Shown piece after piece: positions 1-64,000 of a stretch of DNA of 64,000 bases. Location: assembly GCA_016929415.1 (NCBI GenBank), contig JAFGIW010000157.1:124001-188000 (forward strand), written 5' to 3'. A program made the translations under genes and the position numbers. Within the stretch, counting starts at the first letter, position 1. Each line of letters starts with the position of its first letter. Source of the stretch: Chitinispirillaceae bacterium (lineage in GTDB: Bacteria > Fibrobacterota > Chitinivibrionia > Chitinivibrionales > Chitinispirillaceae). The notes beneath the pieces were generated by a model that was not told where the DNA came from, ran no database searches, and saw only the letters and a list, made by a program, of their open reading frames with translations.

Positions 1-816
1 TAAAAGAGCCCCTGTCGTTATGGAATGGAATCTGTGCATAGAACCGTCCTGAAAAATGTTGAAACCGGAGGCTGAAAGGAATCAAGGCAAATGCACCATC
101 TCTTCGGCGCCGCCTCTTTGTTTATCTCGTGCCCCCCCCCCTCCCCCGAAGCCGTATCGGGGAATATACCCTTACCGGTCTTTTGTTGTCAAATCAAGGA
201 ATAGCGTTCAGAATCATCGACGACGGGGGGTGGTCCTTCAGCCCCTGTCCGGTTCTTTCAGCGCGAATGCGTACGCACCGAGCGAGATCGCCTTGCTTGT
301 TCCGATACGTGAGGTGTCGATGCCGAGGAGTGGTTTCGGTTACCACACTGAACCGCATATCCCCGTCTGCACACTGTTATAAGGTGAGACATGCGCCGTC
401 AATCGCTACCGAACCGCCGATCGTTACGGCGTAATCAGCTGTATTCCGGCTGCACCGAGAACCGCATTTAACCCCCGGAGCGCTTCATGCGGGTGATGGT
501 ATCGATACATTCGATGATTCCAGTGAACATGGTACGACTACCGGCCTTGAAAAAACGATACAACAGCGATGATGTGGCTGAAAAGGATCAAAAATACACG
601 GACTGCGGTGATGTATGCAGCTGTTGAGGGGAGGGGAACGGGGGCTTTCCTCAAGTTCAGCAGGGTGCGATCGTACCGTCCCTGCGTGCGGCAACCTGAA
701 AGCGTAACTACCATTTGAAGGAAAAATCCAGAAAGGGTTTTGTTGCTCTTGTCAACAGGCTCGTCGGGAGCGCATCACATCTGATATTCCGGAAACGTAT
801 CGAACGGAGATCCATT
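1..816. other. Left-edge region with no convincing long gene
   Basis: The open frames here are short, overlap each other on both strands and show no recognisable domain. A C10 homopolymer run lies at about 132-141, followed by T and C5. The only frame with a good ribosome-binding site is the 46-codon one at 487-627, listed separately. The stretch from 628 to 816 is the upstream region of the flavodoxin gene; I found no convincing -35/-10 pair in it. The region could hold the decayed end of a gene lying to the left of the window. Confidence 0.4.
487..627 (+). CDS. Possible 46-residue microprotein with a Cys-rich C-terminus
   Basis: The frame starts with ATG at 487, preceded by a GGAG ribosome-binding site six bases upstream (477-480), and ends with TGA at 625-627. 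The peptide is basic and Met-rich at its start and ends in TDCGDVCSC, with three cysteines in the last seven residues. A Cys-rich tail on a short peptide can mean metal binding or a modified peptide, but no modification enzyme is adjacent and no family is recognised. Length and composition are also compatible with chance, so this is a weak call. Confidence 0.18.
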   Translation: MRVMVSIHSMIPVNMVRLPALKKRYNSDDVAEKDQKYTDCGDVCSC

Positions 817-1371
817 ATGGCAAACAACGTTCTCGTTCTGTACGCCACCCGCGGCGGTTCTACGAGGGAGATAGCGGAATTGATCGTAAAACAACTTGCC
901 GCATCAGGCATGGAGGCCGAACTGCTGCCGGTACAAGCGGCGAGGTCGTTTGACGGATGCGATACCGTCGTGCTCGGTTCGGCGGTGCGCATGGGAAGGC
1001 TCATGCCCGAAATGGTCCGTTTCGTAAAAAAACACAAATCCCGGCTCTCCCGCTATCCAGTTGCCGCCTTTGCGGTATGCCTCTCCATGAAAGAGGAGAC
1101 CCCTGAACAGCATACAACCGCCGAAGCATTTCTCGATCCGATACGGCGGGAGGTCCCGCTTATCAGCGAGGGTCTCTTTGCCGGGAAAATGGATTATTCC
1201 AAGCTTGATTTCTTCGCGAGATTGATCGTCAGCAAGATGGTAAAGGCTCCTGAGGGCGATTTCACCGACCGGCGGAAAATCGAGGAGTGGACGGAGGCAT
1301 TGGAGAAGCGGCTCGAGGCGGAAACGACCAAGGAGACGGTAATTGAGATGCCCGACTTCGTCGGCGTGTGA
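817..1371 (+). CDS. Flavodoxin-domain protein (HemG-like)
   Basis: This 184-residue protein has the FMN-phosphate loop of short-chain flavodoxins at residues 10-16 (ATRGGST) directly after the first hydrophobic beta strand. It is followed by VLGSAVRMG at about 52-60 and the strand VAAFAVCLS at 82-90, as in the flavodoxin-domain family that includes the menaquinone-dependent protoporphyrinogen oxidase HemG. A role in FMN-based electron transfer follows from the family; the actual substrate cannot be told. The open frame begins at 715, but ATG 817 is preferred because GGAGA lies a few bases upstream and the flavodoxin strand starts at once. It stands alone, with no heme genes nearby. Confidence 0.75.
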   Translation: MANNVLVLYATRGGSTREIAELIVKQLAASGMEAELLPVQAARSFDGCDTVVLGSAVRMGRLMPEMVRFVKKHKSRLSRYPVAAFAVCLSMKEETPEQHTTAEAFLDPIRREVPLISEGLFAGKMDYSKLDFFARLIVSKMVKAPEGDFTDRRKIEEWTEALEKRLEAETTKETVIEMPDFVGV

Positions 1372-1418
1372 GTTCAGGGGCCGCTGCACGGTTGGCGATC
1401 GAGGGGGTGTATCTTTCC

Positions 1419-1450
1419 ACCTGCCTGCGCCGAGGCTTCGGCAGGCAGGT
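1419..1450. repeat. Palindromic repeat unit between flavodoxin and xylanase genes
   Basis: ACCTGCCTG at 1419-1427 pairs with CAGGCAGGT at 1442-1450. Inside it CCGA pairs with TCGG after a two-base bulge, leaving a GGCT loop. No T-run follows on either side, so it is not a standard terminator. The sequence resembles small GC-rich palindromic units that are interspersed in many bacterial genomes. I saw no second copy in this window. Confidence 0.5.
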
Positions 1451-1592
1451 AGGTTACAGTGCCGCAGGATTTTCTCTGTCACGTCAGACTGGTGTTGCTC
1501 GATATCAAGCAGGTCCGTCCTGCCGGGCTCATAAAGAAAAAGGGGCTTACACCAATCTGCGCCCCCGCCCCTCGATCGATGCCGTCAACCCG

Positions 1593-3131
1593 TCAGCGCG
1601 GGTGCACACCCATACCGGTGTAACACACCCAATCGGCAGTGTGGATGCGGAAGACGTGGCATCCCGCGGGAACGTTGACAAATGTCCCTGCACTGTTACT
1701 GATGGTGAAAGGTACTTTTAAAAGCAATCTTCCGGACACTGAAAATGTTGAAAGGTACAACTGCCCGCCGTCGATGGGCATAGCAAGGATAACCGGGCGT
1801 CCGTTGACTGAAATGATGTGTGAACCGCTGTACGCTTTTTCGCCGGTTGATTCAACATGCAAGGGGGGAACATACTTTTCCAGATTCACTTCAACCGTCT
1901 TGGTACCTGAACCCGGTTCCAGGTAGAAGGTGTCGATATACATATCATCACCTTCCTTCAGTGAAACGGTGTATTTCCCCTGATATCCGTTGAAGCTCAG
2001 CTTTCCGCTGGCGTCGGGAGCCTTTGTCACCTTGGTTTTCCACTCCTCACGAACTTCACGCCATTTTTTACCCACGTCAGTTTCCTGCAGCAGGGAATCC
2101 ACGAAATAACTTGAGAGGTTTTCACGCCACATTCGCCGTTTGCACCAGACCCAGAAAATGAGCCCTTCCACATTCCTATTGGCGAAACAGGTCCTCATGA
2201 GCTCCTCAACCTTTGCCGCCCGGTTCGACGTAATGGTGAAATCGACTTCAGTAAGCCAGATCCGTTTGCCCAGCTGCTGCGCGAGTTTATTGATCTTCGG
2301 TTCATAGCCGCTCTTTTCCAAGTATTCCTGGAAATGCCCTTCGCAGCCTACGATATCATAATAGTTCGCGAGAGGTTTTACTTTTGCAACGAATTTATCG
2401 ATGACGTCGTACTGTTCGATAAGGTTGTAGTCGTTGATGACAAATTTTGGATCCGGATCGACCTTCCGGGCTTCTTCCAGAATCCATTTAAAAATGTTGG
2501 GATCGCCGGTGGCCGAATCAAGCATGGTGGTCGCTGGGGTACTCCCGCTGCGTCCATGTACGATCTCGTTGATCACATCCCATTGCACGACTTTACCCTT
2601 GAAGTACCCCATCGCGCTGGCTATCCGTTCAGCCATCGCCTCCTTGAACTGGGGGGCTGTGAGCGTGTACGTCCATTTGGGAATCCAGCCGGTGTGCTCG
2701 TTCCAGAAAAGATTGTGACCGCGGATCGCGATGTCGTTCTTCTGTAAAAATTCAACCAGATAATCGGCTCGGGTATAGTCAGGTTCGGTTTTATTGACCG
2801 TATCCTGCTTGTGAACATACTCCCACTTCATTTCGTTTTCTGGCGTTCCCATGTCAAAGTATTTGAGAAATGCCTCACCGTAGTCCGGTCCCAGCGTATC
2901 AAACGCCCACCGGTTTATCGAGGCGCCAAAGCCGAAATGGTTGCGGGTCTGCCTCACCTCAACCTGTTTACCCGATACCATCTGGCCGGCAAGTTTCACC
3001 GAGAGATCGCAGTTTCTCATGCGATGACTGTAATCGTAGCTGCCTGAACTGGGGGCGGCAAACGGTACTGCCGCGATGACAAGGCCCGCTCCCGAAAGTG
3101 CTGCAACTGCGGTTATGAGGTGAGTTTTCAC
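1593..3131 (-). CDS. Secreted GH10 endo-1,4-beta-xylanase
   Basis: The 512-residue product starts with a signal peptide and carries a GH10 catalytic barrel. RGHNLFW is near residue 137, the acid/base glutamate is in WDVINE (about Glu189) and the nucleophile in WLTEVDF (about Glu295), the classical GH10 pair. It should hydrolyse xylan backbones outside the cell. The C-terminal 90 or so residues contain a sorting-type segment (FSVSGRLLL, then NVPAGCHVFRIH) like the type IX tails of other secreted proteins here. GTG at 3129-3131 is chosen over the upstream ATG at 3266 because a GGGGGG ribosome-binding site lies just before it and the signal peptide begins there. About 15 residues follow the normal end of the tail, which is odd. 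Confidence 0.88.
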   Translation of the reverse strand: MKTHLITAVAALSGAGLVIAAVPFAAPSSGSYDYSHRMRNCDLSVKLAGQMVSGKQVEVRQTRNHFGFGASINRWAFDTLGPDYGEAFLKYFDMGTPENEMKWEYVHKQDTVNKTEPDYTRADYLVEFLQKNDIAIRGHNLFWNEHTGWIPKWTYTLTAPQFKEAMAERIASAMGYFKGKVVQWDVINEIVHGRSGSTPATTMLDSATGDPNIFKWILEEARKVDPDPKFVINDYNLIEQYDVIDKFVAKVKPLANYYDIVGCEGHFQEYLEKSGYEPKINKLAQQLGKRIWLTEVDFTITSNRAAKVEELMRTCFANRNVEGLIFWVWCKRRMWRENLSSYFVDSLLQETDVGKKWREVREEWKTKVTKAPDASGKLSFNGYQGKYTVSLKEGDDMYIDTFYLEPGSGTKTVEVNLEKYVPPLHVESTGEKAYSGSHIISVNGRPVILAMPIDGGQLYLSTFSVSGRLLLKVPFTISNSAGTFVNVPAGCHVFRIHTADWVCYTGMGVHPR

Positions 3132-3238
3132 TATAAGTCCCCCCGATCTGAAAGACATATAAAATTCAAATTCGTCAGCCATCACACCGAAACGACAATT
3201 GCATTGCATGATGTTCTGCCGACAGGCTACTGATGTAA

Positions 3239-3556
3239 TATAGGCTTTTTCAGCGGAAGATTCCAATCTCCGGATGCAGTTCCGCCGGATTTTTCGGGGC
3301 GGCGGGTTCCAATCACCAAAATGATCCCGCCAGCTTCATGCAGGAACATGGCGGCATCATCTTCATTGATTCCATGATGCTTGACGCGGGAAAAATTGAA
3401 ACCCTCGGTTTCGCCGATACGGGACACCTGGACAGGGAGGTCCTGCTGTTATGTTTCGGTCTGAAAAGCCGAAGCGGCATGGAGCATACACTGATACGGC
3501 TGGGAGGGTCGGGCGGACGGATTGACATTGATCTGGATAAATATTTCACCGCTTGA
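3239..3556 (+). pseudogene. Open frame without a usable start; probable gene remnant
   Basis: The frame is open for 105 codons from just after TAA 3236-3238 to the stop at 3554-3556. The only ATG with room is internal at 3338, with no ribosome-binding site. Composition looks coding-like (FMQEHGGIIFIDSMMLDAG, then GHLDREVLLLCFG and GGRIDIDLDKYFTA), but no family is recognised. It sits between the xylanase and a truncated gene, in a stretch that seems to be decaying. It could be the 3' end of a lost gene. Confidence 0.3.
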
Positions 3557-3699
3557 ATCCCAAGGCGAAGGAATTGTATTTTCGACATTTGTTGTTGACG
3601 CCTGAAATACCACTATCTTTTCTCGAAGCTGGTCTATGCAAATTCTGCGGAAGCGGGAAAGGCGTCGGAAAATAGTACCGGTATCAAGGAGGAGCTTTT

Positions 3700-3765
3700 A
3701 TGCTCCCGTCCGCGTCCGGAAATCAAATCGCCTATCTTGACATGCAGCGGAGCAAGACTAAGTGA
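3700..3765 (+). CDS. 21-codon leader peptide coupled to the next gene
   Basis: ATG at 3700 is preceded by a near-perfect AAGGAGGAG ribosome-binding site at about 3687-3695. The frame encodes MLPSASGNQIAYLDMQRSKTK and ends with TGA at 3763-3765, which overlaps the GTG start (3762-3764) of the next gene in a GTGA arrangement. That geometry suggests translational coupling: ribosomes finishing the leader re-initiate at 3762, which has no good ribosome-binding site of its own. Alternatively a frameshift has split one longer gene. Confidence 0.45.
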   Translation: MLPSASGNQIAYLDMQRSKTK

Positions 3766-4478
3766 AGCGTATTCCTATTCAAAAAGAAAAAGGTGCAGTG
3801 GTCAGGCAATTGGCCGTCAAGGCGGGTAGAGTGTTACAAGGCGAGCACATTAGGCGCCTTGGGCGCTTTAGCATCCCGCTTATTTTTTTCAGTTGCTGTT
3901 TTATTTTCCTGTTGCGCTATATCGATCCGGCCGTCATCTATTCAAGCAACGGCATTAACATCCATACGTATGTCACACTCATGCATGCGACGTATGCCTT
4001 CTCTTATACAGACCTATTGTATCGACACCTGTTCATTCTCGAACTGACGCCGGAGTATCTGCGGGAAAACACCATCGCCGCGGAACCAATTGACCGCTAC
4101 TGTACCTATCGCCTCCTTAACTTCCAGTACAGTTACTGGAGAGATCTTCGCGTATGTCAGCGAGACTTGACCTCCTTTGCCGAGACTATGCTCGTGAATA
4201 CACAGAACTACACACGGAACGAGGCGGGGAACGACGCTTTTAAATGCGTCAACTGCCATATGCCGATGAACAACGATCCGAGCCGCTTCGTACTGCAGTT
4301 GCGCAGTAAGGCCGGCGGCGTCGAAACGCTCATCGCAATCGATGACACCATCGCCACCCTGTCGTCTCGGTTCGGCCATGCGGCTTGGCATCCGAGCGGC
4401 AGATATATCGCATTCGCGATCTACAAAGTGCAGCAGTATTTCCACGCCGTGGGCGGGCAGTTTTTATTAAACGCTTAA
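3762..4478 (+). CDS. Truncated PD40/TolB-like protein with one CxxCH motif
   Basis: The 238-residue product has an N-terminal membrane segment (about residues 37-52) and a domain ending in CVNCH, a possible haem c site, followed by a segment with the pattern AAWHPSGRYIAFAIYK. That pattern matches the start of a PD40/TolB-type beta-propeller in larger envelope proteins I recall from Bacteroidetes-like genomes, which continue with several more blades. Here the frame stops about one blade in, at residue 238. The protein is therefore probably a shortened remnant, or the CxxCH part works alone. The start is GTG 3762, coupled to the leader at 3700. Confidence 0.5.
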   Translation: MKRIPIQKEKGAVVRQLAVKAGRVLQGEHIRRLGRFSIPLIFFSCCFIFLLRYIDPAVIYSSNGINIHTYVTLMHATYAFSYTDLLYRHLFILELTPEYLRENTIAAEPIDRYCTYRLLNFQYSYWRDLRVCQRDLTSFAETMLVNTQNYTRNEAGNDAFKCVNCHMPMNNDPSRFVLQLRSKAGGVETLIAIDDTIATLSSRFGHAAWHPSGRYIAFAIYKVQQYFHAVGGQFLLNA

Positions 4479-4493
4479 ATCGCACATCCTCTC

Positions 4494-4533
4494 CTTCCCT
4501 CTTTTTCCCTTATCTTTCTTCCCTCTTTTTCCC
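4494..4533 (+). repeat. Two exact 16-bp polypyrimidine direct repeats
   Basis: CTTCCCTCTTTTTCCC occurs at 4494-4509 and again at 4518-4533, 24 bp apart from start to start. The second copy ends six bases before the extended -10 element of the cNMP-binding gene. The spacing and position suit a regulator-binding site, but they could equally come from slippage of a simple sequence. Confidence 0.7.
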
Positions 4534-4538
4534 ATAAG

Positions 4539-4547
4539 TGATATAAT
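4539..4547 (+). promoter_or_regulatory. Extended -10 promoter for the cNMP-binding gene
   Basis: TGATATAAT is a perfect extended -10 element. No clear -35 is present because the place is taken by the polypyrimidine repeats. A start about seven bases after the hexamer falls near 4554, only about five bases before ATG 4559, so the mRNA would be nearly leaderless. That agrees with the missing ribosome-binding site. Confidence 0.55.
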
Positions 4548-4558
4548 TAAAAATCGGC

Positions 4559-5038
4559 ATGGATATTAAAGCGTCATATGCGCTTCTGGACAAGATTCTT
4601 GTTCTGAAGAAAAACGTCCTTTTTTCGACGGTCTCGACCAGCGAGTTGCGTGCCGTCGCAGAAGTCGCGGAGGAACTTCATTTCAAGCCCGGCGAGCTGA
4701 TTGTCAAAGAGGACGATATCGGCGATGCGCTCTTTCTGATACGAAACGGATCGGTGCGGGTAGCGAAGCGCGTCGGTGCCGACCGTACCATAGATCTGGC
4801 TTCCATGGGGGAGGGGGAGTGTTTCGGGGAGATGGCGGCAATCGATGAGGAGGTGCGGTCCGCGACGGTATCGGCGCGTCAGGAGTGCGTCGTTTTGCGT
4901 ATAAGTAAAGATGATCTTTACGATGTTCTGCGTGATAACCCACAGATCGGCATCGAACTGCTGCGCATTTTCGTCAAACGGCTTCGCCGGGCGAACAGCC
5001 GGATCGAAGAGCTGTCACTGTCATCGGACAGGGGATGA
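4559..5038 (+). CDS. Single-domain cyclic-nucleotide-binding protein
   Basis: This 159-residue protein is a CRP-type cNMP-binding domain with its phosphate-binding cassette intact: FGE at residues 89-91 and RSA at 100-102. The usual C-terminal helix-turn-helix is absent; after the domain only a charged helix (RIFVKRLRRANSRIEEL) remains. It therefore cannot act as a standard CRP regulator and more likely senses a nucleotide or works as a partner protein. It opens a run of six same-strand genes, with only three bases between its stop and the next start. ATG 4559 has no ribosome-binding site. Confidence 0.85.
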   Translation: MDIKASYALLDKILVLKKNVLFSTVSTSELRAVAEVAEELHFKPGELIVKEDDIGDALFLIRNGSVRVAKRVGADRTIDLASMGEGECFGEMAAIDEEVRSATVSARQECVVLRISKDDLYDVLRDNPQIGIELLRIFVKRLRRANSRIEELSLSSDRG

Positions 5039-5041
5039 TGA

Positions 5042-6490
5042 ATGGAACGCCGTCTGTTACAGATAATCGCGGTACTTGCCAGCGGACTTACGCTCGTCGG
5101 ATGTACGCCTCGTCCGCAGGTGCTGGTGCTCATCAGCATGATGGCGGATCAGGAGGCCTACTTTAAAAATGAGCTGGTGCCGGCGTTCGAGAAGAAATAC
5201 CCCTCCGTCATCGAGGTGATCCATTACGGGAGCACCGACAGCATCGAGGACATCATGCGGCAGCGGGCGGGAACTATATCACTTGTAAAAGTACCTTTCG
5301 ACAAGGCTGGGCCGCTCATGCGCAAAGGAATGTTCGCGCCCCTGAGTTCGGTGCTGGCGGGGGACGGGCTCAAAAAGTTCAAGGATGCGTACCTTCTTAC
5401 ATCGCTCGGAGCCATGGATGGAAAACAGTACCTCGTTCCCCGGAAATTCGAGACGCGCATCATGGTATATTGCAAAAGCAAGGTCGCCGACGCCGCCGCG
5501 TCGTGGCGGACATGGAAGGACTCGATCGACGCGGTACTGAAGCATTACAACGGATACGGACTGCCCTCGACGTACCTGCTGGAGGATGATCCGGAGCAGT
5601 GGGACTATTTTGATATCTTCGTTGCGGGGTGGATATGGGGGCATACCCTTTACAACGGGAAGGTACAATCGCGGATCGGCCATCGCGGAAAACGGTATTC
5701 AGGAACCACGCTGCGGGTTATTGACCGGATATTTCAGCTCGGCGGAGACAGCAGCGCGGTGTTGTCGATGAAGGGAGACGCCGTTGTTGATGCGATCTGC
5801 TGGGAGGCGATATATACGGCGGCGGGAATTTACAATGAAAAAATGTGGAGTGAACGGTGGAGCGGCTCCGATATCTGGCAGCGGTTTGCTTCCGGAGACG
5901 TTTTTCTCTCCTTCATGACGCAACTTGACTGTTTTTTTCTCCACGGGACGGGAAGCGATAACCTCGACGGTTTTTTCCAGCTCCCGGAAGATATGGGCGT
6001 CGCGACCATGCCGCGCGCATGTTCGGTGCAGCTTGACGCGGCAGGAATACCGCATAACGGCAGCAAGGCGGTTACCACCGGCGGGTGGTGGTGGGCGATT
6101 CCCGCCGATGCCCCCTCTCCGGCGCTTGGATTTGAACTTGCATCCTTTATTTCGGGGACATCCGCACAGATACAGGAGTGCTCGCGCTTCGGTATGATTC
6201 CAGTACGAAAGGATATCCTCAGCGATATGTCGATGATGTTCGGCGGGGGATGGATCAAGAACATCTATGAAATGTCATTCAAGCAACTGGTAAAAAACGG
6301 GTATACGGTGCTGCCGGGGAGCAGCAACTTCAATGAGGTCGGAAGGTTGTATCTCGATCTCATCGACGAAGTTATTGTGAACCGGCACTGGGCGGCGGAG
6401 GGAGCATTCCCGCAGCGCGAGTATATCCGGGAGGTCATAACCTCCCTGTATCAACCGAAGATAGTGCAGACCCTGCAGACCGTACCGTGA
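5042..6490 (+). CDS. Orphan extracellular solute-binding lipoprotein (family 1)
   Basis: The 482-residue product has a lipoprotein signal with lipobox LVGC (Cys21) and the overall pattern of family 1 solute-binding proteins: an N-terminal lobe with EAYFKNELVPAFEKKYP, and a later segment GGWWWAIPADAPSPALGFEL. Such proteins normally deliver sugars to an ABC importer, but no permease or ATPase gene is nearby. It may bind a ligand for signalling instead. AGGGG seven bases before ATG 5042 supports the start. It is tightly linked to the cNMP-binding gene upstream and the TPR gene 40 bp downstream. Confidence 0.78.
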   Translation: MERRLLQIIAVLASGLTLVGCTPRPQVLVLISMMADQEAYFKNELVPAFEKKYPSVIEVIHYGSTDSIEDIMRQRAGTISLVKVPFDKAGPLMRKGMFAPLSSVLAGDGLKKFKDAYLLTSLGAMDGKQYLVPRKFETRIMVYCKSKVADAAASWRTWKDSIDAVLKHYNGYGLPSTYLLEDDPEQWDYFDIFVAGWIWGHTLYNGKVQSRIGHRGKRYSGTTLRVIDRIFQLGGDSSAVLSMKGDAVVDAICWEAIYTAAGIYNEKMWSERWSGSDIWQRFASGDVFLSFMTQLDCFFLHGTGSDNLDGFFQLPEDMGVATMPRACSVQLDAAGIPHNGSKAVTTGGWWWAIPADAPSPALGFELASFISGTSAQIQECSRFGMIPVRKDILSDMSMMFGGGWIKNIYEMSFKQLVKNGYTVLPGSSNFNEVGRLYLDLIDEVIVNRHWAAEGAFPQREYIREVITSLYQPKIVQTLQTVP

Positions 6491-6530
6491 CGGACGGGCA
6501 GGAAGCATCATCGCAAGGAAAGTAAAACGT

Positions 6531-7988
6531 ATGGACGAGCGCAGTGCAGAATTGACCGATTTACAGAAGGCGTACCGTGACGATCCGGAAAACCGCCCGG
6601 CGGCGCTGAACCTGGCGCAGCGCTACTGCGATCTCGGGTGGTTCAACGAGGCGATTGAATTATACCAGGCGGCGTTTGAACGCAGTCCGGATGATGCCAT
6701 GATTCTGCTCGAGTACGGCAATACCGCTTTTAAAAAAGGGGATTACACCAGTGCGGTACGGCTGTTTACCCGGCTGACGGAACGGCATCCTGATCGGATC
6801 GAGGGATGGAACAATCTCGGCATCGCCCTGACAAAATGTAATAACCATGAAAACGCCCGGGAGGCGTTTCACCGCGTCCTGGAGATCGAACCGGAAAACT
6901 CCGGGGCGCTCCTGAATATGGGCAATTATTATTTCGGCAAACAAGAATACGGTAAGGCACGCACCTATTTCGAACGCGCCTGTGCGGTGCGCGCCGATTT
7001 TCCCGATGCATGGTTCAATGTGGGAAATGCGTGCATCGAATTGAAATGCTACGAGGACGCCCGAACCGCTTTTGAAAAGGCACTGCGGTACCGGCGGGAA
7101 TTTCCCTCGGCGCTCAAGAACCTCGGTTGGGTATACGAACATGACGGCCGTCTCGCCGAGGCGCAGCAGTGTTATTCGGAAGCGATTCTCATCAACAAGG
7201 CCGATGCGAACCTCTATGTCAATTTTGGAAACGTGCAGGTGCGTCTCAAAAAGTACGATGAGGCGAAGAAGTACTTTCTCAAGGCGGTACGGCTCTCCCC
7301 GAACAACCTGCACGGCTGGCTGGGACTGCGCGGCTACGCACTGGCAAAAGGCGATGTGGAGACGTTCATGCGTGCGACCCTGGCGGTACTACCCCGGTTG
7401 AGCGATGAGATGCTCGCGCAGAGCATCGCCGTGCTCTACGACCTGCATCAAATTGACAAAGCGGATGAACTGTTGGAGCAGGCGGACCGCCTCGGCCGCG
7501 GCGGCGATCTGCTCGACCTTCAGCGCCTATTGCTCTATAAGCGCCAGGAAAAGCACCCGGAAAAAACTAAGGTGATTGCCGATCGTATTTCCGGATTGAC
7601 CGATCCGCCGGACGCGATCCATCGGGGCCTGGCGCGGTATTATCTGCTCACCAAAGAGTATGCCTGGGTGATCGCCTGTATCGAGCGTATGAAAGACAGG
7701 GATGCAACATCATACGGCCTTCTCTGGCGTGCGATGCTGGAGCAGGGAAAGACGGTTGAGGTGAAACGGGAAATCAGGGAATACATCGCCGTCCATCCCG
7801 AAAGCTTTGATACCTATTTTTTGCTTGCCGACATTGAGGCGAAACGGGGAAATGTCAAACGGGCCGAAACGCTGCTTGTTCACGCTTTGGACCATGGATT
7901 CAATGATATGGAGGAAATCCATGCGAACAGCGTATTGCATGATATTTTTGAATCGATGACCGGAAAACAGTTGATTGCAGATGCCTGA
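6531..7988 (+). CDS. Tetratricopeptide-repeat protein
   Basis: Of its 485 residues, about 15-270 consist of consecutive TPR units (for example AWFNVGNACIELKCYEDART and later LYVNFGNVQVRLKKYDEAKK), with weaker units towards the C-terminus. No signal peptide or membrane segment is present, so it is probably cytoplasmic and acts as a protein-protein scaffold. Its place between a surface lipoprotein gene and a coiled-coil protein gene suggests it belongs to the same complex or pathway. An AAGGAAAG sequence precedes ATG 6531. Confidence 0.85.
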   Translation: MDERSAELTDLQKAYRDDPENRPAALNLAQRYCDLGWFNEAIELYQAAFERSPDDAMILLEYGNTAFKKGDYTSAVRLFTRLTERHPDRIEGWNNLGIALTKCNNHENAREAFHRVLEIEPENSGALLNMGNYYFGKQEYGKARTYFERACAVRADFPDAWFNVGNACIELKCYEDARTAFEKALRYRREFPSALKNLGWVYEHDGRLAEAQQCYSEAILINKADANLYVNFGNVQVRLKKYDEAKKYFLKAVRLSPNNLHGWLGLRGYALAKGDVETFMRATLAVLPRLSDEMLAQSIAVLYDLHQIDKADELLEQADRLGRGGDLLDLQRLLLYKRQEKHPEKTKVIADRISGLTDPPDAIHRGLARYYLLTKEYAWVIACIERMKDRDATSYGLLWRAMLEQGKTVEVKREIREYIAVHPESFDTYFLLADIEAKRGNVKRAETLLVHALDHGFNDMEEIHANSVLHDIFESMTGKQLIADA

Positions 7989-8037
7989 TAAATAACTTTA
8001 TTGTGTATCAATTTTCCTTTTTTGAAAGGCGGTTCCC

Positions 8038-9264
8038 ATGCGACGCAATGAACGAATTAACGAATCCCTGTTCGGCATCGAAAACAGCACCGTCGATCCA
8101 AACCGGTTTTATTCTATCCTGCTCGATGCACGTGCGGCTTCGGTTTCGGAGAATATGTGCGATATTGCGGAAAAATTGCTTACCGGCGAGAAGGAAAACG
8201 CCAAGGGGGCGCTGGAACATCTCTGGCGGCTGAAAAAAAATCTTTTTTCGGGGAAAAACGGCACCCTCGACCTGCTTATCAACTATTACCAGGAAAAAAT
8301 GGACATACTGCGCGGAAAGGAAGAACACCTGAAAAAGGTAAGCCTCGATTCGAGAAATCTACTGGAGGAGAAACGGAAAAAAGACGAAGAGGTGGCAACT
8401 GTAAAGCAGCAGGCGGCCGATTGCACGAAGGAACTCTCCGATCTAACCGAAAAACTCGACAAGCTTAAAATTAAGGAGCAGGAACTTACCCTGATCGAAC
8501 ATCAGCTGCGCGAGGAACTCAACCGGAATGAAAATGAAATTGTCAATGGACTTTACGAAATAATACTGACACAGCAGGAAGCGGCCGCGGAAGAGTCGGC
8601 CATGGCGGCTTCCGGCCAGCCCTCCGACGTACCGGCGGAAATCCCTCCTCCTCCCCCTGCCGCCGTTGACGAACTGCTGCCGGCGCAGCCCGATACCGCT
8701 TCCATTACCGCAGTTTTTGAACCCCCGGTGATACCTGCACCGCCGGAGGAAAATACGGTTCCCGGCAAGGAAGATAATGGTCAGGAGGTCGCGCTGCAGG
8801 AGGAGACATGCGTCCCGCCGCTAAGGACCGAAACGCCGCCGTTTCCCAAATCGGTCGTTAAAACAACCGGAGGAAGGGTCATCGGGGAGTACTATTACGA
8901 CGGAAAAGTTTACAAAAACGAGCGGCATTATATCTTCAACGCCGCATTTTTCGGTGAGGAACTTCTGAATTATACCCGTCAGCTGAAACAGAAATTCGAG
9001 CTTTCGATCTATACCGAAATGCTGCAGATGGTCCAGGACGCGGCAAAACGCATCACCGAAAACAAACGCTTGCATTTTGAGGTTGCCACGAACGAAATTC
9101 TCAATGAAAAGACCGTTAAGCGGCTCTGGCAGGATGCTAAGCTGCGGTCAATCGACGAGGTTGAACGGTTCGGCGTACGTTTACGGGCAAAAATCGCGGC
9201 CCTGGGAAACAACTACATCAGTATTCTTAAGGAGCAGATGCAGCGGTGTATCGAGAAATCCTGA
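8038..9264 (+). CDS. Unrecognised coiled-coil protein with Pro-rich linker
   Basis: The 408-residue protein has an N-terminal helical part and a long coiled coil (about residues 95-180, rich in E, K, L and Q). A Pro/Ala-rich linker (about 185-275, including PPPPPAAVDELLPAQP) separates this from a helical C-terminal domain (about 285-408). No signal peptide is seen. I do not recognise the family. GAAAGGCGG before ATG 8038 fixes the start. Its last 19 bases overlap the start of the membrane AraC gene, which suggests coupled expression and a joint role. Confidence 0.7.
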   Translation: MRRNERINESLFGIENSTVDPNRFYSILLDARAASVSENMCDIAEKLLTGEKENAKGALEHLWRLKKNLFSGKNGTLDLLINYYQEKMDILRGKEEHLKKVSLDSRNLLEEKRKKDEEVATVKQQAADCTKELSDLTEKLDKLKIKEQELTLIEHQLREELNRNENEIVNGLYEIILTQQEAAAEESAMAASGQPSDVPAEIPPPPPAAVDELLPAQPDTASITAVFEPPVIPAPPEENTVPGKEDNGQEVALQEETCVPPLRTETPPFPKSVVKTTGGRVIGEYYYDGKVYKNERHYIFNAAFFGEELLNYTRQLKQKFELSIYTEMLQMVQDAAKRITENKRLHFEVATNEILNEKTVKRLWQDAKLRSIDEVERFGVRLRAKIAALGNNYISILKEQMQRCIEKS

Positions 9265-10115
9265 AAACAGCAGGTTTTCAGGTAAAACCAGTCTGGTTAC
9301 AAAGTAGTATCATTGTTATCTGCCTGAGCGGATGGTTGTCTGCGGCCAATGCAGAGTCTACAGCCGTATCAGTGACGGGTGATACGGTCGCCGCTTTATC
9401 CTCGGTGGTTCCAAAGAGCGTCGGCCCGGATACGAAGCCCAAGGCAGCGGAGAAAAAGGCGTCCGGGGCGACAGCGTCGCTGTCGGTAGCGCACGGCAGG
9501 GTCGGCTCGCTGCAGCCGGGTGCGCAGAAACAGGCGGTTTCCCCACCGTCACCCCAGCGGCAGAAATTCATCGGCGTTGCATCTGCAATCATCAGGGCGC
9601 TTGGAGAAAAAGTTTCCGGACCGTTTAAACGTATCGCCGGAGTGAAAGTGCATTTGAAAAAAAGCTGTTTTCTCATCGGTTCGATCGTACTTGTCCTCAT
9701 CACCCTCCGGTTTTATCAAAATTACCGCGAACGGGGCCGTTTTATGACGACGACGCGGTTGTCGATCATGGATAAGGAAATACAGCGGGCCTGCCGGTAT
9801 ATCGAGGCGCATTACGACGACCCCGCGCTTGACCTGCAGGGTATTTGCAGCGCACTGGTGACCGGCGGCGCTTTCCTCGAAGCCCTTTTCATAAAAGAGC
9901 TGGGTCTGACGGTTGACGACTTTATCACGCAGGTCCGTATCAACCGTGCAAAAATTGCGCTTCGGAAAAATCCGGGACTACCGGTCGACGTGCTCGCCCG
10001 GTCGGTCGGGTTCGGCGATTCGGAGGTTTTTATGAAGCGCTTCGCGGACATTACCGGTATTGATTGTCAATCATACCGGAAAGCACTTGCACACGACAAC
10101 GATGCCGCGGCTTAG
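9246..10115 (+). CDS. Membrane-tethered AraC-type DNA-binding protein
   Basis: The 289-residue protein has an N-terminal hydrophobic segment or signal (about residues 16-36), an Ala/Pro/Lys-rich extracytoplasmic part, a second membrane segment (about 141-157) and a C-terminal AraC-type double helix-turn-helix (about 177-281). The latter includes NRAKIALRKNPGLPVDVLAR and SVGFGDSEVFMKRFADITG. The predicted topology puts the HTH in the cytoplasm. The first HTH is somewhat degenerate. The start is GTG 9246, inside the end of the upstream gene, with AAGGAG about 11 bases before it. It probably reports an envelope signal to transcription, though DNA binding is inferred only from the fold. Confidence 0.72.
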   Translation: MYREILKTAGFQVKPVWLQSSIIVICLSGWLSAANAESTAVSVTGDTVAALSSVVPKSVGPDTKPKAAEKKASGATASLSVAHGRVGSLQPGAQKQAVSPPSPQRQKFIGVASAIIRALGEKVSGPFKRIAGVKVHLKKSCFLIGSIVLVLITLRFYQNYRERGRFMTTTRLSIMDKEIQRACRYIEAHYDDPALDLQGICSALVTGGAFLEALFIKELGLTVDDFITQVRINRAKIALRKNPGLPVDVLARSVGFGDSEVFMKRFADITGIDCQSYRKALAHDNDAAA

Positions 10116-11535
10116 AACGATGATTCCCTGGGGGTTGTACGCGGCGTTGCTTCCGGCCATGCCGGCATACGGCATCGAAGCAACAACTCCTTCGTTCTCA
10201 AGCCGATTGCCGATTGTCGATACGCTTGACGTTTTCCTGCAGGCCGTTCCCGTCGGTTCGATGATCGGTAGCACGACAAAGAGGGGTGGCTTCATAGAAA
10301 ACGTCATCAGTCTTTCGGTCGAAGTGTCCGACCAGCACGGTTTCGGCAGGCAGCACCTTTCTCTGGAAGAAGTCCGCCGCTACGATACCACAGGAGCGCT
10401 GTGTGAAGCTCGGCAAAAGATGCACAGCGCGGCAGGTATCACGACATGGCGGCTGGACATAGATACTTCAGGAACATGGCTGATTTCCGTTACGACTGCC
10501 GGTGTTACCACCAGCCGGCCGGTCAAACCGGTCCCGGAAAAGATAACCACCATGGCGTCACTCTATGAGGGCCTGTTCTTGAATACCCTGCAATGCGGCA
10601 CATCGTGGACCGATACCTCGATTGAACTGACCTCGGGTGAGAGCATCATTTCCGAAACCCGCTGTGTCGAAATGCCCTCGGAGCGCAACGGGGACTGCTG
10701 GGTATTTGATTGCTCGAACAGCCTGCTGCAGCGGCGCGAGCTCTGGAAAGTCGACCGGCAGGGAGCGACCGTCTACCGGGACATGTATCCCTATGCCGGC
10801 AGAAAAAAAGGAACCGCGCACCGTGGGGCGGCATCGGACACCGGTGCGGCAGTGTCGCTTTTCGAAATGATGAAAGTCAAAAAATCACGTGCGGTCCGTC
10901 CAGGACGCGAACGGATCGCGATTTCATTTGACAACAATCAGCCGGTCGATCAGTCGGTGGCGGCTTTTTTCAGAAAGCGGGGAACGAAATTCATTCTCAA
11001 TCAGCTCCCCGACAGGTGCAGGCAGACACCGGACACGCTTCCGGTCGAGCTGCAGCACGCCTGTCTTGCCGCGACACCGACCCTGCAGACGACCCATCCG
11101 AAAATCAGGCTGCTTGCCGACAGCCTTCACGGCGAATCAATTTCCGTTTGTGAATTAATCGGCAGGTACAACCGGTACGTCTACACCGCTCTTCAGAAAC
11201 GGAGCAGCCCGACTTTTTCCAGTGCGCTTGAGACCCTCGAAGCGGGGTACGGCGACTGCGGCGAACATGCGGTACTGCTGGCCGCCCTGCTGCGGGCGTC
11301 GGGAATCCCGGCGCGCGTCGTGATGGGAATTATTTATTCCGTTGAAGGTGAAGGTTATTTTTATCATGCCTGGGTGATGGCATACGCCGGGCAATGGATA
11401 TTCGCCGACCCGTCCCATGACTGCTTTCCGGCATACAAGGATCGCATACCGCTCATTATCGACGATGATGGAACGAAAATGATGGGGCTGGCAAAGATTA
11501 TCGGAAGAATTCAACTACACTATGTCGACAAATAA
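10102..11535 (+). CDS. Periplasmic transglutaminase-like protein
   Basis: The protein begins with a signal-like segment and carries a transglutaminase core near its C-terminus. The triad is visible as Cys386 in YGDCGEHA, His422 in YHAW and Asp437 in FADPSHD (numbered from ATG 10102). The N-terminal 300 residues are beta-rich and unassigned. In bacteria such domains usually act as proteases or amidases on peptides. The exact start is uncertain: GTG or ATG codons at 10060, 10102 and 10120 all overlap or abut the AraC gene, and none has a good ribosome-binding site, which suggests coupling. It closes the six-gene cluster. Confidence 0.78.
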   Translation: MPRLRTMIPWGLYAALLPAMPAYGIEATTPSFSSRLPIVDTLDVFLQAVPVGSMIGSTTKRGGFIENVISLSVEVSDQHGFGRQHLSLEEVRRYDTTGALCEARQKMHSAAGITTWRLDIDTSGTWLISVTTAGVTTSRPVKPVPEKITTMASLYEGLFLNTLQCGTSWTDTSIELTSGESIISETRCVEMPSERNGDCWVFDCSNSLLQRRELWKVDRQGATVYRDMYPYAGRKKGTAHRGAASDTGAAVSLFEMMKVKKSRAVRPGRERIAISFDNNQPVDQSVAAFFRKRGTKFILNQLPDRCRQTPDTLPVELQHACLAATPTLQTTHPKIRLLADSLHGESISVCELIGRYNRYVYTALQKRSSPTFSSALETLEAGYGDCGEHAVLLAALLRASGIPARVVMGIIYSVEGEGYFYHAWVMAYAGQWIFADPSHDCFPAYKDRIPLIIDDDGTKMMGLAKIIGRIQLHYVDK

Positions 11536-11607
11536 ACAATTGGTATTATTGCCTGTGAAGCCGCGGGTTCCGTCCACCCGGCGGTCGGTTAAGGACGATT
11601 TTTTTCC

Positions 11608-12570
11608 ATGATAAAAATACCAAAACCGATACTTACTGTATGCAAGTTCGCTTTTGCGGCGGTCCCGTTCATCTGGATCTTCAGCAGGGTTGAGATTGAC
11701 CGCTTTATACCTACAATTGTTGATGTCAAGTGGTGGACTATCCCGATTTTATTCATGTCGGTCATTGTTGCGATGCTGCTCCAGGGAACAAGGTGGTGGC
11801 TGCTTTTAAGGGCGTTTTCGCCGGGACTCACGCTCCGCAGTGCGATGGGATGTCATTTCCGTTCACTCTATTATTCGTTACTGCTTCCGAATACAACCGC
11901 GCAGGAGATCGTACGAACGGTATTTATGGCCAAACGGATCGGCAAGGTGACCAGTTGGAGTGCCGCATGGATCTGCAAAATAACGGGATTGATGGTTTCA
12001 GTGGGATTATCTATCTACGGGTTGACGGTACTCTCGAAGGTTGCGGATTCAGCTTATTTCATGCGGATCATTTTGATTTCGGCCATGGCAATGGTACTGC
12101 TCATTGTTTTCTCATTTTCAAAAAAAGTTACCCGTCCGCTTCGTCACATACTACTACGATTAATTCCGGAAAGCATAGTCGGGAAGGTTGAGAAAATGAG
12201 GGAGGGTATTTACCAATACCGGTACAAGAAACGATATGTTTTCTGGGCGGGTCTCATAACGCTCTTTGCCCAGTTGTCAATCTTTGGCGGTGCATCGATG
12301 ACGATTAAGGGAATTACCGGTTCGTCGTATTTTCTTGAGTGTATTGCTTTCATCCCCCTTATCGAAATGATCAGCATGGCTCAACCGTTTACCCCCAACG
12401 GCATCGGCGTCAGGGATGCACTGTTTGCGCTGATGTTCGCACGACTCCATCTTTCAAAAGAACAACTCTGTATCTATATCGTAATCAGTAATTTGTCGAT
12501 TTTCTTGAAATTATTGGGTGCACTACCGATCATCCATGACTTCATGAGGAAAAAAAAGAGGATTGAATGA
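11608..12570 (+). CDS. Flippase-like membrane protein (UPF0104/LPG synthase TM family)
   Basis: The 320-residue protein has about seven or eight membrane segments and the family features of the MprF/AglD-type transmembrane domain: QGTRWWLLLRAF, LLLPNTTAQEIVRTVFMAK and a late segment with QPFTPNGIGVRDALFALMFA. Members without the MprF synthase domain are thought to move lipid-linked glycans or to act beside glycosyltransferases. The following methyltransferase gene overlaps it by four bases (ATGA), so the two are co-translated. The neighbouring GT2 and YfhO genes fit a role in envelope glycan assembly. Confidence 0.78.
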   Translation: MIKIPKPILTVCKFAFAAVPFIWIFSRVEIDRFIPTIVDVKWWTIPILFMSVIVAMLLQGTRWWLLLRAFSPGLTLRSAMGCHFRSLYYSLLLPNTTAQEIVRTVFMAKRIGKVTSWSAAWICKITGLMVSVGLSIYGLTVLSKVADSAYFMRIILISAMAMVLLIVFSFSKKVTRPLRHILLRLIPESIVGKVEKMREGIYQYRYKKRYVFWAGLITLFAQLSIFGGASMTIKGITGSSYFLECIAFIPLIEMISMAQPFTPNGIGVRDALFALMFARLHLSKEQLCIYIVISNLSIFLKLLGALPIIHDFMRKKKRIE

Positions 12571-13550
12571 CCGTACCTATACAGCTGAAATGCGCAATAT
12601 GCGGAGGAAAAAACGGCCATACGTTCCATACCTTTCGCGATTTTCATTTCCGCACGGCCGATCAATTCGACTATTTCCAGTGCGGGTCGTGCCAATGTCT
12701 GCAGACCGTCAATCCGTCGGCGGACTATGGTGCGTATTACCCCGATAATTATTACAGTTTTAACGCCGACGACAAAACGACTGTCTTCTCATGTGTAAAA
12801 TGGTGGATGCGAGAAGTAAGAAACAGGTACTATCGGACAGGAAAAGGGGCGATCGGGAGATGTATTCATCGCCTGCTTCCGAATTCGGCAATTGAAATGT
12901 TTTATTCACTCGGTCCGGTAAAAAACTGGAAGGTCCTCGATGTCGGATGCGGCAACGATGCATTGTTTCTTCGGCATATCGCCCGGGAAGGTTATTCCGG
13001 TTTTCTCGGTGTCGATCCGTATTTACCTGTAGCGGAAAGAACAATCGGCACAGGGAAAATCGTAAGGATGCGGCTCGCTGATGTCAAAGGCTCCTTTGAT
13101 CTTATCACTTTTCACCATTCGTTCGAGCATATCCCCGATCAGCAGGAAACGCTTATGAAAAGCAAGGAATTGCTCACGCCGCGGGGAACGCTCCTTCTGC
13201 GCATACCGACGGTAACATCATTCGCCTGGGAGCACGATGGAGAATTCTGGGCCAATCTCGATGCTCCGCGGCACCTTTTTCTTCATTCGGAAAAAAGCAT
13301 ACGGTTCCTTGGAGAACGTTGCGGTTTGAAGACGGAACGGATCGTCTACGATTCAAACGGATTCCAGTTTTGGGGCGCCGCACTGTACAAACGCGGCATA
13401 CCGCTCAACGGGAAATCCGCGGTTGGCGTGAAGGTGCTTCGCCTGATGTTTCGCCTGTATTATTCGATCCGCATGACCAAACGCATTGAGCAGTTGAACG
13501 CCTCCTCGACGGGGGATACGATGGCGGTATTCATGCACGCAGCGCGGTAG
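12567..13550 (+). CDS. SAM-dependent methyltransferase with N-terminal zinc-ribbon
   Basis: The 327-residue protein has two CxxC pairs (9-12 and 39-42) that could bind zinc, then a class I methyltransferase fold. Motif I is VLDVGCG at residues 123-129, followed by the acidic residue in GVDPYLP and FDLITFHHSFEHIPD. This domain order is common in sugar or O-antigen modifying methyltransferases of the Methyltransf_23 group. The substrate is not known. Its ATG overlaps the stop of the flippase-like gene, so they form one unit. Only nine bases separate its stop from the end of the convergent GT2 gene. Confidence 0.82.
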   Translation: MTVPIQLKCAICGGKNGHTFHTFRDFHFRTADQFDYFQCGSCQCLQTVNPSADYGAYYPDNYYSFNADDKTTVFSCVKWWMREVRNRYYRTGKGAIGRCIHRLLPNSAIEMFYSLGPVKNWKVLDVGCGNDALFLRHIAREGYSGFLGVDPYLPVAERTIGTGKIVRMRLADVKGSFDLITFHHSFEHIPDQQETLMKSKELLTPRGTLLLRIPTVTSFAWEHDGEFWANLDAPRHLFLHSEKSIRFLGERCGLKTERIVYDSNGFQFWGAALYKRGIPLNGKSAVGVKVLRLMFRLYYSIRMTKRIEQLNASSTGDTMAVFMHAAR

Positions 13551-13559
13551 CGCTATAGT

Positions 13560-14567
13560 TCATTTACGGGATGCCGGCAGCTTCAACCGCAGCTCGTCCA
13601 TCCGTAGCCGATTTCGGGCGATCAGGCGCAGTATCATCATCCTCGACGACGGGTGTCTCCAGACGTCCTTCCGTTTACGCCATTCGCGGGGAAGATACCG
13701 GATTGCCGAGAGCCACGCGGCAAGGAGCGTCCGGATGATGCCGGAACGCGACACTGCTTTCCCCTTGCCGTCGGCATTGGGGATGCCTCCACGCGACATA
13801 AGGGCGAAACGGACGGCCGACAAGGGAAATACTAACGGCAGATACCAGAAGGGAAGGTATTTGAATGCCGTCAGGAGGCGGTTTCTTTCCGCGTAGTAAA
13901 GCTTCACCGGGGAGAATCGGACGGTACTCACGGAACGGTGGTGATAGACCCTGGCGCGGGGACAGAGGAGTGTTTGCAGCCCGTTGACCTTCATTCTCAG
14001 GTAGAACTCAGTCTCCTCGAAGAACAGAAAATAATCGTCATCGAAGGGGCCTATGCGTTCAAAGATTTCCCTGCGGAAAGCCATAACGGCGCCGTAAGCG
14101 CTGATAACTTCGTATGGATCGTCACCCGCCGGCGGCTGTTGCGAACTCAAAGGGAACAGGTCCCAGAAAAAACGCACGGCGGACGAGTAGATCTCACCGG
14201 TTTCCTTCTCGATCACCAGCGATGCGACCGACCAGGCATCGGTGTGGTCGTCAAGACAGGAGACGACGGCCCGTCCCCATTCGGGAGTGAATTCGAGGTC
14301 CATATTGCAGAACGCGACGATCGGCGCCCGCATGGAGGAACGAAGCCGGTTGATTCCTCCCGCATACCCGAGATTGCGTGAAGAGGAGATAAACGTGCAT
14401 TCGGGGTACGTCCGGCGGGCTTTTTCAAAGGAGTCATCGGAGGAATGATTGTCGAGAACGTAAAGTACTGCGGCGCAATCAATCATTTTCTTCAATGACT
14501 CGATGCACGCGAGAAGGTGATCGCCGCCGTTGTAATTGATGATGCCGATGTCGATTCCAGGCCTCAT
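13560..14567 (-). CDS. Family 2 glycosyltransferase
   Basis: The 335-residue protein starts with the GT2 nucleotide-sugar fold: DIGIINYNGGDHLLACIESL, then VLDNHSSDDS, SRNLGYAGGIN and the metal-site region CNMDLEF. FEETEFYLRMK follows, typical of rhamnosyltransferase-like GT2 enzymes. Two weak hydrophobic helices lie near the C-terminus. ATG 14567 overlaps the stop of the YfhO gene as ATGA and gives the expected family N-terminus, so the longer frame starting at 14744 is rejected. It probably adds a sugar to an envelope glycan or lipid carrier. Confidence 0.88.
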   Translation of the reverse strand: MRPGIDIGIINYNGGDHLLACIESLKKMIDCAAVLYVLDNHSSDDSFEKARRTYPECTFISSSRNLGYAGGINRLRSSMRAPIVAFCNMDLEFTPEWGRAVVSCLDDHTDAWSVASLVIEKETGEIYSSAVRFFWDLFPLSSQQPPAGDDPYEVISAYGAVMAFRREIFERIGPFDDDYFLFFEETEFYLRMKVNGLQTLLCPRARVYHHRSVSTVRFSPVKLYYAERNRLLTAFKYLPFWYLPLVFPLSAVRFALMSRGGIPNADGKGKAVSRSGIIRTLLAAWLSAIRYLPREWRKRKDVWRHPSSRMMILRLIARNRLRMDELRLKLPASRK

Positions 14568-16993
14568 GCAGCCATGTTCTTCTGTTTCTGGCGGCCCATG
14601 TTTCCCGCAATCGCATATCGAATCCATACCGCGACTATGAACAGAAAAGCAACGAATGATACAGGCACGAACCGCTTCAGATAATGAGAATGCGGTAACA
14701 GTTCGACCGTATGCGATCCCGCCCTGATCGGCGTCGTCATCCACGCCAGATCGGCACGGTAGTACGGAGTGCGCTTACCGTCGATGCGGATTTCCCAACC
14801 GGGATAATAAACTTCGGAAATTCTCATGAAACCGTCTGATGCCGCAGTAACCTTTGCCTTGCGGTAATTCGGCGAATAGGTTTGCCATTCGGTGTTGAAG
14901 GAATGGTCGGTTATTGATGCGGCGTCCGCAAGGGTGAAACCGGGCGGCAGCACGGGTTTGGCGGTGAGCGCAACCCGGGTGCGATAATCATAGGTCGCTT
15001 TTCCGAGTTTATCGATGATCGAGGCGGAGTCGACGACAATATATCCGGGAACAAACGAAAGCCGTTCAAGCGAGTTGTTGTTCTGAATCGCCAATAATTG
15101 ACTTCCGTTGCGTACGAGAAGGTATCGTGCATTGGCGATATTCAGGAAAGGATTACCCTCCGAGAGCTTTTCCGCACGCAAATAAGGTTGCCCCTCGGCA
15201 TTGACGCCGATCAGGGAGGAAAGGTAGTTTCGGTCCTGTTGATCTCCCCTGAATTCCCGGTACCAGTGCAGTTCGTTGTCATGAAAACCACCCACTCCTT
15301 CAAGGCCGTGAATACCCGCTCCGTTCTGCGGCAGTGCGCCCGGAAGTGCAAAACAGCGAAAAGGACTGTGCTTTATCTCGTCGCACAACGGGGTGAGCGC
15401 AGGATCGCGGTAGAAATAGGGCCGGGGGTTGATCAATTTAACAAATCGATAATCGACGCGAAGAATGTCGATGCCGCCGAGAATCAGAATGACGGCGATG
15501 ACGACTTTCGGAGAAATCCCGTTGCCGATCGACGCCCGCAGCAGGGCAAGAATGCCGAGTGTGAAGACTAACCACATCCAGAGGAAGGGGAGAAATTGAC
15601 TTTTAAAATTGAGTTCGAATACCCTGTCTTTATTCTGATCAAGCATGGCGCCGGCGAATAATCCTTTAACGAATCCCTGCAGGGAAAAGAGCACGGTCAG
15701 CGTCAGGCAGACCCCTGCGGCGATGAGCAGCCCTTTGCGCCACTTTATACGGTGTAGTTCCGACATGGATTGGAAAGTCCCGTTCAACATATCTTTCAGA
15801 AAAAGTGCCGCCAGCAGAATGGTTGAAAATGAGAACCAGAACATTATCATGCTTGCGGCGCGGAATTTTTTGACCCCCGGGACTATCGCATAGGCTATGT
15901 GAAATACCGGCGTGTGTGCCCCAAGGGCAAAGAGGACGGTGCCGACCGCTATGACGCCCCAGAAAATGCGCCACGGACTTCTCGGCTTGAGCGCGATGGC
16001 GCCTGCCGATAGAAGCACGGGCATCATTCCCGCATATTCGGAGTTGAGTTTGAAGGGGTTTTGCCCCCAGTAGTAATCGAGCGTATTGACGAATTCAGGT
16101 ATCCAGAGCGAGATAAGTTCAGGCCAATGAAGCGACCACGACGATGCGAACTCAAAGCCGCGATCAGCGCCGCGGACCGAGAAAGCATCGCGTATGTAAA
16201 GGTATGACGGAAAGAATTGCATCGCCCCCAGCCCGAGCCCAAGAATGACGGCGCACCAGAAATAGAGCGACGCTGTAATAATTTTCTTTTTTGTATCCTT
16301 ATTGTGCAGCGCAATCCCCGATGCGGTAAGCCAGTAGAAGAACGCCCCCCACAATATGAAATATGTCATCTGGATGTGTGATGTCAGCATGCACATGCCG
16401 ATTCCGAATCCGACCAGTGTCATTGTCAATAAACGCGGCGCCGAGAGCAGCTGTTTCAGTTGCCAGAGGACAAACGGCAGCCAGGCGATAACGTACATTT
16501 TTCCGTCATGGCCGGGATAGATATGCGAGACGAACTGCGGATTGAACATATAAAAAACCGCGCCGGTGACGCACACAAGCGGGTGAATGCCGAATCCTTT
16601 CCTCAGTAAAAGGAAAAAGAAAAGGCCTGCAAGAAAAATATGGAGAATCATTTTCAAGCCAATCGATCGCGGAATCGATGAAATCATGGTGACAACGAGC
16701 GATGGGGGGTAGAATATATCGCCGAACAACGCATCAATGGTCGGCATTCCTCCAAGTCGCGACGAGAACCAGAAAGGGAGTTGATGGGAGTCCAGCAGTG
16801 CCTGTTTTAGTGTCACTTTGGCATCGAGACCGCTCATTTGATCGGAACTTACGAGCATTTTATCCGAAAAGATAAACGGGGAAAAGACAGCGATTACCAG
16901 GAGTCCAAGCACAATGGCCGCAAACCACCATGTCCCTGTTTTTGATTTAAGCATCGTTATCAAAGCCGGTTTCTGATTATTGTTTTGTGACAC
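14564..16993 (-). CDS. YfhO-family polytopic membrane protein
   Basis: The 809-residue protein has a dozen or so membrane helices and a soluble extracytoplasmic C-terminal domain before a last helix. The N-terminal pattern DQMSGLDAKV, LGGMPTIDALFGDIFYPP and VSHIYPGHDGKMYVIAWLP is that of bacterial YfhO proteins, GT-C-like proteins linked to glycosylation of teichoic acids or other envelope polymers. Start is GTG 16993, with GGAGGGG just upstream. The GT2 gene follows with a four-base overlap, so the two probably act on the same glycan. Confidence 0.85.
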   Translation of the reverse strand: MSQNNNQKPALITMLKSKTGTWWFAAIVLGLLVIAVFSPFIFSDKMLVSSDQMSGLDAKVTLKQALLDSHQLPFWFSSRLGGMPTIDALFGDIFYPPSLVVTMISSIPRSIGLKMILHIFLAGLFFFLLLRKGFGIHPLVCVTGAVFYMFNPQFVSHIYPGHDGKMYVIAWLPFVLWQLKQLLSAPRLLTMTLVGFGIGMCMLTSHIQMTYFILWGAFFYWLTASGIALHNKDTKKKIITASLYFWCAVILGLGLGAMQFFPSYLYIRDAFSVRGADRGFEFASSWSLHWPELISLWIPEFVNTLDYYWGQNPFKLNSEYAGMMPVLLSAGAIALKPRSPWRIFWGVIAVGTVLFALGAHTPVFHIAYAIVPGVKKFRAASMIMFWFSFSTILLAALFLKDMLNGTFQSMSELHRIKWRKGLLIAAGVCLTLTVLFSLQGFVKGLFAGAMLDQNKDRVFELNFKSQFLPFLWMWLVFTLGILALLRASIGNGISPKVVIAVILILGGIDILRVDYRFVKLINPRPYFYRDPALTPLCDEIKHSPFRCFALPGALPQNGAGIHGLEGVGGFHDNELHWYREFRGDQQDRNYLSSLIGVNAEGQPYLRAEKLSEGNPFLNIANARYLLVRNGSQLLAIQNNNSLERLSFVPGYIVVDSASIIDKLGKATYDYRTRVALTAKPVLPPGFTLADAASITDHSFNTEWQTYSPNYRKAKVTAASDGFMRISEVYYPGWEIRIDGKRTPYYRADLAWMTTPIRAGSHTVELLPHSHYLKRFVPVSFVAFLFIVAVWIRYAIAGNMGRQKQKNMAA

Positions 16994-17173
16994 TGCCCCT
17001 CCGGTTTACTGAAATGGAAATTTGTGCAGATACTATACGATTAAATATAAAACAGCGGCACGATTAATCGCTTCTTTTGAGACGATTTGAACGGATGGCT
17101 GTTGACTGGACTCCCGAGGTCGGTTATCCCATTACAGGCAGGATCATCTAAACGATTGAACGGAATTCAGCGC

Positions 17174-17953
17174 TCAAGGCTGTCCCGCAATCTTTTTATT
17201 GGTTTCCACCAGCCTTTGCGAAAGGGTCTTTGAAATCGCAAGATTGACCGAGGGTTTCAACTTGGCCAGGGAGAGAAATTCATCCTTCCGCATAACCTGA
17301 ACCGAGCATTCGGTTTTCGCGGTTACGGTCGCCGAACGGGCACTTTCGGTAAAAAAACTGATTTCACCGAACACTTCACCCGATTCCACCATGCCGACCT
17401 CTACGTTTTTTACGGTGACGACGGCAATACCCTGGATCATCTGGTAAATTTCGAGGGCCGGTGCCCCTTCGGCAATGATGATCGTTCCGGGGTCGAAGGC
17501 CCGGATCGTGAAATCGGGGTGAAGGTCGTCGGAACTGTACGATGCGCAGAGAATATGCATCAAGGTCGATTGTACGGCGGTATAACGGAGAAAGTGAACA
17601 ATGTCACCGGGATGCGCAGCAAGGTGGTCCGCAATTTCCTGGCTGCCGAAAATGCGGATCGCGGTCCCGAAATCGCTTACGCAGCGGCATTCCGAAGCGC
17701 TGCCGAGGGACGTGAGAGGAAGAAGGTCGCCCGTTTCATAGAGACGCACCATTTTATTCCGGTGGTAATAGTTGAAGATACCTTTATCGATAGAGACCCA
17801 TCCGTCGGTGACGCATGAGAACAGGTCGGTGTCCCGGTCGAGCTTCATCGGTGTGCCGGCGGTGGAAAGGGACTTTATTATGGCATTGCCGAGCGCTTTG
17901 GCTTCTTTGTCAAGTAAATCGACCGAAGGGGGCACTTCGATATAGGCGATCAT
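17174..17953 (-). CDS. Tandem cNMP-binding-domain protein without HTH
   Basis: The 259-residue protein holds two CRP-type barrels. The C-terminal one (about 145-255) has an intact phosphate cassette, VFGE at 194-197 and RSA at 206-208. The N-terminal half looks like the same fold (FSCVTDGWVSIDKG, then YETGDLLPLTSLG) but lacks the FGE and RSA signatures. No DNA-binding or catalytic domain is attached. ATG 17953 is preferred over the frame start at 18004 because GAAGGGAG lies upstream, and 18004 would lie inside the -35 box. Confidence 0.83.
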   Translation of the reverse strand: MIAYIEVPPSVDLLDKEAKALGNAIIKSLSTAGTPMKLDRDTDLFSCVTDGWVSIDKGIFNYYHRNKMVRLYETGDLLPLTSLGSASECRCVSDFGTAIRIFGSQEIADHLAAHPGDIVHFLRYTAVQSTLMHILCASYSSDDLHPDFTIRAFDPGTIIIAEGAPALEIYQMIQGIAVVTVKNVEVGMVESGEVFGEISFFTESARSATVTAKTECSVQVMRKDEFLSLAKLKPSVNLAISKTLSQRLVETNKKIAGQP

Positions 17954-17975
17954 GGTGATACTCCCTTCGATCGAA

Positions 17976-18004
17976 ATTATACGGCGATACCGCGCTGAAA
18001 TCAA
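17976..18004 (-). promoter_or_regulatory. Sigma-70-type promoter of the tandem cNMP gene
   Basis: On the minus strand TTGATT (18004-17999) is followed after exactly 17 bases by TATAAT (17981-17976). Transcription would begin near 17969, some 16 bases before ATG 17953, leaving room for the GAAGGGAG ribosome-binding site. This is one of the clearest promoters in the window. Confidence 0.75.
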
Positions 18005-18152
18005 GAACGCTGCGGGGGTATTGATAAAATAACCAACGGCAACCCTCCGCGGGACTATTGCCTGTCAGCAGATCGGCGCCGGTTGACTTTTTTCGTGGAG
18101 GTTCGCATGCACGTCCGGGGAGTATAACGGCTGGAAGGCCGCATCTTCTGTT

Positions 18153-18180
18153 TTGACCTCTCCTGATCGTCTGATAAAAT
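18153..18180 (+). promoter_or_regulatory. Promoter of ispE with extended -10
   Basis: TTGACC at 18153-18158 and TAAAAT at 18175-18180 are separated by 16 bases, and TG at 18172-18173 makes an extended -10 (TGATAAAAT). The expected start near 18187 precedes ATG 18225 by about 38 bases. It fires away from the minus-strand promoter at 17976-18004. Confidence 0.65.
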
Positions 18181-18224
18181 GGTATATTGCTGAACACTGT
18201 GGATTGATCAACAGCGAGGTTCTC

Positions 18225-19124
18225 ATGGAACGGCACTCTTATACCCGTCTGACGCTGGCATTGGATATTATCGGCAGGATCAGTGACGGGCCCTGGAATG
18301 GGTATCACGAACTTGCCGCAATCAAGCATCAGATCGATCTTCACGATACAATCGCTATCGAACCGTCCTCCCGGCTTTCCCTTGAATGTAATGATCATCA
18401 GGTCCCCTGCGATGAGCGGAATGTTTGTCTTCAGGCGGTGACATTGCTGCAGAAGGAGTACAATATCGACCGGTCGGTCAGGATCACCCTGCACAAACGG
18501 ATCCCCGTTATGGGAGGGTTGGCAGGGGGAAGCGCAAATGCCGCGACGACGTTGCAGATTCTTAACGATCTCTGGAAACTGCGTCTGTCGGTGCATCGGC
18601 TTAAAGAGCTTGGCAGAATGCTTGGCATGGATGTTCCGTTTTATTTCATCGGAGGGACGGCGTTCGACAGTGAAGCCGCCGGGTATTGTGAACCGTTACC
18701 GACAAAGGTTGTATTGACGTTTGTTCTTGTGCTCCCCGATTTCGGGGTTTCGACCGCCGAGGCATATCGCGGCATCGATTATCGCACCATCGGACACGAC
18801 CGCCCGCTTACCGAACGGATGAAACATTATTGTCTTGCAAACAGCCGTCAAGGTGTCGTATCATCTATTCATAACGATTTCGAGCGATCCGTCTTTCTGC
18901 GCCATCCCCGTTTAAGGGAGATAAAAGAGAAGCTGCTCAAGGCGGGCTGTGCGGCGGCGGCCCTTTCGGGATCGGGTTCAACGGTGTTCGGTGTTGCATC
19001 CGACAAAGAAGAGGCGGAGGTTATTCAGAAGAAAATGAAGTGTCGTACCATAATAGCATCCACTTTGATGCGGCAGGCGGGGAGCACATCCGGAAAGGGG
19101 TTTACGCATGGACAATCCGAGTGA
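18225..19124 (+). CDS. ispE: 4-diphosphocytidyl-2-C-methyl-D-erythritol kinase
   Basis: The 299-residue protein is a GHMP kinase of the IspE type, the ATP-dependent step of the MEP isoprenoid pathway. The N-terminus reads YTRLTLALDIIGRISDG with NGYHEL after it, the ATP loop is IPVMGGLAGGSANAAT (about residues 88-103), and the C-terminal glycine motif is SGSGSTVFG. The loop has LAGGSANAA where most enzymes have LGGGSSDAA, and the usual Lys-Ile-Asn-Leu opening is replaced, so it is divergent but seems functional. GAGG seven bases before ATG 18225 supports this start over the frame start at 18153. Confidence 0.8.
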   Translation: MERHSYTRLTLALDIIGRISDGPWNGYHELAAIKHQIDLHDTIAIEPSSRLSLECNDHQVPCDERNVCLQAVTLLQKEYNIDRSVRITLHKRIPVMGGLAGGSANAATTLQILNDLWKLRLSVHRLKELGRMLGMDVPFYFIGGTAFDSEAAGYCEPLPTKVVLTFVLVLPDFGVSTAEAYRGIDYRTIGHDRPLTERMKHYCLANSRQGVVSSIHNDFERSVFLRHPRLREIKEKLLKAGCAAAALSGSGSTVFGVASDKEEAEVIQKKMKCRTIIASTLMRQAGSTSGKGFTHGQSE

Positions 19125-19353
19125 TAAAAGAACGACCGTTTTAAGGTGGCATACCCGGTATGAACTCTACGACTATTTTCGCAAGAATTTCAGCCTGACA
19201 AAAAAAGATGTGGACCGGGAGATCTACGCGGTGATGGCAACGTTCAGGCCCCGCAAAGGAAGGACAATAAAAACCGCTGAGCTCTGGCAGAAGGTGGGAA
19301 TGAATCTCGAGGAGAAAAATACCCCGTCAATCGAGGTCGAGCATATTGATTAG
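19108..19353 (+). CDS. Small hypothetical protein coupled to ispE
   Basis: This 81-residue basic protein begins inside the 3' end of ispE (17-base overlap) with AAAGGGG seven bases before its ATG. It contains HTRYELYDYFRKNF and KKDVDREIYAVMATFRPRKG, mostly helical and with no membrane segment. I do not recognise it. Its stop overlaps by four bases the stop of the convergent gene at 19350. Overlap and a good ribosome-binding site suggest it is a real co-translated gene. Confidence 0.6.
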   Translation: MDNPSDKRTTVLRWHTRYELYDYFRKNFSLTKKDVDREIYAVMATFRPRKGRTIKTAELWQKVGMNLEEKNTPSIEVEHID

Positions 19354-19859
19354 CGATGCGTCCGTTCAGGGCTGGCATACCCTATGCGGCTGAAGGCATT
19401 CCAGGGATTTTGATATCCGTTATAATAATTGTACATATAATCCTGGCTCGGTTTGACGATGCTGAGCTGGAAGAACGTGTTCTTTGTCGGCTGCCAGTTC
19501 AGCGACATTTCAAACGGCATACTTTTAAAATAGTCGAGCGACTGAAGGTTGTTCGGCGTAAGATTCTGTGCCGATGAAAAAGTCGAATGAATGGGTAAAG
19601 CGAAATTAAGATTCAGCGTTACCGGGGCAGCAAAGCGATATTGCATCATAGTGGCATACATGCTTTGCGATTTAAGTCCGTTTACCCCGGAACTGCTCAT
19701 CGCACCGAAACTGACGCTGTGACGGACATCAAAGCGGGATGGATCAAGCAGCGAGGTGCCTTGCAGTTCGTCACCGGTTTTAGTTTTGTAGGCGTCTTCA
19801 TTCTGGGCAGAAACAGCGATGGCTGATACAACGATTGCTATGAACATTCCTACTCTCAT
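19350..19859 (-). CDS. Small secreted, outer-membrane-like protein
   Basis: The 169-residue product has a short signal peptide (cleavage likely after VSAQ or just before it) and alternating polar/hydrophobic stretches rich in Ser, Asn, Phe and Tyr (YRFAAPVTLNLNFALP, then MSLNWQPTKNTFFQLSIVKP), as in small beta-barrel or periplasmic proteins. No family is recognised. AAGGAGCGGAT precedes ATG 19859. A six-base inverted repeat (GTACTT 19871-19876, AAGTAC 19886-19891) lies in its upstream region. Confidence 0.65.
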   Translation of the reverse strand: MRVGMFIAIVVSAIAVSAQNEDAYKTKTGDELQGTSLLDPSRFDVRHSVSFGAMSSSGVNGLKSQSMYATMMQYRFAAPVTLNLNFALPIHSTFSSAQNLTPNNLQSLDYFKSMPFEMSLNWQPTKNTFFQLSIVKPSQDYMYNYYNGYQNPWNAFSRIGYASPERTHR

Positions 19860-20003
19860 ATCCGCTCCTTGTACTTTATACTTTCAAGTACGGGCAGGTA
19901 TTAACACTATTGCTTTATTAAGTATATATTATTGCTTTCCAGGCCACCAATACTTTTCCCTTACGGTGTGTATTCCCGGAGAATACATATTTTTTACTAT
20001 TTC

Positions 20004-20032
20004 TTGAGGCATCTCCAGGAATTGTGTATACT
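20004..20032 (+). promoter_or_regulatory. Promoter giving a leaderless TIGR02147 mRNA
   Basis: TTGAGG at 20004-20009 and TATACT at 20027-20032 are 17 bases apart. Seven bases after the -10 comes position 20039, the A of an in-frame ATG. The transcript would therefore begin at, or next to, the start codon, and the GTG at 20024 would not be transcribed. Confidence 0.6.
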
Positions 20033-20038
20033 ATTACT

Positions 20039-20929
20039 ATGGATGCTGATGTGAAAAAAGCTTCTGCTCCTGATATTTTTAATTATTACGATTATCGCAA
20101 CTATTTGAATGACCTTGTGGCCTACGAACGGCAACGTTCTTCCGTATTCTCACATCGGTATATTGTTCAAAAAGCCGGTTTCAAATCACCCACTGCGCTC
20201 AAGCATGTCATCGATGGAAAGCGCAATTTGAGTCTCGAGGCGGCGAACCGGTTTGCCGCGGCACTGAAAATCGAAGGTATTCCCCGGCACTACTTCCTTA
20301 CCCTTGTACTGTTCAACCAGAGTGCTTCACTTGCCGAGCAGGAAAAATATCTCAATGAATTGCTGGAGTTGAAGCGGGCTGAAAATCCCTCACGCCTCAA
20401 TGAGGACCGGTTCGAGGTTCTATCGCAGTGGTATCATCTCGCAATCAGGGAAATCGTCGATCTTCCCGATTTCAAAAACAGCGCGAAATGGATCGCCCGG
20501 GTTCTCTGTCCCCAGATCACCCCTTTTGAAGCTTCACAGTCGCTTCTTTTGCTTAAACGGCTGGGATTGGTTACGAAAAGAGACGGAAGGATTCAACCGT
20601 CGGAACGCATTCTTGCGACCGAAAGTCAGTTCCACCAGGTGCATTCGGTAAAAGCGATCGAGTTCCACCGGCAGATGATCCAGCGTGGAGCCGAATCGAT
20701 CACCCGTTTTCCGAGTGATGATCGCGAGATCAGCGGTACCACGCTCAGAATTTCCCGGCAGGATGTCCTGAATGTCAAGATGCTGCTGCGGGAATTCAGA
20801 AAAAAGTTGCTGACGCTGGCCGCCAACAGCCATGAAGCAGACCAGGTGTACCAGTTGAACTTCCAGCTTTTCCCCCTGGTTATTCCCGAGCGCACCAAAC
20901 GGCTGATTGCCGGGCAGGAGGATATATGA
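20039..20929 (+). CDS. TIGR02147 family protein
   Basis: The 296-residue protein has the family opening DIFNYYDYRNYLNDLVAYER, then a small HTH-like segment (FKSPTALKHVIDGKRNLSLE) and the long helical remainder, with LTLAANSHEADQVYQLNFQLFPL near the end. TIGR02147 was defined from a large paralogous set in Fibrobacter succinogenes; its members are thought to be regulators, but the mechanism is not settled. ATG 20039 is chosen over GTG 20024 on promoter position. Its stop overlaps the start of a lipoprotein gene (ATGA), so the two are co-translated. Confidence 0.85.
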   Translation: MDADVKKASAPDIFNYYDYRNYLNDLVAYERQRSSVFSHRYIVQKAGFKSPTALKHVIDGKRNLSLEAANRFAAALKIEGIPRHYFLTLVLFNQSASLAEQEKYLNELLELKRAENPSRLNEDRFEVLSQWYHLAIREIVDLPDFKNSAKWIARVLCPQITPFEASQSLLLLKRLGLVTKRDGRIQPSERILATESQFHQVHSVKAIEFHRQMIQRGAESITRFPSDDREISGTTLRISRQDVLNVKMLLREFRKKLLTLAANSHEADQVYQLNFQLFPLVIPERTKRLIAGQEDI

Positions 20930-21996
20930 GAGGAAAGTGCCTGATGATCAGGTCGCTTATCGCCCTTGTGATTGCCGCAGGGGTTGCGTGCACCGGAGGG
21001 GGTGTGGATGTTGGTAATCCGCGTACCGGGACCGTTTCCTACCGATCGTCCGCTGAGAGGGTTTCCGGAGCGATGGTGATCCTTTCAAAACAGGGTGCCG
21101 ATCCGGGATGGGGAGAGGAGCAGCCGTGCATTCCCGACGAAGGTATCGGTATTTGTTCTCGACCCATTTATTTCGATACGACGTATACCGATGATACCGG
21201 AGCCTTCCGATTCGATACCGTATACCCAGGGTCCTATGTTCTTGTTGCAGCGTGTGACGGGCTCCTGGCACTTGAATATGTCGAGCAGAGGGCTTTTCAG
21301 GATGGCGAGGAGGTGTCGCTCTATCTGGACAAACCGGCGACCGTGCAGATAAAAACCTACGAAACGTACGACACGTCCGCCCTTCATTTCCGTGGCGTCA
21401 GAGTTGCCGGTACCGGTTTTACTGATGTTGCCGATGAAACAGGGGAGATGGTACTCCGGGATGTTCCCGAGGGCGAGCTTGATTTAATTCTTTACCGGAG
21501 TGATGCAGTGAGTATGACCTTTCCATCGTTGCGTACCGAAGCGGAAAAAAATGCCGAGCTCTATGTCGACCCGGTGATGCCGGTATCGTACTGGACCCCG
21601 CATCCAAGCGGGTATCGCGATCCGCTCGGCAGGCCTTACGTGGTGGAAACCTCTATTCCGGCGATCGAGGGAGACAGCATCGATCATTTCAAGGATGGAA
21701 AGCCGTTCGATCTGCGGATCAGTTTCAGCCATCCGATGGATGCGATAAGTACTGCCGGGGCCCTCAATGGTTTTTCGGATGATGCTGCCGCGACAATTCA
21801 GTCACTTTGGTGGGAGGGGGGTAACGTGTTGTATGTTTCCCTCTGCGTTGCCGATACGCTTGGTTCCTGCGACACATCGGAATCCCGATTCAGAGCAGGG
21901 GTAACGTACGGCGTTACCATCGACACAACGGCACAGACCTCGTTCGGCGTCCATTTCGCCCATGAGGCGACCGTACGGTTTATTCCGGAACCGTGA
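20926..21996 (+). CDS. Lipoprotein partner of the TIGR02147 gene
   Basis: The 356-residue protein has a lipoprotein-like leader with Cys22 followed by TGGGVDVGNP. A carboxypeptidase-regulatory-like beta domain follows (TTYTDDTGAFRFDTVYPGSYVLVAA, about 84-110, split here by residues of the family pattern), then a second similar segment (DVADETGEMVLRDVPEG) and an Ig-like C-terminal region. It is probably anchored in the outer membrane. The Cys-Gly-Gly-Val-Asp-x-Gly-Asn-Pro type start is, as far as I recall, repeated in lipoproteins next to TIGR02147 genes in Fibrobacterota. GGAGG just before ATG 20926 and the four-base overlap point to coupling. Confidence 0.72.
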   Translation: MRGKCLMIRSLIALVIAAGVACTGGGVDVGNPRTGTVSYRSSAERVSGAMVILSKQGADPGWGEEQPCIPDEGIGICSRPIYFDTTYTDDTGAFRFDTVYPGSYVLVAACDGLLALEYVEQRAFQDGEEVSLYLDKPATVQIKTYETYDTSALHFRGVRVAGTGFTDVADETGEMVLRDVPEGELDLILYRSDAVSMTFPSLRTEAEKNAELYVDPVMPVSYWTPHPSGYRDPLGRPYVVETSIPAIEGDSIDHFKDGKPFDLRISFSHPMDAISTAGALNGFSDDAAATIQSLWWEGGNVLYVSLCVADTLGSCDTSESRFRAGVTYGVTIDTTAQTSFGVHFAHEATVRFIPEP

Positions 21997-22088
21997 CGGG
22001 TTTTATCGATACAGACGTTCGGCCGGCAGTCTTTTAGGCGGGCAACGGATTGATTTGCATGGCGTCCCTGAGTGCCCATGATGTAAAA

Positions 22089-22115
22089 TTGAGTCATTAA
22101 CAGAGAAAATATAAT
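22089..22115 (+). promoter_or_regulatory. Weak promoter before the secreted two-domain protein
   Basis: TATAAT at 22110-22115 is a perfect -10, with TTGAGT at 22089-22094 only 15 bases upstream, shorter than ideal. Transcription would start near 22122, leaving about nine untranslated bases that include part of the GGGAGG ribosome-binding site. Confidence 0.35.
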
Positions 22116-22130
22116 TAACCGGGAGGTTGT

Positions 22131-23519
22131 ATGGGAAAGTGTGTATTCGTCGCGGGCATAGTGCTGCTGGCACTCTCGGCAGCGACCGCATGGGCTGCGT
22201 TTTCCGATGATTTTTCCGATGAAGCCGCATCGAATCAGCTCTGGATACCGAACGGCGACAGCGTCAAACTGCAATTTGCAAACGGGACCTGTACCGTTGA
22301 GAATACCGATGCGAACTATTCCGGCATAGCTTCGCATACGTTTTCAGAAAATGAGAAATCCTCCGTCTTCACGCTCAGTGGTAAAATCACGCTGGGCAGT
22401 GCCTCCATGGCGGCCGGATTCGTCTGTTGCCTCACGGCAAGCGGAGTGGCGCCGGGGTATTATATCTCGTTCAGAGGGGATGGTCTGGTGGGGGTGACGA
22501 AAATCAGCCCGTCGGGGAGCGGAGAAGCGGTCCTCAGCCTCAGCTGCGCCTATCTGACCTCCGGTACGAACGAGTTGAAAGTGAGCAAGAAGGACGATCA
22601 ATTCAATATTATCTGTAACGGTCACTTCGCCGCGAAGTTTACGGATGATGATTTCGCCAAGGGGGATATAGCGCTGCTCGTGTCTCCGAAAACGACCGCC
22701 GTATTCGACGATATTCTGATGACCGATGAATTTGAGGATGTTTCGCCGCCGACCTGCTTTGCCGATGATTTCAATGACGGCGACCTGGCCGGCTGGAGCA
22801 GCTTCGGCGATGAAGGGGTATCGGCGCGTATCGATGCGAATGCGCTGCGCATCACCACGGGGGAGGGGCAGGATCATTATCAGGTGGTCGACCTGCCCCT
22901 CAAGCAGTTCGTCATGAAGGTCGTCGTGTCCCTTCACGGAGGAAACACGCAGAAGCTCTACGGCCTCTTTATATGCGGAACTCCTGTCGGAACCGGAACG
23001 ATACCGCTCGCCGGATTCGGCATTATCGGCGGCAGAAGTTACGCCGCATTTTCCGCAGGGCAGAGTCTTGCACTTTCGCCCAACAGCCGAATCAGGGGCG
23101 CCCCGTTCGTTTCATCGACCGGAGACACGACCTTTTACATGGATACCCTCGAAGTAATCAAACGGGACGGTGCAGCCGATTACTTATTTATCGTTAACGG
23201 CGATACGCTCACGAAATTAGCCGGCGTCAATTTCGACATCACCGGAGCGGGCATGTTCTGTCTCGACAGCCTCGATATCGTTTTCGACGACTTCGTTGTT
23301 GCGGAAGGAACCACGGGAGAGTGCCCTGTCCGACAGCCGACCCTGTCCGGTGTTCGCGAAGGGAATCCGCGGATACAGGGTATGGTCGATACGCGTCTGT
23401 TCGATCTTTCGGGTAGATTGATCGGACGGGGAAATGCGGTCTCACGGACGAATATCGTTCCGGGTGTCTATCTGCATCGAAATGCCTTCCGGCCGGTGTA
23501 TCGGATCAATCAGCAGTGA
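22131..23519 (+). CDS. Secreted two-domain protein with sorting-type C-terminus
   Basis: The 462-residue product has a signal peptide ending near residue 23 and two similar beta-rich domains, each opening with a FSDDFSD or FADDFNDGDLAGW motif and closing with FDDILM or FDDFVV. This is the layout of concanavalin-like or DUF1080-like carbohydrate-binding modules. The tail reads RLFDLSGRLIGRGN, then NIVPGVYLHRN, like the type IX-type sorting tails on the hydrolases in this window. No catalytic residues are recognised; it may bind polysaccharide. GGGAGG before ATG 22131 is a strong ribosome-binding site. Confidence 0.68.
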   Translation: MGKCVFVAGIVLLALSAATAWAAFSDDFSDEAASNQLWIPNGDSVKLQFANGTCTVENTDANYSGIASHTFSENEKSSVFTLSGKITLGSASMAAGFVCCLTASGVAPGYYISFRGDGLVGVTKISPSGSGEAVLSLSCAYLTSGTNELKVSKKDDQFNIICNGHFAAKFTDDDFAKGDIALLVSPKTTAVFDDILMTDEFEDVSPPTCFADDFNDGDLAGWSSFGDEGVSARIDANALRITTGEGQDHYQVVDLPLKQFVMKVVVSLHGGNTQKLYGLFICGTPVGTGTIPLAGFGIIGGRSYAAFSAGQSLALSPNSRIRGAPFVSSTGDTTFYMDTLEVIKRDGAADYLFIVNGDTLTKLAGVNFDITGAGMFCLDSLDIVFDDFVVAEGTTGECPVRQPTLSGVREGNPRIQGMVDTRLFDLSGRLIGRGNAVSRTNIVPGVYLHRNAFRPVYRINQQ

Positions 23520-23547
23520 TCGAACATGGCGGGGGTAATCCACTCCC

Positions 23548-24741
23548 TTACATCAGTTCCTTGATTGCTTCGGCGATGATGCCTATCCCTTTTTCAATTT
23601 GATCTTCAGGGGTATGGGAGAACGCCAGACGGAGTGTGTCGTTTCTGACGCCATGAGGATCAAACGCGCTGCCGATGACGAACGCAGCACCCTGTGCCAT
23701 TGACCTGTTGAGCACTTCGGTTGAGTCAATCGTCGGCGGGAGGGTGACCCATACGTAGAACCCGCCCTTCGGTGTGGTCCACGACACCCCGGCGGGCATG
23801 GAATGCTCAAGCGCATCGAGCATCAGTTTCGCTCGACGGGCGTAAATAGGGCGCAGCCCTGCCACGTAAGGAGCCAGTTTTCCCCTGGACAGATATTGAT
23901 GAGCCAGCACCTGAGTGAATGTCGAGCTGCAGGCGTCCATCGACTGTTTGGCAAGTTCACATTTTTCGATAATGGGCTCCGGTGCAAGAAGCCACCCCAG
24001 ACGCAGCCCCGGTCCGAAAATTTTTGCGAACGTTCCCACATAACAGATCGGCAGCGATTCACCGGCGAGCGCTTTGAGCGGAACAGTAAGCGGTTTGTCG
24101 TTTTCATTAAAATAGAGTTCGCCGTAGGGGTCGTCCTCCAGAAGGCAGAACCGACGGCCGCTCAGCAGTTTGAGAAGCGCCCTTTTTCGTTCTTCGCTGT
24201 AAATTATTCCCGCGGGATTGTGGAAATGCGGGCTCAGATAGAGCATCTTTATCTGCGAAGCCCGGCTCTCGATCGTTTTTTCAAGTTTGTCGATATCAAT
24301 ACCGTCATTATCAAGCGCGATGGAGGTGAGGTTGGCGCTGTATGATTTGAACGCCGCGATAGCACCGATGAAACTGGGATACTCGGTTACGATAAGGTCG
24401 CCCGGGTCGATGAGGACTTTCGTGAGCAGGTTGATCGCCTGTTGCCCTCCGGTCGTGACGATGAGCCCCTGTTTTTCGAATGGCAGTCCACGGGATTGCA
24501 GGTAGCTTTTGAGGGATTCAAGCAGGGGAGGGAATCCCGGTGTCGGGCTGTATTGCAGCGCAATCTGTTTGTCGCTCCGGGAGAGACCGTTATACAATTC
24601 GTCGAGCACATCAACCGGGAACAGTTCATTCGCAGGCATTCCTGCGGCAAAGGAAATGACCGACGGGTCGGCCGTGAGTTTCATGAGACGCCGGATCTCG
24701 GAAGAACGCATTCCCTTCACGTTTGCTGAGAAATCTACCAT
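23548..24741 (-). CDS. PLP-dependent class I/II aminotransferase
   Basis: This 397-residue enzyme has the fold-type I signatures VISFAAGMPANELFP near the N-terminus, TTGGQQAINLL, LLEDDPYGEL and the lysine motif TFAKIFGPGLRLGW, in which the Lys forms the Schiff base. The closest general group is the 2-aminoadipate or aromatic/branched-chain transaminases related to the MocR catalytic domain, without its HTH. The preferred amino acid cannot be told. ATG 24741 is chosen over 24798 because an AGGCAG sequence precedes it and the family N-terminus starts there. It is convergent with the gene at 22131. Confidence 0.87.
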   Translation of the reverse strand: MVDFSANVKGMRSSEIRRLMKLTADPSVISFAAGMPANELFPVDVLDELYNGLSRSDKQIALQYSPTPGFPPLLESLKSYLQSRGLPFEKQGLIVTTGGQQAINLLTKVLIDPGDLIVTEYPSFIGAIAAFKSYSANLTSIALDNDGIDIDKLEKTIESRASQIKMLYLSPHFHNPAGIIYSEERKRALLKLLSGRRFCLLEDDPYGELYFNENDKPLTVPLKALAGESLPICYVGTFAKIFGPGLRLGWLLAPEPIIEKCELAKQSMDACSSTFTQVLAHQYLSRGKLAPYVAGLRPIYARRAKLMLDALEHSMPAGVSWTTPKGGFYVWVTLPPTIDSTEVLNRSMAQGAAFVIGSAFDPHGVRNDTLRLAFSHTPEDQIEKGIGIIAEAIKELM

Positions 24742-25017
24742 AGGGCACACTGCCTTTCCACCAGAAACGGAGTGGCTGTATAGGAGATGGGGGCACAATT
24801 ACCGGCACACTATTACCGTAATCGGACCCTGTTGCATGGGGTAGCTGTAAAATAGTTATACCCTTTCATAAAGAAAAGAGAGAATTATTTCTTCCGTTTA
24901 TTGAATAATCGGAGGCCGCCGAAGTAAATTTTAACTTCATTATAGTTCAAACTGGTTTCGGCAGGACAACACCAGCATTGGTCGGGAACCTGAAGTTCAC
25001 TTTAAGGAGGGCGGGTT

Positions 25018-25848
25018 GTGAGATACCGGTTGATGGTTCTTGGTGCAGCAGTGATTTTATACGGCAGCACCGCGGTTCCGGCCGCTGAAGTGGATGAAGT
25101 TGACCGGGAGATTGCACGTCTGAAAAAGGAGATCAGCCGTGTACAGTCTCAGCGGCAGGATGAGGCAAAGGAAGTCAAAAAAGAGCAGGCGGAGTTTGAA
25201 AGCTACCGCGAGCGAACCGCAGCACGAATGGCCTCCGTTACGCGGCAAACCGATTCGATCCGGACGTTGCTTCAGCGGACGAACCTTCATAACGATTCGA
25301 TAAATGCAGCATTGGCTGCCGTAACTTCACAGATACGGGAGCAGGATCTGCAGCGTGAAAGGCTCCGTGAAGTCATTCTACGAGCATCGAAGATGCTTCA
25401 GGGTGAGATGGACCGTTTCACCCCGCTGATCCGTGAGCAGTACGCGGGACCAATCGGTTATCTTATCGGAGAGATTGAGGTCGGGTCCGTGGAGAACACG
25501 GAAGCGCTCTACCGGTTACTCAGGATTATATGGGACCTTCGAACCGTGTGCAGGGAAATTCAGGTGGTCGAGGTCGCCTCACCCGTACCGCAGATGCGTG
25601 GAACGGTTTACCGGCTGCGCATAGGATCGGTTTTCGAGGCGATCGTTGACATGCAGGGGGAGAAGGCTTTTCTCTGGAATACCGCTGAAGACGGCACGGG
25701 CCGATGGATCGCCCTGCCCCGCCGGGAAGACGCGGCCTCTATCCTTGCCGCAGTGAGGATCCGTGAAGGTAAAACGGTTCCCGAACTTATTCATTTGCCA
25801 TTTGGAACGGATTCCGTGCAGGGAGAGGGCGGCAGCCATGATCAATAA
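25018..25848 (+). CDS. DUF3450 periplasmic coiled-coil protein
   Basis: The 276-residue protein has a signal peptide (cleavage near residue 22), a long coiled coil (about 25-115) and a C-terminal domain with IREQYAGPIGYLIGE and MRGTVYRLRIGSVFEAIVD, matching DUF3450. In the TonB2-type systems of Vibrio and Shewanella a DUF3450 protein is encoded next to TtpC, ExbB, ExbD and TonB, the same order as here. It probably sits in the periplasm and works with the long ExbB-like protein. GTG 25018 is preceded by AAGGAGG. It overlaps the next gene by 11 bases. Confidence 0.83.
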   Translation: MRYRLMVLGAAVILYGSTAVPAAEVDEVDREIARLKKEISRVQSQRQDEAKEVKKEQAEFESYRERTAARMASVTRQTDSIRTLLQRTNLHNDSINAALAAVTSQIREQDLQRERLREVILRASKMLQGEMDRFTPLIREQYAGPIGYLIGEIEVGSVENTEALYRLLRIIWDLRTVCREIQVVEVASPVPQMRGTVYRLRIGSVFEAIVDMQGEKAFLWNTAEDGTGRWIALPRREDAASILAAVRIREGKTVPELIHLPFGTDSVQGEGGSHDQ

Positions 25849-27304
25849 GGCAGGTTGTATCCTGATGGCGGTTGTCTGCGCGATGCCGGTTTCCGGCGCC
25901 CGGCGTCCTCCGGTAGTAGACGAAAGGGGAAATGAACTCGCGGGTCTGAAAAACCGCCTCACTCTGGCGCGCGATTCCCTCCAGCGGAAAATAGCACAGC
26001 GATGGCATGCACGCGAACGCGCCGTTGAACAGCGAGAGGTTGACAAAGAAGACATCGCCCGTCTGACCGAACAGCAGGAGAAGGCCTTCAATGCGGCGAT
26101 TGCCGCACGTGAGGAGGGGTACGGGCTTGAACGGCAACTCGAAACCGCCCTGAAAACCGTCGATGAAAAGAAGCAGGAGCAGCGTTATATCCAGTCGGTG
26201 CTGAATGAACTGCTCGAAAAAGAGGCCGAAAACAGTACCGGTTTTTTCCCGACGGATATCGATTCGGCCCGCGAGCAAATGAGGAACATCAGGAGCGATT
26301 TCAGCCGGCGTTTCAACAGCGCCGCCGCCATCGAAGCGCTCTCCCGTTACGCGGTAGCGTCGATCCGTCGGGGGACGCTCTTATCAACAGTGAAAACAAC
26401 GGTGCTTCCCGACGGGGAGCAGGCCCGGACGATGACGATCGCGCGTTTCGGCACGGTATTCGGCTATGGTATGGATGACGAGGGTAATGTCTATGCGATA
26501 GGGCAGAGCGGCAGGGAAGGCGCCGACCGGTACCGGATCAAACGGATCGATAATCCGCTTCTGCTGCAACAGGTAGCGAAGAGCTTCGGAACTTGGACGG
26601 CAGGAAAGCGTCCGCAGGGAAGTGTTCCCGTTGATATCATGCAGAGCGACCTTTCCGGGATGCTGATCACCGGCCGGACGGAAACGGCGTTAACGCGTGC
26701 GAAAAAGTGGTTTATCGTCGGCGGACCGGTGATGGTGCCGCTCGGGATACTGCCGCTCTGGGCATTCGTTCTGATATTCCTGAAGCTGGCGCAATTCGTC
26801 GGCAGGCGCAGATCGGCGCGGAAAATGCTTTCGCGGGCGGCAACGTTTATCGAAAAAGACGACATGGAAGGTGCGCGCGCGTTTGTGGCAAAATGTAAAG
26901 GCGGTGCGGCGCGTGTGGCGGGAGTATGCTTCAGCGCGGCGGCCGTTTCCCGCCAGTCCGTCGAAAGCGCCTTGAAGGAGATGCTCATGTCCGAGACCTC
27001 GAAACTCGGCTCACATCTCAATACGCTGGCGGTCATCGCGGGGGTGGCGCCGCTGCTCGGGCTTTTAGGAACGGTCACCGGAATGATCCGGCTTTTCGAG
27101 GTCATTACCCGTTACGGGACAGGGGATCCGAAACTGCTTGCCGGGGGTATTTCCGAGGCGCTCATCACGACCGAAGCGGGATTGGCGATCGCGATTCCGC
27201 TCCTCCTTATCCATAATTTTCTGCGGAATTATAAAAACGGCATCGTCGCCGAACTGCAGATCGGCGCTTTACGGATTATCAACCGGCGGTTTCCGGAGTC
27301 GTGA
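25838..27304 (+). CDS. TtpC-like long MotA/TolQ/ExbB proton channel protein
   Basis: The 488-residue protein has a signal peptide and a periplasmic coiled coil (about 30-140), then a central domain and a C-terminal MotA/TolQ/ExbB domain. The latter has LNTLAVIAGVAPLLGLLGTV, MIRLFEVITRYGTGDP and EALITTEAGLAIAIP, which are hallmark channel-helix sequences. In TonB2 systems the equivalent TtpC helps couple proton motive force to the outer membrane. ATG 25838 is preferred (GGAGAGGGCGG upstream, signal peptide begins there). The upstream DUF3450 gene overlaps it, and its own stop overlaps the following GTG. Confidence 0.85.
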   Translation: MINKAGCILMAVVCAMPVSGARRPPVVDERGNELAGLKNRLTLARDSLQRKIAQRWHARERAVEQREVDKEDIARLTEQQEKAFNAAIAAREEGYGLERQLETALKTVDEKKQEQRYIQSVLNELLEKEAENSTGFFPTDIDSAREQMRNIRSDFSRRFNSAAAIEALSRYAVASIRRGTLLSTVKTTVLPDGEQARTMTIARFGTVFGYGMDDEGNVYAIGQSGREGADRYRIKRIDNPLLLQQVAKSFGTWTAGKRPQGSVPVDIMQSDLSGMLITGRTETALTRAKKWFIVGGPVMVPLGILPLWAFVLIFLKLAQFVGRRRSARKMLSRAATFIEKDDMEGARAFVAKCKGGAARVAGVCFSAAAVSRQSVESALKEMLMSETSKLGSHLNTLAVIAGVAPLLGLLGTVTGMIRLFEVITRYGTGDPKLLAGGISEALITTEAGLAIAIPLLLIHNFLRNYKNGIVAELQIGALRIINRRFPES

Positions 27305-27306
27305 CC

Positions 27307-27927
27307 ATGGTATCGCTCGTGCTGAAGACAATCAATCAGGGCGGCTGGTGGATCATGGGGCCGATTGTGGGCGCTTCGCTCGTGGTCTGGTGGCTCGGCC
27401 TGTGGAAACTCTACATGCTTGTACGCCTTTCACGTGCGAGAAAACGTTTCCTGTCGCTCTGGGATGCGGAGAAAAAGACGATTCCCGCCTGCAGGCCGAC
27501 GGGCAGCGATCAGTACGACCGGTTGTGCCGGTATTTACATTCGGGTACGGTTTCGGCGGGAGCTTTCCCTGCGCGCTTCGGGGAGTTTCTCCTCGAAACG
27601 ACCGTTGCCATGAATGCGGGTTTCACCACGATGGCCGTCTGGATTTCGGTCGCGCCGCTTCTCGGTCTTCTCGGTACCGTCTTCGGCATGGTCGAAACCT
27701 TCAGGGTGATCACCATCTTCGGCGCCGGAAACCCCGCGCTTACCGCCGAGGGCATTTCGATCGCACTGTTAACCACCGAAGCGGGTCTGACCGTCGCATT
27801 TCCCGGTATGCTGCTCCATACGTTTATCACCAACAGGAAAAACAGGCTACAGCGGCAGCTCGTGAGTGACGGGGAGTCGCTGATGCGTCGGATGAAAACG
27901 ACAATTGATGAACGGCGGCAGAGATGA
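27307..27927 (+). CDS. exbB: ExbB-type proton channel subunit
   Basis: The 206-residue membrane protein has three helices and the ExbB/TolQ signature twice over the pore region: VWISVAPLLGLLGTVFGMVE and GISIALLTTEAGLTVAFPG. It would form the pentameric proton channel with ExbD that powers TonB. ATG 27307 is chosen because GGAG lies eight bases upstream; GTG 27301 would be too close. It shares its end with exbD through an ATGA overlap. Confidence 0.88.
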   Translation: MVSLVLKTINQGGWWIMGPIVGASLVVWWLGLWKLYMLVRLSRARKRFLSLWDAEKKTIPACRPTGSDQYDRLCRYLHSGTVSAGAFPARFGEFLLETTVAMNAGFTTMAVWISVAPLLGLLGTVFGMVETFRVITIFGAGNPALTAEGISIALLTTEAGLTVAFPGMLLHTFITNRKNRLQRQLVSDGESLMRRMKTTIDERRQR

Positions 27928-28337
27928 TGTTCGAAGATAACCCGGTACAGGCCGAGGATGAACAGGCTGCTAATGTCAATGTCAGCCCGCTCATCGATAT
28001 GGTATTCATCCTGCTGATCTTCTTCATCGTCACCACCAATTTCAACCGGCAGACGGGCGTTGACGTTGCGAAACCCAAGGCGCAGAGCGCAACCTATCAG
28101 GGTCAGAAAACGATCCTCATCGGCATCACCCGCGAAGGGAGCATTCACCTCTTCGGGAGGCAGGTAGGCATCGAACGGCTCAAACATCTGATTGCGCAGG
28201 AGGTCGAAAAACAACCCGACGCGTCGATTGTCATCGTTGCCGACAGGCTGTCGGTTATCGGCAAGGCCGTCGAGGTGATGGACCAGTGCGCGCTCGCGGG
28301 AGCCAGGCATGTTTCCATCGCGGCCGACAGGGAATAA
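27924..28337 (+). CDS. exbD: ExbD-type biopolymer transport protein
   Basis: The 137-residue protein has one N-terminal membrane helix, and the ExbD motif NVSPLIDMVFILLIFFIVTT carries the aspartate (in LIDMV) needed for proton use in this family. The soluble periplasmic part ends with SIVIVADRLSVIGKAVEVMD, also typical. It begins inside the exbB stop and is followed after one base by tonB. Confidence 0.9.
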   Translation: MMFEDNPVQAEDEQAANVNVSPLIDMVFILLIFFIVTTNFNRQTGVDVAKPKAQSATYQGQKTILIGITREGSIHLFGRQVGIERLKHLIAQEVEKQPDASIVIVADRLSVIGKAVEVMDQCALAGARHVSIAADRE

Positions 28338-28338
28338 G

Positions 28339-28965
28339 ATGCGCCGGGGGGTTGAAGGAACGGTTGCGGTCCTGGTCATCTCCGCGGCGGTTTTTCTGGT
28401 GAATCTCGGGCTTTTTTCGTTTTTTCCGCTATTGCACCGGATATTCACCGATACAATCACCCAGGCGGTAACGGCACGGCCACCGCAGAAAATAATCATG
28501 GAGTATAAGAAGCCGGAGAAAAAGGAAGCGGCCCCGAGGGAGAAGCTTGTCCGCCGGGTCGCCGCGTCATACCGCCGCAGCGGCGCTTCTCAGCTGCAGT
28601 TCAGATTCACCCCCGATCTGACGGTGGAGGGAACCGGCGAAGTGGCCGCCATGGAACAGGGGGAGCTCGAAGCGGCCATTTTCGAGGAGGGTGAAACCGA
28701 TGAGGCGGCGGTGCCGCTTTATCAACCGTCAATACCGTATCCCGACCGGGCGCGCGAACTCGAGATCGAAGGGACGCTCGAGGTCATCATCATCATCGAT
28801 ACAAAGGGAAAGGTATCGTCGATCGAGGTGGTACGGTCGCCCCACACCAGCATCACCGCCGCCGCCCGCAGAATAATCGAGACCTGGCGTTTCAATCCGG
28901 CCCGTAACAAAGGGGTTCCCGTGCGGATGCGGGTGCGTCAGGTGATCGAATTTACCTTGGAATAG
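28339..28965 (+). CDS. tonB: TonB family energy transducer
   Basis: The 208-residue protein has an N-terminal membrane helix, a charged linker (MEYKKPEKKEAAPREKLVRR) and a C-terminal TonB domain with YPDRARELEIEGTLEVIIII, DTKGKVSSIEVVRSP and RIIETWRFNPARNKGVPV. The linker is short and Pro-poor compared with E. coli TonB. ATG 28339 lies one base after the exbD stop region and starts directly before the helix. It ends the TonB operon; the TPR gene often found after tonB in Vibrio-type systems is missing. Confidence 0.88.
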   Translation: MRRGVEGTVAVLVISAAVFLVNLGLFSFFPLLHRIFTDTITQAVTARPPQKIIMEYKKPEKKEAAPREKLVRRVAASYRRSGASQLQFRFTPDLTVEGTGEVAAMEQGELEAAIFEEGETDEAAVPLYQPSIPYPDRARELEIEGTLEVIIIIDTKGKVSSIEVVRSPHTSITAAARRIIETWRFNPARNKGVPVRMRVRQVIEFTLE

Positions 28966-29014
28966 AGGGCGTCGCGATGGAGCCTGCACTCAGCATCCGC
29001 ATCAATGAACGTCT

Positions 29015-30037
29015 ATGACGAAAATACTCATCATCCGTTTCAGCTCCATCGGCGACATAGTTCAGTGCATGTCGATCCTGCCGCCGCTCAGAGCATGCTA
29101 TCCCGACGCGCAAATCCAGTGGATCGCCCGCTCCGACATGGCGCCGCTTTTGAAGATCGACGCCCGGATCGACAGAATTTGGGAAGTCGATCGGAACGGC
29201 GGCTTCAAAGCCTTTGTTAAAACCGCATACGCACTGAGAAAAGAGGGATTCACACATATCTACGACGCTCACTCCAACATCCGATCGAATCTCGTTAAGT
29301 TGGCACTTTGTCCATTGGGGACATGCGCCATCGGCGGAAAGAAACGGTTGGTGACGCGGCCGAAAGACCGGATAAAAAGGCTTCTGCTCTTTCATCTGCG
29401 CATCAACCTGTTTCCGAAACCTTTCAGGTCGTTCGCGTCGTTTACCGGACCGCTCAAAAAATTCGGCGATTACGCGGAAAAGCCTGCGCGTGATGACGCC
29501 GCAGCGGCGTACCGGTTCCCCCCTGGAGCGGTGGAAAAGGTTGAGGAGCTGCTTCTGCCCCTGCGGCATAGCCAATGGATCTGCCTCGTACCTTCCGCAG
29601 CCTGGGAGTTGAAAAAATGGCCGATTGACTACTGGAAGAGGCTGGTCAGGATCATGCCCGGCGCGCATTTCGTCGTGATCGGCGGACCGCTGGACGACTT
29701 CTGCGCCGATATCGCAAACAGCGTACCGGAAAGAGTCGTCAATCTGGCCGGCAGGACTTCCATATTGGAAAGCCTCTATGTCGTCTACAAGGCCCCCTAT
29801 GTCATAAGCGGCGATACCGGATTTCTCCATGCGGCCGACCTTTTTCATAAACCGGGGCAGGCACTCATCGGTCCTACCGCATTCGGGTTTCCGACAGGAG
29901 GACGGATGCGTGTCGCTGAAGTCGATCTGCCGTGCCGCCCCTGTACCAAAGACGGCAATGTAAGATGCAGGAACAGGGAGTATAAGAAATGTCTGATGGA
30001 TATTACACCTGAAATGGTTAAAGGCCGGATCGACTGA
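29015..30037 (+). CDS. Family 9 glycosyltransferase (heptosyltransferase-like)
   Basis: The 340-residue enzyme opens with KILIIRFSSIGDIVQCMSIL, the ADP-heptose transferase signature, and later has SGDTGFLHAADLF with the family Gly-Asp-Thr-Gly/His motif. A C-terminal Cys-rich patch (LPCRPCTKDGNVRC) is common in this group. It probably adds heptose to lipopolysaccharide inner core. It follows tonB by about 50 bases and may be read from the same transcript. Confidence 0.87.
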   Translation: MTKILIIRFSSIGDIVQCMSILPPLRACYPDAQIQWIARSDMAPLLKIDARIDRIWEVDRNGGFKAFVKTAYALRKEGFTHIYDAHSNIRSNLVKLALCPLGTCAIGGKKRLVTRPKDRIKRLLLFHLRINLFPKPFRSFASFTGPLKKFGDYAEKPARDDAAAAYRFPPGAVEKVEELLLPLRHSQWICLVPSAAWELKKWPIDYWKRLVRIMPGAHFVVIGGPLDDFCADIANSVPERVVNLAGRTSILESLYVVYKAPYVISGDTGFLHAADLFHKPGQALIGPTAFGFPTGGRMRVAEVDLPCRPCTKDGNVRCRNREYKKCLMDITPEMVKGRID

Positions 30038-30094
30038 GGCGAGCCGGCCGGCCTCCCGATATCAGGACCGATCGGCTGCCGGTTTCCGACAGTT

Positions 30095-30132
30095 TTGTAC
30101 ATATCAGGTCCATTACATATATTTTAAATATA
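30095..30132 (+). promoter_or_regulatory. Promoter with AT-rich palindrome before the membrane AraC gene
   Basis: TTGTAC at 30095-30100 and TATATT at 30118-30123 are 17 bases apart. The -10 is part of a perfect 7+1+7 palindrome, TATATTT-T-AAATATA, at 30118-30132. Transcription would begin near 30130, about 87 bases before ATG 30217. The palindrome could be an operator or simply AT-rich promoter DNA. Confidence 0.5.
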
Positions 30133-30216
30133 CCGGTGGCCTGCCTGCCGGTGCATAAATCTGACGATCGATTACCTGTCGTGTGTATAGAATATTCTTC
30201 TTTTCGACCTCCTTCT

Positions 30217-31335
30217 ATGATTAAACGAGTATTACTCTACCTGCCGGCGCTGTTTTTCCTGCTGCCGTCCTTTCTTCCGGAAAAAGTGCTGACCATTCTG
30301 CCCGCCAAGGGAGAGCGGCGTTACCGGCTGGAGACCTATGTTGATTATCTCGATACCACCCGGGGATCATTAGGGACTGTTGCACGTTCGAACGACTCGG
30401 TGATCGTTTTCGAATACACCCTGCGGATGGTCAACCATACCGAAACGATCAAACCGATTTCCGGATTCACCATGATATTCGACAAGCATTCGAAGGGGGC
30501 CTTTCTCGATGTGAGCGCCTACGATTATCTGGATATCGACATCAGCATGAAGGAAGCGACTTCGTTCATCATATACCTGAAAACATTCGAGCATTTTACC
30601 GATACCACCAAGTGGATGACGCAACGGTATTCGGAAAAGGAGGTCGCGCTGCAGCCCCGGGTGACCGGGTACCGGCTTGCCTTCAAGGAATTTGCGACGC
30701 CGAACTGGTGGAAATCGCTCATCGGTCCGCGGTTTCTTACCCTGCCGAAGGCGCCCTATTATTCAAAAGTGATGGCGCTTGATTTCCAGAACAATCCCGG
30801 CGGACCTCTCGACGTTTCTGAGCGGATGGAGATCAGGAAAATCGAGTTCAGAAAAGACCGGCGCCTCCTTTACGGAGGATCAATCGGCGGAGCAGTGGGC
30901 TGGACGCTGATACTGTCGCTGCTGTTCTTCATCGGGTACCGGAAGAACGCCGGCGGTTCGGGAGCGGCGAAACCGATTAGACACGTCGCTCTGGGCAACC
31001 AGTCCGAGGAGCAGCTGACGCGTCTTGTCACCTTTATCGGCTCGAACTATCAGAATCCCGACCTTTCGGTCGAGATCGTCGGTAAAGATACCGGCATCGG
31101 CGTGCCCCACATTTCAGCGCTGCTTCAGCAGAAACACCGCATGAATTTCAAGCAATACCTCAACGATATCAGGATCACCGAAGCGAAACGACTTCTCAGG
31201 GAAACCGACCGGACGATCGCCGAAATCGCCTTTGCCGTCGGCTACAACAGCATTCCCCATTTCAACCGGGTGTTCAGGGATCATACGAATACCACTCCCA
31301 CAGAGTATCGCGACAACGCGAAGAAGAGCGGTTGA
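30217..31335 (+). CDS. Membrane AraC regulator with extracytoplasmic sensor domain
   Basis: The 372-residue protein has an N-terminal membrane anchor (about 5-22), a beta-rich extracytoplasmic domain (about 30-215) and a second membrane helix (221-241), and ends in a full AraC double helix-turn-helix (268-365). The HTH includes NDIRITEAKRLLRETDRTIA and GYNSIPHFNRVFRDHTNTTP. The sensor part (SAYDYLDIDIS, then YRLAFKEFATPNWW) resembles jelly-roll carbohydrate-binding folds. It likely senses a glycan or envelope state and regulates nearby genes. Start ATG 30217 is chosen for the anchor; no good ribosome-binding site precedes it. Confidence 0.78.
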   Translation: MIKRVLLYLPALFFLLPSFLPEKVLTILPAKGERRYRLETYVDYLDTTRGSLGTVARSNDSVIVFEYTLRMVNHTETIKPISGFTMIFDKHSKGAFLDVSAYDYLDIDISMKEATSFIIYLKTFEHFTDTTKWMTQRYSEKEVALQPRVTGYRLAFKEFATPNWWKSLIGPRFLTLPKAPYYSKVMALDFQNNPGGPLDVSERMEIRKIEFRKDRRLLYGGSIGGAVGWTLILSLLFFIGYRKNAGGSGAAKPIRHVALGNQSEEQLTRLVTFIGSNYQNPDLSVEIVGKDTGIGVPHISALLQQKHRMNFKQYLNDIRITEAKRLLRETDRTIAEIAFAVGYNSIPHFNRVFRDHTNTTPTEYRDNAKKSG

Positions 31336-31372
31336 CCCATTGATTTTGGGGCAATGGGGCTATATCATAGCC
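31336..31372 (+). other. Two tandem hairpins after the AraC gene
   Basis: Directly after the stop, CCCATTG (31336-31342) pairs with CAATGGG (31352-31358). It is followed at once by GGCTAT (31358-31363) pairing with ATAGCC (31367-31372). No T-run follows, so they may protect the mRNA end or act as weak terminators. The remaining bases to 31560 show no gene. Confidence 0.4.
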
Positions 31373-31560
31373 GCACCATGAATACAAACCGGATGCACAC
31401 TTCGATGAGCAGCCGTGAAATGAAACCCCGCGGGGTGCCGGGATGTCTGCTGCGGTGCTATTGTTCCGCAATGCGATGTCATTCGGGCAGACACTAATTA
31501 CCGCAACGGCAGGCGGATGGTGCCGACCGTTGCGGCCATCCGACCATTGAAAGGCCTCGT

Positions 31561-32415
31561 ATGAACATTTACTCCTATCTTGACTACCGTCAATTCATCC
31601 GTGACAGGGTTGACGGACTCCGCAGCGGCAACGTGAATCTTTCCATCAGGGAGGTCCTTCGCCGGGTGAGGTGTTCGTCCCCGAGTTATTACAAGGAGGT
31701 GATTGTCGATGCGAAAAAGAAAATGTCGATCGCAACCGGACGCCGGTTCGCCGATTTTTTCAGGTTGTCGGGCGACGAAACCGACTATTTTCTTCTTTTA
31801 ATTCAATACAACCAGGCGAAAACCGAGATCGAGAAGCTTCATTTCTACAAGCAGCTTCTCCATTTCACGAAAAAACCGGCGACCGACGACCATTTTCTTA
31901 ATATCAACGAATACGGGTACATGGCGGAGTGGCAGAATGCGGTCATCAGGGAACTGCTGCCCCTTGCCGATGATTTCGGCAACCGCAACCCGGATGAACG
32001 GGAGGCGCTTGCGCAACTGTTAAGAATGAAGGTGACGGACCGGCAGATCGATGAAGCGATACGGCTCCTTGACGCTTTAAAGTTCATCAGGAAAAACGCA
32101 AAGGGGAGCTACCGGAAGACCGGTTCGACGATAAGGGCGGAGAAGAAAACACCCGCGGCCTTCCGGGCATTATGCCAGTTCATGGACCTTGGAAAATCGA
32201 TCATTAATACGACCGATCCGAGGTACCGGCTGTTCAAGGTGGCAATACTCGGCATGAATAAGGAAACCTTTACGATCCTTGAAAAGAAGATCGACGAGGC
32301 CTGCCGGGAGATGATCACGATTGCAGGAGCTTCGGTACCCCATATCGACCGGCTCTATGCCATGAATATCCAGTTTTTCCCGCTCACAAAACTTCCCGAA
32401 GAGGGGAGTGGCTGA
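31561..32415 (+). CDS. TIGR02147 family protein (second copy)
   Basis: The 284-residue protein opens with NIYSYLDYRQFIRDRVDGLR, has an HTH-like segment (VRCSSPSYYKEVIVDAKKKM) and a long helical body ending with DRLYAMNIQFFPL, the same layout as the protein at 20039. AAAGG six bases before ATG 31561 is a normal ribosome-binding site, in contrast with the leaderless copy. Unlike the first copy, no lipoprotein gene overlaps its end; 459 bases follow before the next gene. Confidence 0.84.
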   Translation: MNIYSYLDYRQFIRDRVDGLRSGNVNLSIREVLRRVRCSSPSYYKEVIVDAKKKMSIATGRRFADFFRLSGDETDYFLLLIQYNQAKTEIEKLHFYKQLLHFTKKPATDDHFLNINEYGYMAEWQNAVIRELLPLADDFGNRNPDEREALAQLLRMKVTDRQIDEAIRLLDALKFIRKNAKGSYRKTGSTIRAEKKTPAAFRALCQFMDLGKSIINTTDPRYRLFKVAILGMNKETFTILEKKIDEACREMITIAGASVPHIDRLYAMNIQFFPLTKLPEEGSG

Positions 32416-32580
32416 GACCGGGGTTTGAGGATTCACGTTAAGCGAAGCTGCCACGGATAACGGAAGGGGAGTATTGCCTGCAGCGAAAAGGTCCTTGCCT
32501 GAAATAATCGTCTGCCCTGAAACCGAAGCGATTGCCGTTATCACCCAGAAGCTTACCATCATGATTGTTCGAAACTGCAT
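32170..32580 (-). pseudogene. Remnant of a secreted-protein gene antisense to the TIGR02147 end
   Basis: A minus-strand frame starts at ATG 32580 behind GGGAGGG and encodes a clear signal peptide (MMVSFWVITAIASVSGQ) and a mature start (TIISGKDLFAAGNTPLP). After about 62 residues it runs antisense through the end of the TIGR02147 gene, where its composition no longer looks coding. The start signals are well kept, so this may be the 5' end of a gene cut short by rearrangement, or a short secreted peptide. Confidence 0.3.
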
Positions 32581-32873
32581 TCATCCCTCCCGTCGTTGGT
32601 GGCTGTTTAAAAGATACTGCAAACGGAGTCGGGTTTCTTTTCATCTTTCCGGCAATTTCTTCATTATTTCCGGCAAAGCGGAAAATGATTGCTTGAGAAA
32701 AGGTCAATTGAAATATCAAACGATTGGAGAGGTGGTTAAGCCATCCGGAAGAGGGATTGGTGATGGAGACACTTATCAGTATCCAAAAGGGGCTTCAGCC
32801 GGTATATCACCAAATTTTCGATGAGGGGGCTTTGCTGAAAGTATCTTTATCATAAGGTAGTAAGGAGGATGGA

Positions 32874-33599
32874 ATGGCTGACTGTAATAAAAAAACGATG
32901 ACCGTTTTCTACCTGCTGTTGGGACTTACCGTGTTTTCTCTGAAATGCGAAGGGAAAATCCCCGATTTTATCAAACAATTTATTGCCTTTTTCACGTCGA
33001 AACCCGCGTCTCCTCCAACTGATGCAAAGGTTGATTCCCTTGTCAATCAGAACATCATGTACCGGTTTTTCGATGAAGCCTTCACACCGGGCGGATTTCA
33101 ATATGCCTATCCCGAAAAGTCGAAAGTGACCATTGCCGAAGGAATCGCCAGAAACGGGAATGCGTCGCTGCAATTCGATCTTGCGTCTGATGATTACAGC
33201 GGCGGATCGGTCTGCCTATATAATAATGAGTACGATCTACGACCTTTGCTTAAAAAGGCGGCGCTGCAATTCTGGATCAAGGGCGCTGTGGGAAACGAGT
33301 TGACCACGGTAGCCCTTATAGATGAAGAGAAAACGGATCAGCGCAAGACCGTTGTAAGGGTCCCGGTCCATTGGTTCGGTCCGATCACGACGGAATGGAC
33401 GCTGATTTCGATCCCCCTTGAAAGTTTTATCCGTTTGAACGAACGCGGCTTTTACTGGGACGACAACCGGAAGGAGGAAGTTCCGGCTGATTTTGACTGG
33501 AAGAGGGTTGCGGAATTCAGAATCGAAGTGAAAAAGGACGAGAACAAATCGTTCCGCGTATGGATTGACGATATTTTTATTGTCAAGACGGCGCGGTGA
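32874..33599 (+). CDS. Secreted CBM-like beta-sandwich protein
   Basis: The 241-residue product has an N-terminal hydrophobic leader (about 9-25) and a beta-rich domain with SLQFDLASDDYSGGSVCLYN, ALQFWIKGAVG, WTLISIPLESF and a final EFRIEVKKDENKSFRVWIDD. That order is typical of carbohydrate-binding jelly-rolls related to CBM11 or CIA30. No catalytic motif is visible. AAGGAGGA before ATG 32874 is a strong ribosome-binding site. It may bind polysaccharide at the surface. The gap 32416-32873 upstream holds only the remnant frame at 32170-32580. Confidence 0.65.
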   Translation: MADCNKKTMTVFYLLLGLTVFSLKCEGKIPDFIKQFIAFFTSKPASPPTDAKVDSLVNQNIMYRFFDEAFTPGGFQYAYPEKSKVTIAEGIARNGNASLQFDLASDDYSGGSVCLYNNEYDLRPLLKKAALQFWIKGAVGNELTTVALIDEEKTDQRKTVVRVPVHWFGPITTEWTLISIPLESFIRLNERGFYWDDNRKEEVPADFDWKRVAEFRIEVKKDENKSFRVWIDDIFIVKTAR

Positions 33600-33672
33600 G
33601 CGTGTGGGGCTGCTGCGATGGCGACTGACGAAGGCTGTTCCAGCCGGGAATTCTGACGGAGACGAGTGAAGC

Positions 33673-34665
33673 TCATTGACGGCAGGTGAGAATGTCTATT
33701 TCATATATAGGCCGATATCCTATAAACTTGCTCGAAGCATCGAGGGAATAACGATAAATTAGTACCTCGCGCAAAGTTGAATCGCCCAGTTGCGGATTGT
33801 TGAACACATCGAGGCCCGCCCAGGAGGTATCGAACGGCGGAAAGATCAGATCGTTGAATTGTCTGTTGAAAATTTGTGCGTTCGTGATATACGGCTTGTT
33901 GTTTTTATCGGCGATTCCTAAAATCTCGGTGAAAAAGGTGGCGCCTACCTGCTCGACTTTTTCATTATTGATGTCGTCGTTGATCCTCTTGACCGCCAGT
34001 TCGAATGAGGCGGGATCGGAGAAATCGATAGGTCCGTAGGCGTGACGCCACATCAGGTTGAACCGCGAGGTGTCGTCTTCGGCTGTAACAATATGTGCTG
34101 CCATCGGACGGAGGGTCCAGAGTGTCCAGACAGTATCGAGAAACGTCAGGCTGTCCGTACGTGTAACGATTTTCATGCTTCCCTTCTGCAATCGTGAATA
34201 CGCCACTGCGGTCGAGTCGTCAGTTCGCATGAAGATTGCGATTTGCTGCTGAGGCAGGAGCGATATGCTGTCATTGAACCTGATCCATCCTTCCGCATCG
34301 TCTAGGTAGTAGTGTTTGTCGCGTTCGAGCCGTTCGTACGCATAGAGCTGGTCGATGGTGTCGACCTTTACGTCCTTTATATGTGGCTTCTTTTCAGTGT
34401 TCCAGCCGTCGAAACTCCGCCAGACCGACAGTCGGGTGACTTCAGGCGGCGGTGCAGGGGAGAAACCCTGCGGCGCGTACTTCCGGATGTAATACCGCCG
34501 GTAGAGGTTATCCAGGAAGAAATACCGGTCTTTCTGGAACCTCCTCGCGGATCTTGTCTCCCAATGACAATTGGACGGCACCTGGAGCGTCGAGTGGTCA
34601 ACTACACACGATACGATAATCGATGTAATGAAAGCAGTCCATAAGAAGCGCCACAGCAATTTCAT
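33673..34665 (-). CDS. Lipoprotein with SprA-like segment
   Basis: The 330-residue product has a lipobox IVSC (Cys20) and then segments that resemble those of the giant type IX translocon protein SprA. These are HYYLDDAEGWIRFNDSISL (like the SprA strand pairs), a FTEILGIADKNNKP unit, then NDLIFPPFDT and LREVLIYRYSLDASSKF. SprA itself is over 2000 residues, so this would be a free-standing fragment-like relative. The call rests on pattern memory, not on an alignment. ATG 34665 is chosen because GGAG precedes it and the lipobox follows; the frame start at 34881 has neither. Confidence 0.5.
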   Translation of the reverse strand: MKLLWRFLWTAFITSIIVSCVVDHSTLQVPSNCHWETRSARRFQKDRYFFLDNLYRRYYIRKYAPQGFSPAPPPEVTRLSVWRSFDGWNTEKKPHIKDVKVDTIDQLYAYERLERDKHYYLDDAEGWIRFNDSISLLPQQQIAIFMRTDDSTAVAYSRLQKGSMKIVTRTDSLTFLDTVWTLWTLRPMAAHIVTAEDDTSRFNLMWRHAYGPIDFSDPASFELAVKRINDDINNEKVEQVGATFFTEILGIADKNNKPYITNAQIFNRQFNDLIFPPFDTSWAGLDVFNNPQLGDSTLREVLIYRYSLDASSKFIGYRPIYEIDILTCRQ

Positions 34666-35165
34666 AAGAAGCTCCGTGAAAACCGGCTCATGTCGCAGTC
34701 CTTTGTCGTGAACTTTCGATATCACTGCGGGGTCTGCTTTATCCCCGAAGAACGGCTGTTCCATAATATAAATAGAAGCGTCCTCTATTTGAAAGACATC
34801 GCCGGCTTCCCGCCTGACCCGTTTCAGACGCTTGTCCGCCATATTCCCCGGCCGTTCATCGCCACGGCTTCCGCACTCCACGGTTCAGGCGGATTCTTCA
34901 ACGCGACCGATTTCCCGGTGGAATTTTTCCCGCAATATGAACCGGCTGCAGTGAAATTGCTACGCTTCGTCCGGCGTAAGCCTATGATAATACATTGTTA
35001 TTGTCTTTTTCAGATATTTATATTACTATGGAATATATTTGTATATCTGTTCAATACTTGGGTGCGGACAAGGACCTGTGTAAAAGTAAATAATTTTCCA
35101 GAATTCGATTATGGCTTTAAATAGAACCAAAATTCCTATCCACTACCACCATCACGGGAGAATAT
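34666..35165. other. 500-bp divergent intergenic region
   Basis: This separates the SprA-like lipoprotein gene from the giant TPR gene. It becomes AT-rich after about 34980. The open frames here look non-coding. GCTACGC and GCGTAAGC near 34958-34980 form an imperfect hairpin. I found no clean -35/-10 pair, although AT-rich stretches near 35010-35110 could hold a promoter for the TPR gene. Confidence 0.35.
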
Positions 35166-38100
35166 ATGGTTGAGACCGTAGTGCAATCGTTACGCAAGTC
35201 TGTTTTATGGATGCTTATCATAACAAATGGAGTTTTGTGGGCCGACGATAAACTCAACAACTTGATGAAGGATGGCAAATTCGCAAAGGCCGTCGAATAC
35301 ATCGACAAATCGCTGCCTCCGGCGAAGCGCACCGTGGAGATCTGGCTGCAGTATGCGGACGCTCTCGAGAAATCGGGGGCCGATAAACAAAAGGTATTGA
35401 AAGCGTTTGGCGAAGCACAGAAAGTGCAACCGAGCGACCCGCAGATATTTGCAACAATGGGAGAGTTCCATTTGCGCCATAAAAAGTATCAGGAAGCCAT
35501 TAAATATTTACAGAAATGGTATCTGCTCGAACGGAGTGCCAAGGCGGCCGAGGCAATGGCGACGTGCGCGATGCACCTTAAACAGTACGACAAGGCCCGG
35601 GACGCGGCCGAATCGGCGGTCATGCTCGACAGCAATGCAATCGAGTCCCGTAAAATTCTCAGTTTTCTTTACTTCAATAATAAGGAGTGGGCCGCCGCGG
35701 CGCAGCAGTTGGAAGCGATCGTCGTGAAAATCAAAGATGACGTCAGTTACTGGAAAAAGCTCGCACGCTGCTATGAAGAACTCAACAACCGCGAAAAACT
35801 GATTGTTGCCGTTGCGCGCATCGTCAATCTTGACAATAAAGATATCCGGTCGCGCAGCATCATGGTCGACTATTATCTTCAGAAAAAGGACCGTGCCGCC
35901 GCATTCTCGCTGCTGAAAGAGCTGGCCGTACTGACTCCCGACGATGCAAAAGTATTCAAAAATCTCTATCAGATCAGCCTGGAAAACAACCAGAAAAAAG
36001 ATGCCGTCCTGTATCTGCGTAATTTCCTGATACTTGATTCTTCCAACGCTGCCTCCTACAAAACGCTGGGCGATTTGCTCTATGAGCAGAAAAACCCGAA
36101 CGAGGCGCTGGACGCCTACCGGAAGGCATTGAAGCTGAATCCGTCCATCACGGGCATTTACCGTCCGTATATGGCCATACTTATTGAAAAAAAGCTTGAT
36201 GACGAAGCCCTCGCCGTCGCCCCGAAAGCAATCAGCGCCAATGAAATCGACGCGGCAACCTATGCCGCCGTCGGGAATATTTATAAAAAGAAGAAACGGT
36301 GCGGTAATGCGGTCGTTTATTACCAGAACGCTTTGAAAACCGACGTCAAAAACCTCGCCATCCTCTCGTCGCTCGCGGAATGTCAGGCTTCAATGGGGAA
36401 AACCAGCGAGGCGTTGCTCAATTACCAGCAGGTTGTCATGCTTAATCCCGATGCCACTGCCGAATACAAGCAGATCGGCGACCTTCTGATTTCGCAGAAA
36501 AAGACCGATGACGCCATGAATAATTATCGGAAGTACCTGGAAAAATCCCCGGCGGATGAAGGCATCGCAAGCATTGTCGGCCTGCATTACCATAGTAAAA
36601 AGCAATGCAGGGAAGCATTGCCGTACTTTGAGAAAATAAAAACCCCCCGGCTGCTGAACTTGTCACTCGTCACGAAGATCGGCGACTGTTATTTCCAGAC
36701 GGGGAACTATCAGAAAGCCGTCGAGTACCTCGCCAAGGCACGTTCACAGAATCCGTCTCCATCCGCCCTTCAGGAAATACTCAAACCGCTCGCCGTTTCT
36801 TATGAAAAAACCGGGTTGCCCTTCGAGGCCGCCAAAGCGTACGAGGCCTATGTCAAATTACCTGGAGTAAAGGATGCCGATGCCTCCTACAAGCAGGCGG
36901 CATTGCGTGAAAGCGCCGATCGTGCATCGGCCATAACCCTGTACCAGGCGAATACCGCCAATTTCCAGGAGGATGCGCGCAGTTTCACACGCTTGGGGAT
37001 TCTCCTGCTTGAAGAACCGAAACAAACGAAAAAAGCCATTGATATGCTGCAAAAAGCGTCGACCCTTGCTCCCACCGATACGCTTGTTGCACAGAAACTC
37101 TGTGATGCCTATCATTCGTCGGGCAACACCTCCAAGGAGCTTACCGCCTCCACAAAGCTTGCAGCTCTTCAGCCCGATAACCTTATTGCCAACCAGCGCG
37201 CAGGTTCAATCCTTTACAAAAAGAAACAATACGGCCAGGCCATTCCCTATCTTGAGAAAGTAACGGCCGCTCTGCCGAAGGACATTGATGCCGCGCTTAT
37301 GCTTGCCGATGCCCACTTGCAGACAAAAAATCCCCTCAAGGCCATGGACGTTTACGGCAGAGCAAAAGAACTCCAGCCTGATAATGTCAAGATCTGGCTG
37401 TCGCTGATTTCCGCAGCCGAGGCTGCCGGACAAAAAGAGAAAGCCGCCGAATTCAAAGGCGGTTTGGCGGCCCTGGACAAAAAAGTCGTCGCGAAAGACT
37501 CGAAGGCCGTAGATGCACGGTTGCGGTTGGCGGAATATCTGTTTGCCAAAAACGACCTTGACGCCTCGTTTCCTCTTTATAAAGAACTGGCCGAGTTGAC
37601 GCCGAACGACAAACAGGTGGTCTCCCGTCTTGTGGAGATCGCTCAGAAAAAAGGGAAAAACGCCGATGCTCTCGCGTATCTGAAGCAGTACGTCACACTT
37701 GACGCAAATAACGCGAAAGCGCATGTAAATCTCGGCAACCTATATTATGAGCAGAAACACTTCGACGGAGCCCTGGCTGAATACCGTTCGGCATTGAAGA
37801 TAGATTCTTCGCTTACCGGTTTCTTCCAGAAGTATGGAGAAATCGTCATAACGAAAAGCCTTGAAGACGAGGCGGTGACGGTACTCAATGCCGCGATCAG
37901 AAATAACGAAGCGAACCAGAAAATGTTCATTACGCTCGGGAAAATATATCAGAAGAGAAAACAATACCCTTCGGCAATCGCCATGTATAAAAAAGCTTCC
38001 AATAACGACCCGAAAAACCTGGCAGTGCTTTCAGCGCTCGGTGAATGCCAGGCGGCAAGCAACGATATCGCCAACGCCGTTGTTACTTACGAGCAGGTAG

Positions 38101-39620
38101 TGCTCCTCAATCCTCAGGCCAATGCTGAATACAAGGCATTGGGCGATCTGCAGATGCGGCAGAACAAAACGGACAACGCCATCAAGTCGTACCGAAAATA
38201 TCTTGAAAAATCGGTGCACGATGATACCATCGCCAGAACCGTCGGCATGCATATGTACGGCAAGAAGCAGTATGAAGATGCAATACGTTATCTTGAAATG
38301 GTGAAGAACGCTTCTTTATTCAATAGGGATTATCTGCTTGCATTGGGAGATTCCTATTATCAGATGAAAAATTGTCAGAAAGTCTGTGAGGTCTTTAGTC
38401 AACTGAATACGAAGAAGGCTTCGCAGGCGACACTCAAGAAAATTCTGCGCCCGCTAGGCGAATGTTACGAAAAAACGAACGATCCGGTAAAGGCCGCCGA
38501 GGCATACGGCGCCTATGCCGTCTTGCCGGGAGTGGCCGACGCTGATGCTTTCTATCTCAGGGCTTTTTTGAGGGAAAAGACCGATCCGAAGTCCGCCGAA
38601 GCGCTTTATCTTGCGAATATCAAGGCATATCCAAAGGACGCCCGGAGCTATGTACGGCTTGGAATGATGTACGCGGAGAATACCGCGACATTGTCAAAGG
38701 CCGTGGAACCGCTCAATCAGGCTTCCATGATCACTCCGAAGGACGTGTCGATTCTTCTTAAACTGGCACAGATCTGGAGTGCTCTGAAAAACGAAGACCG
38801 GGAGCTGGAAATGTACAACAAACTCCTTACCCAAGAACCTCAAAATCTCGATGCCAACCGGAGAGCGGGCACATTGCTTATGAAGAAAAAACAGTATTCA
38901 AAAGCGATTGAATCCCTGGAAATCGTCCGGGTCACCAACCCTCAGGATGCGGAAATCATGCTGATGCTTTCGGAAGGCTACCTTAAAACCAATCGAAAGG
39001 ACAAGGGCGTTGAACTTCTGGCTAAAGTGCAAACCATGCGAAAGGAGAATCCGGAACTGATGTTCCAACTCTATTCAATTTACAAGGAGCTGGGGAAGAA
39101 CGCCGAAGCCGAAAATATGATAAAGCAGCTTATCGCACTAAAAAAGGAGAACAAGTACCGGATCCTGCATGCAAATGATCTGATAGAGCAAAAACGGTAC
39201 GATGAAGCCAAATTTTTCACTGATGAGATAATCAAATCCGATCCCATGAACCTCGACGGTCTCATGCTGTCTGGCAGGATTCTTACTTTCCAAAAAAAAT
39301 ATGATAATGCAATCGAGTCCTTTAAAATGGCCTCTTATGTAAATGCAAACTACGCTCCGGCCCACTATGAACGGGGCGAAATCTACCGAAGACAGAATCT
39401 TTTCGACCGTGCCGAATCGTTCTATGCAAAAGCGTTGAAGGCTGATCCGAAATTCGGCTTGGCCGAGCTGGGTCTGGCCCGCATTTACAAGGCTCAAAAC
39501 AATGTTGCCGAGTATGCAAGCCATTTAAACAAGGCGAAGTCACTGGATCCTGAAAACAGGGAGATCATGGCCGAAGTAAAAGAAAAAGAGCCCGCGGCTT
39601 CGCCGAAGCCGAAACCGTAG
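35166..39620 (+). CDS. 1484-residue secreted TPR protein with internal duplication
   Basis: A signal peptide (about 1-26, ending VLWADD) is followed almost entirely by TPR units and ends in a Lys/Pro tail (EKEPAASPKPKP). The protein is built of two tandem copies of a block of about 550 residues: roughly 191-738 and 739-1290. They align unit by unit (YEQKNPNEALDAYRKALKLN with YEQKHFDGALAEYRSALKID; NNYRKYLEKSPAD with KSYRKYLEKSVHD; VKLPGVKDADA with AVLPGVADADA). A further set of TPRs closes the chain. It is probably periplasmic and acts as a large scaffold. GGGAG precedes ATG 35166. Confidence 0.87.
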   Translation: MVETVVQSLRKSVLWMLIITNGVLWADDKLNNLMKDGKFAKAVEYIDKSLPPAKRTVEIWLQYADALEKSGADKQKVLKAFGEAQKVQPSDPQIFATMGEFHLRHKKYQEAIKYLQKWYLLERSAKAAEAMATCAMHLKQYDKARDAAESAVMLDSNAIESRKILSFLYFNNKEWAAAAQQLEAIVVKIKDDVSYWKKLARCYEELNNREKLIVAVARIVNLDNKDIRSRSIMVDYYLQKKDRAAAFSLLKELAVLTPDDAKVFKNLYQISLENNQKKDAVLYLRNFLILDSSNAASYKTLGDLLYEQKNPNEALDAYRKALKLNPSITGIYRPYMAILIEKKLDDEALAVAPKAISANEIDAATYAAVGNIYKKKKRCGNAVVYYQNALKTDVKNLAILSSLAECQASMGKTSEALLNYQQVVMLNPDATAEYKQIGDLLISQKKTDDAMNNYRKYLEKSPADEGIASIVGLHYHSKKQCREALPYFEKIKTPRLLNLSLVTKIGDCYFQTGNYQKAVEYLAKARSQNPSPSALQEILKPLAVSYEKTGLPFEAAKAYEAYVKLPGVKDADASYKQAALRESADRASAITLYQANTANFQEDARSFTRLGILLLEEPKQTKKAIDMLQKASTLAPTDTLVAQKLCDAYHSSGNTSKELTASTKLAALQPDNLIANQRAGSILYKKKQYGQAIPYLEKVTAALPKDIDAALMLADAHLQTKNPLKAMDVYGRAKELQPDNVKIWLSLISAAEAAGQKEKAAEFKGGLAALDKKVVAKDSKAVDARLRLAEYLFAKNDLDASFPLYKELAELTPNDKQVVSRLVEIAQKKGKNADALAYLKQYVTLDANNAKAHVNLGNLYYEQKHFDGALAEYRSALKIDSSLTGFFQKYGEIVITKSLEDEAVTVLNAAIRNNEANQKMFITLGKIYQKRKQYPSAIAMYKKASNNDPKNLAVLSALGECQAASNDIANAVVTYEQVVLLNPQANAEYKALGDLQMRQNKTDNAIKSYRKYLEKSVHDDTIARTVGMHMYGKKQYEDAIRYLEMVKNASLFNRDYLLALGDSYYQMKNCQKVCEVFSQLNTKKASQATLKKILRPLGECYEKTNDPVKAAEAYGAYAVLPGVADADAFYLRAFLREKTDPKSAEALYLANIKAYPKDARSYVRLGMMYAENTATLSKAVEPLNQASMITPKDVSILLKLAQIWSALKNEDRELEMYNKLLTQEPQNLDANRRAGTLLMKKKQYSKAIESLEIVRVTNPQDAEIMLMLSEGYLKTNRKDKGVELLAKVQTMRKENPELMFQLYSIYKELGKNAEAENMIKQLIALKKENKYRILHANDLIEQKRYDEAKFFTDEIIKSDPMNLDGLMLSGRILTFQKKYDNAIESFKMASYVNANYAPAHYERGEIYRRQNLFDRAESFYAKALKADPKFGLAELGLARIYKAQNNVAEYASHLNKAKSLDPENREIMAEVKEKEPAASPKPKP
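35736..39036 (+). repeat. Tandem intragenic duplication of about 1.65 kb
   Basis: Protein alignment by eye shows that 35736-37379 and 37380-39036 encode the same series of TPR units with an offset of 548 to 555 residues. The nucleotide sequences have diverged strongly, so the duplication is old. Confidence 0.8.
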
Positions 39621-40062
39621 AATCGGTTTCTCGCTCAAATGACAGGAGCCCGCGGCAATAGCTGCAAAGGGGGGGGGGCTCTCTTCAGTGAAACTGCTAT
39701 GGGTATCGTCATCGAAACAACCGGCGCCCCGCAACACTCCTCTTTCCCGGCACAGCCTCCTTTACCCGATGTGCACAACACCTTTTTTTCATATTCCGAA
39801 GCCATACTCTTTGATTTCGATAGCGATTATTTCCCCTGATGGGCCCCGGTTGCGACCGGAAACGGATACCGCAACAATTCGATTGATGGAAAAATGTTGC
39901 GATTATGGCCGTGAAAAGTTTAAACGGCCGGTGGTTCCTTGGGTATTATTACTTTAGACGCTGCTTACATTCGGGTGCCTCCGGACGGCAAGAGGGAAAG
40001 GGGGTGATTGTTTTCGGCAGGTACATGATCGCCCGGATCAGGATTGAAGTGAAAAGGAGAGA
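39621..40062. other. Intergenic region after the TPR gene
   Basis: GAAACCG and CGGTTTC (39611-39630) form a stem around the TPR stop codon without a T-run. A G10 run lies at 39669-39678. No gene is supported; the frames present lack ribosome-binding sites and family patterns. Confidence 0.4.
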
Positions 40063-40134
40063 AGTGGAAGTTTTACATTAGGCCCGATTGTATGGTTGGT
40101 ATAATATAATGCTGATAAAGCAGTGGAAGTTTTA
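40063..40134 (+). repeat. 13-bp direct repeats flanking a strong -10
   Basis: AGTGGAAGTTTTA occurs at 40063-40075 and at 40122-40134, 59 bp apart. One copy is upstream and the other downstream of the TGGTATAAT element at 40097-40105. Such a pair could be a two-site operator. Confidence 0.65.
40097..40105 (+). promoter_or_regulatory. Extended -10 promoter of candidate small RNA
   Basis: TGGTATAAT is a perfect extended -10 element; a second TATAAT overlaps it at 40105-40110. No good -35 is present, which extended -10 promoters do not require. Transcription would start near 40112, to the right and away from the TPR gene. Confidence 0.55.
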
Positions 40135-40229
40135 GGTAAAATTATAGAAAAATGCACCACACCGGTGCGAGTTAATCCCCAAGCCGGTTTTCGCCGTCTC
40201 CCCGGGGGGTATGGCGAAGCCGGTTTTTT
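40112..40229 (+). ncRNA. Candidate small RNA of about 118 nt
   Basis: The region lies between the promoter at 40097-40105 and the terminator at 40184-40229 and holds no credible reading frame. A 5-bp hairpin (GCACC 40154-40158 with GGTGC 40164-40168) precedes the terminator stem. The + strand transcript would face the 3' end of corA. I do not recognise a known RNA family. Confidence 0.4.
40184..40229 (+). terminator. Rho-independent terminator
   Basis: CCGG (40184-40187) and TTCGCC (40190-40195) pair with GGCGAA (40213-40218) and CCGG (40220-40223), with further CCCC/GGGG pairing in the loop and T6 at 40224-40229. It points along the plus strand, where no protein gene ends nearby. Confidence 0.75.
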
Positions 40230-40259
40230 GTATGCCCCTTTCCAACGGAAGGTTTCGTT

Positions 40260-41321
40260 TTACCACCACTTCTTTTTCTTGAAAAACAGAAGAAATGCCA
40301 CGACGAAGAGGACCATGACGCCAAGCAGTGCCGGATATCCCCACCATTGATCGAGTTCCGGCATGTATTTAAAATTCATTCCGTAAATGCCGGCAAGAAA
40401 GCCCAACGGGATGAACACGGTTGAGATCATGGTAAGCACTTTCATGATCTCGTTCATTTTGTTACTCACGGAAGAAAGGTATATGTCAAGAAGACCCGAC
40501 AGCGTGTCGCGGAAGATTTCGAGTGTTTCGATGACCTTTATCGTGTGGTCGTAGAGGTCGCGGATATAGGGATTGATATTCGGCCTGATCAAATCGCTTT
40601 CGGAACGGAGCATGGTGCTTACGACGTCGCGCAGGAGCCAGATCGACCGGCGCAGCATGGTGACTTTAGTACGTAATTTATGTATTTTAAATGAGGTCGC
40701 GGGGATCGGTTGTTCGAGAACCTCGTCTTCCATTTTTTCGATTTCCTCTCCCAGCCGGTCCATGGCGTTGAAATAATTGTCGACAATCGCATCCATCAGG
40801 GAGTAAACGAGATAATCGGCCGGTTCTTTCCGGGTGCGCCCCACGCCACGGCGTAGCCGTTCGCGGACGGGATTGAAGACGTCACCCGGCTTTTCCTGAA
40901 TGGAGATGACAATGTCATGCAGCAGGAGAAGGCTCACCTGTTCCGCCTCCAGGTCATTCTCCGTATCATCCCAGAAGATCATCTTCAGTACGATATAGAA
41001 ATAACGTTCGTGGTCTTCCACCTTTGGAAACTGGTCGATCGTCATGATGTCTTCGAGGGTGAGATTGTGGATGCCCAGTTCCGTGCCGATCCGCTCGAAC
41101 AGATGCGCATCCGAAAGTCCGTCGATGTTGAGCCAGGAAATCGTTGTCGCCTTTTTCAGCGCTGCGAAATCGATATCATCAGGATGGCTTTCAGAACAGC
41201 TGTTTTCATTGAACTCGAACGACCATAGGGCGACGGGTTCTTTTTTCGGCATTTCAATGGGAACAATACTTCCCGGCGGCAGTCCGGACTTTTTGGGATG
41301 GATCCGGGAGGTGAGCTTCAT
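40260..41321 (-). CDS. corA: CorA magnesium/cobalt transporter
   Basis: The 353-residue protein has the long cytoplasmic helical domain of CorA and two C-terminal membrane helices joined by the signature YGMNF with the loop KYMPELDQWWGYP after it, which forms the selectivity mouth of the pentameric channel. The basic tail KKKKWW is also usual. AGGAG lies ten bases before ATG 41321. It is divergent from proS with 149 bases between them that carry nested inverted repeats. Confidence 0.93.
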   Translation of the reverse strand: MKLTSRIHPKKSGLPPGSIVPIEMPKKEPVALWSFEFNENSCSESHPDDIDFAALKKATTISWLNIDGLSDAHLFERIGTELGIHNLTLEDIMTIDQFPKVEDHERYFYIVLKMIFWDDTENDLEAEQVSLLLLHDIVISIQEKPGDVFNPVRERLRRGVGRTRKEPADYLVYSLMDAIVDNYFNAMDRLGEEIEKMEDEVLEQPIPATSFKIHKLRTKVTMLRRSIWLLRDVVSTMLRSESDLIRPNINPYIRDLYDHTIKVIETLEIFRDTLSGLLDIYLSSVSNKMNEIMKVLTMISTVFIPLGFLAGIYGMNFKYMPELDQWWGYPALLGVMVLFVVAFLLFFKKKKWW

Positions 41322-41346
41322 AGTTGGAAAACTCCTGAAATAATAT

Positions 41347-41448
41347 TTTCAGACAATAAAGATACGTTATATAGGCAGAGGAATCCAATTCCTCGTAAAA
41401 ATCCTGAAAATTCACCTCTAATAATTTATATTCCATAGTTGTCTGAAA
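41347..41448. promoter_or_regulatory. Inverted repeats in the corA-proS intergenic region
   Basis: TTTCAGACAA (41347-41356) is perfectly repeated in inverse as TTGTCTGAAA (41439-41448), 82 bases apart and near each gene's start. Between them GAGGAAT-CCA-ATTCCTC (41378-41394) is a perfect 7-bp palindrome with a 3-base centre. The arrangement suggests shared control of the two divergent genes. Confidence 0.5.
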
Positions 41449-41470
41449 TTAAGTCTTATGAAAGGATCGT

Positions 41471-42994
41471 ATGACGCCGCAGCAGAGAACAGCAATCACG
41501 CCTACCCGCGCGGAAGATTATCCTGAATGGTATCAACAGGTCATAAAGGCCGCCGATTTGGCGGAAAATTCTCCGGTTCGCGGCTGTATGGTCATAAAAC
41601 CGTGGGGATACCAACTCTGGGAAAACATCCAGCGTGTCCTTGACAATAAATTCAAGGCGACCGGGCACCAGAACGCTTATTTTCCCCTGTTCATTCCGAA
41701 GAGTTTTCTCGAAAAAGAGGCGGCCCATGTCGAGGGGTTTGCGAAAGAGTGTGCGGTCGTAACTCACCACCGTCTGGAAGCCGGGTCCGACGGAAAGCTG
41801 GTGCCGGTTGGTGAACTGGAGGAACCGCTTGTCGTACGGCCGACCTCGGAGACGATCATCGGGGCGATGTTTGCGAAATGGGTGCAGTCGTACCGCGATC
41901 TTCCGCTGCTTATTAATCAATGGGCCAACGTCGTACGGTGGGAGATGCGTACACGCCTTTTTCTGCGTACCACCGAGTTTCTGTGGCAGGAAGGGCATAC
42001 CGTTCATGCGACGGAAGAGGATGCACGGAGAGAGGCTTCGCTCATGCTCGATACGTACGCCGATTTCGCGGAAAACTATATGGCGATGCCGGTTATCAAG
42101 GGCGAAAAAACCGAAAGCGAACGGTTCCCCGGCGCCGTCGCGACCTGGTGCATCGAGGCGATGATGCAGGACCGCAAAGCGCTGCAGGCCGGCACCTCCC
42201 ATTTTCTCGGTCAGAATTTTTCCCGCGCCTCGGAAATCAAGTTTCTCGATGCGGCCGGCAGGGAGGTGTTTGCGTGGACCACATCGTGGGGGGTTTCCAC
42301 CCGGCTTATCGGCGGAATGATTATGACCCACGGCGATGATGACGGCATGATCATGCCTCCGCGGCTTGCACCGGCGCATATCGTTATTATGCCGGTGGTG
42401 CACGGTGACGGGAGTGCGGGCGCCGTTATTGACTATTGTAACAGCCTCGCTGCACAGTTGCGCACGTGCACGTATTTCGGACGTGCCCTTGAGGTGATCG
42501 TGGATACCCGCGAAGGCAGGGGGGGGGAAAAGGTCTGGTCGTGGATCAAGAAAGGGGTGCCGGTCTACTGTGAAATCGGACAACGCGACATCGCGGCGAA
42601 TGCGGTGTTCGTCGGCCGGCGTGATAAGAGCCGCAGAGAACGGTTTACCGTGCAGCGAGACGAGTTCGTCGCCACCATCACGCAGCTGCTCGACGATATC
42701 CAGCACGGCCTGTTCGAGCGCGCACGCACCTACCGCGACCGGCACACACGCGTCATCGATTCGAAAAAAGAGTTCTACGATTTTTTCACTCCGGCAAACA
42801 GAGAAAAACAGGAGATGCACGGCGGTTTTGCCCTCTGCCACTGGAACGGATTCCATGCGGTAGAGGAAATCGTCAAGAATGAACTGAACGTTACGATCCG
42901 CTGCATCCCGCTCGAAGGCGCTATGGAGGAAGGACCGTGCATTATCACCGGTGAACCGTCGAAACGACGGGTCATCTTCGCCAAGTCGTATTAA
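41471..42994 (+). CDS. proS: Prolyl-tRNA synthetase, archaeal/eukaryal type
   Basis: The 507-residue class II synthetase lacks the editing insertion of the usual bacterial form and matches the archaeal/eukaryal-like type found in some bacteria. GCMVIKPWGYQLWENIQ leads motif 1, motif 2 is RLFLRTTEFLWQEGHT, and STRLIGGMIMTHGDDDG is motif 3. It ends with Tyr, as in this type (FAKSY). AAAGGA precedes ATG 41471. A G9 run inside the gene at 42529-42537 encodes Arg-Gly-Gly and could be prone to slippage. Confidence 0.93.
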   Translation: MTPQQRTAITPTRAEDYPEWYQQVIKAADLAENSPVRGCMVIKPWGYQLWENIQRVLDNKFKATGHQNAYFPLFIPKSFLEKEAAHVEGFAKECAVVTHHRLEAGSDGKLVPVGELEEPLVVRPTSETIIGAMFAKWVQSYRDLPLLINQWANVVRWEMRTRLFLRTTEFLWQEGHTVHATEEDARREASLMLDTYADFAENYMAMPVIKGEKTESERFPGAVATWCIEAMMQDRKALQAGTSHFLGQNFSRASEIKFLDAAGREVFAWTTSWGVSTRLIGGMIMTHGDDDGMIMPPRLAPAHIVIMPVVHGDGSAGAVIDYCNSLAAQLRTCTYFGRALEVIVDTREGRGGEKVWSWIKKGVPVYCEIGQRDIAANAVFVGRRDKSRRERFTVQRDEFVATITQLLDDIQHGLFERARTYRDRHTRVIDSKKEFYDFFTPANREKQEMHGGFALCHWNGFHAVEEIVKNELNVTIRCIPLEGAMEEGPCIITGEPSKRRVIFAKSY

Positions 42995-43014
42995 GCAAGG
43001 CATTATCGGGATTC

Positions 43015-44718
43015 ATGCTCCATCGGTCGATACTCATACTGCTGATTGCGCTTCTCATCGGGCAGTCATTCGCGGAAAACCGGCAGGCCGCTGAACCGCT
43101 CGATCCCCCGGCGGGCAGTGACGAGGGCAAGAAAAACCATACAGGGGCGATCATCGCGGGCGGTTGCGCCGCCATCGTCGTGCTGGGTGTCGGCGTTTTT
43201 TTTCTCCATCGCCGTGCATCGCGCGAACGGCACCATGCGGATTCAGTCATCGCCATTGTCGAGCAGGCATGGGACAGCGCCGGGGCGTTCTACACGGCAG
43301 AATTGTACCGCGACGCGATCGCGCAGCTTCAGAAAATAAACGGCGTCTGGTATGAGTATGAGCGGTACAGCACAAAATACCGGAAGAAAAGGCATATCCA
43401 CACCGACTCGATCCGTGCGGTCATCGCCTCATGCGATTTTCTCGAACGGATGATCCAGCCGATCAAAGCCATCAGCGGATATGCCGAGCGTCTGCCGGTC
43501 GACGAGTTCGGTTTGTCAAAGTTCGGCAGGAGGGAACTTGTCGCGATGAAGCAGTACCTGCGCCGTACCTTGGACAGCATCATGACCGTCAATTCGAATC
43601 ACCGAGATGCGCTGCAGTACAGCTTTCGCCATATTGACCGGCGGTTGCACACGGCCGATTCCCTGATGGAAGCGACCTATGGGCAGCAGAGAACGGAATT
43701 CGGCGCGAAGGCGCATTTCTATTACAATCGTGCCATTGAGGCGAACGACTCGGCGGCGCTGCGCAATTTCGTCGAGGACTGCGATTATTTTCATATTGAA
43801 AAGGAGTGGTGCCAGCGCGGCCGGATCGCACTGAAACAAAGATCTTCGGAAAGGCCGGTGACGGCCGCTTCAACGAAAAAGATGTCGGTCAGGGAATCGA
43901 TACAGCTTGCCTACAACGAAGCGATGCAGTCGAAACGGATCGAAGTTCTCGAGGCGTATATCAACAAGTATTCAACGCGCAGATATCGCTCACAGCGGCG
44001 TATCGTGAAAATCGACAGCGTTAAAGCCGCTCTTCGTCTGTTGCGCGCGGAGATCGACGCACAGATGGCCTTCAACCGGAGTTATCCTCGTTTCGGCAGC
44101 GGCAATACGCAAATCAAACTTTCAGTAAAAGGCCTGTCACATTCGTCTCAGGAGGCATTCGGCATGGCTTGGTACAAGCTTCGGAACGAGATCGCAAAAT
44201 TGCCGGCCATCCGGCAGCCTGCGTCGCTCGATATTGATTACACCAGTAAACCGCCGATGCTGATGCTCAACGCCATTGTTTCACCGGAACACGATATTGA
44301 AAAAAGCACCATCAATTCGCGCCGGGCCTATCGCATTTCCTGCCTGATGCCGGCAATGAGAGTGCTGCAGCGTTTGAAAATGCTTGCCATGATCATGCTG
44401 AACGCGGAGAGGACATCGAGTGAAAAATTGGACGATGTGATCGATTACGAAGTCAAGAAGGTGCGCTCGGCGGCCTATACCCTTCGTCTGATGAAACCCG
44501 GTAATACCGGGATCATCATTCTTTACGCAAGGGACAACAAAGGCGATGTTCCCGACACAAACCATCTTGTTCAGTTCTACGACTTTTATGACCTTACAGC
44601 AGCCGGCCGCGCAACCAAACGGTTCCCCATCTATCCCGGTTCGCTTCCCAACGTGATTCCCTCACTTGCATCAGATTCCCTCGAACAGATCATGGGCGCC
44701 GATTTTTTCGGAAAGTGA
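43015..44718 (+). CDS. Unrecognised membrane protein with helical extracytoplasmic part
   Basis: The 567-residue protein has an N-terminal signal or anchor (1-20), a second membrane helix (about 43-64, GAIIAGGCAAIVVLGVGVFF) and a long helical region with many Arg, Tyr and Asp residues. It contains no known motif. The C-terminal 150 residues look like a folded domain (YDFYDLTAAGRATKRFPIYP). It starts 20 bases after proS and may share its transcript. The function is unknown. Confidence 0.7.
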   Translation: MLHRSILILLIALLIGQSFAENRQAAEPLDPPAGSDEGKKNHTGAIIAGGCAAIVVLGVGVFFLHRRASRERHHADSVIAIVEQAWDSAGAFYTAELYRDAIAQLQKINGVWYEYERYSTKYRKKRHIHTDSIRAVIASCDFLERMIQPIKAISGYAERLPVDEFGLSKFGRRELVAMKQYLRRTLDSIMTVNSNHRDALQYSFRHIDRRLHTADSLMEATYGQQRTEFGAKAHFYYNRAIEANDSAALRNFVEDCDYFHIEKEWCQRGRIALKQRSSERPVTAASTKKMSVRESIQLAYNEAMQSKRIEVLEAYINKYSTRRYRSQRRIVKIDSVKAALRLLRAEIDAQMAFNRSYPRFGSGNTQIKLSVKGLSHSSQEAFGMAWYKLRNEIAKLPAIRQPASLDIDYTSKPPMLMLNAIVSPEHDIEKSTINSRRAYRISCLMPAMRVLQRLKMLAMIMLNAERTSSEKLDDVIDYEVKKVRSAAYTLRLMKPGNTGIIILYARDNKGDVPDTNHLVQFYDFYDLTAAGRATKRFPIYPGSLPNVIPSLASDSLEQIMGADFFGK

Positions 44719-44767
44719 GTGCGGGGGGGGGGCATCCGCTCCCGCCGTCGCCGGAGTCAAGGTATAT

Positions 44768-45811
44768 TCACCGCGCACGCCGCTCCAGAATCTTGTTGAA
44801 CTCATTGAGCCACAGCGTAAAACCGTTCATATTCCAGTGGCTGTCGTTTTTAAAATAGATATCCTGTTCCGTCGATGTGAAGCAGTCGTATATATTGACT
44901 ATCGGTATCAGAAGCCCGGGATGGTTCTGGATGCGCGGGATCAGATTGTTGTACGTGCCGATGCCGGGGTAGAGCACCGAAACCGGATTGGGAATCGCCG
45001 AGAAATAGACTTCGTCGAACCCTTTCTTCGTATAATAGTGATGCAGATGATTGAGGGAGCGGACAATGGCATCTATTTCTTCATCACTGATTGACACAAA
45101 GGAACTGGACCGGGACAGCGGATCAACAGTGGGGAGAAAAAGCAGACGGGAAGTGTCGGGAGGCAGGTAGACATCGCCTGCGATCCGTTTGAAAAATGTA
45201 AAATTAAAGGATGCTTTGAATTCCTTGATGGGGGTGAAGCAGCTGTAACTGAAAAGGTTGTATTCGATATGCCGGTTGATTTCGTTGAAAAACGTTTTTT
45301 TGATAACGGCATTTAACTGGCGGATCGTCAGCTTGACCGGGGTATCCTCGATGCGGAGTTTCTGGAGCAGATAATCCGGATCCTTGTACCGTCGCAGGTC
45401 TCTTTCGACCATTTCGACGAGCAGGAGGTTCGTTTCCCCCTTTATCGGTTCAACCATGCCGACCTCGCTTAAATTTACCCGGAGGAAACGGTAACTTTTT
45501 ACTCCGCAGAACGGCGTATGGTCTTTCACGTAATACTCGCCCAGATAGCTGTCGCCGGCAACGAACAGGTTGATGGTTCGGGGGCGGGTGCACTTTTCAC
45601 GGCCGACTTCAGCAGTGGCGAAGTCCAGTTTCATTTTGAACCGGGGGAGATACGAAAGCCCGAACAGATCGCCGTAGAAGTATTTATCCGATTTCAGGAG
45701 AGAGCTTGTCGACCGGTAATTAAACACCGCTTCCATGACATCGTTGGAGGTGCTGACGGCGAGCAGCAGCACGAAGAATGAGGTAACGAGGATCAACACA
45801 GATCTTTTCAT
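44768..45811 (-). CDS. AlgX/AlgJ-like SGNH acyl-transfer protein
   Basis: The 347-residue product has an N-terminal membrane anchor and the SGNH-type catalytic pieces VAGDSYLGEYY (nucleophile Ser) and NDSHWNMNGF (Asp and His). In alginate and similar exopolysaccharide systems such proteins pass acetyl groups from the MBOAT partner to the polymer. Start ATG 45811 lies one base beyond the stop of the MBOAT gene on the same strand, so they form a pair. No strong ribosome-binding site is seen, in keeping with coupling. Confidence 0.72.
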   Translation of the reverse strand: MKRSVLILVTSFFVLLLAVSTSNDVMEAVFNYRSTSSLLKSDKYFYGDLFGLSYLPRFKMKLDFATAEVGREKCTRPRTINLFVAGDSYLGEYYVKDHTPFCGVKSYRFLRVNLSEVGMVEPIKGETNLLLVEMVERDLRRYKDPDYLLQKLRIEDTPVKLTIRQLNAVIKKTFFNEINRHIEYNLFSYSCFTPIKEFKASFNFTFFKRIAGDVYLPPDTSRLLFLPTVDPLSRSSSFVSISDEEIDAIVRSLNHLHHYYTKKGFDEVYFSAIPNPVSVLYPGIGTYNNLIPRIQNHPGLLIPIVNIYDCFTSTEQDIYFKNDSHWNMNGFTLWLNEFNKILERRAR

Positions 45812-45812
45812 A

Positions 45813-47222
45813 TTAAAACTGGAAATAGATGAATTGCTTCTGGTTGAACACGCCGAAAAAGTAACATATACAGGCAATAAGCACTATCACCGGTATGAAA
45901 ATCCGGTTGGGCCGGATGTTGACTTTGACACTGCCGGATTCCTTTATAACAAGAAACAGGATCAGCAGCACGGAAAAAAGCAATTCCGCGGCATTCAGTT
46001 TCAAATCGATGCGGTCGAACGGCGAAATGTGTACAAGCTTGCCGAGGATAACCAGAGCCTTTTCGAAGGTTTCCGCCCTGAAAAAAATCCAGGCGGCGGT
46101 GACCGCTGCGAACGTCGTCGCCGTCCGTAAAACCCGGACGATCGCGTCGCTTCCGTTGACCGGTACAACCTTTACAAGGAGCAGCGAAAGCTGTTTCTCG
46201 ATAATAAGGAAAAAGCCGTGCAGCGTACCCCAGATCACGAACGTCCAGTTCGCGCCGTGCCATAAACCGCTCAGCAGGAAGACGGCCATGAGGTTGAAGC
46301 GCACCCGCAGGGGTCCGCAACGGTTTCCGCCCAGGGGGATATAGACGTAATCCCTGAACCATGTTGAAAGGGATATGTGCCACCGTTTCCAGAACTCGCC
46401 GATGGATTGTGAAAAATAGGGTGCATTGAAATTCGACATGAGTTTGACTCCCATGATCCGTGCGGAGCCGATCGCGATATCCGAGTAGCCGGAAAAATCG
46501 CAGTAAATCTGGAACGAATAGAACACCGAGGCGATCAGAAGGCTCAATCCCGACTGGTCTTGAACGTTGCCGTATGCATAATCGACGGCCATGGCGAGCC
46601 GGTCGGCGATGACCACTTTCTTGTATAATCCGAATGCAATCTGAAGGAGCCCGGTTTTGAAATTCTCGGCGGAAAACGGATGCTGTTCGTGAAACTGGTG
46701 CAGCAGATTCTGCGGCCGCTCGATCGGTCCGGCAACCAGCTGCGGATAAAACATGACATACAGGGCATAAATGCCGAAGTGCCGTTCAGCCTTCTGACGG
46801 CCGCGGTATACTTCGATGGTATAGCTCATCGCCTGAAAGGTGTGGAATGAAAGTCCGATCGGTAAAATAATCGACAGGTAAGGAACCGGGTTTGACCGGC
46901 CGATACCATGCATGAGAAATGACAGGTTATCATTAAGAAAATTGTAATATTTGAAAGCGGCCAGAACCCCGATATTCGCAATCAGGCTGCAGACAAGAAA
47001 AATCCTTTTTTTATCACCTGCGGTGCTTTCGATCAGGATGCCGGCGAAATAATCTATTATAACGGTAAATCCCAGAATCAGGATATAGATCGGTATGAAT
47101 GCCATGTAGAAATAACAACTGCTTATTAAAAGCAGGGACCATCTCCGCTGATGAGGTATCAGAAAGTACAGGGAGGTGACGATGATGAAAAAGACGAAAA
47201 AATGAAGTGAATTGAAAAGCAT
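45813..47222 (-). CDS. MBOAT-family O-acyltransferase (AlgI-like)
   Basis: The 469-residue polytopic protein has about ten membrane helices and the MBOAT hallmarks WHISLSTWFRDYVYIPLGG and FLLSGLWHGANWTF, which contains the catalytic His. It also has YLSIILPIGLSFHTFQAMSY near the middle. It should move acyl groups across the inner membrane for O-acetylation of an envelope or secreted glycan. Only the SGNH partner is adjacent; no polymerase or other exopolysaccharide gene is near. Confidence 0.9.
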   Translation of the reverse strand: MLFNSLHFFVFFIIVTSLYFLIPHQRRWSLLLISSCYFYMAFIPIYILILGFTVIIDYFAGILIESTAGDKKRIFLVCSLIANIGVLAAFKYYNFLNDNLSFLMHGIGRSNPVPYLSIILPIGLSFHTFQAMSYTIEVYRGRQKAERHFGIYALYVMFYPQLVAGPIERPQNLLHQFHEQHPFSAENFKTGLLQIAFGLYKKVVIADRLAMAVDYAYGNVQDQSGLSLLIASVFYSFQIYCDFSGYSDIAIGSARIMGVKLMSNFNAPYFSQSIGEFWKRWHISLSTWFRDYVYIPLGGNRCGPLRVRFNLMAVFLLSGLWHGANWTFVIWGTLHGFFLIIEKQLSLLLVKVVPVNGSDAIVRVLRTATTFAAVTAAWIFFRAETFEKALVILGKLVHISPFDRIDLKLNAAELLFSVLLILFLVIKESGSVKVNIRPNRIFIPVIVLIACICYFFGVFNQKQFIYFQF

Positions 47223-47317
47223 GAGGTATCAATTACCGTTGTTCAGGTGCTCCACGCTGTCGTCATCCGGCGTAAAAATAGCTCCCGCCCGGACGCAGGG
47301 GCAAAACGGGCGGTGTA

Positions 47318-48019
47318 TCAGCCTCCGGCTGCATTCCCCAATGTCATCAGCAGCTTCCGTGCTTCTTTCCACCGGTATGCCGTTGTCGCATCCGATTGCC
47401 TGCGGCGGCTGCGGATCAGAAGGAACTGCATTCCCGCCCCGCGAGCGGCCTCGCCGTCGGAATCGTCACGGTCGCCGATAACCAATATTGACGAGGGAGC
47501 GAGATTCCACGCGGCAGCGATTGCAAGGAACGGACGCACCGACGGCTTCAAGGCTCCGGAGGCTTCACACGAGGTGATAATATCGAAGCAATCGACCGGA
47601 ATCCGCAGCCGGCAAAGACGTTCTTCGACGGCGTCATAGTCGGAGAGGACGGCAAGCCTGATTCCGCAGCCGCGGAGATGGAGAAGCGTTTCACGAAGGC
47701 GGGGGCGCCCGGAACGCTGCAGGGGCATCGTTGCGATGAACGCAGGGTAGAAGCCGTTATGTATCCAGTCGCGCAGTGCCGCAGGGGTGGCGTGTTCACG
47801 CTTGGCAAGCGCGTCGCAGAGCGCGGAGAGGAATACCGCATGCGAGCCGAGGTCTGTTCCCGCAAAACGGGAACGCACCGCAAGAAAATGCGGCAGGCGC
47901 AGCGGACGGCGGAACAGCGCGATAAACAGCAGCGGACGGAAAAACCAGCGCATCCGATAGAGCGTATCGTCAAGATCGAAAATGATGCCTTTGACGGAGG
48001 TGTATTCAGCCGTGTGCAT
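47318..48019 (-). CDS. HAD-superfamily hydrolase
   Basis: The 233-residue protein has HAD motif I FDLDDTLYRM (nucleophile Asp15, acid Asp17), motif II in LAVLSDYD, the Lys of motif III in SGALKPSVRPF and motif IV in LVIGDRDDSDGEAARGAGM. It probably is a small-molecule phosphatase. ATG 48019 gives the expected N-terminus and leaves ten bases after the aminotransferase stop; ATG 48052 would overlap that gene. Neither has a strong ribosome-binding site. Confidence 0.8.
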   Translation of the reverse strand: MHTAEYTSVKGIIFDLDDTLYRMRWFFRPLLFIALFRRPLRLPHFLAVRSRFAGTDLGSHAVFLSALCDALAKREHATPAALRDWIHNGFYPAFIATMPLQRSGRPRLRETLLHLRGCGIRLAVLSDYDAVEERLCRLRIPVDCFDIITSCEASGALKPSVRPFLAIAAAWNLAPSSILVIGDRDDSDGEAARGAGMQFLLIRSRRRQSDATTAYRWKEARKLLMTLGNAAGG

Positions 48020-48029
48020 ACGATGTGCG

Positions 48030-49328
48030 CTACGCGCATTCCTTTGCGGCATGGTAACAATTCTCGAACAGCGTTTCGATCATTGCGAGGGGCGTTGAGG
48101 AAAACGCAAGACGCAGGACGTCGTTCTGGGAGATCGTACCGGTACTGTATTTGTCCAGAAGCGTCCTGCGGATTGCTTCAGCCTTGCCCGACACGATTCT
48201 GATGCACATGAAATATCCGGAGTTGAAGGGAAGCGGATGGAAGTAATTCCCGTATTCCGGGTGAGCGGCGATCACTTCCCTGATCTTCCGGTAACGCCGT
48301 TCGAGTGTCCGGTATTTCTCCTCTTTCTCCGCATCGTACGAGGTACCGGCGTATGCCTGCAGGAGCAGCGACTGGCTGATGTTCGAGGCATTGGAAATAT
48401 TGCCCCGGATCGCCCCTGCAAGCTTTGCTCCAAGCGCATTGTAAAGTTCGGCGGTTCCGTTTTTAATGGCAAACGTTACAAACCCTACACGGAATCCCCA
48501 CACATAGTCCTCTTTGGTGGGACCGTCAAGCTTGACCGCGAGAATCCGTTCGTGCGCGTCGGCGAGCAGGGCGAACATCGATTCGCGCAGAACGCCCTGT
48601 TCATAGACGAGCCCAAAGTAAGAATCGTCGATCAGTACCGCAATGGAATTTCCGGCTTCCGCCGCCTCGACTAGGGCGGCACGCACCCCGTATGCTTCAC
48701 TTTCGGTAACCGTATACCCCGTCGGATTGTTCGGGAAGTTGAGAATAACCGCCTTTTTACCGGCAGGAGCGCGCAGCAGTTTGTCATGGAGCGCGCCGAC
48801 ATTGAACCGCAGGTTTTCAGTAAAGGTGGGAAAGGTATCGATACGCCCGCCATGGGCGTTTCCGAAGACCAGATCGTAATTCTCCCAGTAATAGTCGGGG
48901 GAGATGATTGAATCGCGTTCCTCGATAAACAGATACCCGGCCATCGACAGCCCGTGGGTGAGCGCGGAAGTAACAACCGGCAGGCTGAACGTTTTTCCCT
49001 GCAGCGAAGGATTTTTTGTCAGCATCATTCGCTTCCAGGACGAACGGATCTCGGGACGTCCGGAACTGGGCGCATATGAAAATCCATCGGTTCGCTTCAG
49101 ATTGACAAGCGATGCAAGCGATCCGAGCACCATCGGAGCGCCGGTATCTTCCAACGCGGTGCCGATGGTCGCGTTGATCGTTTTTCCCACCGCTTCAGCC
49201 GATTGTGAAAGGATACCGAGTTTGGGGAAATAAATAGCCTTTCCCCGCCGTGACAGCAACTCGTAAACCGCCGGATTGGCTGATTGAATGGTCCGGTTGA
49301 GCGAGAGCGCCTGCGGATTGAATGGCAT
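48030..49328 (-). CDS. PLP-dependent aminotransferase, class I/II
   Basis: The 432-residue enzyme has the PLP fold pieces VILNFPNNPTGYTVTESE (Asn/Pro/Thr-Gly site), VLIDDSYFGLVYE and DGPTKEDYVWGFRVGF, where the Lys would bind PLP. The segment after the Lys is not the common Ser-x-Ser-Lys form, so it belongs to a divergent group. The substrate is unknown. ATG 49328 is chosen because AAGGAG lies six bases upstream; the frame start at 49487 lies inside the upstream terminator. Confidence 0.82.
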   Translation of the reverse strand: MPFNPQALSLNRTIQSANPAVYELLSRRGKAIYFPKLGILSQSAEAVGKTINATIGTALEDTGAPMVLGSLASLVNLKRTDGFSYAPSSGRPEIRSSWKRMMLTKNPSLQGKTFSLPVVTSALTHGLSMAGYLFIEERDSIISPDYYWENYDLVFGNAHGGRIDTFPTFTENLRFNVGALHDKLLRAPAGKKAVILNFPNNPTGYTVTESEAYGVRAALVEAAEAGNSIAVLIDDSYFGLVYEQGVLRESMFALLADAHERILAVKLDGPTKEDYVWGFRVGFVTFAIKNGTAELYNALGAKLAGAIRGNISNASNISQSLLLQAYAGTSYDAEKEEKYRTLERRYRKIREVIAAHPEYGNYFHPLPFNSGYFMCIRIVSGKAEAIRRTLLDKYSTGTISQNDVLRLAFSSTPLAMIETLFENCYHAAKECA

Positions 49329-49465
49329 TTCATGCTCCTTATTGGCAAAAAAAGAGCCAAAAGCAACATCGCCCTTGATGTCGTCTTTCGGCCCGATTTC
49401 CTGTAATCGTGTCTTATGCGGCCTGCTAAAAATAAGTCTTTGAAGGGTGGATGTCCAAGAGAAAT

Positions 49466-49496
49466 AAAAAAAAAGGGGATGGTTCATTCATCCCCC
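49466..49496 (-). terminator. Terminator of the outer-membrane protein gene
   Basis: On the minus strand GGGGATG and CATCCCC form a 7-bp stem with a 7-base loop, followed by a run of nine T (A-run at 49466-49474 on the plus strand). It lies about 25 bases beyond the stop at 49523. Confidence 0.85.
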
Positions 49497-49522
49497 GATG
49501 CATTGAAATTATTAAACGCTGT

Positions 49523-50641
49523 TTACCAGCCGATGCCCATGTTCATGCCGATCTCGAACGGTCGGCAGACTTTGACGACAGAACTCTCGTCATAAAATAA
49601 GCTCGAAAAGGTATTTGTTTCCGTAGTGATCGGAAGCACATTCTGAGCTATCCGTACATCTATAAAAAAACGAACTTTTGAATTTCTCGGAAACGTTATT
49701 CCGGATTGCAGGTAGGGAGCTACCCCCATTTCCATCTCATGGAAGAAATTGAGGAAGGGTATTACGCCGAGTCCGGCATAAACGCCTAGCGGACTGGCGG
49801 GGTTGAAAATGTAACTGCCGCCCACTTCCATGTACATCCCGCCGTATTTTCGTTTGGTGTCATCGATGATATCCGCGCCGGGTATGCGGCCTCCCGCGCC
49901 GAATTCGATGAAGAATCTCTGACTTTCCATTCTCATATCGAAACCGATCGCGGCGAAACCGATCATGGTTCCCTCTTTAACTGCGGGATAATACCCCCCA
50001 ACCTTGACGCCGGTCAGCTTCTCTGCAAACAACTTGTTGTGTCCCATGCCTTCGCGACGGGTGATATTGGTAAGTGAACGCGCCTCTTCAACCGTAATTT
50101 TTTTGTAAAGCGCAGTTGCAAACCGGTCGCTTGCCTCCTCGATGTCTCCATAGGTGACGAGGGTGAGTTCCGCTTTGTGAATCGTATTCCCGGAAGCGTC
50201 CTTCCGGATGGCGGTAACGACTGTCTTGCTGTTGTCGAGCAGTTCCTGATCCTCATCATCCTCATCGTCGTCGTCATCATCGTCGTCACGGACAATAACG
50301 ATCATCTTGGTAGTCCCCGAATCGCCCCGCTCGTAGGAATATTTTTCCTTGCGGCTGAGAAAAAGCCCTATGGCTGTCAGTTCAATATATTCCGAAACGC
50401 CTAGTTTCTGCGCTGACGTGGTATAATTACTGTCCGGCTCGAGCGCGCGTCCGGCTTTGATCGGATCGATAACCGTCAGTCCCGAAACGGCTTCATACTT
50501 CTTTGCCAGCAGCATGCCGAATGCATCGATATAACTCCGATCGGCATTTACCCCCACAACCGGGAAGACAGCCACATCTTCCGAATAAGCGGTGACAATG
50601 ATTATGGTTAAAATAATTGGCGCGATAAAGAAACGACTCAT
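49523..50641 (-). CDS. Secreted protein with acidic tract and beta-barrel-like C-terminus
   Basis: The 372-residue product has a signal peptide (about 1-20), a CsgG/TolB-like N-terminal domain (DVAVFPVVGVNADRSYIDAF, then AQKLGVSEYIELTAIG) and an acidic tract of Asp and Glu (about residues 118-132). The rest is a beta-rich C-terminal half with strand patterns as in outer-membrane proteins (YMEVGGSYIFNPASPLGVYA), ending in Trp. GGAGGG before ATG 50641 fixes the start. The function is not known. Confidence 0.66.
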   Translation of the reverse strand: MSRFFIAPIILTIIIVTAYSEDVAVFPVVGVNADRSYIDAFGMLLAKKYEAVSGLTVIDPIKAGRALEPDSNYTTSAQKLGVSEYIELTAIGLFLSRKEKYSYERGDSGTTKMIVIVRDDDDDDDDEDDEDQELLDNSKTVVTAIRKDASGNTIHKAELTLVTYGDIEEASDRFATALYKKITVEEARSLTNITRREGMGHNKLFAEKLTGVKVGGYYPAVKEGTMIGFAAIGFDMRMESQRFFIEFGAGGRIPGADIIDDTKRKYGGMYMEVGGSYIFNPASPLGVYAGLGVIPFLNFFHEMEMGVAPYLQSGITFPRNSKVRFFIDVRIAQNVLPITTETNTFSSLFYDESSVVKVCRPFEIGMNMGIGW

Positions 50642-50767
50642 AAGAACCCTCCGGCAATAATGGTGAATTAGGTTAAAGCTTTTTATAATATAGTAAAATT
50701 CCTTTTTAAGTGCCACTTTCGTGATAGTATTTTCGCACCTCCTCTTAAAATATACCGTCCCACAACA

Positions 50768-51049
50768 TTATTGGCAATGCGACTCACGATAAAGTGGTGC
50801 CAGTGGCAACACCTGATATGACACCTTACCCGGGTGAATTCGCTTATAATTTTCATAATATCCTGCGCTTGTTGGTAATGCGTTGATGATCGAGAGAAGC
50901 GGTTGATGAGTTGAAATTTTCAGCCATTCAATTATCCAATCCTCTCTTTCAATGCTGTAGAAGATTACATTTTCTATATGTTGTTGATGCCAATTTATTA
51001 TAATACAGGATGTTGTGTTGCTTTTTTCTGTATATTGAAGAGCAGGCAT
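50768..51049 (-). CDS. Possible small AT-rich ORF
   Basis: The 93-residue frame (IEREDWIIEWLKISTHQPLL in the middle) has no signal peptide and no recognised family. It lies in DNA clearly richer in A and T than its neighbours. No ribosome-binding site precedes ATG 51049. The ending GYYENYKRIHPG recalls transposase ends, but too little is present to say so. It could be horizontally acquired debris or non-coding. Confidence 0.25.
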   Translation of the reverse strand: MPALQYTEKSNTTSCIIINWHQQHIENVIFYSIEREDWIIEWLKISTHQPLLSIINALPTSAGYYENYKRIHPGKVSYQVLPLAPLYRESHCQ

Positions 51050-51082
51050 ATCGCAGCGTATCTATTCTTTTCACCGTTTTCC

Positions 51083-51111
51083 TTGACTATAAACGCAATA
51101 TATTGTATCTT
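51083..51111 (+). promoter_or_regulatory. Candidate promoter of smc
   Basis: TTGACT at 51083-51088 and TATCTT at 51106-51111 are 17 bases apart. Transcription would begin near 51118, about 76 bases before ATG 51194. Confidence 0.5.
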
Positions 51112-51193
51112 GGAAAAAAGTATTCTGCAATCTATTGTGGAAATGAGTATACCGGTATAGTGTAACTGCCCCCATTATTTGAAAGGTCCGTGC

Positions 51194-54100
51194 ATGGTCT
51201 TAAAAAGGCTTCAGATTTTCGGCTTCAAGTCTTTCGCCGATAAGACGGAACTTATATTCGGCGAAGGTATGACTGCGGTTATCGGTCCGAATGGATGCGG
51301 CAAGAGCAATGTGGTCGATGCCATCAGGTGGGTTTTCGGTGAACAGAAAGCGTCCCAGTTGCGAAGCAACAACATGCAGGATGTCATTTTTTCCGGTACG
51401 CAGAACCGTCATCCGCTGAACATAGCCGAGGTGGTACTTACCATTAAGAATAACCGGGGGATACTTCCGGTCGAATTCAGCGAGGTTGCCATTTCACGTC
51501 GTATCTATCGCAGCGGTGAGAGCGAATATCAGCTCAACAAGGTGCCGTGCAGGCTTCGCGATATCCATAATCTTTTTCTTGATACCGGTATTGGAAGCAG
51601 CACCTATACCACCATTGAAAATGCGATGATCAATTCCATCTTGAGCGATAAGGCCGAAGAACGCCGTACGCTGTTTGAAGAGGCTGCCGGGATCGGCAAG
51701 TACAAACAGCGCCGCAGGGAGAGCCAGCGCCAGCTTGAAAAAACCAGGCAGGACCTGCTGCGCATTAACGACAAGGTGCAGGAGGCAGATAGACAAGTAA
51801 GAATGCTCGCGCGTCACGTTGAAAAGGCGAAGCGTTATAAAACCTACTACGAGGATCTCAAGTCGCTTGAGGTCGGATTCGAGCACCAGCGTTATATCGC
51901 TCTCGCTGCGGCCGTCACCGCCCGCCGGAAGATCATCGAAGAGGCGGAAGCGCGGCGTGAGACGATACGGGCAAAAATCGCGGCAGCCGAATCGCGCATC
52001 GAAAAGATGCAGCTTTTCGCTCTGGAGAAAGAAAAGGACCTGGAAACCGCCTCGCGACGTGTGAGCGAAACGAACGAACAGGTCGTCCGCATCGACCGGG
52101 ACATCTCCATCACGCAGGAACGGCTGAACAATACCCGTCAGAATGTGGTCCGGTTCGATCAGGACATGAGCGCGCTCGAAGCGCAGATCGAGGAGGGCGC
52201 CAGAGTGCGGGCGCAGCTCGAACGAGGCATTGTCGAAGGCGAGACGCTCCACCGGCAATGCCGGGAGCGGCTTGACGGCGCCGGTGATGAACTGGCGCGC
52301 TTTGACGCGCAGATGCAGGAGCGCCGCGCTGCCGCCGATCAACTCGGACGCGATCAGATCGAAGCGATCGATCAGGCCGGGGAACTGCGCAACCGCATCA
52401 GCACCCTGAAGTCCGATCTGTCGAACACGATGGAACGGCGCGCACACGATCAGCGTGAGCTGCAGCAGCTTGAAATGCGGATTGAGGAGTACCGGGAAGC
52501 GATCAACCTCTGCCGCCGGCAGCTCGCGGCCGCCGACGAGGAACATGGCCGCCTGTTTCAGTCGCGCGAGACGCTGATCAACCGCATCGAGCAGGAGGAC
52601 ACACGTTATCAGAAGCTCATCGAGCGCGAAAAACGGCTTGAGGCGCAGATCGATTCGTCGCGGTCGCAGCGGAAGTTTCTGCAGGGGCTCGAATCAGCGT
52701 ACGAAGGATATGGTGCCGGTGTCAAGGAGCTGCTGACCCGGAAGCTTCCCGGGATGCGCGGCATCATCGCCGATCTCATTTCCGTTGTTGACGAAAAGGC
52801 GGTCGGCCTTGTCGAGAAGGTACTCGGCAATGCCGTACAGACGGTCGTTTTCGATACCGAGGAACAGCTCCGCCATGCCGTTGCGACACTCACACATGAA
52901 TGCGTCGGTGAAGCCTGCATGGTGTCGCTCGAACGGCTCGCGTCGCTTGCCGCCAGCCTGCCCGCGGAACAGTTCGGTGCCGCCGCGAGCCTCCGATCGA
53001 TGATTAAGGTCATGCCGCAGTGCGAAGCGGTTGCCGACAACCTTCTCGGTTCGGTGTTTATCACCGACAACGGGAGCCAGGCCATGGACCTGATTCTGCG
53101 CAGTGGAACGCCGTACCGGTTCGCCGGACGCGACGGAGTCATCTGCAACGGCGACGGGACCGTGATCGCCGGCACCGCAGCAACCGAGAAGGCCGGGATC
53201 CTGCAGCGTAAACGGCAGATCGATAAATTGACTGATGACATTGCCGTCTTTGAGGAGGAATATGCCGTTATCCTCGGCGATAAAGATCGGTGCACTATCA
53301 CCCGTGATGAGGCAAAGGTCGCGCTCATCGGCGTTGATGAGAAACTCAACCAGGGACAGCGTCGTCAGCAGGAACAGCAGACCGCCATTAAACATTACGA
53401 GCAGGAAATACAGAACGTGCAGGGCAGGATCGCCGGGTTGCATCCCGAACTCGCCGAGGCGCAGTCGAAAATAGCTTCATTGGAGGAAAGGGTCATTCAT
53501 GACGAAGCGGAAGATGCGGTTCTCGAAAACCGGCGGGAGGAGCTCGAACTGACGGTAGAGACCGCTCGCGGCGAAGTACGCGCCATGGAGGAGCGGCGGC
53601 GCATGCTCACCGAGCAGCTCAAGAATATCGAGTTGGAAACCCAGGGGCTTCAAAGCCGCATCAATCAGGACGGTCAGGATATCCAGCGGTTGACTCATGA
53701 TATATCGCTCTTGGGGGAACGCACACAGGCGAAGAGTGAGGAGAAGCGCCGTTCGATTGATGAAATCGCCGATCTCGGCACTCTGCATGAACGCCTGAAA
53801 CTTGAGCTGCAGTACCAGTGTTCGGTCCGTGTGGAACAGGAAGGAAAACGCGACGAGATCCGCGAAGCCTATAACGCCATGTTGATGGAAATCGAGGAAG
53901 TCCGCAAGAAAATGCGGGGCGACCAGACTGAGCAGGAGACGCTCGGGAACAGCACCCACGACGAACAGATCAAGTTGACGCGGGATGAACAGGAACAGCG
54001 GCGTATCCGCGAGCGTATCTGGGAGGTGTACGAAGTCGATCTCGAAACCCCCCCGGCGACGCTGCAACCGGTTGTCGAGGAGGAACAGGAGGTACAGCAC

Positions 54101-54748
54101 ACCATCGCAATGCTTCGCGAACGGATCAAACACGTAGGGCAGGTCAATATGGCCGCGCTGGAGGATTATGATGCCGAAAGCGGACGGCTCAAGGAATTTA
54201 CCGCCCAGCGTGACGACCTGCAGACCGCGGTCGACGACCTTGAACGGGCGATCAGAAAACTGGACAAGGAGGCGCGTATCAGGTTCTGCGCGACCTTCGG
54301 AGAGGTCCAGAAACATTTTTCCGATATGTTCACGACCCTGTTCGAGGGAGGCGAGGCGCATATCGCGCTCGAGGAAAATGCCGATCCGCTCGAAGCGCCG
54401 ATCCATATCAACGTAAGGCCCGCCGGAAAGAAAATGCGCGGCGTGCAGCTGCTTTCGGGCGGTGAACGGGCCCTTACCGCGATATCGCTCCTGTTTGCGC
54501 TCTATCTGGTCAAACCGTCGGCCTATTGCATTCTCGATGAACTCGACGCGCCGCTCGACGACGCCAACATCGGACGGTTTGTCAAGGTGCTCCGGAAGTT
54601 CGCCGAACAGACGCAGTTTATCGTGATCACCCACAATAAACGGACGATGGAGGCGGCCGACCTGCTTTACGGCGTCACCCAGTACGAGAAGGGCGTTTCC
54701 ACGATCGTTTCGGTCAGGTTCGACGAAGCGCAACTCAAGGCGGCGTGA
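51194..54748 (+). CDS. smc: Chromosome segregation protein SMC
   Basis: The 1184-residue ATPase has Walker A GPNGCGKSN (31-39), two long coiled coils, a hinge near 500-650 (MRGIIADLISVVDEKAVGLV, then AVQTVVFDTEEQL), the signature LLSGGERALTAISLLFALYL near residue 1090 and Walker B YCILDELDAPLDDANI. It organises chromosomes as part of condensin. ATG 51194 is chosen because GAAAGG lies seven bases before it; TTG 51179 is less likely. No scpA or scpB gene is adjacent. Confidence 0.96.
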   Translation: MVLKRLQIFGFKSFADKTELIFGEGMTAVIGPNGCGKSNVVDAIRWVFGEQKASQLRSNNMQDVIFSGTQNRHPLNIAEVVLTIKNNRGILPVEFSEVAISRRIYRSGESEYQLNKVPCRLRDIHNLFLDTGIGSSTYTTIENAMINSILSDKAEERRTLFEEAAGIGKYKQRRRESQRQLEKTRQDLLRINDKVQEADRQVRMLARHVEKAKRYKTYYEDLKSLEVGFEHQRYIALAAAVTARRKIIEEAEARRETIRAKIAAAESRIEKMQLFALEKEKDLETASRRVSETNEQVVRIDRDISITQERLNNTRQNVVRFDQDMSALEAQIEEGARVRAQLERGIVEGETLHRQCRERLDGAGDELARFDAQMQERRAAADQLGRDQIEAIDQAGELRNRISTLKSDLSNTMERRAHDQRELQQLEMRIEEYREAINLCRRQLAAADEEHGRLFQSRETLINRIEQEDTRYQKLIEREKRLEAQIDSSRSQRKFLQGLESAYEGYGAGVKELLTRKLPGMRGIIADLISVVDEKAVGLVEKVLGNAVQTVVFDTEEQLRHAVATLTHECVGEACMVSLERLASLAASLPAEQFGAAASLRSMIKVMPQCEAVADNLLGSVFITDNGSQAMDLILRSGTPYRFAGRDGVICNGDGTVIAGTAATEKAGILQRKRQIDKLTDDIAVFEEEYAVILGDKDRCTITRDEAKVALIGVDEKLNQGQRRQQEQQTAIKHYEQEIQNVQGRIAGLHPELAEAQSKIASLEERVIHDEAEDAVLENRREELELTVETARGEVRAMEERRRMLTEQLKNIELETQGLQSRINQDGQDIQRLTHDISLLGERTQAKSEEKRRSIDEIADLGTLHERLKLELQYQCSVRVEQEGKRDEIREAYNAMLMEIEEVRKKMRGDQTEQETLGNSTHDEQIKLTRDEQEQRRIRERIWEVYEVDLETPPATLQPVVEEEQEVQHTIAMLRERIKHVGQVNMAALEDYDAESGRLKEFTAQRDDLQTAVDDLERAIRKLDKEARIRFCATFGEVQKHFSDMFTTLFEGGEAHIALEENADPLEAPIHINVRPAGKKMRGVQLLSGGERALTAISLLFALYLVKPSAYCILDELDAPLDDANIGRFVKVLRKFAEQTQFIVITHNKRTMEAADLLYGVTQYEKGVSTIVSVRFDEAQLKAA

Positions 54749-54862
54749 GGGAGAGGGTTGGAGGGGTAATGGGTTAGAGCGTTAGAGCGATGGAAGTTCT
54801 AACGCATAAACGCAGTAACTCATCAACTCACCAACGCTTTCCATCCATGGAGAAATGCTGAA
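54749..54862. repeat. Low-complexity repeat element with perfect hairpin
   Basis: GCGTTAGA (54779-54786) pairs perfectly with TCTAACGC (54798-54805). Around it GTTAGAGC occurs twice in direct order, and further on come ACTCATCAACTCACCAAC-type near repeats. The region looks like a patch of short word repeats, not a coding or standard terminator sequence. Confidence 0.45.
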
Positions 54863-55447
54863 TTGTTGAAAGTAACGCTGATCATTGCACTGCCGGTGAT
54901 TGTCGCACTGGCGGGTGTCGCCTACTACAGTGGCATGTTCGACCCTCTCGAAATGACCCGTGAGGTGTGCGGTCCCTACACGCTTATCTATCGTGAATAC
55001 CGTGGACCCTACCCGGGGGTACGGTTGATCATCAACAATGTGCACCGGTACGTGCGTGATACATTGCATCTAAAGGCGAACACCGCCTTTGCGGTGTTCT
55101 ACGACAATCCGCAGTCGCGCGATTCCGACAGCCTCCGCAGCATCAGCGGCGTCATAACCGACTCTTTCTGCACCCTGCCGCCGCCCTATCACACCGGCAT
55201 TTTCAAGCGGACCGATGCGGTGGTCGGACATTTCCGCCGACGCAGTTTCTTTTCGTATACGACCGGTAGTTATAAATTTCTCACGGAATTATCACGTATC
55301 GACGCGGAAAATACTATCAGCCGCAGCGGCCCGGTTATGGAAATATATGACCACGTGCGGCGTTCCATCCGGTTCATTGCGCCTGTCGGGCATGCCGCAT
55401 CGTCGGCGCCGCCCTTTTCCGGAGCCGGTGATGGCAGCCTTCCATGA
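54863..55447 (+). CDS. Membrane-anchored GyrI-like protein
   Basis: The 194-residue protein has an N-terminal membrane helix (about 4-22) and a GyrI-like small-molecule-binding domain with GPYTLIYREYRGPYPGVRLI and FAVFYDNPQSRDSDSLRS, the family pattern. GyrI-like domains bind hydrophobic or cationic ligands; the membrane anchor suggests a periplasmic role. It starts with TTG 54863 or TTG 54866, with GGAG about ten bases upstream. Its end overlaps the next gene by 17 bases. Confidence 0.7.
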   Translation: MLKVTLIIALPVIVALAGVAYYSGMFDPLEMTREVCGPYTLIYREYRGPYPGVRLIINNVHRYVRDTLHLKANTAFAVFYDNPQSRDSDSLRSISGVITDSFCTLPPPYHTGIFKRTDAVVGHFRRRSFFSYTTGSYKFLTELSRIDAENTISRSGPVMEIYDHVRRSIRFIAPVGHAASSAPPFSGAGDGSLP

Positions 55448-56261
55448 CGCGCCCGTTTTTCGTTGCGCCGACCGGGCGGCGCTTCATAGCTTCTGTCAAC
55501 GTTACGGCATCGCGGCCGGCGGCCCGAAAAAGACGGTCGTCGACCAGGTCGCACGTGCCTTTTCGGCGCTGCCGTATGAAAATCTGACGAAGATCATCAA
55601 GGCGGAGGGGGTCGTGGGTCCACGTTCGGCCATGCGGCTGCCCGATGAGGTGATTGCCGATCATCTGAGGTGGGGAACCGGCGGCACCTGTTTTTCGCTC
55701 ACCGCCGCCGTCATCGCGTTCTACGACGCACTGGGTATCGAAGCGATGCCGCTCCTCGCCGACCGCCATTACGGCGTTAATACCCACTGCGGACTCATGG
55801 TTCCCCATAATGAACGGATGCTTCTGATCGATCCGGGATATCTGCTGTTTATCCCGACGCCGCTTCCATCAACCTCGATTGCCTCCATTGCGCTGGGGTA
55901 TACGACGATCGAACTCCGGCCGCTCGACGGCGGGACGCGGATCGAACTTGCGACCATTGTCAAGGGCAGCCGTAAAGTCCGCCTGACGTACAAGCGCGAA
56001 CCCGTCGATGCGGAAACGTTCGTGCGCGCATGGATCGATTCGTTTACATGGGAGATGATGAACTATCCGGTGCTCAATCGCTGCACCGCCGGAGCGCATC
56101 TTTACCTTCAGGGGTCGTCGCTTGCAATACGAACCGCCGAGAAAACGGAACGTTCGGTGCTTGATCCGCCGGAACAGATGGCCTTTATCGGAGGCTCCAT
56201 GGGCATTTCACGCGATATTGTTGTAAAGGCTTGGGGGGTGATCAACCATGGCGCAGCCTGA
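55431..56261 (+). CDS. Arylamine N-acetyltransferase-like protein
   Basis: The 276-residue enzyme shows the Cys-His-Asp triad of NAT enzymes: Cys87 in GTGGTCFSL, His119 in NTHCGLMV and Asp134 in LLIDPGYL. It would transfer acetyl groups from acetyl-CoA to amine substrates by a Cys intermediate; related enzymes also handle other acyl groups. GGAG six bases before ATG 55431 supports this start over ATG 55215. It overlaps its neighbours on both sides. Confidence 0.83.
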   Translation: MAAFHDAPVFRCADRAALHSFCQRYGIAAGGPKKTVVDQVARAFSALPYENLTKIIKAEGVVGPRSAMRLPDEVIADHLRWGTGGTCFSLTAAVIAFYDALGIEAMPLLADRHYGVNTHCGLMVPHNERMLLIDPGYLLFIPTPLPSTSIASIALGYTTIELRPLDGGTRIELATIVKGSRKVRLTYKREPVDAETFVRAWIDSFTWEMMNYPVLNRCTAGAHLYLQGSSLAIRTAEKTERSVLDPPEQMAFIGGSMGISRDIVVKAWGVINHGAA

Positions 56262-56823
56262 ACAGCCCCTGCCGGTCAAGTACCTGATCGCGGTCCTTTA
56301 CCGTGACGGCGATTTCCTCGTGAGGGTGAAGAAAGATCTCGTCGCCCGCTGGGGGCGGATCGATTTCGAAGGCGACGACCACCCCTTCGACGTAACCGAT
56401 TACTACGAACCGGAAATGGGAACGCCGCTCCAGCGACGGCTGCTCGCCTTCGAAACGCTGTACCTTCCCACGTTGATCGTCGAGATGAAACTGCAGTGCA
56501 ACGACCTCGAAACCGCTCTCGCGTACGACGGAAAACGGATGGTCAATCTGGACGCCGGCTACCTCGACTACAACAAATACCTTCTTGCCTCGGCAAAAGA
56601 GGCGGGACAGAAGATCTATCTTGATCGGGGGATCTACGCCGATCTTTCCGGTAGGTATAAAGCGGGAAAATACCGTCCGTTCGAGTGGTCGTTCCCCGAT
56701 TTCAGGGACGGCAGGTACGATAAGGAACTGCTGGAGATCAGACGCCTGTATCGCGAACAGGTGAAACAATATCGACGGGAGAGATCTCTCCTGCCGAAAG
56801 GGGGACAGGGCAGTATGCCTTGA
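56248..56823 (+). CDS. DUF4416 family protein
   Basis: The 191-residue protein matches DUF4416: PVKYLIAVLYRDGDFLV, WGRIDFEGDDHPFDVTDYY, EMGTPLQRRLLAFE and NLDAGYLDYNKYLLASAK are the expected conserved blocks. The function of the family is unknown. It begins 14 bases before the end of the NAT gene, so the GyrI-like, NAT and DUF4416 genes form one coupled unit. Confidence 0.82.
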   Translation: MAQPEQPLPVKYLIAVLYRDGDFLVRVKKDLVARWGRIDFEGDDHPFDVTDYYEPEMGTPLQRRLLAFETLYLPTLIVEMKLQCNDLETALAYDGKRMVNLDAGYLDYNKYLLASAKEAGQKIYLDRGIYADLSGRYKAGKYRPFEWSFPDFRDGRYDKELLEIRRLYREQVKQYRRERSLLPKGGQGSMP

Positions 56824-56906
56824 TTTCCCCACCGCCGGAACGTATTTTTAATCGTTTTTGAAACACACAGTCTCAATTTCAGCCTGTAAGTACTGAAGGA
56901 ACCGGC

Positions 56907-57119
56907 ATGAAAGATAAAATACATCCCAAGTACGAACCTGCATCATTCACCTGTTCCTGTGGGAATGTCATTGAAACGAAGGCGACCATCGGCAGCAGGC
57001 ACATCGATATCTGCAACGAGTGTCACCCGTTTTATACCGGTAAACAGAAACTGATCGATAGCGCCGGTCGTGTTGAACGGTTCAGGAAGCGGTACGAAAA
57101 AGTCAAAAAAGAGTCGTAG
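56907..57119 (+). CDS. rpmE: 50S ribosomal protein L31, zinc-binding type
   Basis: The 70-residue protein has the L31 sequence pattern, with four Cys in C-x-C and C-x-x-C arrangement (residues 16, 18, 36 and 39), so it is the zinc-binding form. [12 protein letters not shown] at the end is typical. GAAGGAA precedes ATG 56907. A strong terminator follows directly. Confidence 0.95.
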
Positions 57120-57137
57120 CGATATTCGATTATTGTC

Positions 57138-57176
57138 GGGACGGGGGCGTTGCATCGCTTCCGTCCCTTTCTTTTT
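57138..57176 (+). terminator. Rho-independent terminator after rpmE
   Basis: GGGACGG and GGGCG (57138-57149) pair with CGCTT and CCGTCCC (57156-57167, two G-T pairs) to form a 12-bp stem with loop TTGCAT, followed by TTTCTTTTT (57168-57176). It divides rpmE from the DUF1385-prfA pair; readthrough would be needed to express them from the same promoter. Confidence 0.85.
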
Positions 57177-57189
57177 CGAATTGAGGAAG

Positions 57190-58170
57190 ATGATGAAGAA
57201 AATCCTGTCGCTTCCGGTTATAGTGCCGTTCTTTTCCTATCTCATGGCGTCAAAGAAACGAAGAGTCGGCGGCCAGGCAGTCATCGAAGGGGTGATGATG
57301 CGCGGGAGAAATAATGTTTCGTGGGCCGTACGCAAGAATGAACAGGAAATGGTGGTCGAGCGCCGGGAATTTATTTCCATTTGCAAAAAATATAGAATTC
57401 TCGCCCGCCCGGTCTTCCGTGGTGCGATAAATCTCTTCGAGTCGCTTGTTCTCGGGTATCGGGCACTCACCCGTTCGGTGGAGATCGTTGAAGAGGAGCA
57501 GCGTAAAGCGGCAAAAGAGGAGGGAAAGAAGCTCAAGGAGCAGAGTAAAACCGGCGAGAAAATCGCCACCGGGTTCAGCCTCGCCGTTTCACTTGTCGTT
57601 GCGTTCGGCGTCTTTATGTATTTGCCCATGTGGATACTGTCCCGTTTCGTGCCGAAAGAGTCGGCATTGCTCTTCAACACGCTTGCCGGTGTGCTGCGGG
57701 TTATATTTTTTCTTGTCTATCTGATCCTCATCAGTCTCTGGAAGGAGATCCGGCGTGTTTTTGAATACCACGGCGCAGAGCATATGGCTATCTATACCTA
57801 TGAAGCCGGGCAGAAGTTGACATTTGATAACATGCGGCGTTACCCGACCCTCCATCCCCGTTGCGGCACCAGTTTCCTGTTTCTGGTCATGATGATCTGC
57901 ATACTGCTCTTCTCTGTTGTCGATGCGCTCTATATCAGTTTTATCGGGCCGTATCCTCTCGTGCTCTCGCGGGTCGTCGTACACCTTCTGCTGACACCTG
58001 TTGTCGCCGGCGTTTCCTACGAGGTCCTCAAACTTTCCGATAAATATCAGCATGTACCCCTTGTGGGGTTTCTCATCCAGCCGGGATTGTGGCTGCAGAA
58101 AATCACCACGAAAAAGCCCGACGACTCCCAGCTTGAAGTGGCGGCAAAGGCGCTTAGGGCAGCACTATGA
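57190..58170 (+). CDS. DUF1385 membrane protein
   Basis: The 326-residue protein has the DUF1385 blocks GGQAVIEGVMMRG near the N-terminus and EYHGAEHMAIYTYEAG, followed by YPTLHPRCGTSFLF, with four or five membrane helices. The family is widely found next to rpmE and prfA, as here, but its role is not known. ATG 57190 and ATG 57193 are both possible behind GAGG. It overlaps prfA by four bases. Confidence 0.9.
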   Translation: MMKKILSLPVIVPFFSYLMASKKRRVGGQAVIEGVMMRGRNNVSWAVRKNEQEMVVERREFISICKKYRILARPVFRGAINLFESLVLGYRALTRSVEIVEEEQRKAAKEEGKKLKEQSKTGEKIATGFSLAVSLVVAFGVFMYLPMWILSRFVPKESALLFNTLAGVLRVIFFLVYLILISLWKEIRRVFEYHGAEHMAIYTYEAGQKLTFDNMRRYPTLHPRCGTSFLFLVMMICILLFSVVDALYISFIGPYPLVLSRVVVHLLLTPVVAGVSYEVLKLSDKYQHVPLVGFLIQPGLWLQKITTKKPDDSQLEVAAKALRAAL

Positions 58171-59270
58171 TCAAGGAGAAGCTTGGCGATATCCTCAATC
58201 GCCACAAGGAGCTGGAGACGCTGCTCGCCTTGCCCGAAACAGTCTCCGACCCTTCACGCATGGAAAAACTGGGGCGTGAATACAACGGCATCAACAGGAA
58301 TCTGCCGGTGTATAAACAATATTTAAGCGTCGTCGGCGGTATCGAGGAAGCTAAGGAGATCCTGCGCAGTGAGACCGACCCCGACCTGGCGCAGCTGGCG
58401 AACGATGAACTGCTCCGCAATGAAGCGCTGCTGCCGCCGCTCGAGGACAAGGTCAAACTGCTCCTTGTGCCGCGCGATCTGCGCGATGCGAAGAACGCGA
58501 TCATGGAAATCCGCGCCGGCACCGGGGGCACCGAGGCCGGAATTTTCGGCGCCGATCTTTACCGGATGTATACCCACTTTATCGAAAGGCGGGGGTGGGG
58601 ATGCGAAGTGCTCAGCTCGAGCTACGGCGACGTCGGTGCGATCAAGGAAATTATATTTCTTGTCAAGGGCGAACAAGCCTATGGCACGCTGAAGTACGAA
58701 TCGGGGGTGCACCGCGTGCAGCGTGTTCCCCAGACCGAAGCGCAGGGCCGCATCCATACGTCGGCCGCATCGGTCGCCGTCTTCCCCGAGGCCGACGATA
58801 TCGAGATCACGATCAATCCGAACGACCTGCGTACCGACCTTTACTGCTCCAGCGGCCCCGGCGGCCAGTCGGTCAATACGACCTACTCGGCGGTCCGCAT
58901 CGTCCATGTCCCCACCGGGATCACCGTAACCTGTCAGGACGAGAAATCGCAGCACAAGAACAAGGCCAAGGCGCTCAAGGTGCTGCAGGCGCGTCTTTAC
59001 GAAAAAGAAATGGCCGAGATCGAAGCAAAGGAAACCGCCGTACGCCGGAGCATGGTGAGCACCGGCGACCGCAGCGCGAAAATCCGCACCTATAATTTCC
59101 CCCAGAACCGTCTCACCGATCACCGGATAAACCTTACCCTTTATTCGCTTGACCGTATCATCAACGGCGAAATCGATGAGCTGATCGACACGCTCTCACT
59201 CGCCGATCTCAACGAACGGGTGAAGTTGACCGGGATGCAGGTGGCGGAAACAAACGTGCACCGCCGTTGA
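58167..59270 (+). CDS. prfA: Peptide chain release factor 1
   Basis: The 367-residue protein contains the GGQ motif at 232-234 in SGPGGQSVNTT, the RF1 pattern PQTEAQGRIHTSAASVAVFP and TCQDEKSQHKNKAKALKVL. It recognises UAA and UAG and releases the finished protein. It starts inside the DUF1385 stop. The prmC methyltransferase gene that often follows prfA is absent here. Confidence 0.95.
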   Translation: MIKEKLGDILNRHKELETLLALPETVSDPSRMEKLGREYNGINRNLPVYKQYLSVVGGIEEAKEILRSETDPDLAQLANDELLRNEALLPPLEDKVKLLLVPRDLRDAKNAIMEIRAGTGGTEAGIFGADLYRMYTHFIERRGWGCEVLSSSYGDVGAIKEIIFLVKGEQAYGTLKYESGVHRVQRVPQTEAQGRIHTSAASVAVFPEADDIEITINPNDLRTDLYCSSGPGGQSVNTTYSAVRIVHVPTGITVTCQDEKSQHKNKAKALKVLQARLYEKEMAEIEAKETAVRRSMVSTGDRSAKIRTYNFPQNRLTDHRINLTLYSLDRIINGEIDELIDTLSLADLNERVKLTGMQVAETNVHRR

Positions 59271-59446
59271 TTCTTCAAATGGTGTGTTTTTTGACGGGAT
59301 TATCCAGAACCCTTCGGTGAGCGTCCGCTTTGGTTGCGGGCATTCGGCGGGAGTGTGACTTTGAGATGCACCCGAGGGTAAAATCATCTATATTAATCAA
59401 CAGACCCCATTTTTCACGACCTTCCCCGGTTGGAAAAGGAACAGGC

Positions 59447-62107
59447 ATGCATTTCAACAGGACGGTGGTAGTGTCAGGAAAACTTGCGTCGGTCTTTCTG
59501 GGGTTGGCCGGTTGTTTTTTCCCTTCATTCGTGCGGGCTTTACCCTTCACCCCGCCGGTGACGGCCCGTTGTGAGTATACGCTCGATACCAACTGGAAGT
59601 ATATCCAGGGCAATCCTTCAGGCGCAGAGGCGGCATCTTATAATGACGCTTCATGGAGCATCATACATCTGCCGCATAATTTCCAGAAGGTATCCGTCAC
59701 CGGTGCGGGCAATTATTACCGTGGAAACGGGTTCTACCGCAAGCACTTCATTCTTGACACAGGACTGCAGGGAAGACGGATTACGGTGTATTTCGAGGGT
59801 GCCATGACCGTCGCCGAAGTATGGATAAACGGTACGAAGCTCGCCACACATTACGGCGGTTTCACCCCTTTTTCCTATGACATTACCCGGCACTGCAATT
59901 TCGGCGATCAGGAGAACGTCCTTGCGGTGCGGCTTAATAATTCCTATCAGAAACAGGTGCCCCCGGAAAAACCCGACGGAAGCAGCGTCGATTTTGAAAT
60001 GTTCGGCGGGATTTACCGCGATGTACGGATTATCGCCACCGATACTATATTCGTTCCCGAGGGCATTCACGACTGGGCGAACAACTGGGAGAATCAGGGG
60101 GGGCATTTCATCACGTGTGATGATGTGTCAACTTCAGCCGCGAAATTGACCGTGCGCACCTGGGTGAAAAACGGCGCGGCCGGCAGTGCCAATTGTTCAG
60201 TGGCAACCACCATCGTGAATGGAGCGAATCAGGCGGTACAGGCTGATGAGTCCGCCGTGCAGAGCATCGGCGCCGACAAGGTCGCCCGGTTCGCGCAGAC
60301 CGTTTCGGTCGCCAGTCCGACCCTCTGGTATCCGTGGGCGCCGTATCTTTACACGGTATACACGGTGGTCTACAACGGAACCGCCGCGGTTGACTGTTAC
60401 AGAACCAGAATCGGGATAAGGCAGGTGAAATTCAGCAAAACCGCGGGAGCGACCTGTAACGGCGTTTATTTCAAAATGCTCGGTCTGAACCGTCACCAGA
60501 CCTGGCCTTTTGTCGGACACGCAGTGCCGAATATTCAGCAGCGCCGTGACGCCGAATACCTCAAGGAAGCCGGCTGCAACTTCGCGCGATGCTCTCACTA
60601 CCTGCAGGATGACGCCTTCATGGATGCGTGCGACAGTCTCGGCATCTTTTTATGGGTCGAGACGCCCGGATGGCATTGCTGCAACAATGACGGCAAGCCT
60701 TCGACGGATGAAACGTGGAGAAAGCGGCACTATGACGAGGTGCGATTCATGGTGCGCACGGCAAGAAATCACCCCTCGGTGGCCATATGGGCACCTGCCA
60801 TAAATGAGGCGGTTTCCGACCCGACGATTGAAAATCCGCTGAACGATCTCTGCCATGCCGAGGATTCCTCGCGCATGACCTCGGCCGCGCGCGCCGGGTG
60901 GCAGCATCCGGTCGGCGCGGGCAAGAACATTTACGACATCTACGGCGACAACCAATTTACTCCCGGCAGCATCCCCACGTCGAATCCCGATCCGAATACC
61001 TACGGGTACATCAATACCGAGCACACGGGCCATACCTACGAAGACTACTCCAACCGCGCCGCCAACTCAGAATCGGACCTGCTGTCGCATGCATGGAAAC
61101 ACGCCCAGATGACGGCCGAGGCCATGGACAGGGGCGCCTGGGTGCTCGGCGGCATGGGCTGGTGCATGTTCGACTATTATACCGGAGGAAAGATTCGCGT
61201 TCACGGCGTCATGGACCTCATGCACATTCCCAAGTTCGCCTTCTGGTTGTACAAGAGTCAGTGCGCATCCGACAACTACAACGGATCCCTTCACCCTTTC
61301 CTGAAAATCGCCAACTGGTACACCGAAAAGTCGCCGGTCAACCGCGACGTCTATCATAACTGCGAACAGGTGAAGCTTTACCGCAACGGCACGCTTGTCG
61401 CCACCCAGGGACCTGCAAAGACCCTGAACCTCGCGCACGGCGTAACGACATTCGAAAAAATCGCCTTCGAAAAGGGCATGCTGACCGCCGAAGGGTTGAT
61501 CGGCGGCATCGTCGTTGCGCGTGACACCGCACGGACACCGGGTGCCGTCGCCTCGATCAGGCTCGAGGCCGACCCGCCGGTCGTCGAGGCCAACGGAGGC
61601 GATTTCAGCCGTGTGGTCGCCATGCTTGTCGATGCCGACGGAACCTACATACCGAATACAACCAATCGGATTACCTTTGCGCTTACCGGGAAAGGCAAGC
61701 TGGTGGGCGACAATCCGATTGCCGCCCAGGCGGGCGCATGCATCATTCTGGCAAAAGCGACCCTTGAGGCGGGAACGATGACGGTGACCGCTACGGCCGG
61801 ATCGTTGAATTCAAACGTCGTTTCCATCACCGTCAAACCGACGGCTCCCCCGACCGCGCTTCTCCGGCCGGCGATTCCCGCCCTGTCAACGGTTTTCCGT
61901 CCCCGGATCGCCAGAATACCGGGCAGCCGATGCGTCCTTCCCGTGGATGCGCCCTGCGGCGTGACCGTGTACGATCTTACCGGCAGGCTCGTGTACCGGG
62001 GAGCCGTCAAGGGCCGCGTGCTCGATCTGAAAAAGGCGGAGGCGGGGGCGGAGGGAATTTATATAGTAAAAATCAACGCTTCAGTACCGCCGGTTCCCGA
62101 TCAATAA
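59447..62107 (+). CDS. Secreted GH2-family glycoside hydrolase
   Basis: The 886-residue product has a signal peptide and then the GH2 domain order: sugar-binding jelly roll (IHLPHNFQKVSVTGAGNYYRG), Ig-like domain and a TIM barrel. Glu454 in PAINEAVSD is the likely acid/base and Glu525 in NTEHTGHTYED the likely nucleophile. An Ig-like domain (about 690-810) and a sorting-type tail (VTVYDLTGRLVYRG, then GIYIVKI) follow. It is most like beta-galactosidases, but the sugar cannot be proved. ATG 59447 is preceded by AAGGA and opens the signal peptide. Confidence 0.88.
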   Translation: MHFNRTVVVSGKLASVFLGLAGCFFPSFVRALPFTPPVTARCEYTLDTNWKYIQGNPSGAEAASYNDASWSIIHLPHNFQKVSVTGAGNYYRGNGFYRKHFILDTGLQGRRITVYFEGAMTVAEVWINGTKLATHYGGFTPFSYDITRHCNFGDQENVLAVRLNNSYQKQVPPEKPDGSSVDFEMFGGIYRDVRIIATDTIFVPEGIHDWANNWENQGGHFITCDDVSTSAAKLTVRTWVKNGAAGSANCSVATTIVNGANQAVQADESAVQSIGADKVARFAQTVSVASPTLWYPWAPYLYTVYTVVYNGTAAVDCYRTRIGIRQVKFSKTAGATCNGVYFKMLGLNRHQTWPFVGHAVPNIQQRRDAEYLKEAGCNFARCSHYLQDDAFMDACDSLGIFLWVETPGWHCCNNDGKPSTDETWRKRHYDEVRFMVRTARNHPSVAIWAPAINEAVSDPTIENPLNDLCHAEDSSRMTSAARAGWQHPVGAGKNIYDIYGDNQFTPGSIPTSNPDPNTYGYINTEHTGHTYEDYSNRAANSESDLLSHAWKHAQMTAEAMDRGAWVLGGMGWCMFDYYTGGKIRVHGVMDLMHIPKFAFWLYKSQCASDNYNGSLHPFLKIANWYTEKSPVNRDVYHNCEQVKLYRNGTLVATQGPAKTLNLAHGVTTFEKIAFEKGMLTAEGLIGGIVVARDTARTPGAVASIRLEADPPVVEANGGDFSRVVAMLVDADGTYIPNTTNRITFALTGKGKLVGDNPIAAQAGACIILAKATLEAGTMTVTATAGSLNSNVVSITVKPTAPPTALLRPAIPALSTVFRPRIARIPGSRCVLPVDAPCGVTVYDLTGRLVYRGAVKGRVLDLKKAEAGAEGIYIVKINASVPPVPDQ

Positions 62108-62156
62108 CCGGCAGACCGGCAGCACGGTTACAGTCCTGTTTGCACTGCCACCGCTT

Positions 62157-63926
62157 CTACCTGACAACAATCCCCACCACTGTCCCTGGAGCTTGGGTGT
62201 TTTCGACTTTGAGCAGATACATGCCCGCGGGAATACGGCGAAGATCGAACCGGTGCGTGCCCGCGGGAAGCGGTTCATTGTTCAGTGTGGCAATGCGCGT
62301 TCCCTTGATGGTAAACAGTTCCGACGTGCGGGCGCCTTCACCCGTAAGGGTAAGTTCCAGAAAACCATTGCCGCAGCGGGTTGAGAGGTATTCATTCGGC
62401 CGGCGGGGGCGTTTCATTTGAACGGATACCGTGTAATTGTCCCAGCCGGGCATCTCGTCGAGCGTAATCGTATAATCGCTGTTGAGAATCTTTTTCCAGT
62501 CGGCGGCGGTATTGTCGTGAGCCCAGCCGTCCATGGTGTACTCGCCGTACCAGGGCATGAAATACGACCATCCCGCGCCGTCGCTCTTCATTTCGTCGGG
62601 GTAGGGGATCGAACCGTTTTCGCTCAGGGCGATGATTTTTCTGCCGCCGTACATGTCTTTGAGTTTTTCGAACGATGCCGCCAGCGAACCGTGGTTCGCC
62701 TCCCGAGGATAGTAATAATAATCACGTCCGATGATATCCACATACTCATCGCCGGGATACCAGCTGAGCGCATCACCTGCCTCGTCGGTGGTCCAGACCC
62801 AGATGAGATTGGTAAGTCCGTGTTGTTTTATAAAGCGGTCGAACATGAACCGGTACAGCGATCTGCAGGCATTCGGCCCCTTGTAGCCCCACCAGAACCA
62901 TTTGCCCGAGGCTTCATGGAGCGGCCGCCACAGCACCGGGATTCTCTTGTCGGCGAGTTGCTTGAGATACCCGGCGATCATGTCCAGGTTCGCGACAATG
63001 GCCTTGTACTCCGCGCTTGCGGTGTTGAACTCGCTGCAGGCGGGCGGATCCGCGTATGCCCTGGTGAGGTCGAAATCGGTGGTTGTCTGTCCCGAAGCCG
63101 ACGGAGAGTAAAACACCTCCGCGGCGCCGCTCGGGTCCTTCCAATGCCAGCAGTAGGCGGGAAAACCGCCTCTTTTAAAAACATCCTCGGCAAGCGCGAG
63201 CGTTGCATCGGTATACCCTTTATGCCATTCGCTTTCGGAATTCTTGCCTGTCGCATGCATGAAATCCAGTCCGACCAGCGCGGGAATTTTTCCCGAGGCA
63301 TTTTTAATCCATTCCAGCTCTTCCTGATCCTCAACGGTGTTGGGCGTGTAATGGCCGTCATTCTGCATGACTCGATTGGTCATGACCCCGCTTACCACCT
63401 GTTTCTGAAAGTTTTCCACGAGGAACCCGTACATCTTCTTCGCATTTGCGGAAGCATTCGGCGTAACAAGGGAGGGGGAGATGGTAAACGGCGTGGCGAC
63501 ATAGGGGGTAAGTTCAACATAGTCGATATTCACCCATCCCCATGATTTGGTGATTTCAATCGTGTTGTTTCCGGCATTCAATTTAAGTTTGGCGGATGCT
63601 TTTATAGAGGTGAACGTGTCGACTTTCGGAAATGAAATCTGGCCGCAGGAGACGCCGTTCACCCCCAGATTCTGGATTTTCCCGTTCGTATCGCTGGGTT
63701 GGGAATAATTGGCCCAGAGCGCATAAAACCCGGCCGTCGCGGCATTGACTTTGAAGGAGAGGCCGCCCTCCTTCATGTTGACGTACAACCCGCCCGACGC
63801 TTCGTCATCAGCCACTTTTTGAACGGAGTTTTCGTCGACGATTGCGTTTTCGGCTTCGTAGCGATCCGCCGCAGGGGCGATTCCGAGATACCCGGCGAGA
63901 ATAAATGTAACCCACGCCTGTTTCAT
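62157..63926 (-). CDS. Secreted GH26 beta-mannanase with CBM35-like domain
   Basis: The 589-residue product has a signal peptide, a CBM35-like module (about 20-145, opening YEAENAIVDENSVQ, with GWVNIDYVELT at its end) and a GH26 barrel. Glu338 in WRPLHEASGKWFWWG is the acid/base and Glu436 in ALSENGSIP the nucleophile of this family. A type IX-like tail (GMYLLKVE) ends it. It should cut mannans outside the cell. ATG 63926 has AAGGGAG before it, so the frame start at 63941 is not used. It is convergent with the GH2 gene. Confidence 0.9.
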   Translation of the reverse strand: MKQAWVTFILAGYLGIAPAADRYEAENAIVDENSVQKVADDEASGGLYVNMKEGGLSFKVNAATAGFYALWANYSQPSDTNGKIQNLGVNGVSCGQISFPKVDTFTSIKASAKLKLNAGNNTIEITKSWGWVNIDYVELTPYVATPFTISPSLVTPNASANAKKMYGFLVENFQKQVVSGVMTNRVMQNDGHYTPNTVEDQEELEWIKNASGKIPALVGLDFMHATGKNSESEWHKGYTDATLALAEDVFKRGGFPAYCWHWKDPSGAAEVFYSPSASGQTTTDFDLTRAYADPPACSEFNTASAEYKAIVANLDMIAGYLKQLADKRIPVLWRPLHEASGKWFWWGYKGPNACRSLYRFMFDRFIKQHGLTNLIWVWTTDEAGDALSWYPGDEYVDIIGRDYYYYPREANHGSLAASFEKLKDMYGGRKIIALSENGSIPYPDEMKSDGAGWSYFMPWYGEYTMDGWAHDNTAADWKKILNSDYTITLDEMPGWDNYTVSVQMKRPRRPNEYLSTRCGNGFLELTLTGEGARTSELFTIKGTRIATLNNEPLPAGTHRFDLRRIPAGMYLLKVENTQAPGTVVGIVVR

Positions 63927-63964
63927 GGCTGCTCCCTTCACTCCCGCATCGACGCGATTGTCGT

Positions 63965-63991
63965 GAAATACGTCTTGTTGCCTAAAGTCAA
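63965..63991 (-). promoter_or_regulatory. Weak candidate promoter of the mannanase gene
   Basis: On the minus strand TTGACT (63991-63986) and TATTTC (63970-63965) are 15 bases apart, shorter than ideal. Transcription would start near 63958, about 32 bases before ATG 63926. Confidence 0.3.
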
Positions 63992-64000
63992 TTTTACATA

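Follow-up and report, generated by a model that had tools for sequence, protein, structure and literature searches.

Six neighbouring genes in the window (the whole 64,000-nucleotide stretch of DNA analysed), here lettered A to F, form a unit conserved across one order within the polysaccharide-degrading phylum Fibrobacterota. This conservation is well supported, and the genes appear to encode a conserved cell-envelope machine. The parts are of known kinds: a solute-binding protein (SBP), a cyclic-nucleotide-binding domain (cNBD), a TPR protein, an AraC-type domain and a transglutaminase-like enzyme. A literature search for the six-gene unit, with most subscription journals outside its reach, found no description of it, and in the literature searched we likewise found none of the assembly, its fixed order, protein D or the degenerate AraC-type domain.

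A block of fixed gene order that moves as one piece

All six genes lie on the plus strand. A (4559-5038) encodes a stand-alone cyclic-nucleotide-binding domain protein of 159 residues (Pfam PF00027), and B (5042-6490) a family-1 solute-binding lipoprotein of 482 residues (SBP_bac_8, lipobox) that comes without permeases. C (6531-7988) encodes a cytoplasmic TPR protein of 485 residues (TPR_2, no hydrophobic segment), and D (8038-9264) a cytoplasmic coiled-coil protein of 408 residues, characterized by alignment and an AlphaFold model and belonging to no Pfam family. E (9246-10115, GTG start) encodes a single-pass membrane protein with a degenerate AraC-type domain, as judged from HTH_18 and a transmembrane (TM) scan, and F (10102-11535, ATG start) an exported transglutaminase-like protein (Transglut_core) of 477 residues including the start Met. 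The longest open reading frame for F begins at a TTG at 10060, a start that we replaced by the ATG at 10102. Two junctions are overlaps, of 19 nt for D with E and of 14 nt for E with F, and 49 nt separate C from D. The first-pass annotation had called six open reading frames here, and all of them were found, on one strand and densely packed; Pfam also agrees with the families it had assigned (cNMP without HTH, SBP, TPR, none for D, HTH_18 and Transglut_core). Scans for promoters (12 sites versus 9.3 in shuffles) and for terminators (18 versus 13.7) came out near the shuffle expectation. The window genome (G000) is a 5.08-Mb draft, in which the block lies on the contig labelled C224, flanked by a xylanase region on one side and by lipid/glycan genes on the other.

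We searched 121 genomes, using D and F and, in a second round, B and the domain of E, and mapped about 40 stretches from relatives (Chitinispirillaceae, Chitinivibrionales and other Fibrobacterota MAGs) for all six genes, with gene calls in the relatives made by a simple longest-ORF script. Every genome is a draft or a MAG; a gene counted as absent is one that went undetected at the thresholds used and may have fallen into an assembly gap, and ortholog numbers count sequences, not independent events. The first-pass annotation had staked its proposal on gene order in other Fibrobacterota, and there the six families do keep company, in an order that is fixed in every testable pair. Wherever neighbours share a stretch, order and strand are unchanged (A-B in 11/11, B-C in 16/16, C-D in 23/23, D-E in 24/24 and E-F in 15/15), and a single locus lacks E, with D followed directly by F. 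Chance falls far short of explaining such conservation, which spans five families of the order (f1, f2, f3, f5 and f6); in family f4 the block is interrupted by contig ends, and in family f7 D or E alone is retained. Intergenic gaps in the relatives are mostly short, and D and E overlap in 15 of 24 cases, mostly by 16-19 nt. The C-D gap, at 325-487 nt in six relatives, is long enough that a separate promoter before D is possible there, and where the gap is long, as in several relatives, the block may be transcribed in two parts. The most persistent gene is E, which stands alone beside the argA-like gene in G004 and G013 and is retained together with C in G019, G022 and G023, where D is missing.

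In many relatives, the block has a usual context, with an argA-like gene and a transporter-HEAT gene (c5 and c12) on one side and creatininase, M16, folK and panC genes on the other. In the window genome, the c5-c12 pair stands without the block on contig C158, and A-F are intact at a new place. Because A-F are intact and the usual neighbours were left behind, we conclude that the block moved as one piece in the window's genus (g1). Two genomes of this genus have different upstream flanks, and one of them, G001, has downstream genes in common with the window. An open reading frame of 238 codons at 3762-4478 on the plus strand, immediately 5' of A, has the appearance of a deletion remnant: its residues 3-106 and 102-235 match two separate proteins whose genes, in both G003 and G001, share a strand and are ~2 kb from each other. 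Going by these matches, it is possibly the scar of the rearrangement that carried the block here.

The movement also bears on the view that the six are unrelated housekeeping genes with no common function, neighbours by descent only. The other conserved neighbours (the argA-like gene, M16 peptidases, folK and panC) do resemble housekeeping genes, but in genus g1 the block left precisely those neighbours as one piece with its overlaps kept, and elsewhere the outlying genes have been lost around a persistent E core. We therefore give this view very little credence.

A permease-less relative of an importer module

The A protein matches the Pfam cNMP_binding family (PF00027) at 1.4e-22 and has no HTH by Pfam. 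In its alignment, G86, G90 and R100 are invariant and position 91 is E or D, and the cNMP phosphate-binding cassette (G-E plus Arg) is present. Class III cyclase domains occur twice in the window genome. Another stand-alone protein with a cNMP domain, 276 residues long, is encoded at 17174-18004 on the minus strand and is kept with its neighbours in G001. Anti-phage defence was considered as a function and rejected, since PADLOC matches Pycsar-type proteins solely via the generic cNMP domain of A and gives no match for B, D, E or F.

A seventh gene, c12, encodes an unfused transporter-HEAT protein of ~865 residues and lies immediately 5' of A in six relatives (gaps of -4 to 58 nt). The link between cNBDs and transporter-HEAT proteins is already published: NTT-HEAT fusions with a cNBD downstream or fused are reported widely by Major, Embley and Williams (2017, PMC5381601). 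Judged by sequence, A fits the pattern given there, although the NTT Pfam match is weak here. The order of NTT-HEAT followed by cNBD is present in the six relatives; the window genome has its transporter-HEAT gene on contig C158, and the NTT/TLC match of c12 falls below the Pfam cut-off. As in the published pattern, the window genome also carries a three-part fusion, a 1072-residue MFS/NTT-HEAT-cNMP protein (contig C163); A is homologous to its C-terminal cNMP domain and c12 to its transporter-HEAT portion. The system here differs from those cases in two ways. First, an SBP and C-D-E-F are attached, which the accessible part of the paper does not describe for the published ones. Second, in the window's genus A is parted from the transporter-HEAT gene.

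One reading of the unit would follow from this likeness, namely that it serves ATP/nucleotide or energy homeostasis, with A and the upstream transporter-HEAT protein as an NTT-HEAT/cNBD pair and the rest as accessory. The position of c12 in the six relatives and the wide reporting of such operons in PMC5381601 are what this reading has in its favour. But A in the window genome has been separated from the transporter-HEAT gene and not from B-F, and with the NTT/TLC match below its cut-off as well, we think the reading quite improbable.

Like the SBPs of carbohydrate ABC import, B has a lipobox (LVGC), and it matches SBP_bac_8 (8.7e-20) and also SBP_bac_1. No permease or ATPase gene adjoins the cluster-type B, either in the window or in the stretches from relatives that we examined, which bears out the earlier description of a binding lipoprotein without permeases in its cluster. 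That description had gone further and called B an orphan; this holds for its surroundings but not for its genome, where a second SBP of 39% identity to B is encoded with MalF, MalG and MalK. The operon of this paralog begins with ExbB, ExbD, ExbD, a TonB-like protein and a 386-residue protein without family, continues with the 1072-residue fusion and then runs through SBP, MalF, MalG, MalK, a small protein and a TPR protein. It is kept in relatives, and in the window genome it is apparently split over contigs C163 and C206. At loci L171, L173, L186 and L188, it is conserved in the order ExbB-ExbD-ExbD-TonB-like-386 aa-fusion-SBP-MalFGK-TPR. The operon apparently couples energised outer-membrane uptake to an ABC importer.

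The two kinds of SBP separate in a quick tree of 37 sequences, which has open forks within the cluster group. The ABC-linked SBPs group cleanly in a clade of their own (SH-aLRT 99); a second clade (SH-aLRT 98) unites the cluster-type SBPs with four SBPs that could not be placed by position, being at contig edges or, in one case, at another locus. An SBP from another family (G041), linked to c12 and without permeases, joins the cluster clade with a lower support of 91. Elsewhere, a same-superfamily SBP without permeases lies beside priA in f11 genomes (L181, L183 and L184), and at L189 (G030) a tandem pair of cluster-type SBPs lies 5' of C. Across both groups 49 positions are conserved, many of them aromatic, which suggests a related ligand.

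These relations raise the question of whether B serves the paralogous operon in trans by passing ligand to MalF/MalG/MalK, with the other genes of the block regulating uptake. The 39% identity and the 49 common positions would suit such an arrangement. Against it, five genomes that carry the cluster-type B (G006, G009, G015, G024 and G033) gave no match to a relative of MalG, the closest permease; four others (G031, G034, G037 and G039) have the ABC-type SBP with no cluster-type B detected; and the two SBP lineages are old and separate. We regard delivery in trans as unlikely, and the same distribution indicates that B is more than an importer subunit that has strayed from its operon. Set beside family-1 carbohydrate ABC importers (SBP, MalF, MalG and MalK), then, B is clearly a paralog of such an SBP in the same genome, but it forms a lineage of its own in a cluster without permease or ATPase. 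By sequence kinship, A and B belong to a module present twice in the genome, here without permeases and in the other operon with MalF, MalG and MalK. Either the permease-linked or the permease-less form of this transporter-HEAT/cNMP/SBP module may be the ancestral one.

Membrane, scaffold-like and enzyme components

The first-pass annotation had taken E, a membrane HTH protein, as the transcriptional output of the system. The identity of the domain is clear enough: HTH_18 is matched at 1.8e-11, exceeding the curated cut-off, and profile matches in the PDB are the DNA-binding domains of AraC and YesN-type proteins. A hydropathy scan places a strong TM segment at about residues 140-156, and the AraC-type domain occupies residues ~166-284. 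The predicted layout is an N-terminal signal/anchor, a variable low-complexity periplasmic stretch, the TM segment and a cytoplasmic AraC-type domain. The N-terminal hydrophobic segment is present in most E orthologs and is below threshold in the window copy. Most orthologs also have a basic flank C-terminal to the TM segment, which is consistent with a cytoplasmic location of the AraC-type domain.

Membrane-bound AraC regulators are a known class, tied to polysaccharide genes in Saccharophagus degradans (PMC2386152), and E resembles them in joining a TM segment to an AraC-type double HTH. It would then be natural to see E as a membrane-tethered transcription factor that reads periplasmic signals via B and switches target genes, with F as a target or processing enzyme. 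The details of the domain speak otherwise, because the conserved DNA-contact residues of the recognition helices are absent. The sequence of helix 1 is TGxAFLEALF in almost every one of the 21 orthologs, and its T, its G and one Ala never vary. The position of AraC H213 is Ala in 20/21, and that of S212 is Glu, Gln, Asp, Asn or Ala. The second HTH is eroded, the position of R263 being variable in E and Arg in 7/9 canonical domains. Moreover, the E domain is acidic, with a net charge of -1 to -14 in 20/21 orthologs and 0 in one (mean about -4.8), compared with -1 to +7 (mean about +3.3) for nine canonical controls (seven domains from the same genome and two PDB chains); the difference has p=3e-5, a value to be taken as a guide only, as the nine controls are few and the E orthologs are related. 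A rigidly conserved helix without DNA-contact residues in an acidic domain makes a classical transcription factor role doubtful, and with it the proposed transcriptional output; we consider it rather unlikely that E is such a regulator. E could still bind DNA via other residues, despite the loss of the known contacts, but going by its residues the AraC-type domain has apparently stopped reading DNA. E differs from the Saccharophagus regulators in its surroundings as well: its conserved neighbours encode no polysaccharidases but a scaffold-like and a transglutaminase-like protein.

C has many TPRs (TPR_2, 1.5e-46), and a hydropathy scan detected no hydrophobic segment in any ortholog. The same scan detected no membrane segment in D, whose AlphaFold model (pLDDT 76) has a long helix at 40-191, a disordered Pro-rich linker at ~192-264 and a C-terminal domain at 271-407. 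D matches no Pfam or NCBIfam family, and a profile search against PDB sequences gave nothing convincing. Foldseek hits in the PDB were set aside as chance helical bundles, many of them BRIL fusions and none at E<=0.001. The D family appears to be confined to Fibrobacterota, to which 28 of its 29 loci belong, the other being a weak Pedobacter match; the underlying scan of 84,980 species works with short conserved peptides, and remote homologs may escape it. Within the phylum, matches in G058, G067 and G071 contain internal stops and were discarded as spurious. Outside the order, D homologs adjoin topoisomerase VI genes (G041 and G043) or a TPR gene (f11 genomes); at L097 and L090, they lie immediately 5' of the topoisomerase VI B and A genes.

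F matches Transglut_core at 1.9e-17 and has the Cys-His-Asp triad of the transglutaminase-like superfamily, C385-H421-D435 (numbered from the Pro at 10105), which is invariant in 17 orthologs. Its AlphaFold model (pLDDT 86) has a β-rich N-terminal domain, and the best fold match in the PDB is the transglutaminase-like 3isr. F has the core and fold of 3isr (Cytophaga hutchinsonii) and of the pseudomurein endoisopeptidases PeiP and PeiW, but its N-terminal β domain is distinct, and no curated family model matches F beyond the core. From its sequence, the protease-like activity proposed in the first-pass annotation is possible.

A proposed envelope-spanning sensor and scaffold

We tentatively favour the view that the block is an importer-related, envelope-spanning sensor/scaffold module with F as its periplasmic enzyme; envelope sensing is what we infer for it. 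B would keep its ligand binding, probably for the same kind of ligand as its importer paralog, and would report rather than deliver. E would relay the signal through the inner membrane, with its AraC-type domain serving as a dock for other proteins, of which D and C are the likeliest. A would render the complex responsive to cyclic nucleotide. F would be the periplasmic output, cutting or cross-linking amide bonds of an envelope polymer. The core would then consist of E, D and C, with A, B and F as input/output add-ons that are missing from reduced genomes. Adjacency is our only reason to infer docking between D and E, and some genomes have kept E but not D; the target of F could also have nothing to do with B or E. 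The fullest form of the proposal is a transmembrane signalling complex of new architecture, in which an importer-type SBP is the sensor, an AraC-type domain is a membrane-proximal dock, a TPR/coiled-coil scaffold receives a cyclic-nucleotide input and an exported transglutaminase-like protein is the output. Such a complex is possible, although we would not call it probable.

For the order, the block amounts to an envelope module of wide distribution and traceable kinship, in which transporter-HEAT, cNMP and SBP components are found twice, once in company with an ABC permease. The permease-less copy has been joined instead to scaffold, membrane and enzyme genes. Two ideas can be tested on it: that a binding protein may serve signalling rather than transport, and that an AraC-type domain has apparently given up reading DNA.
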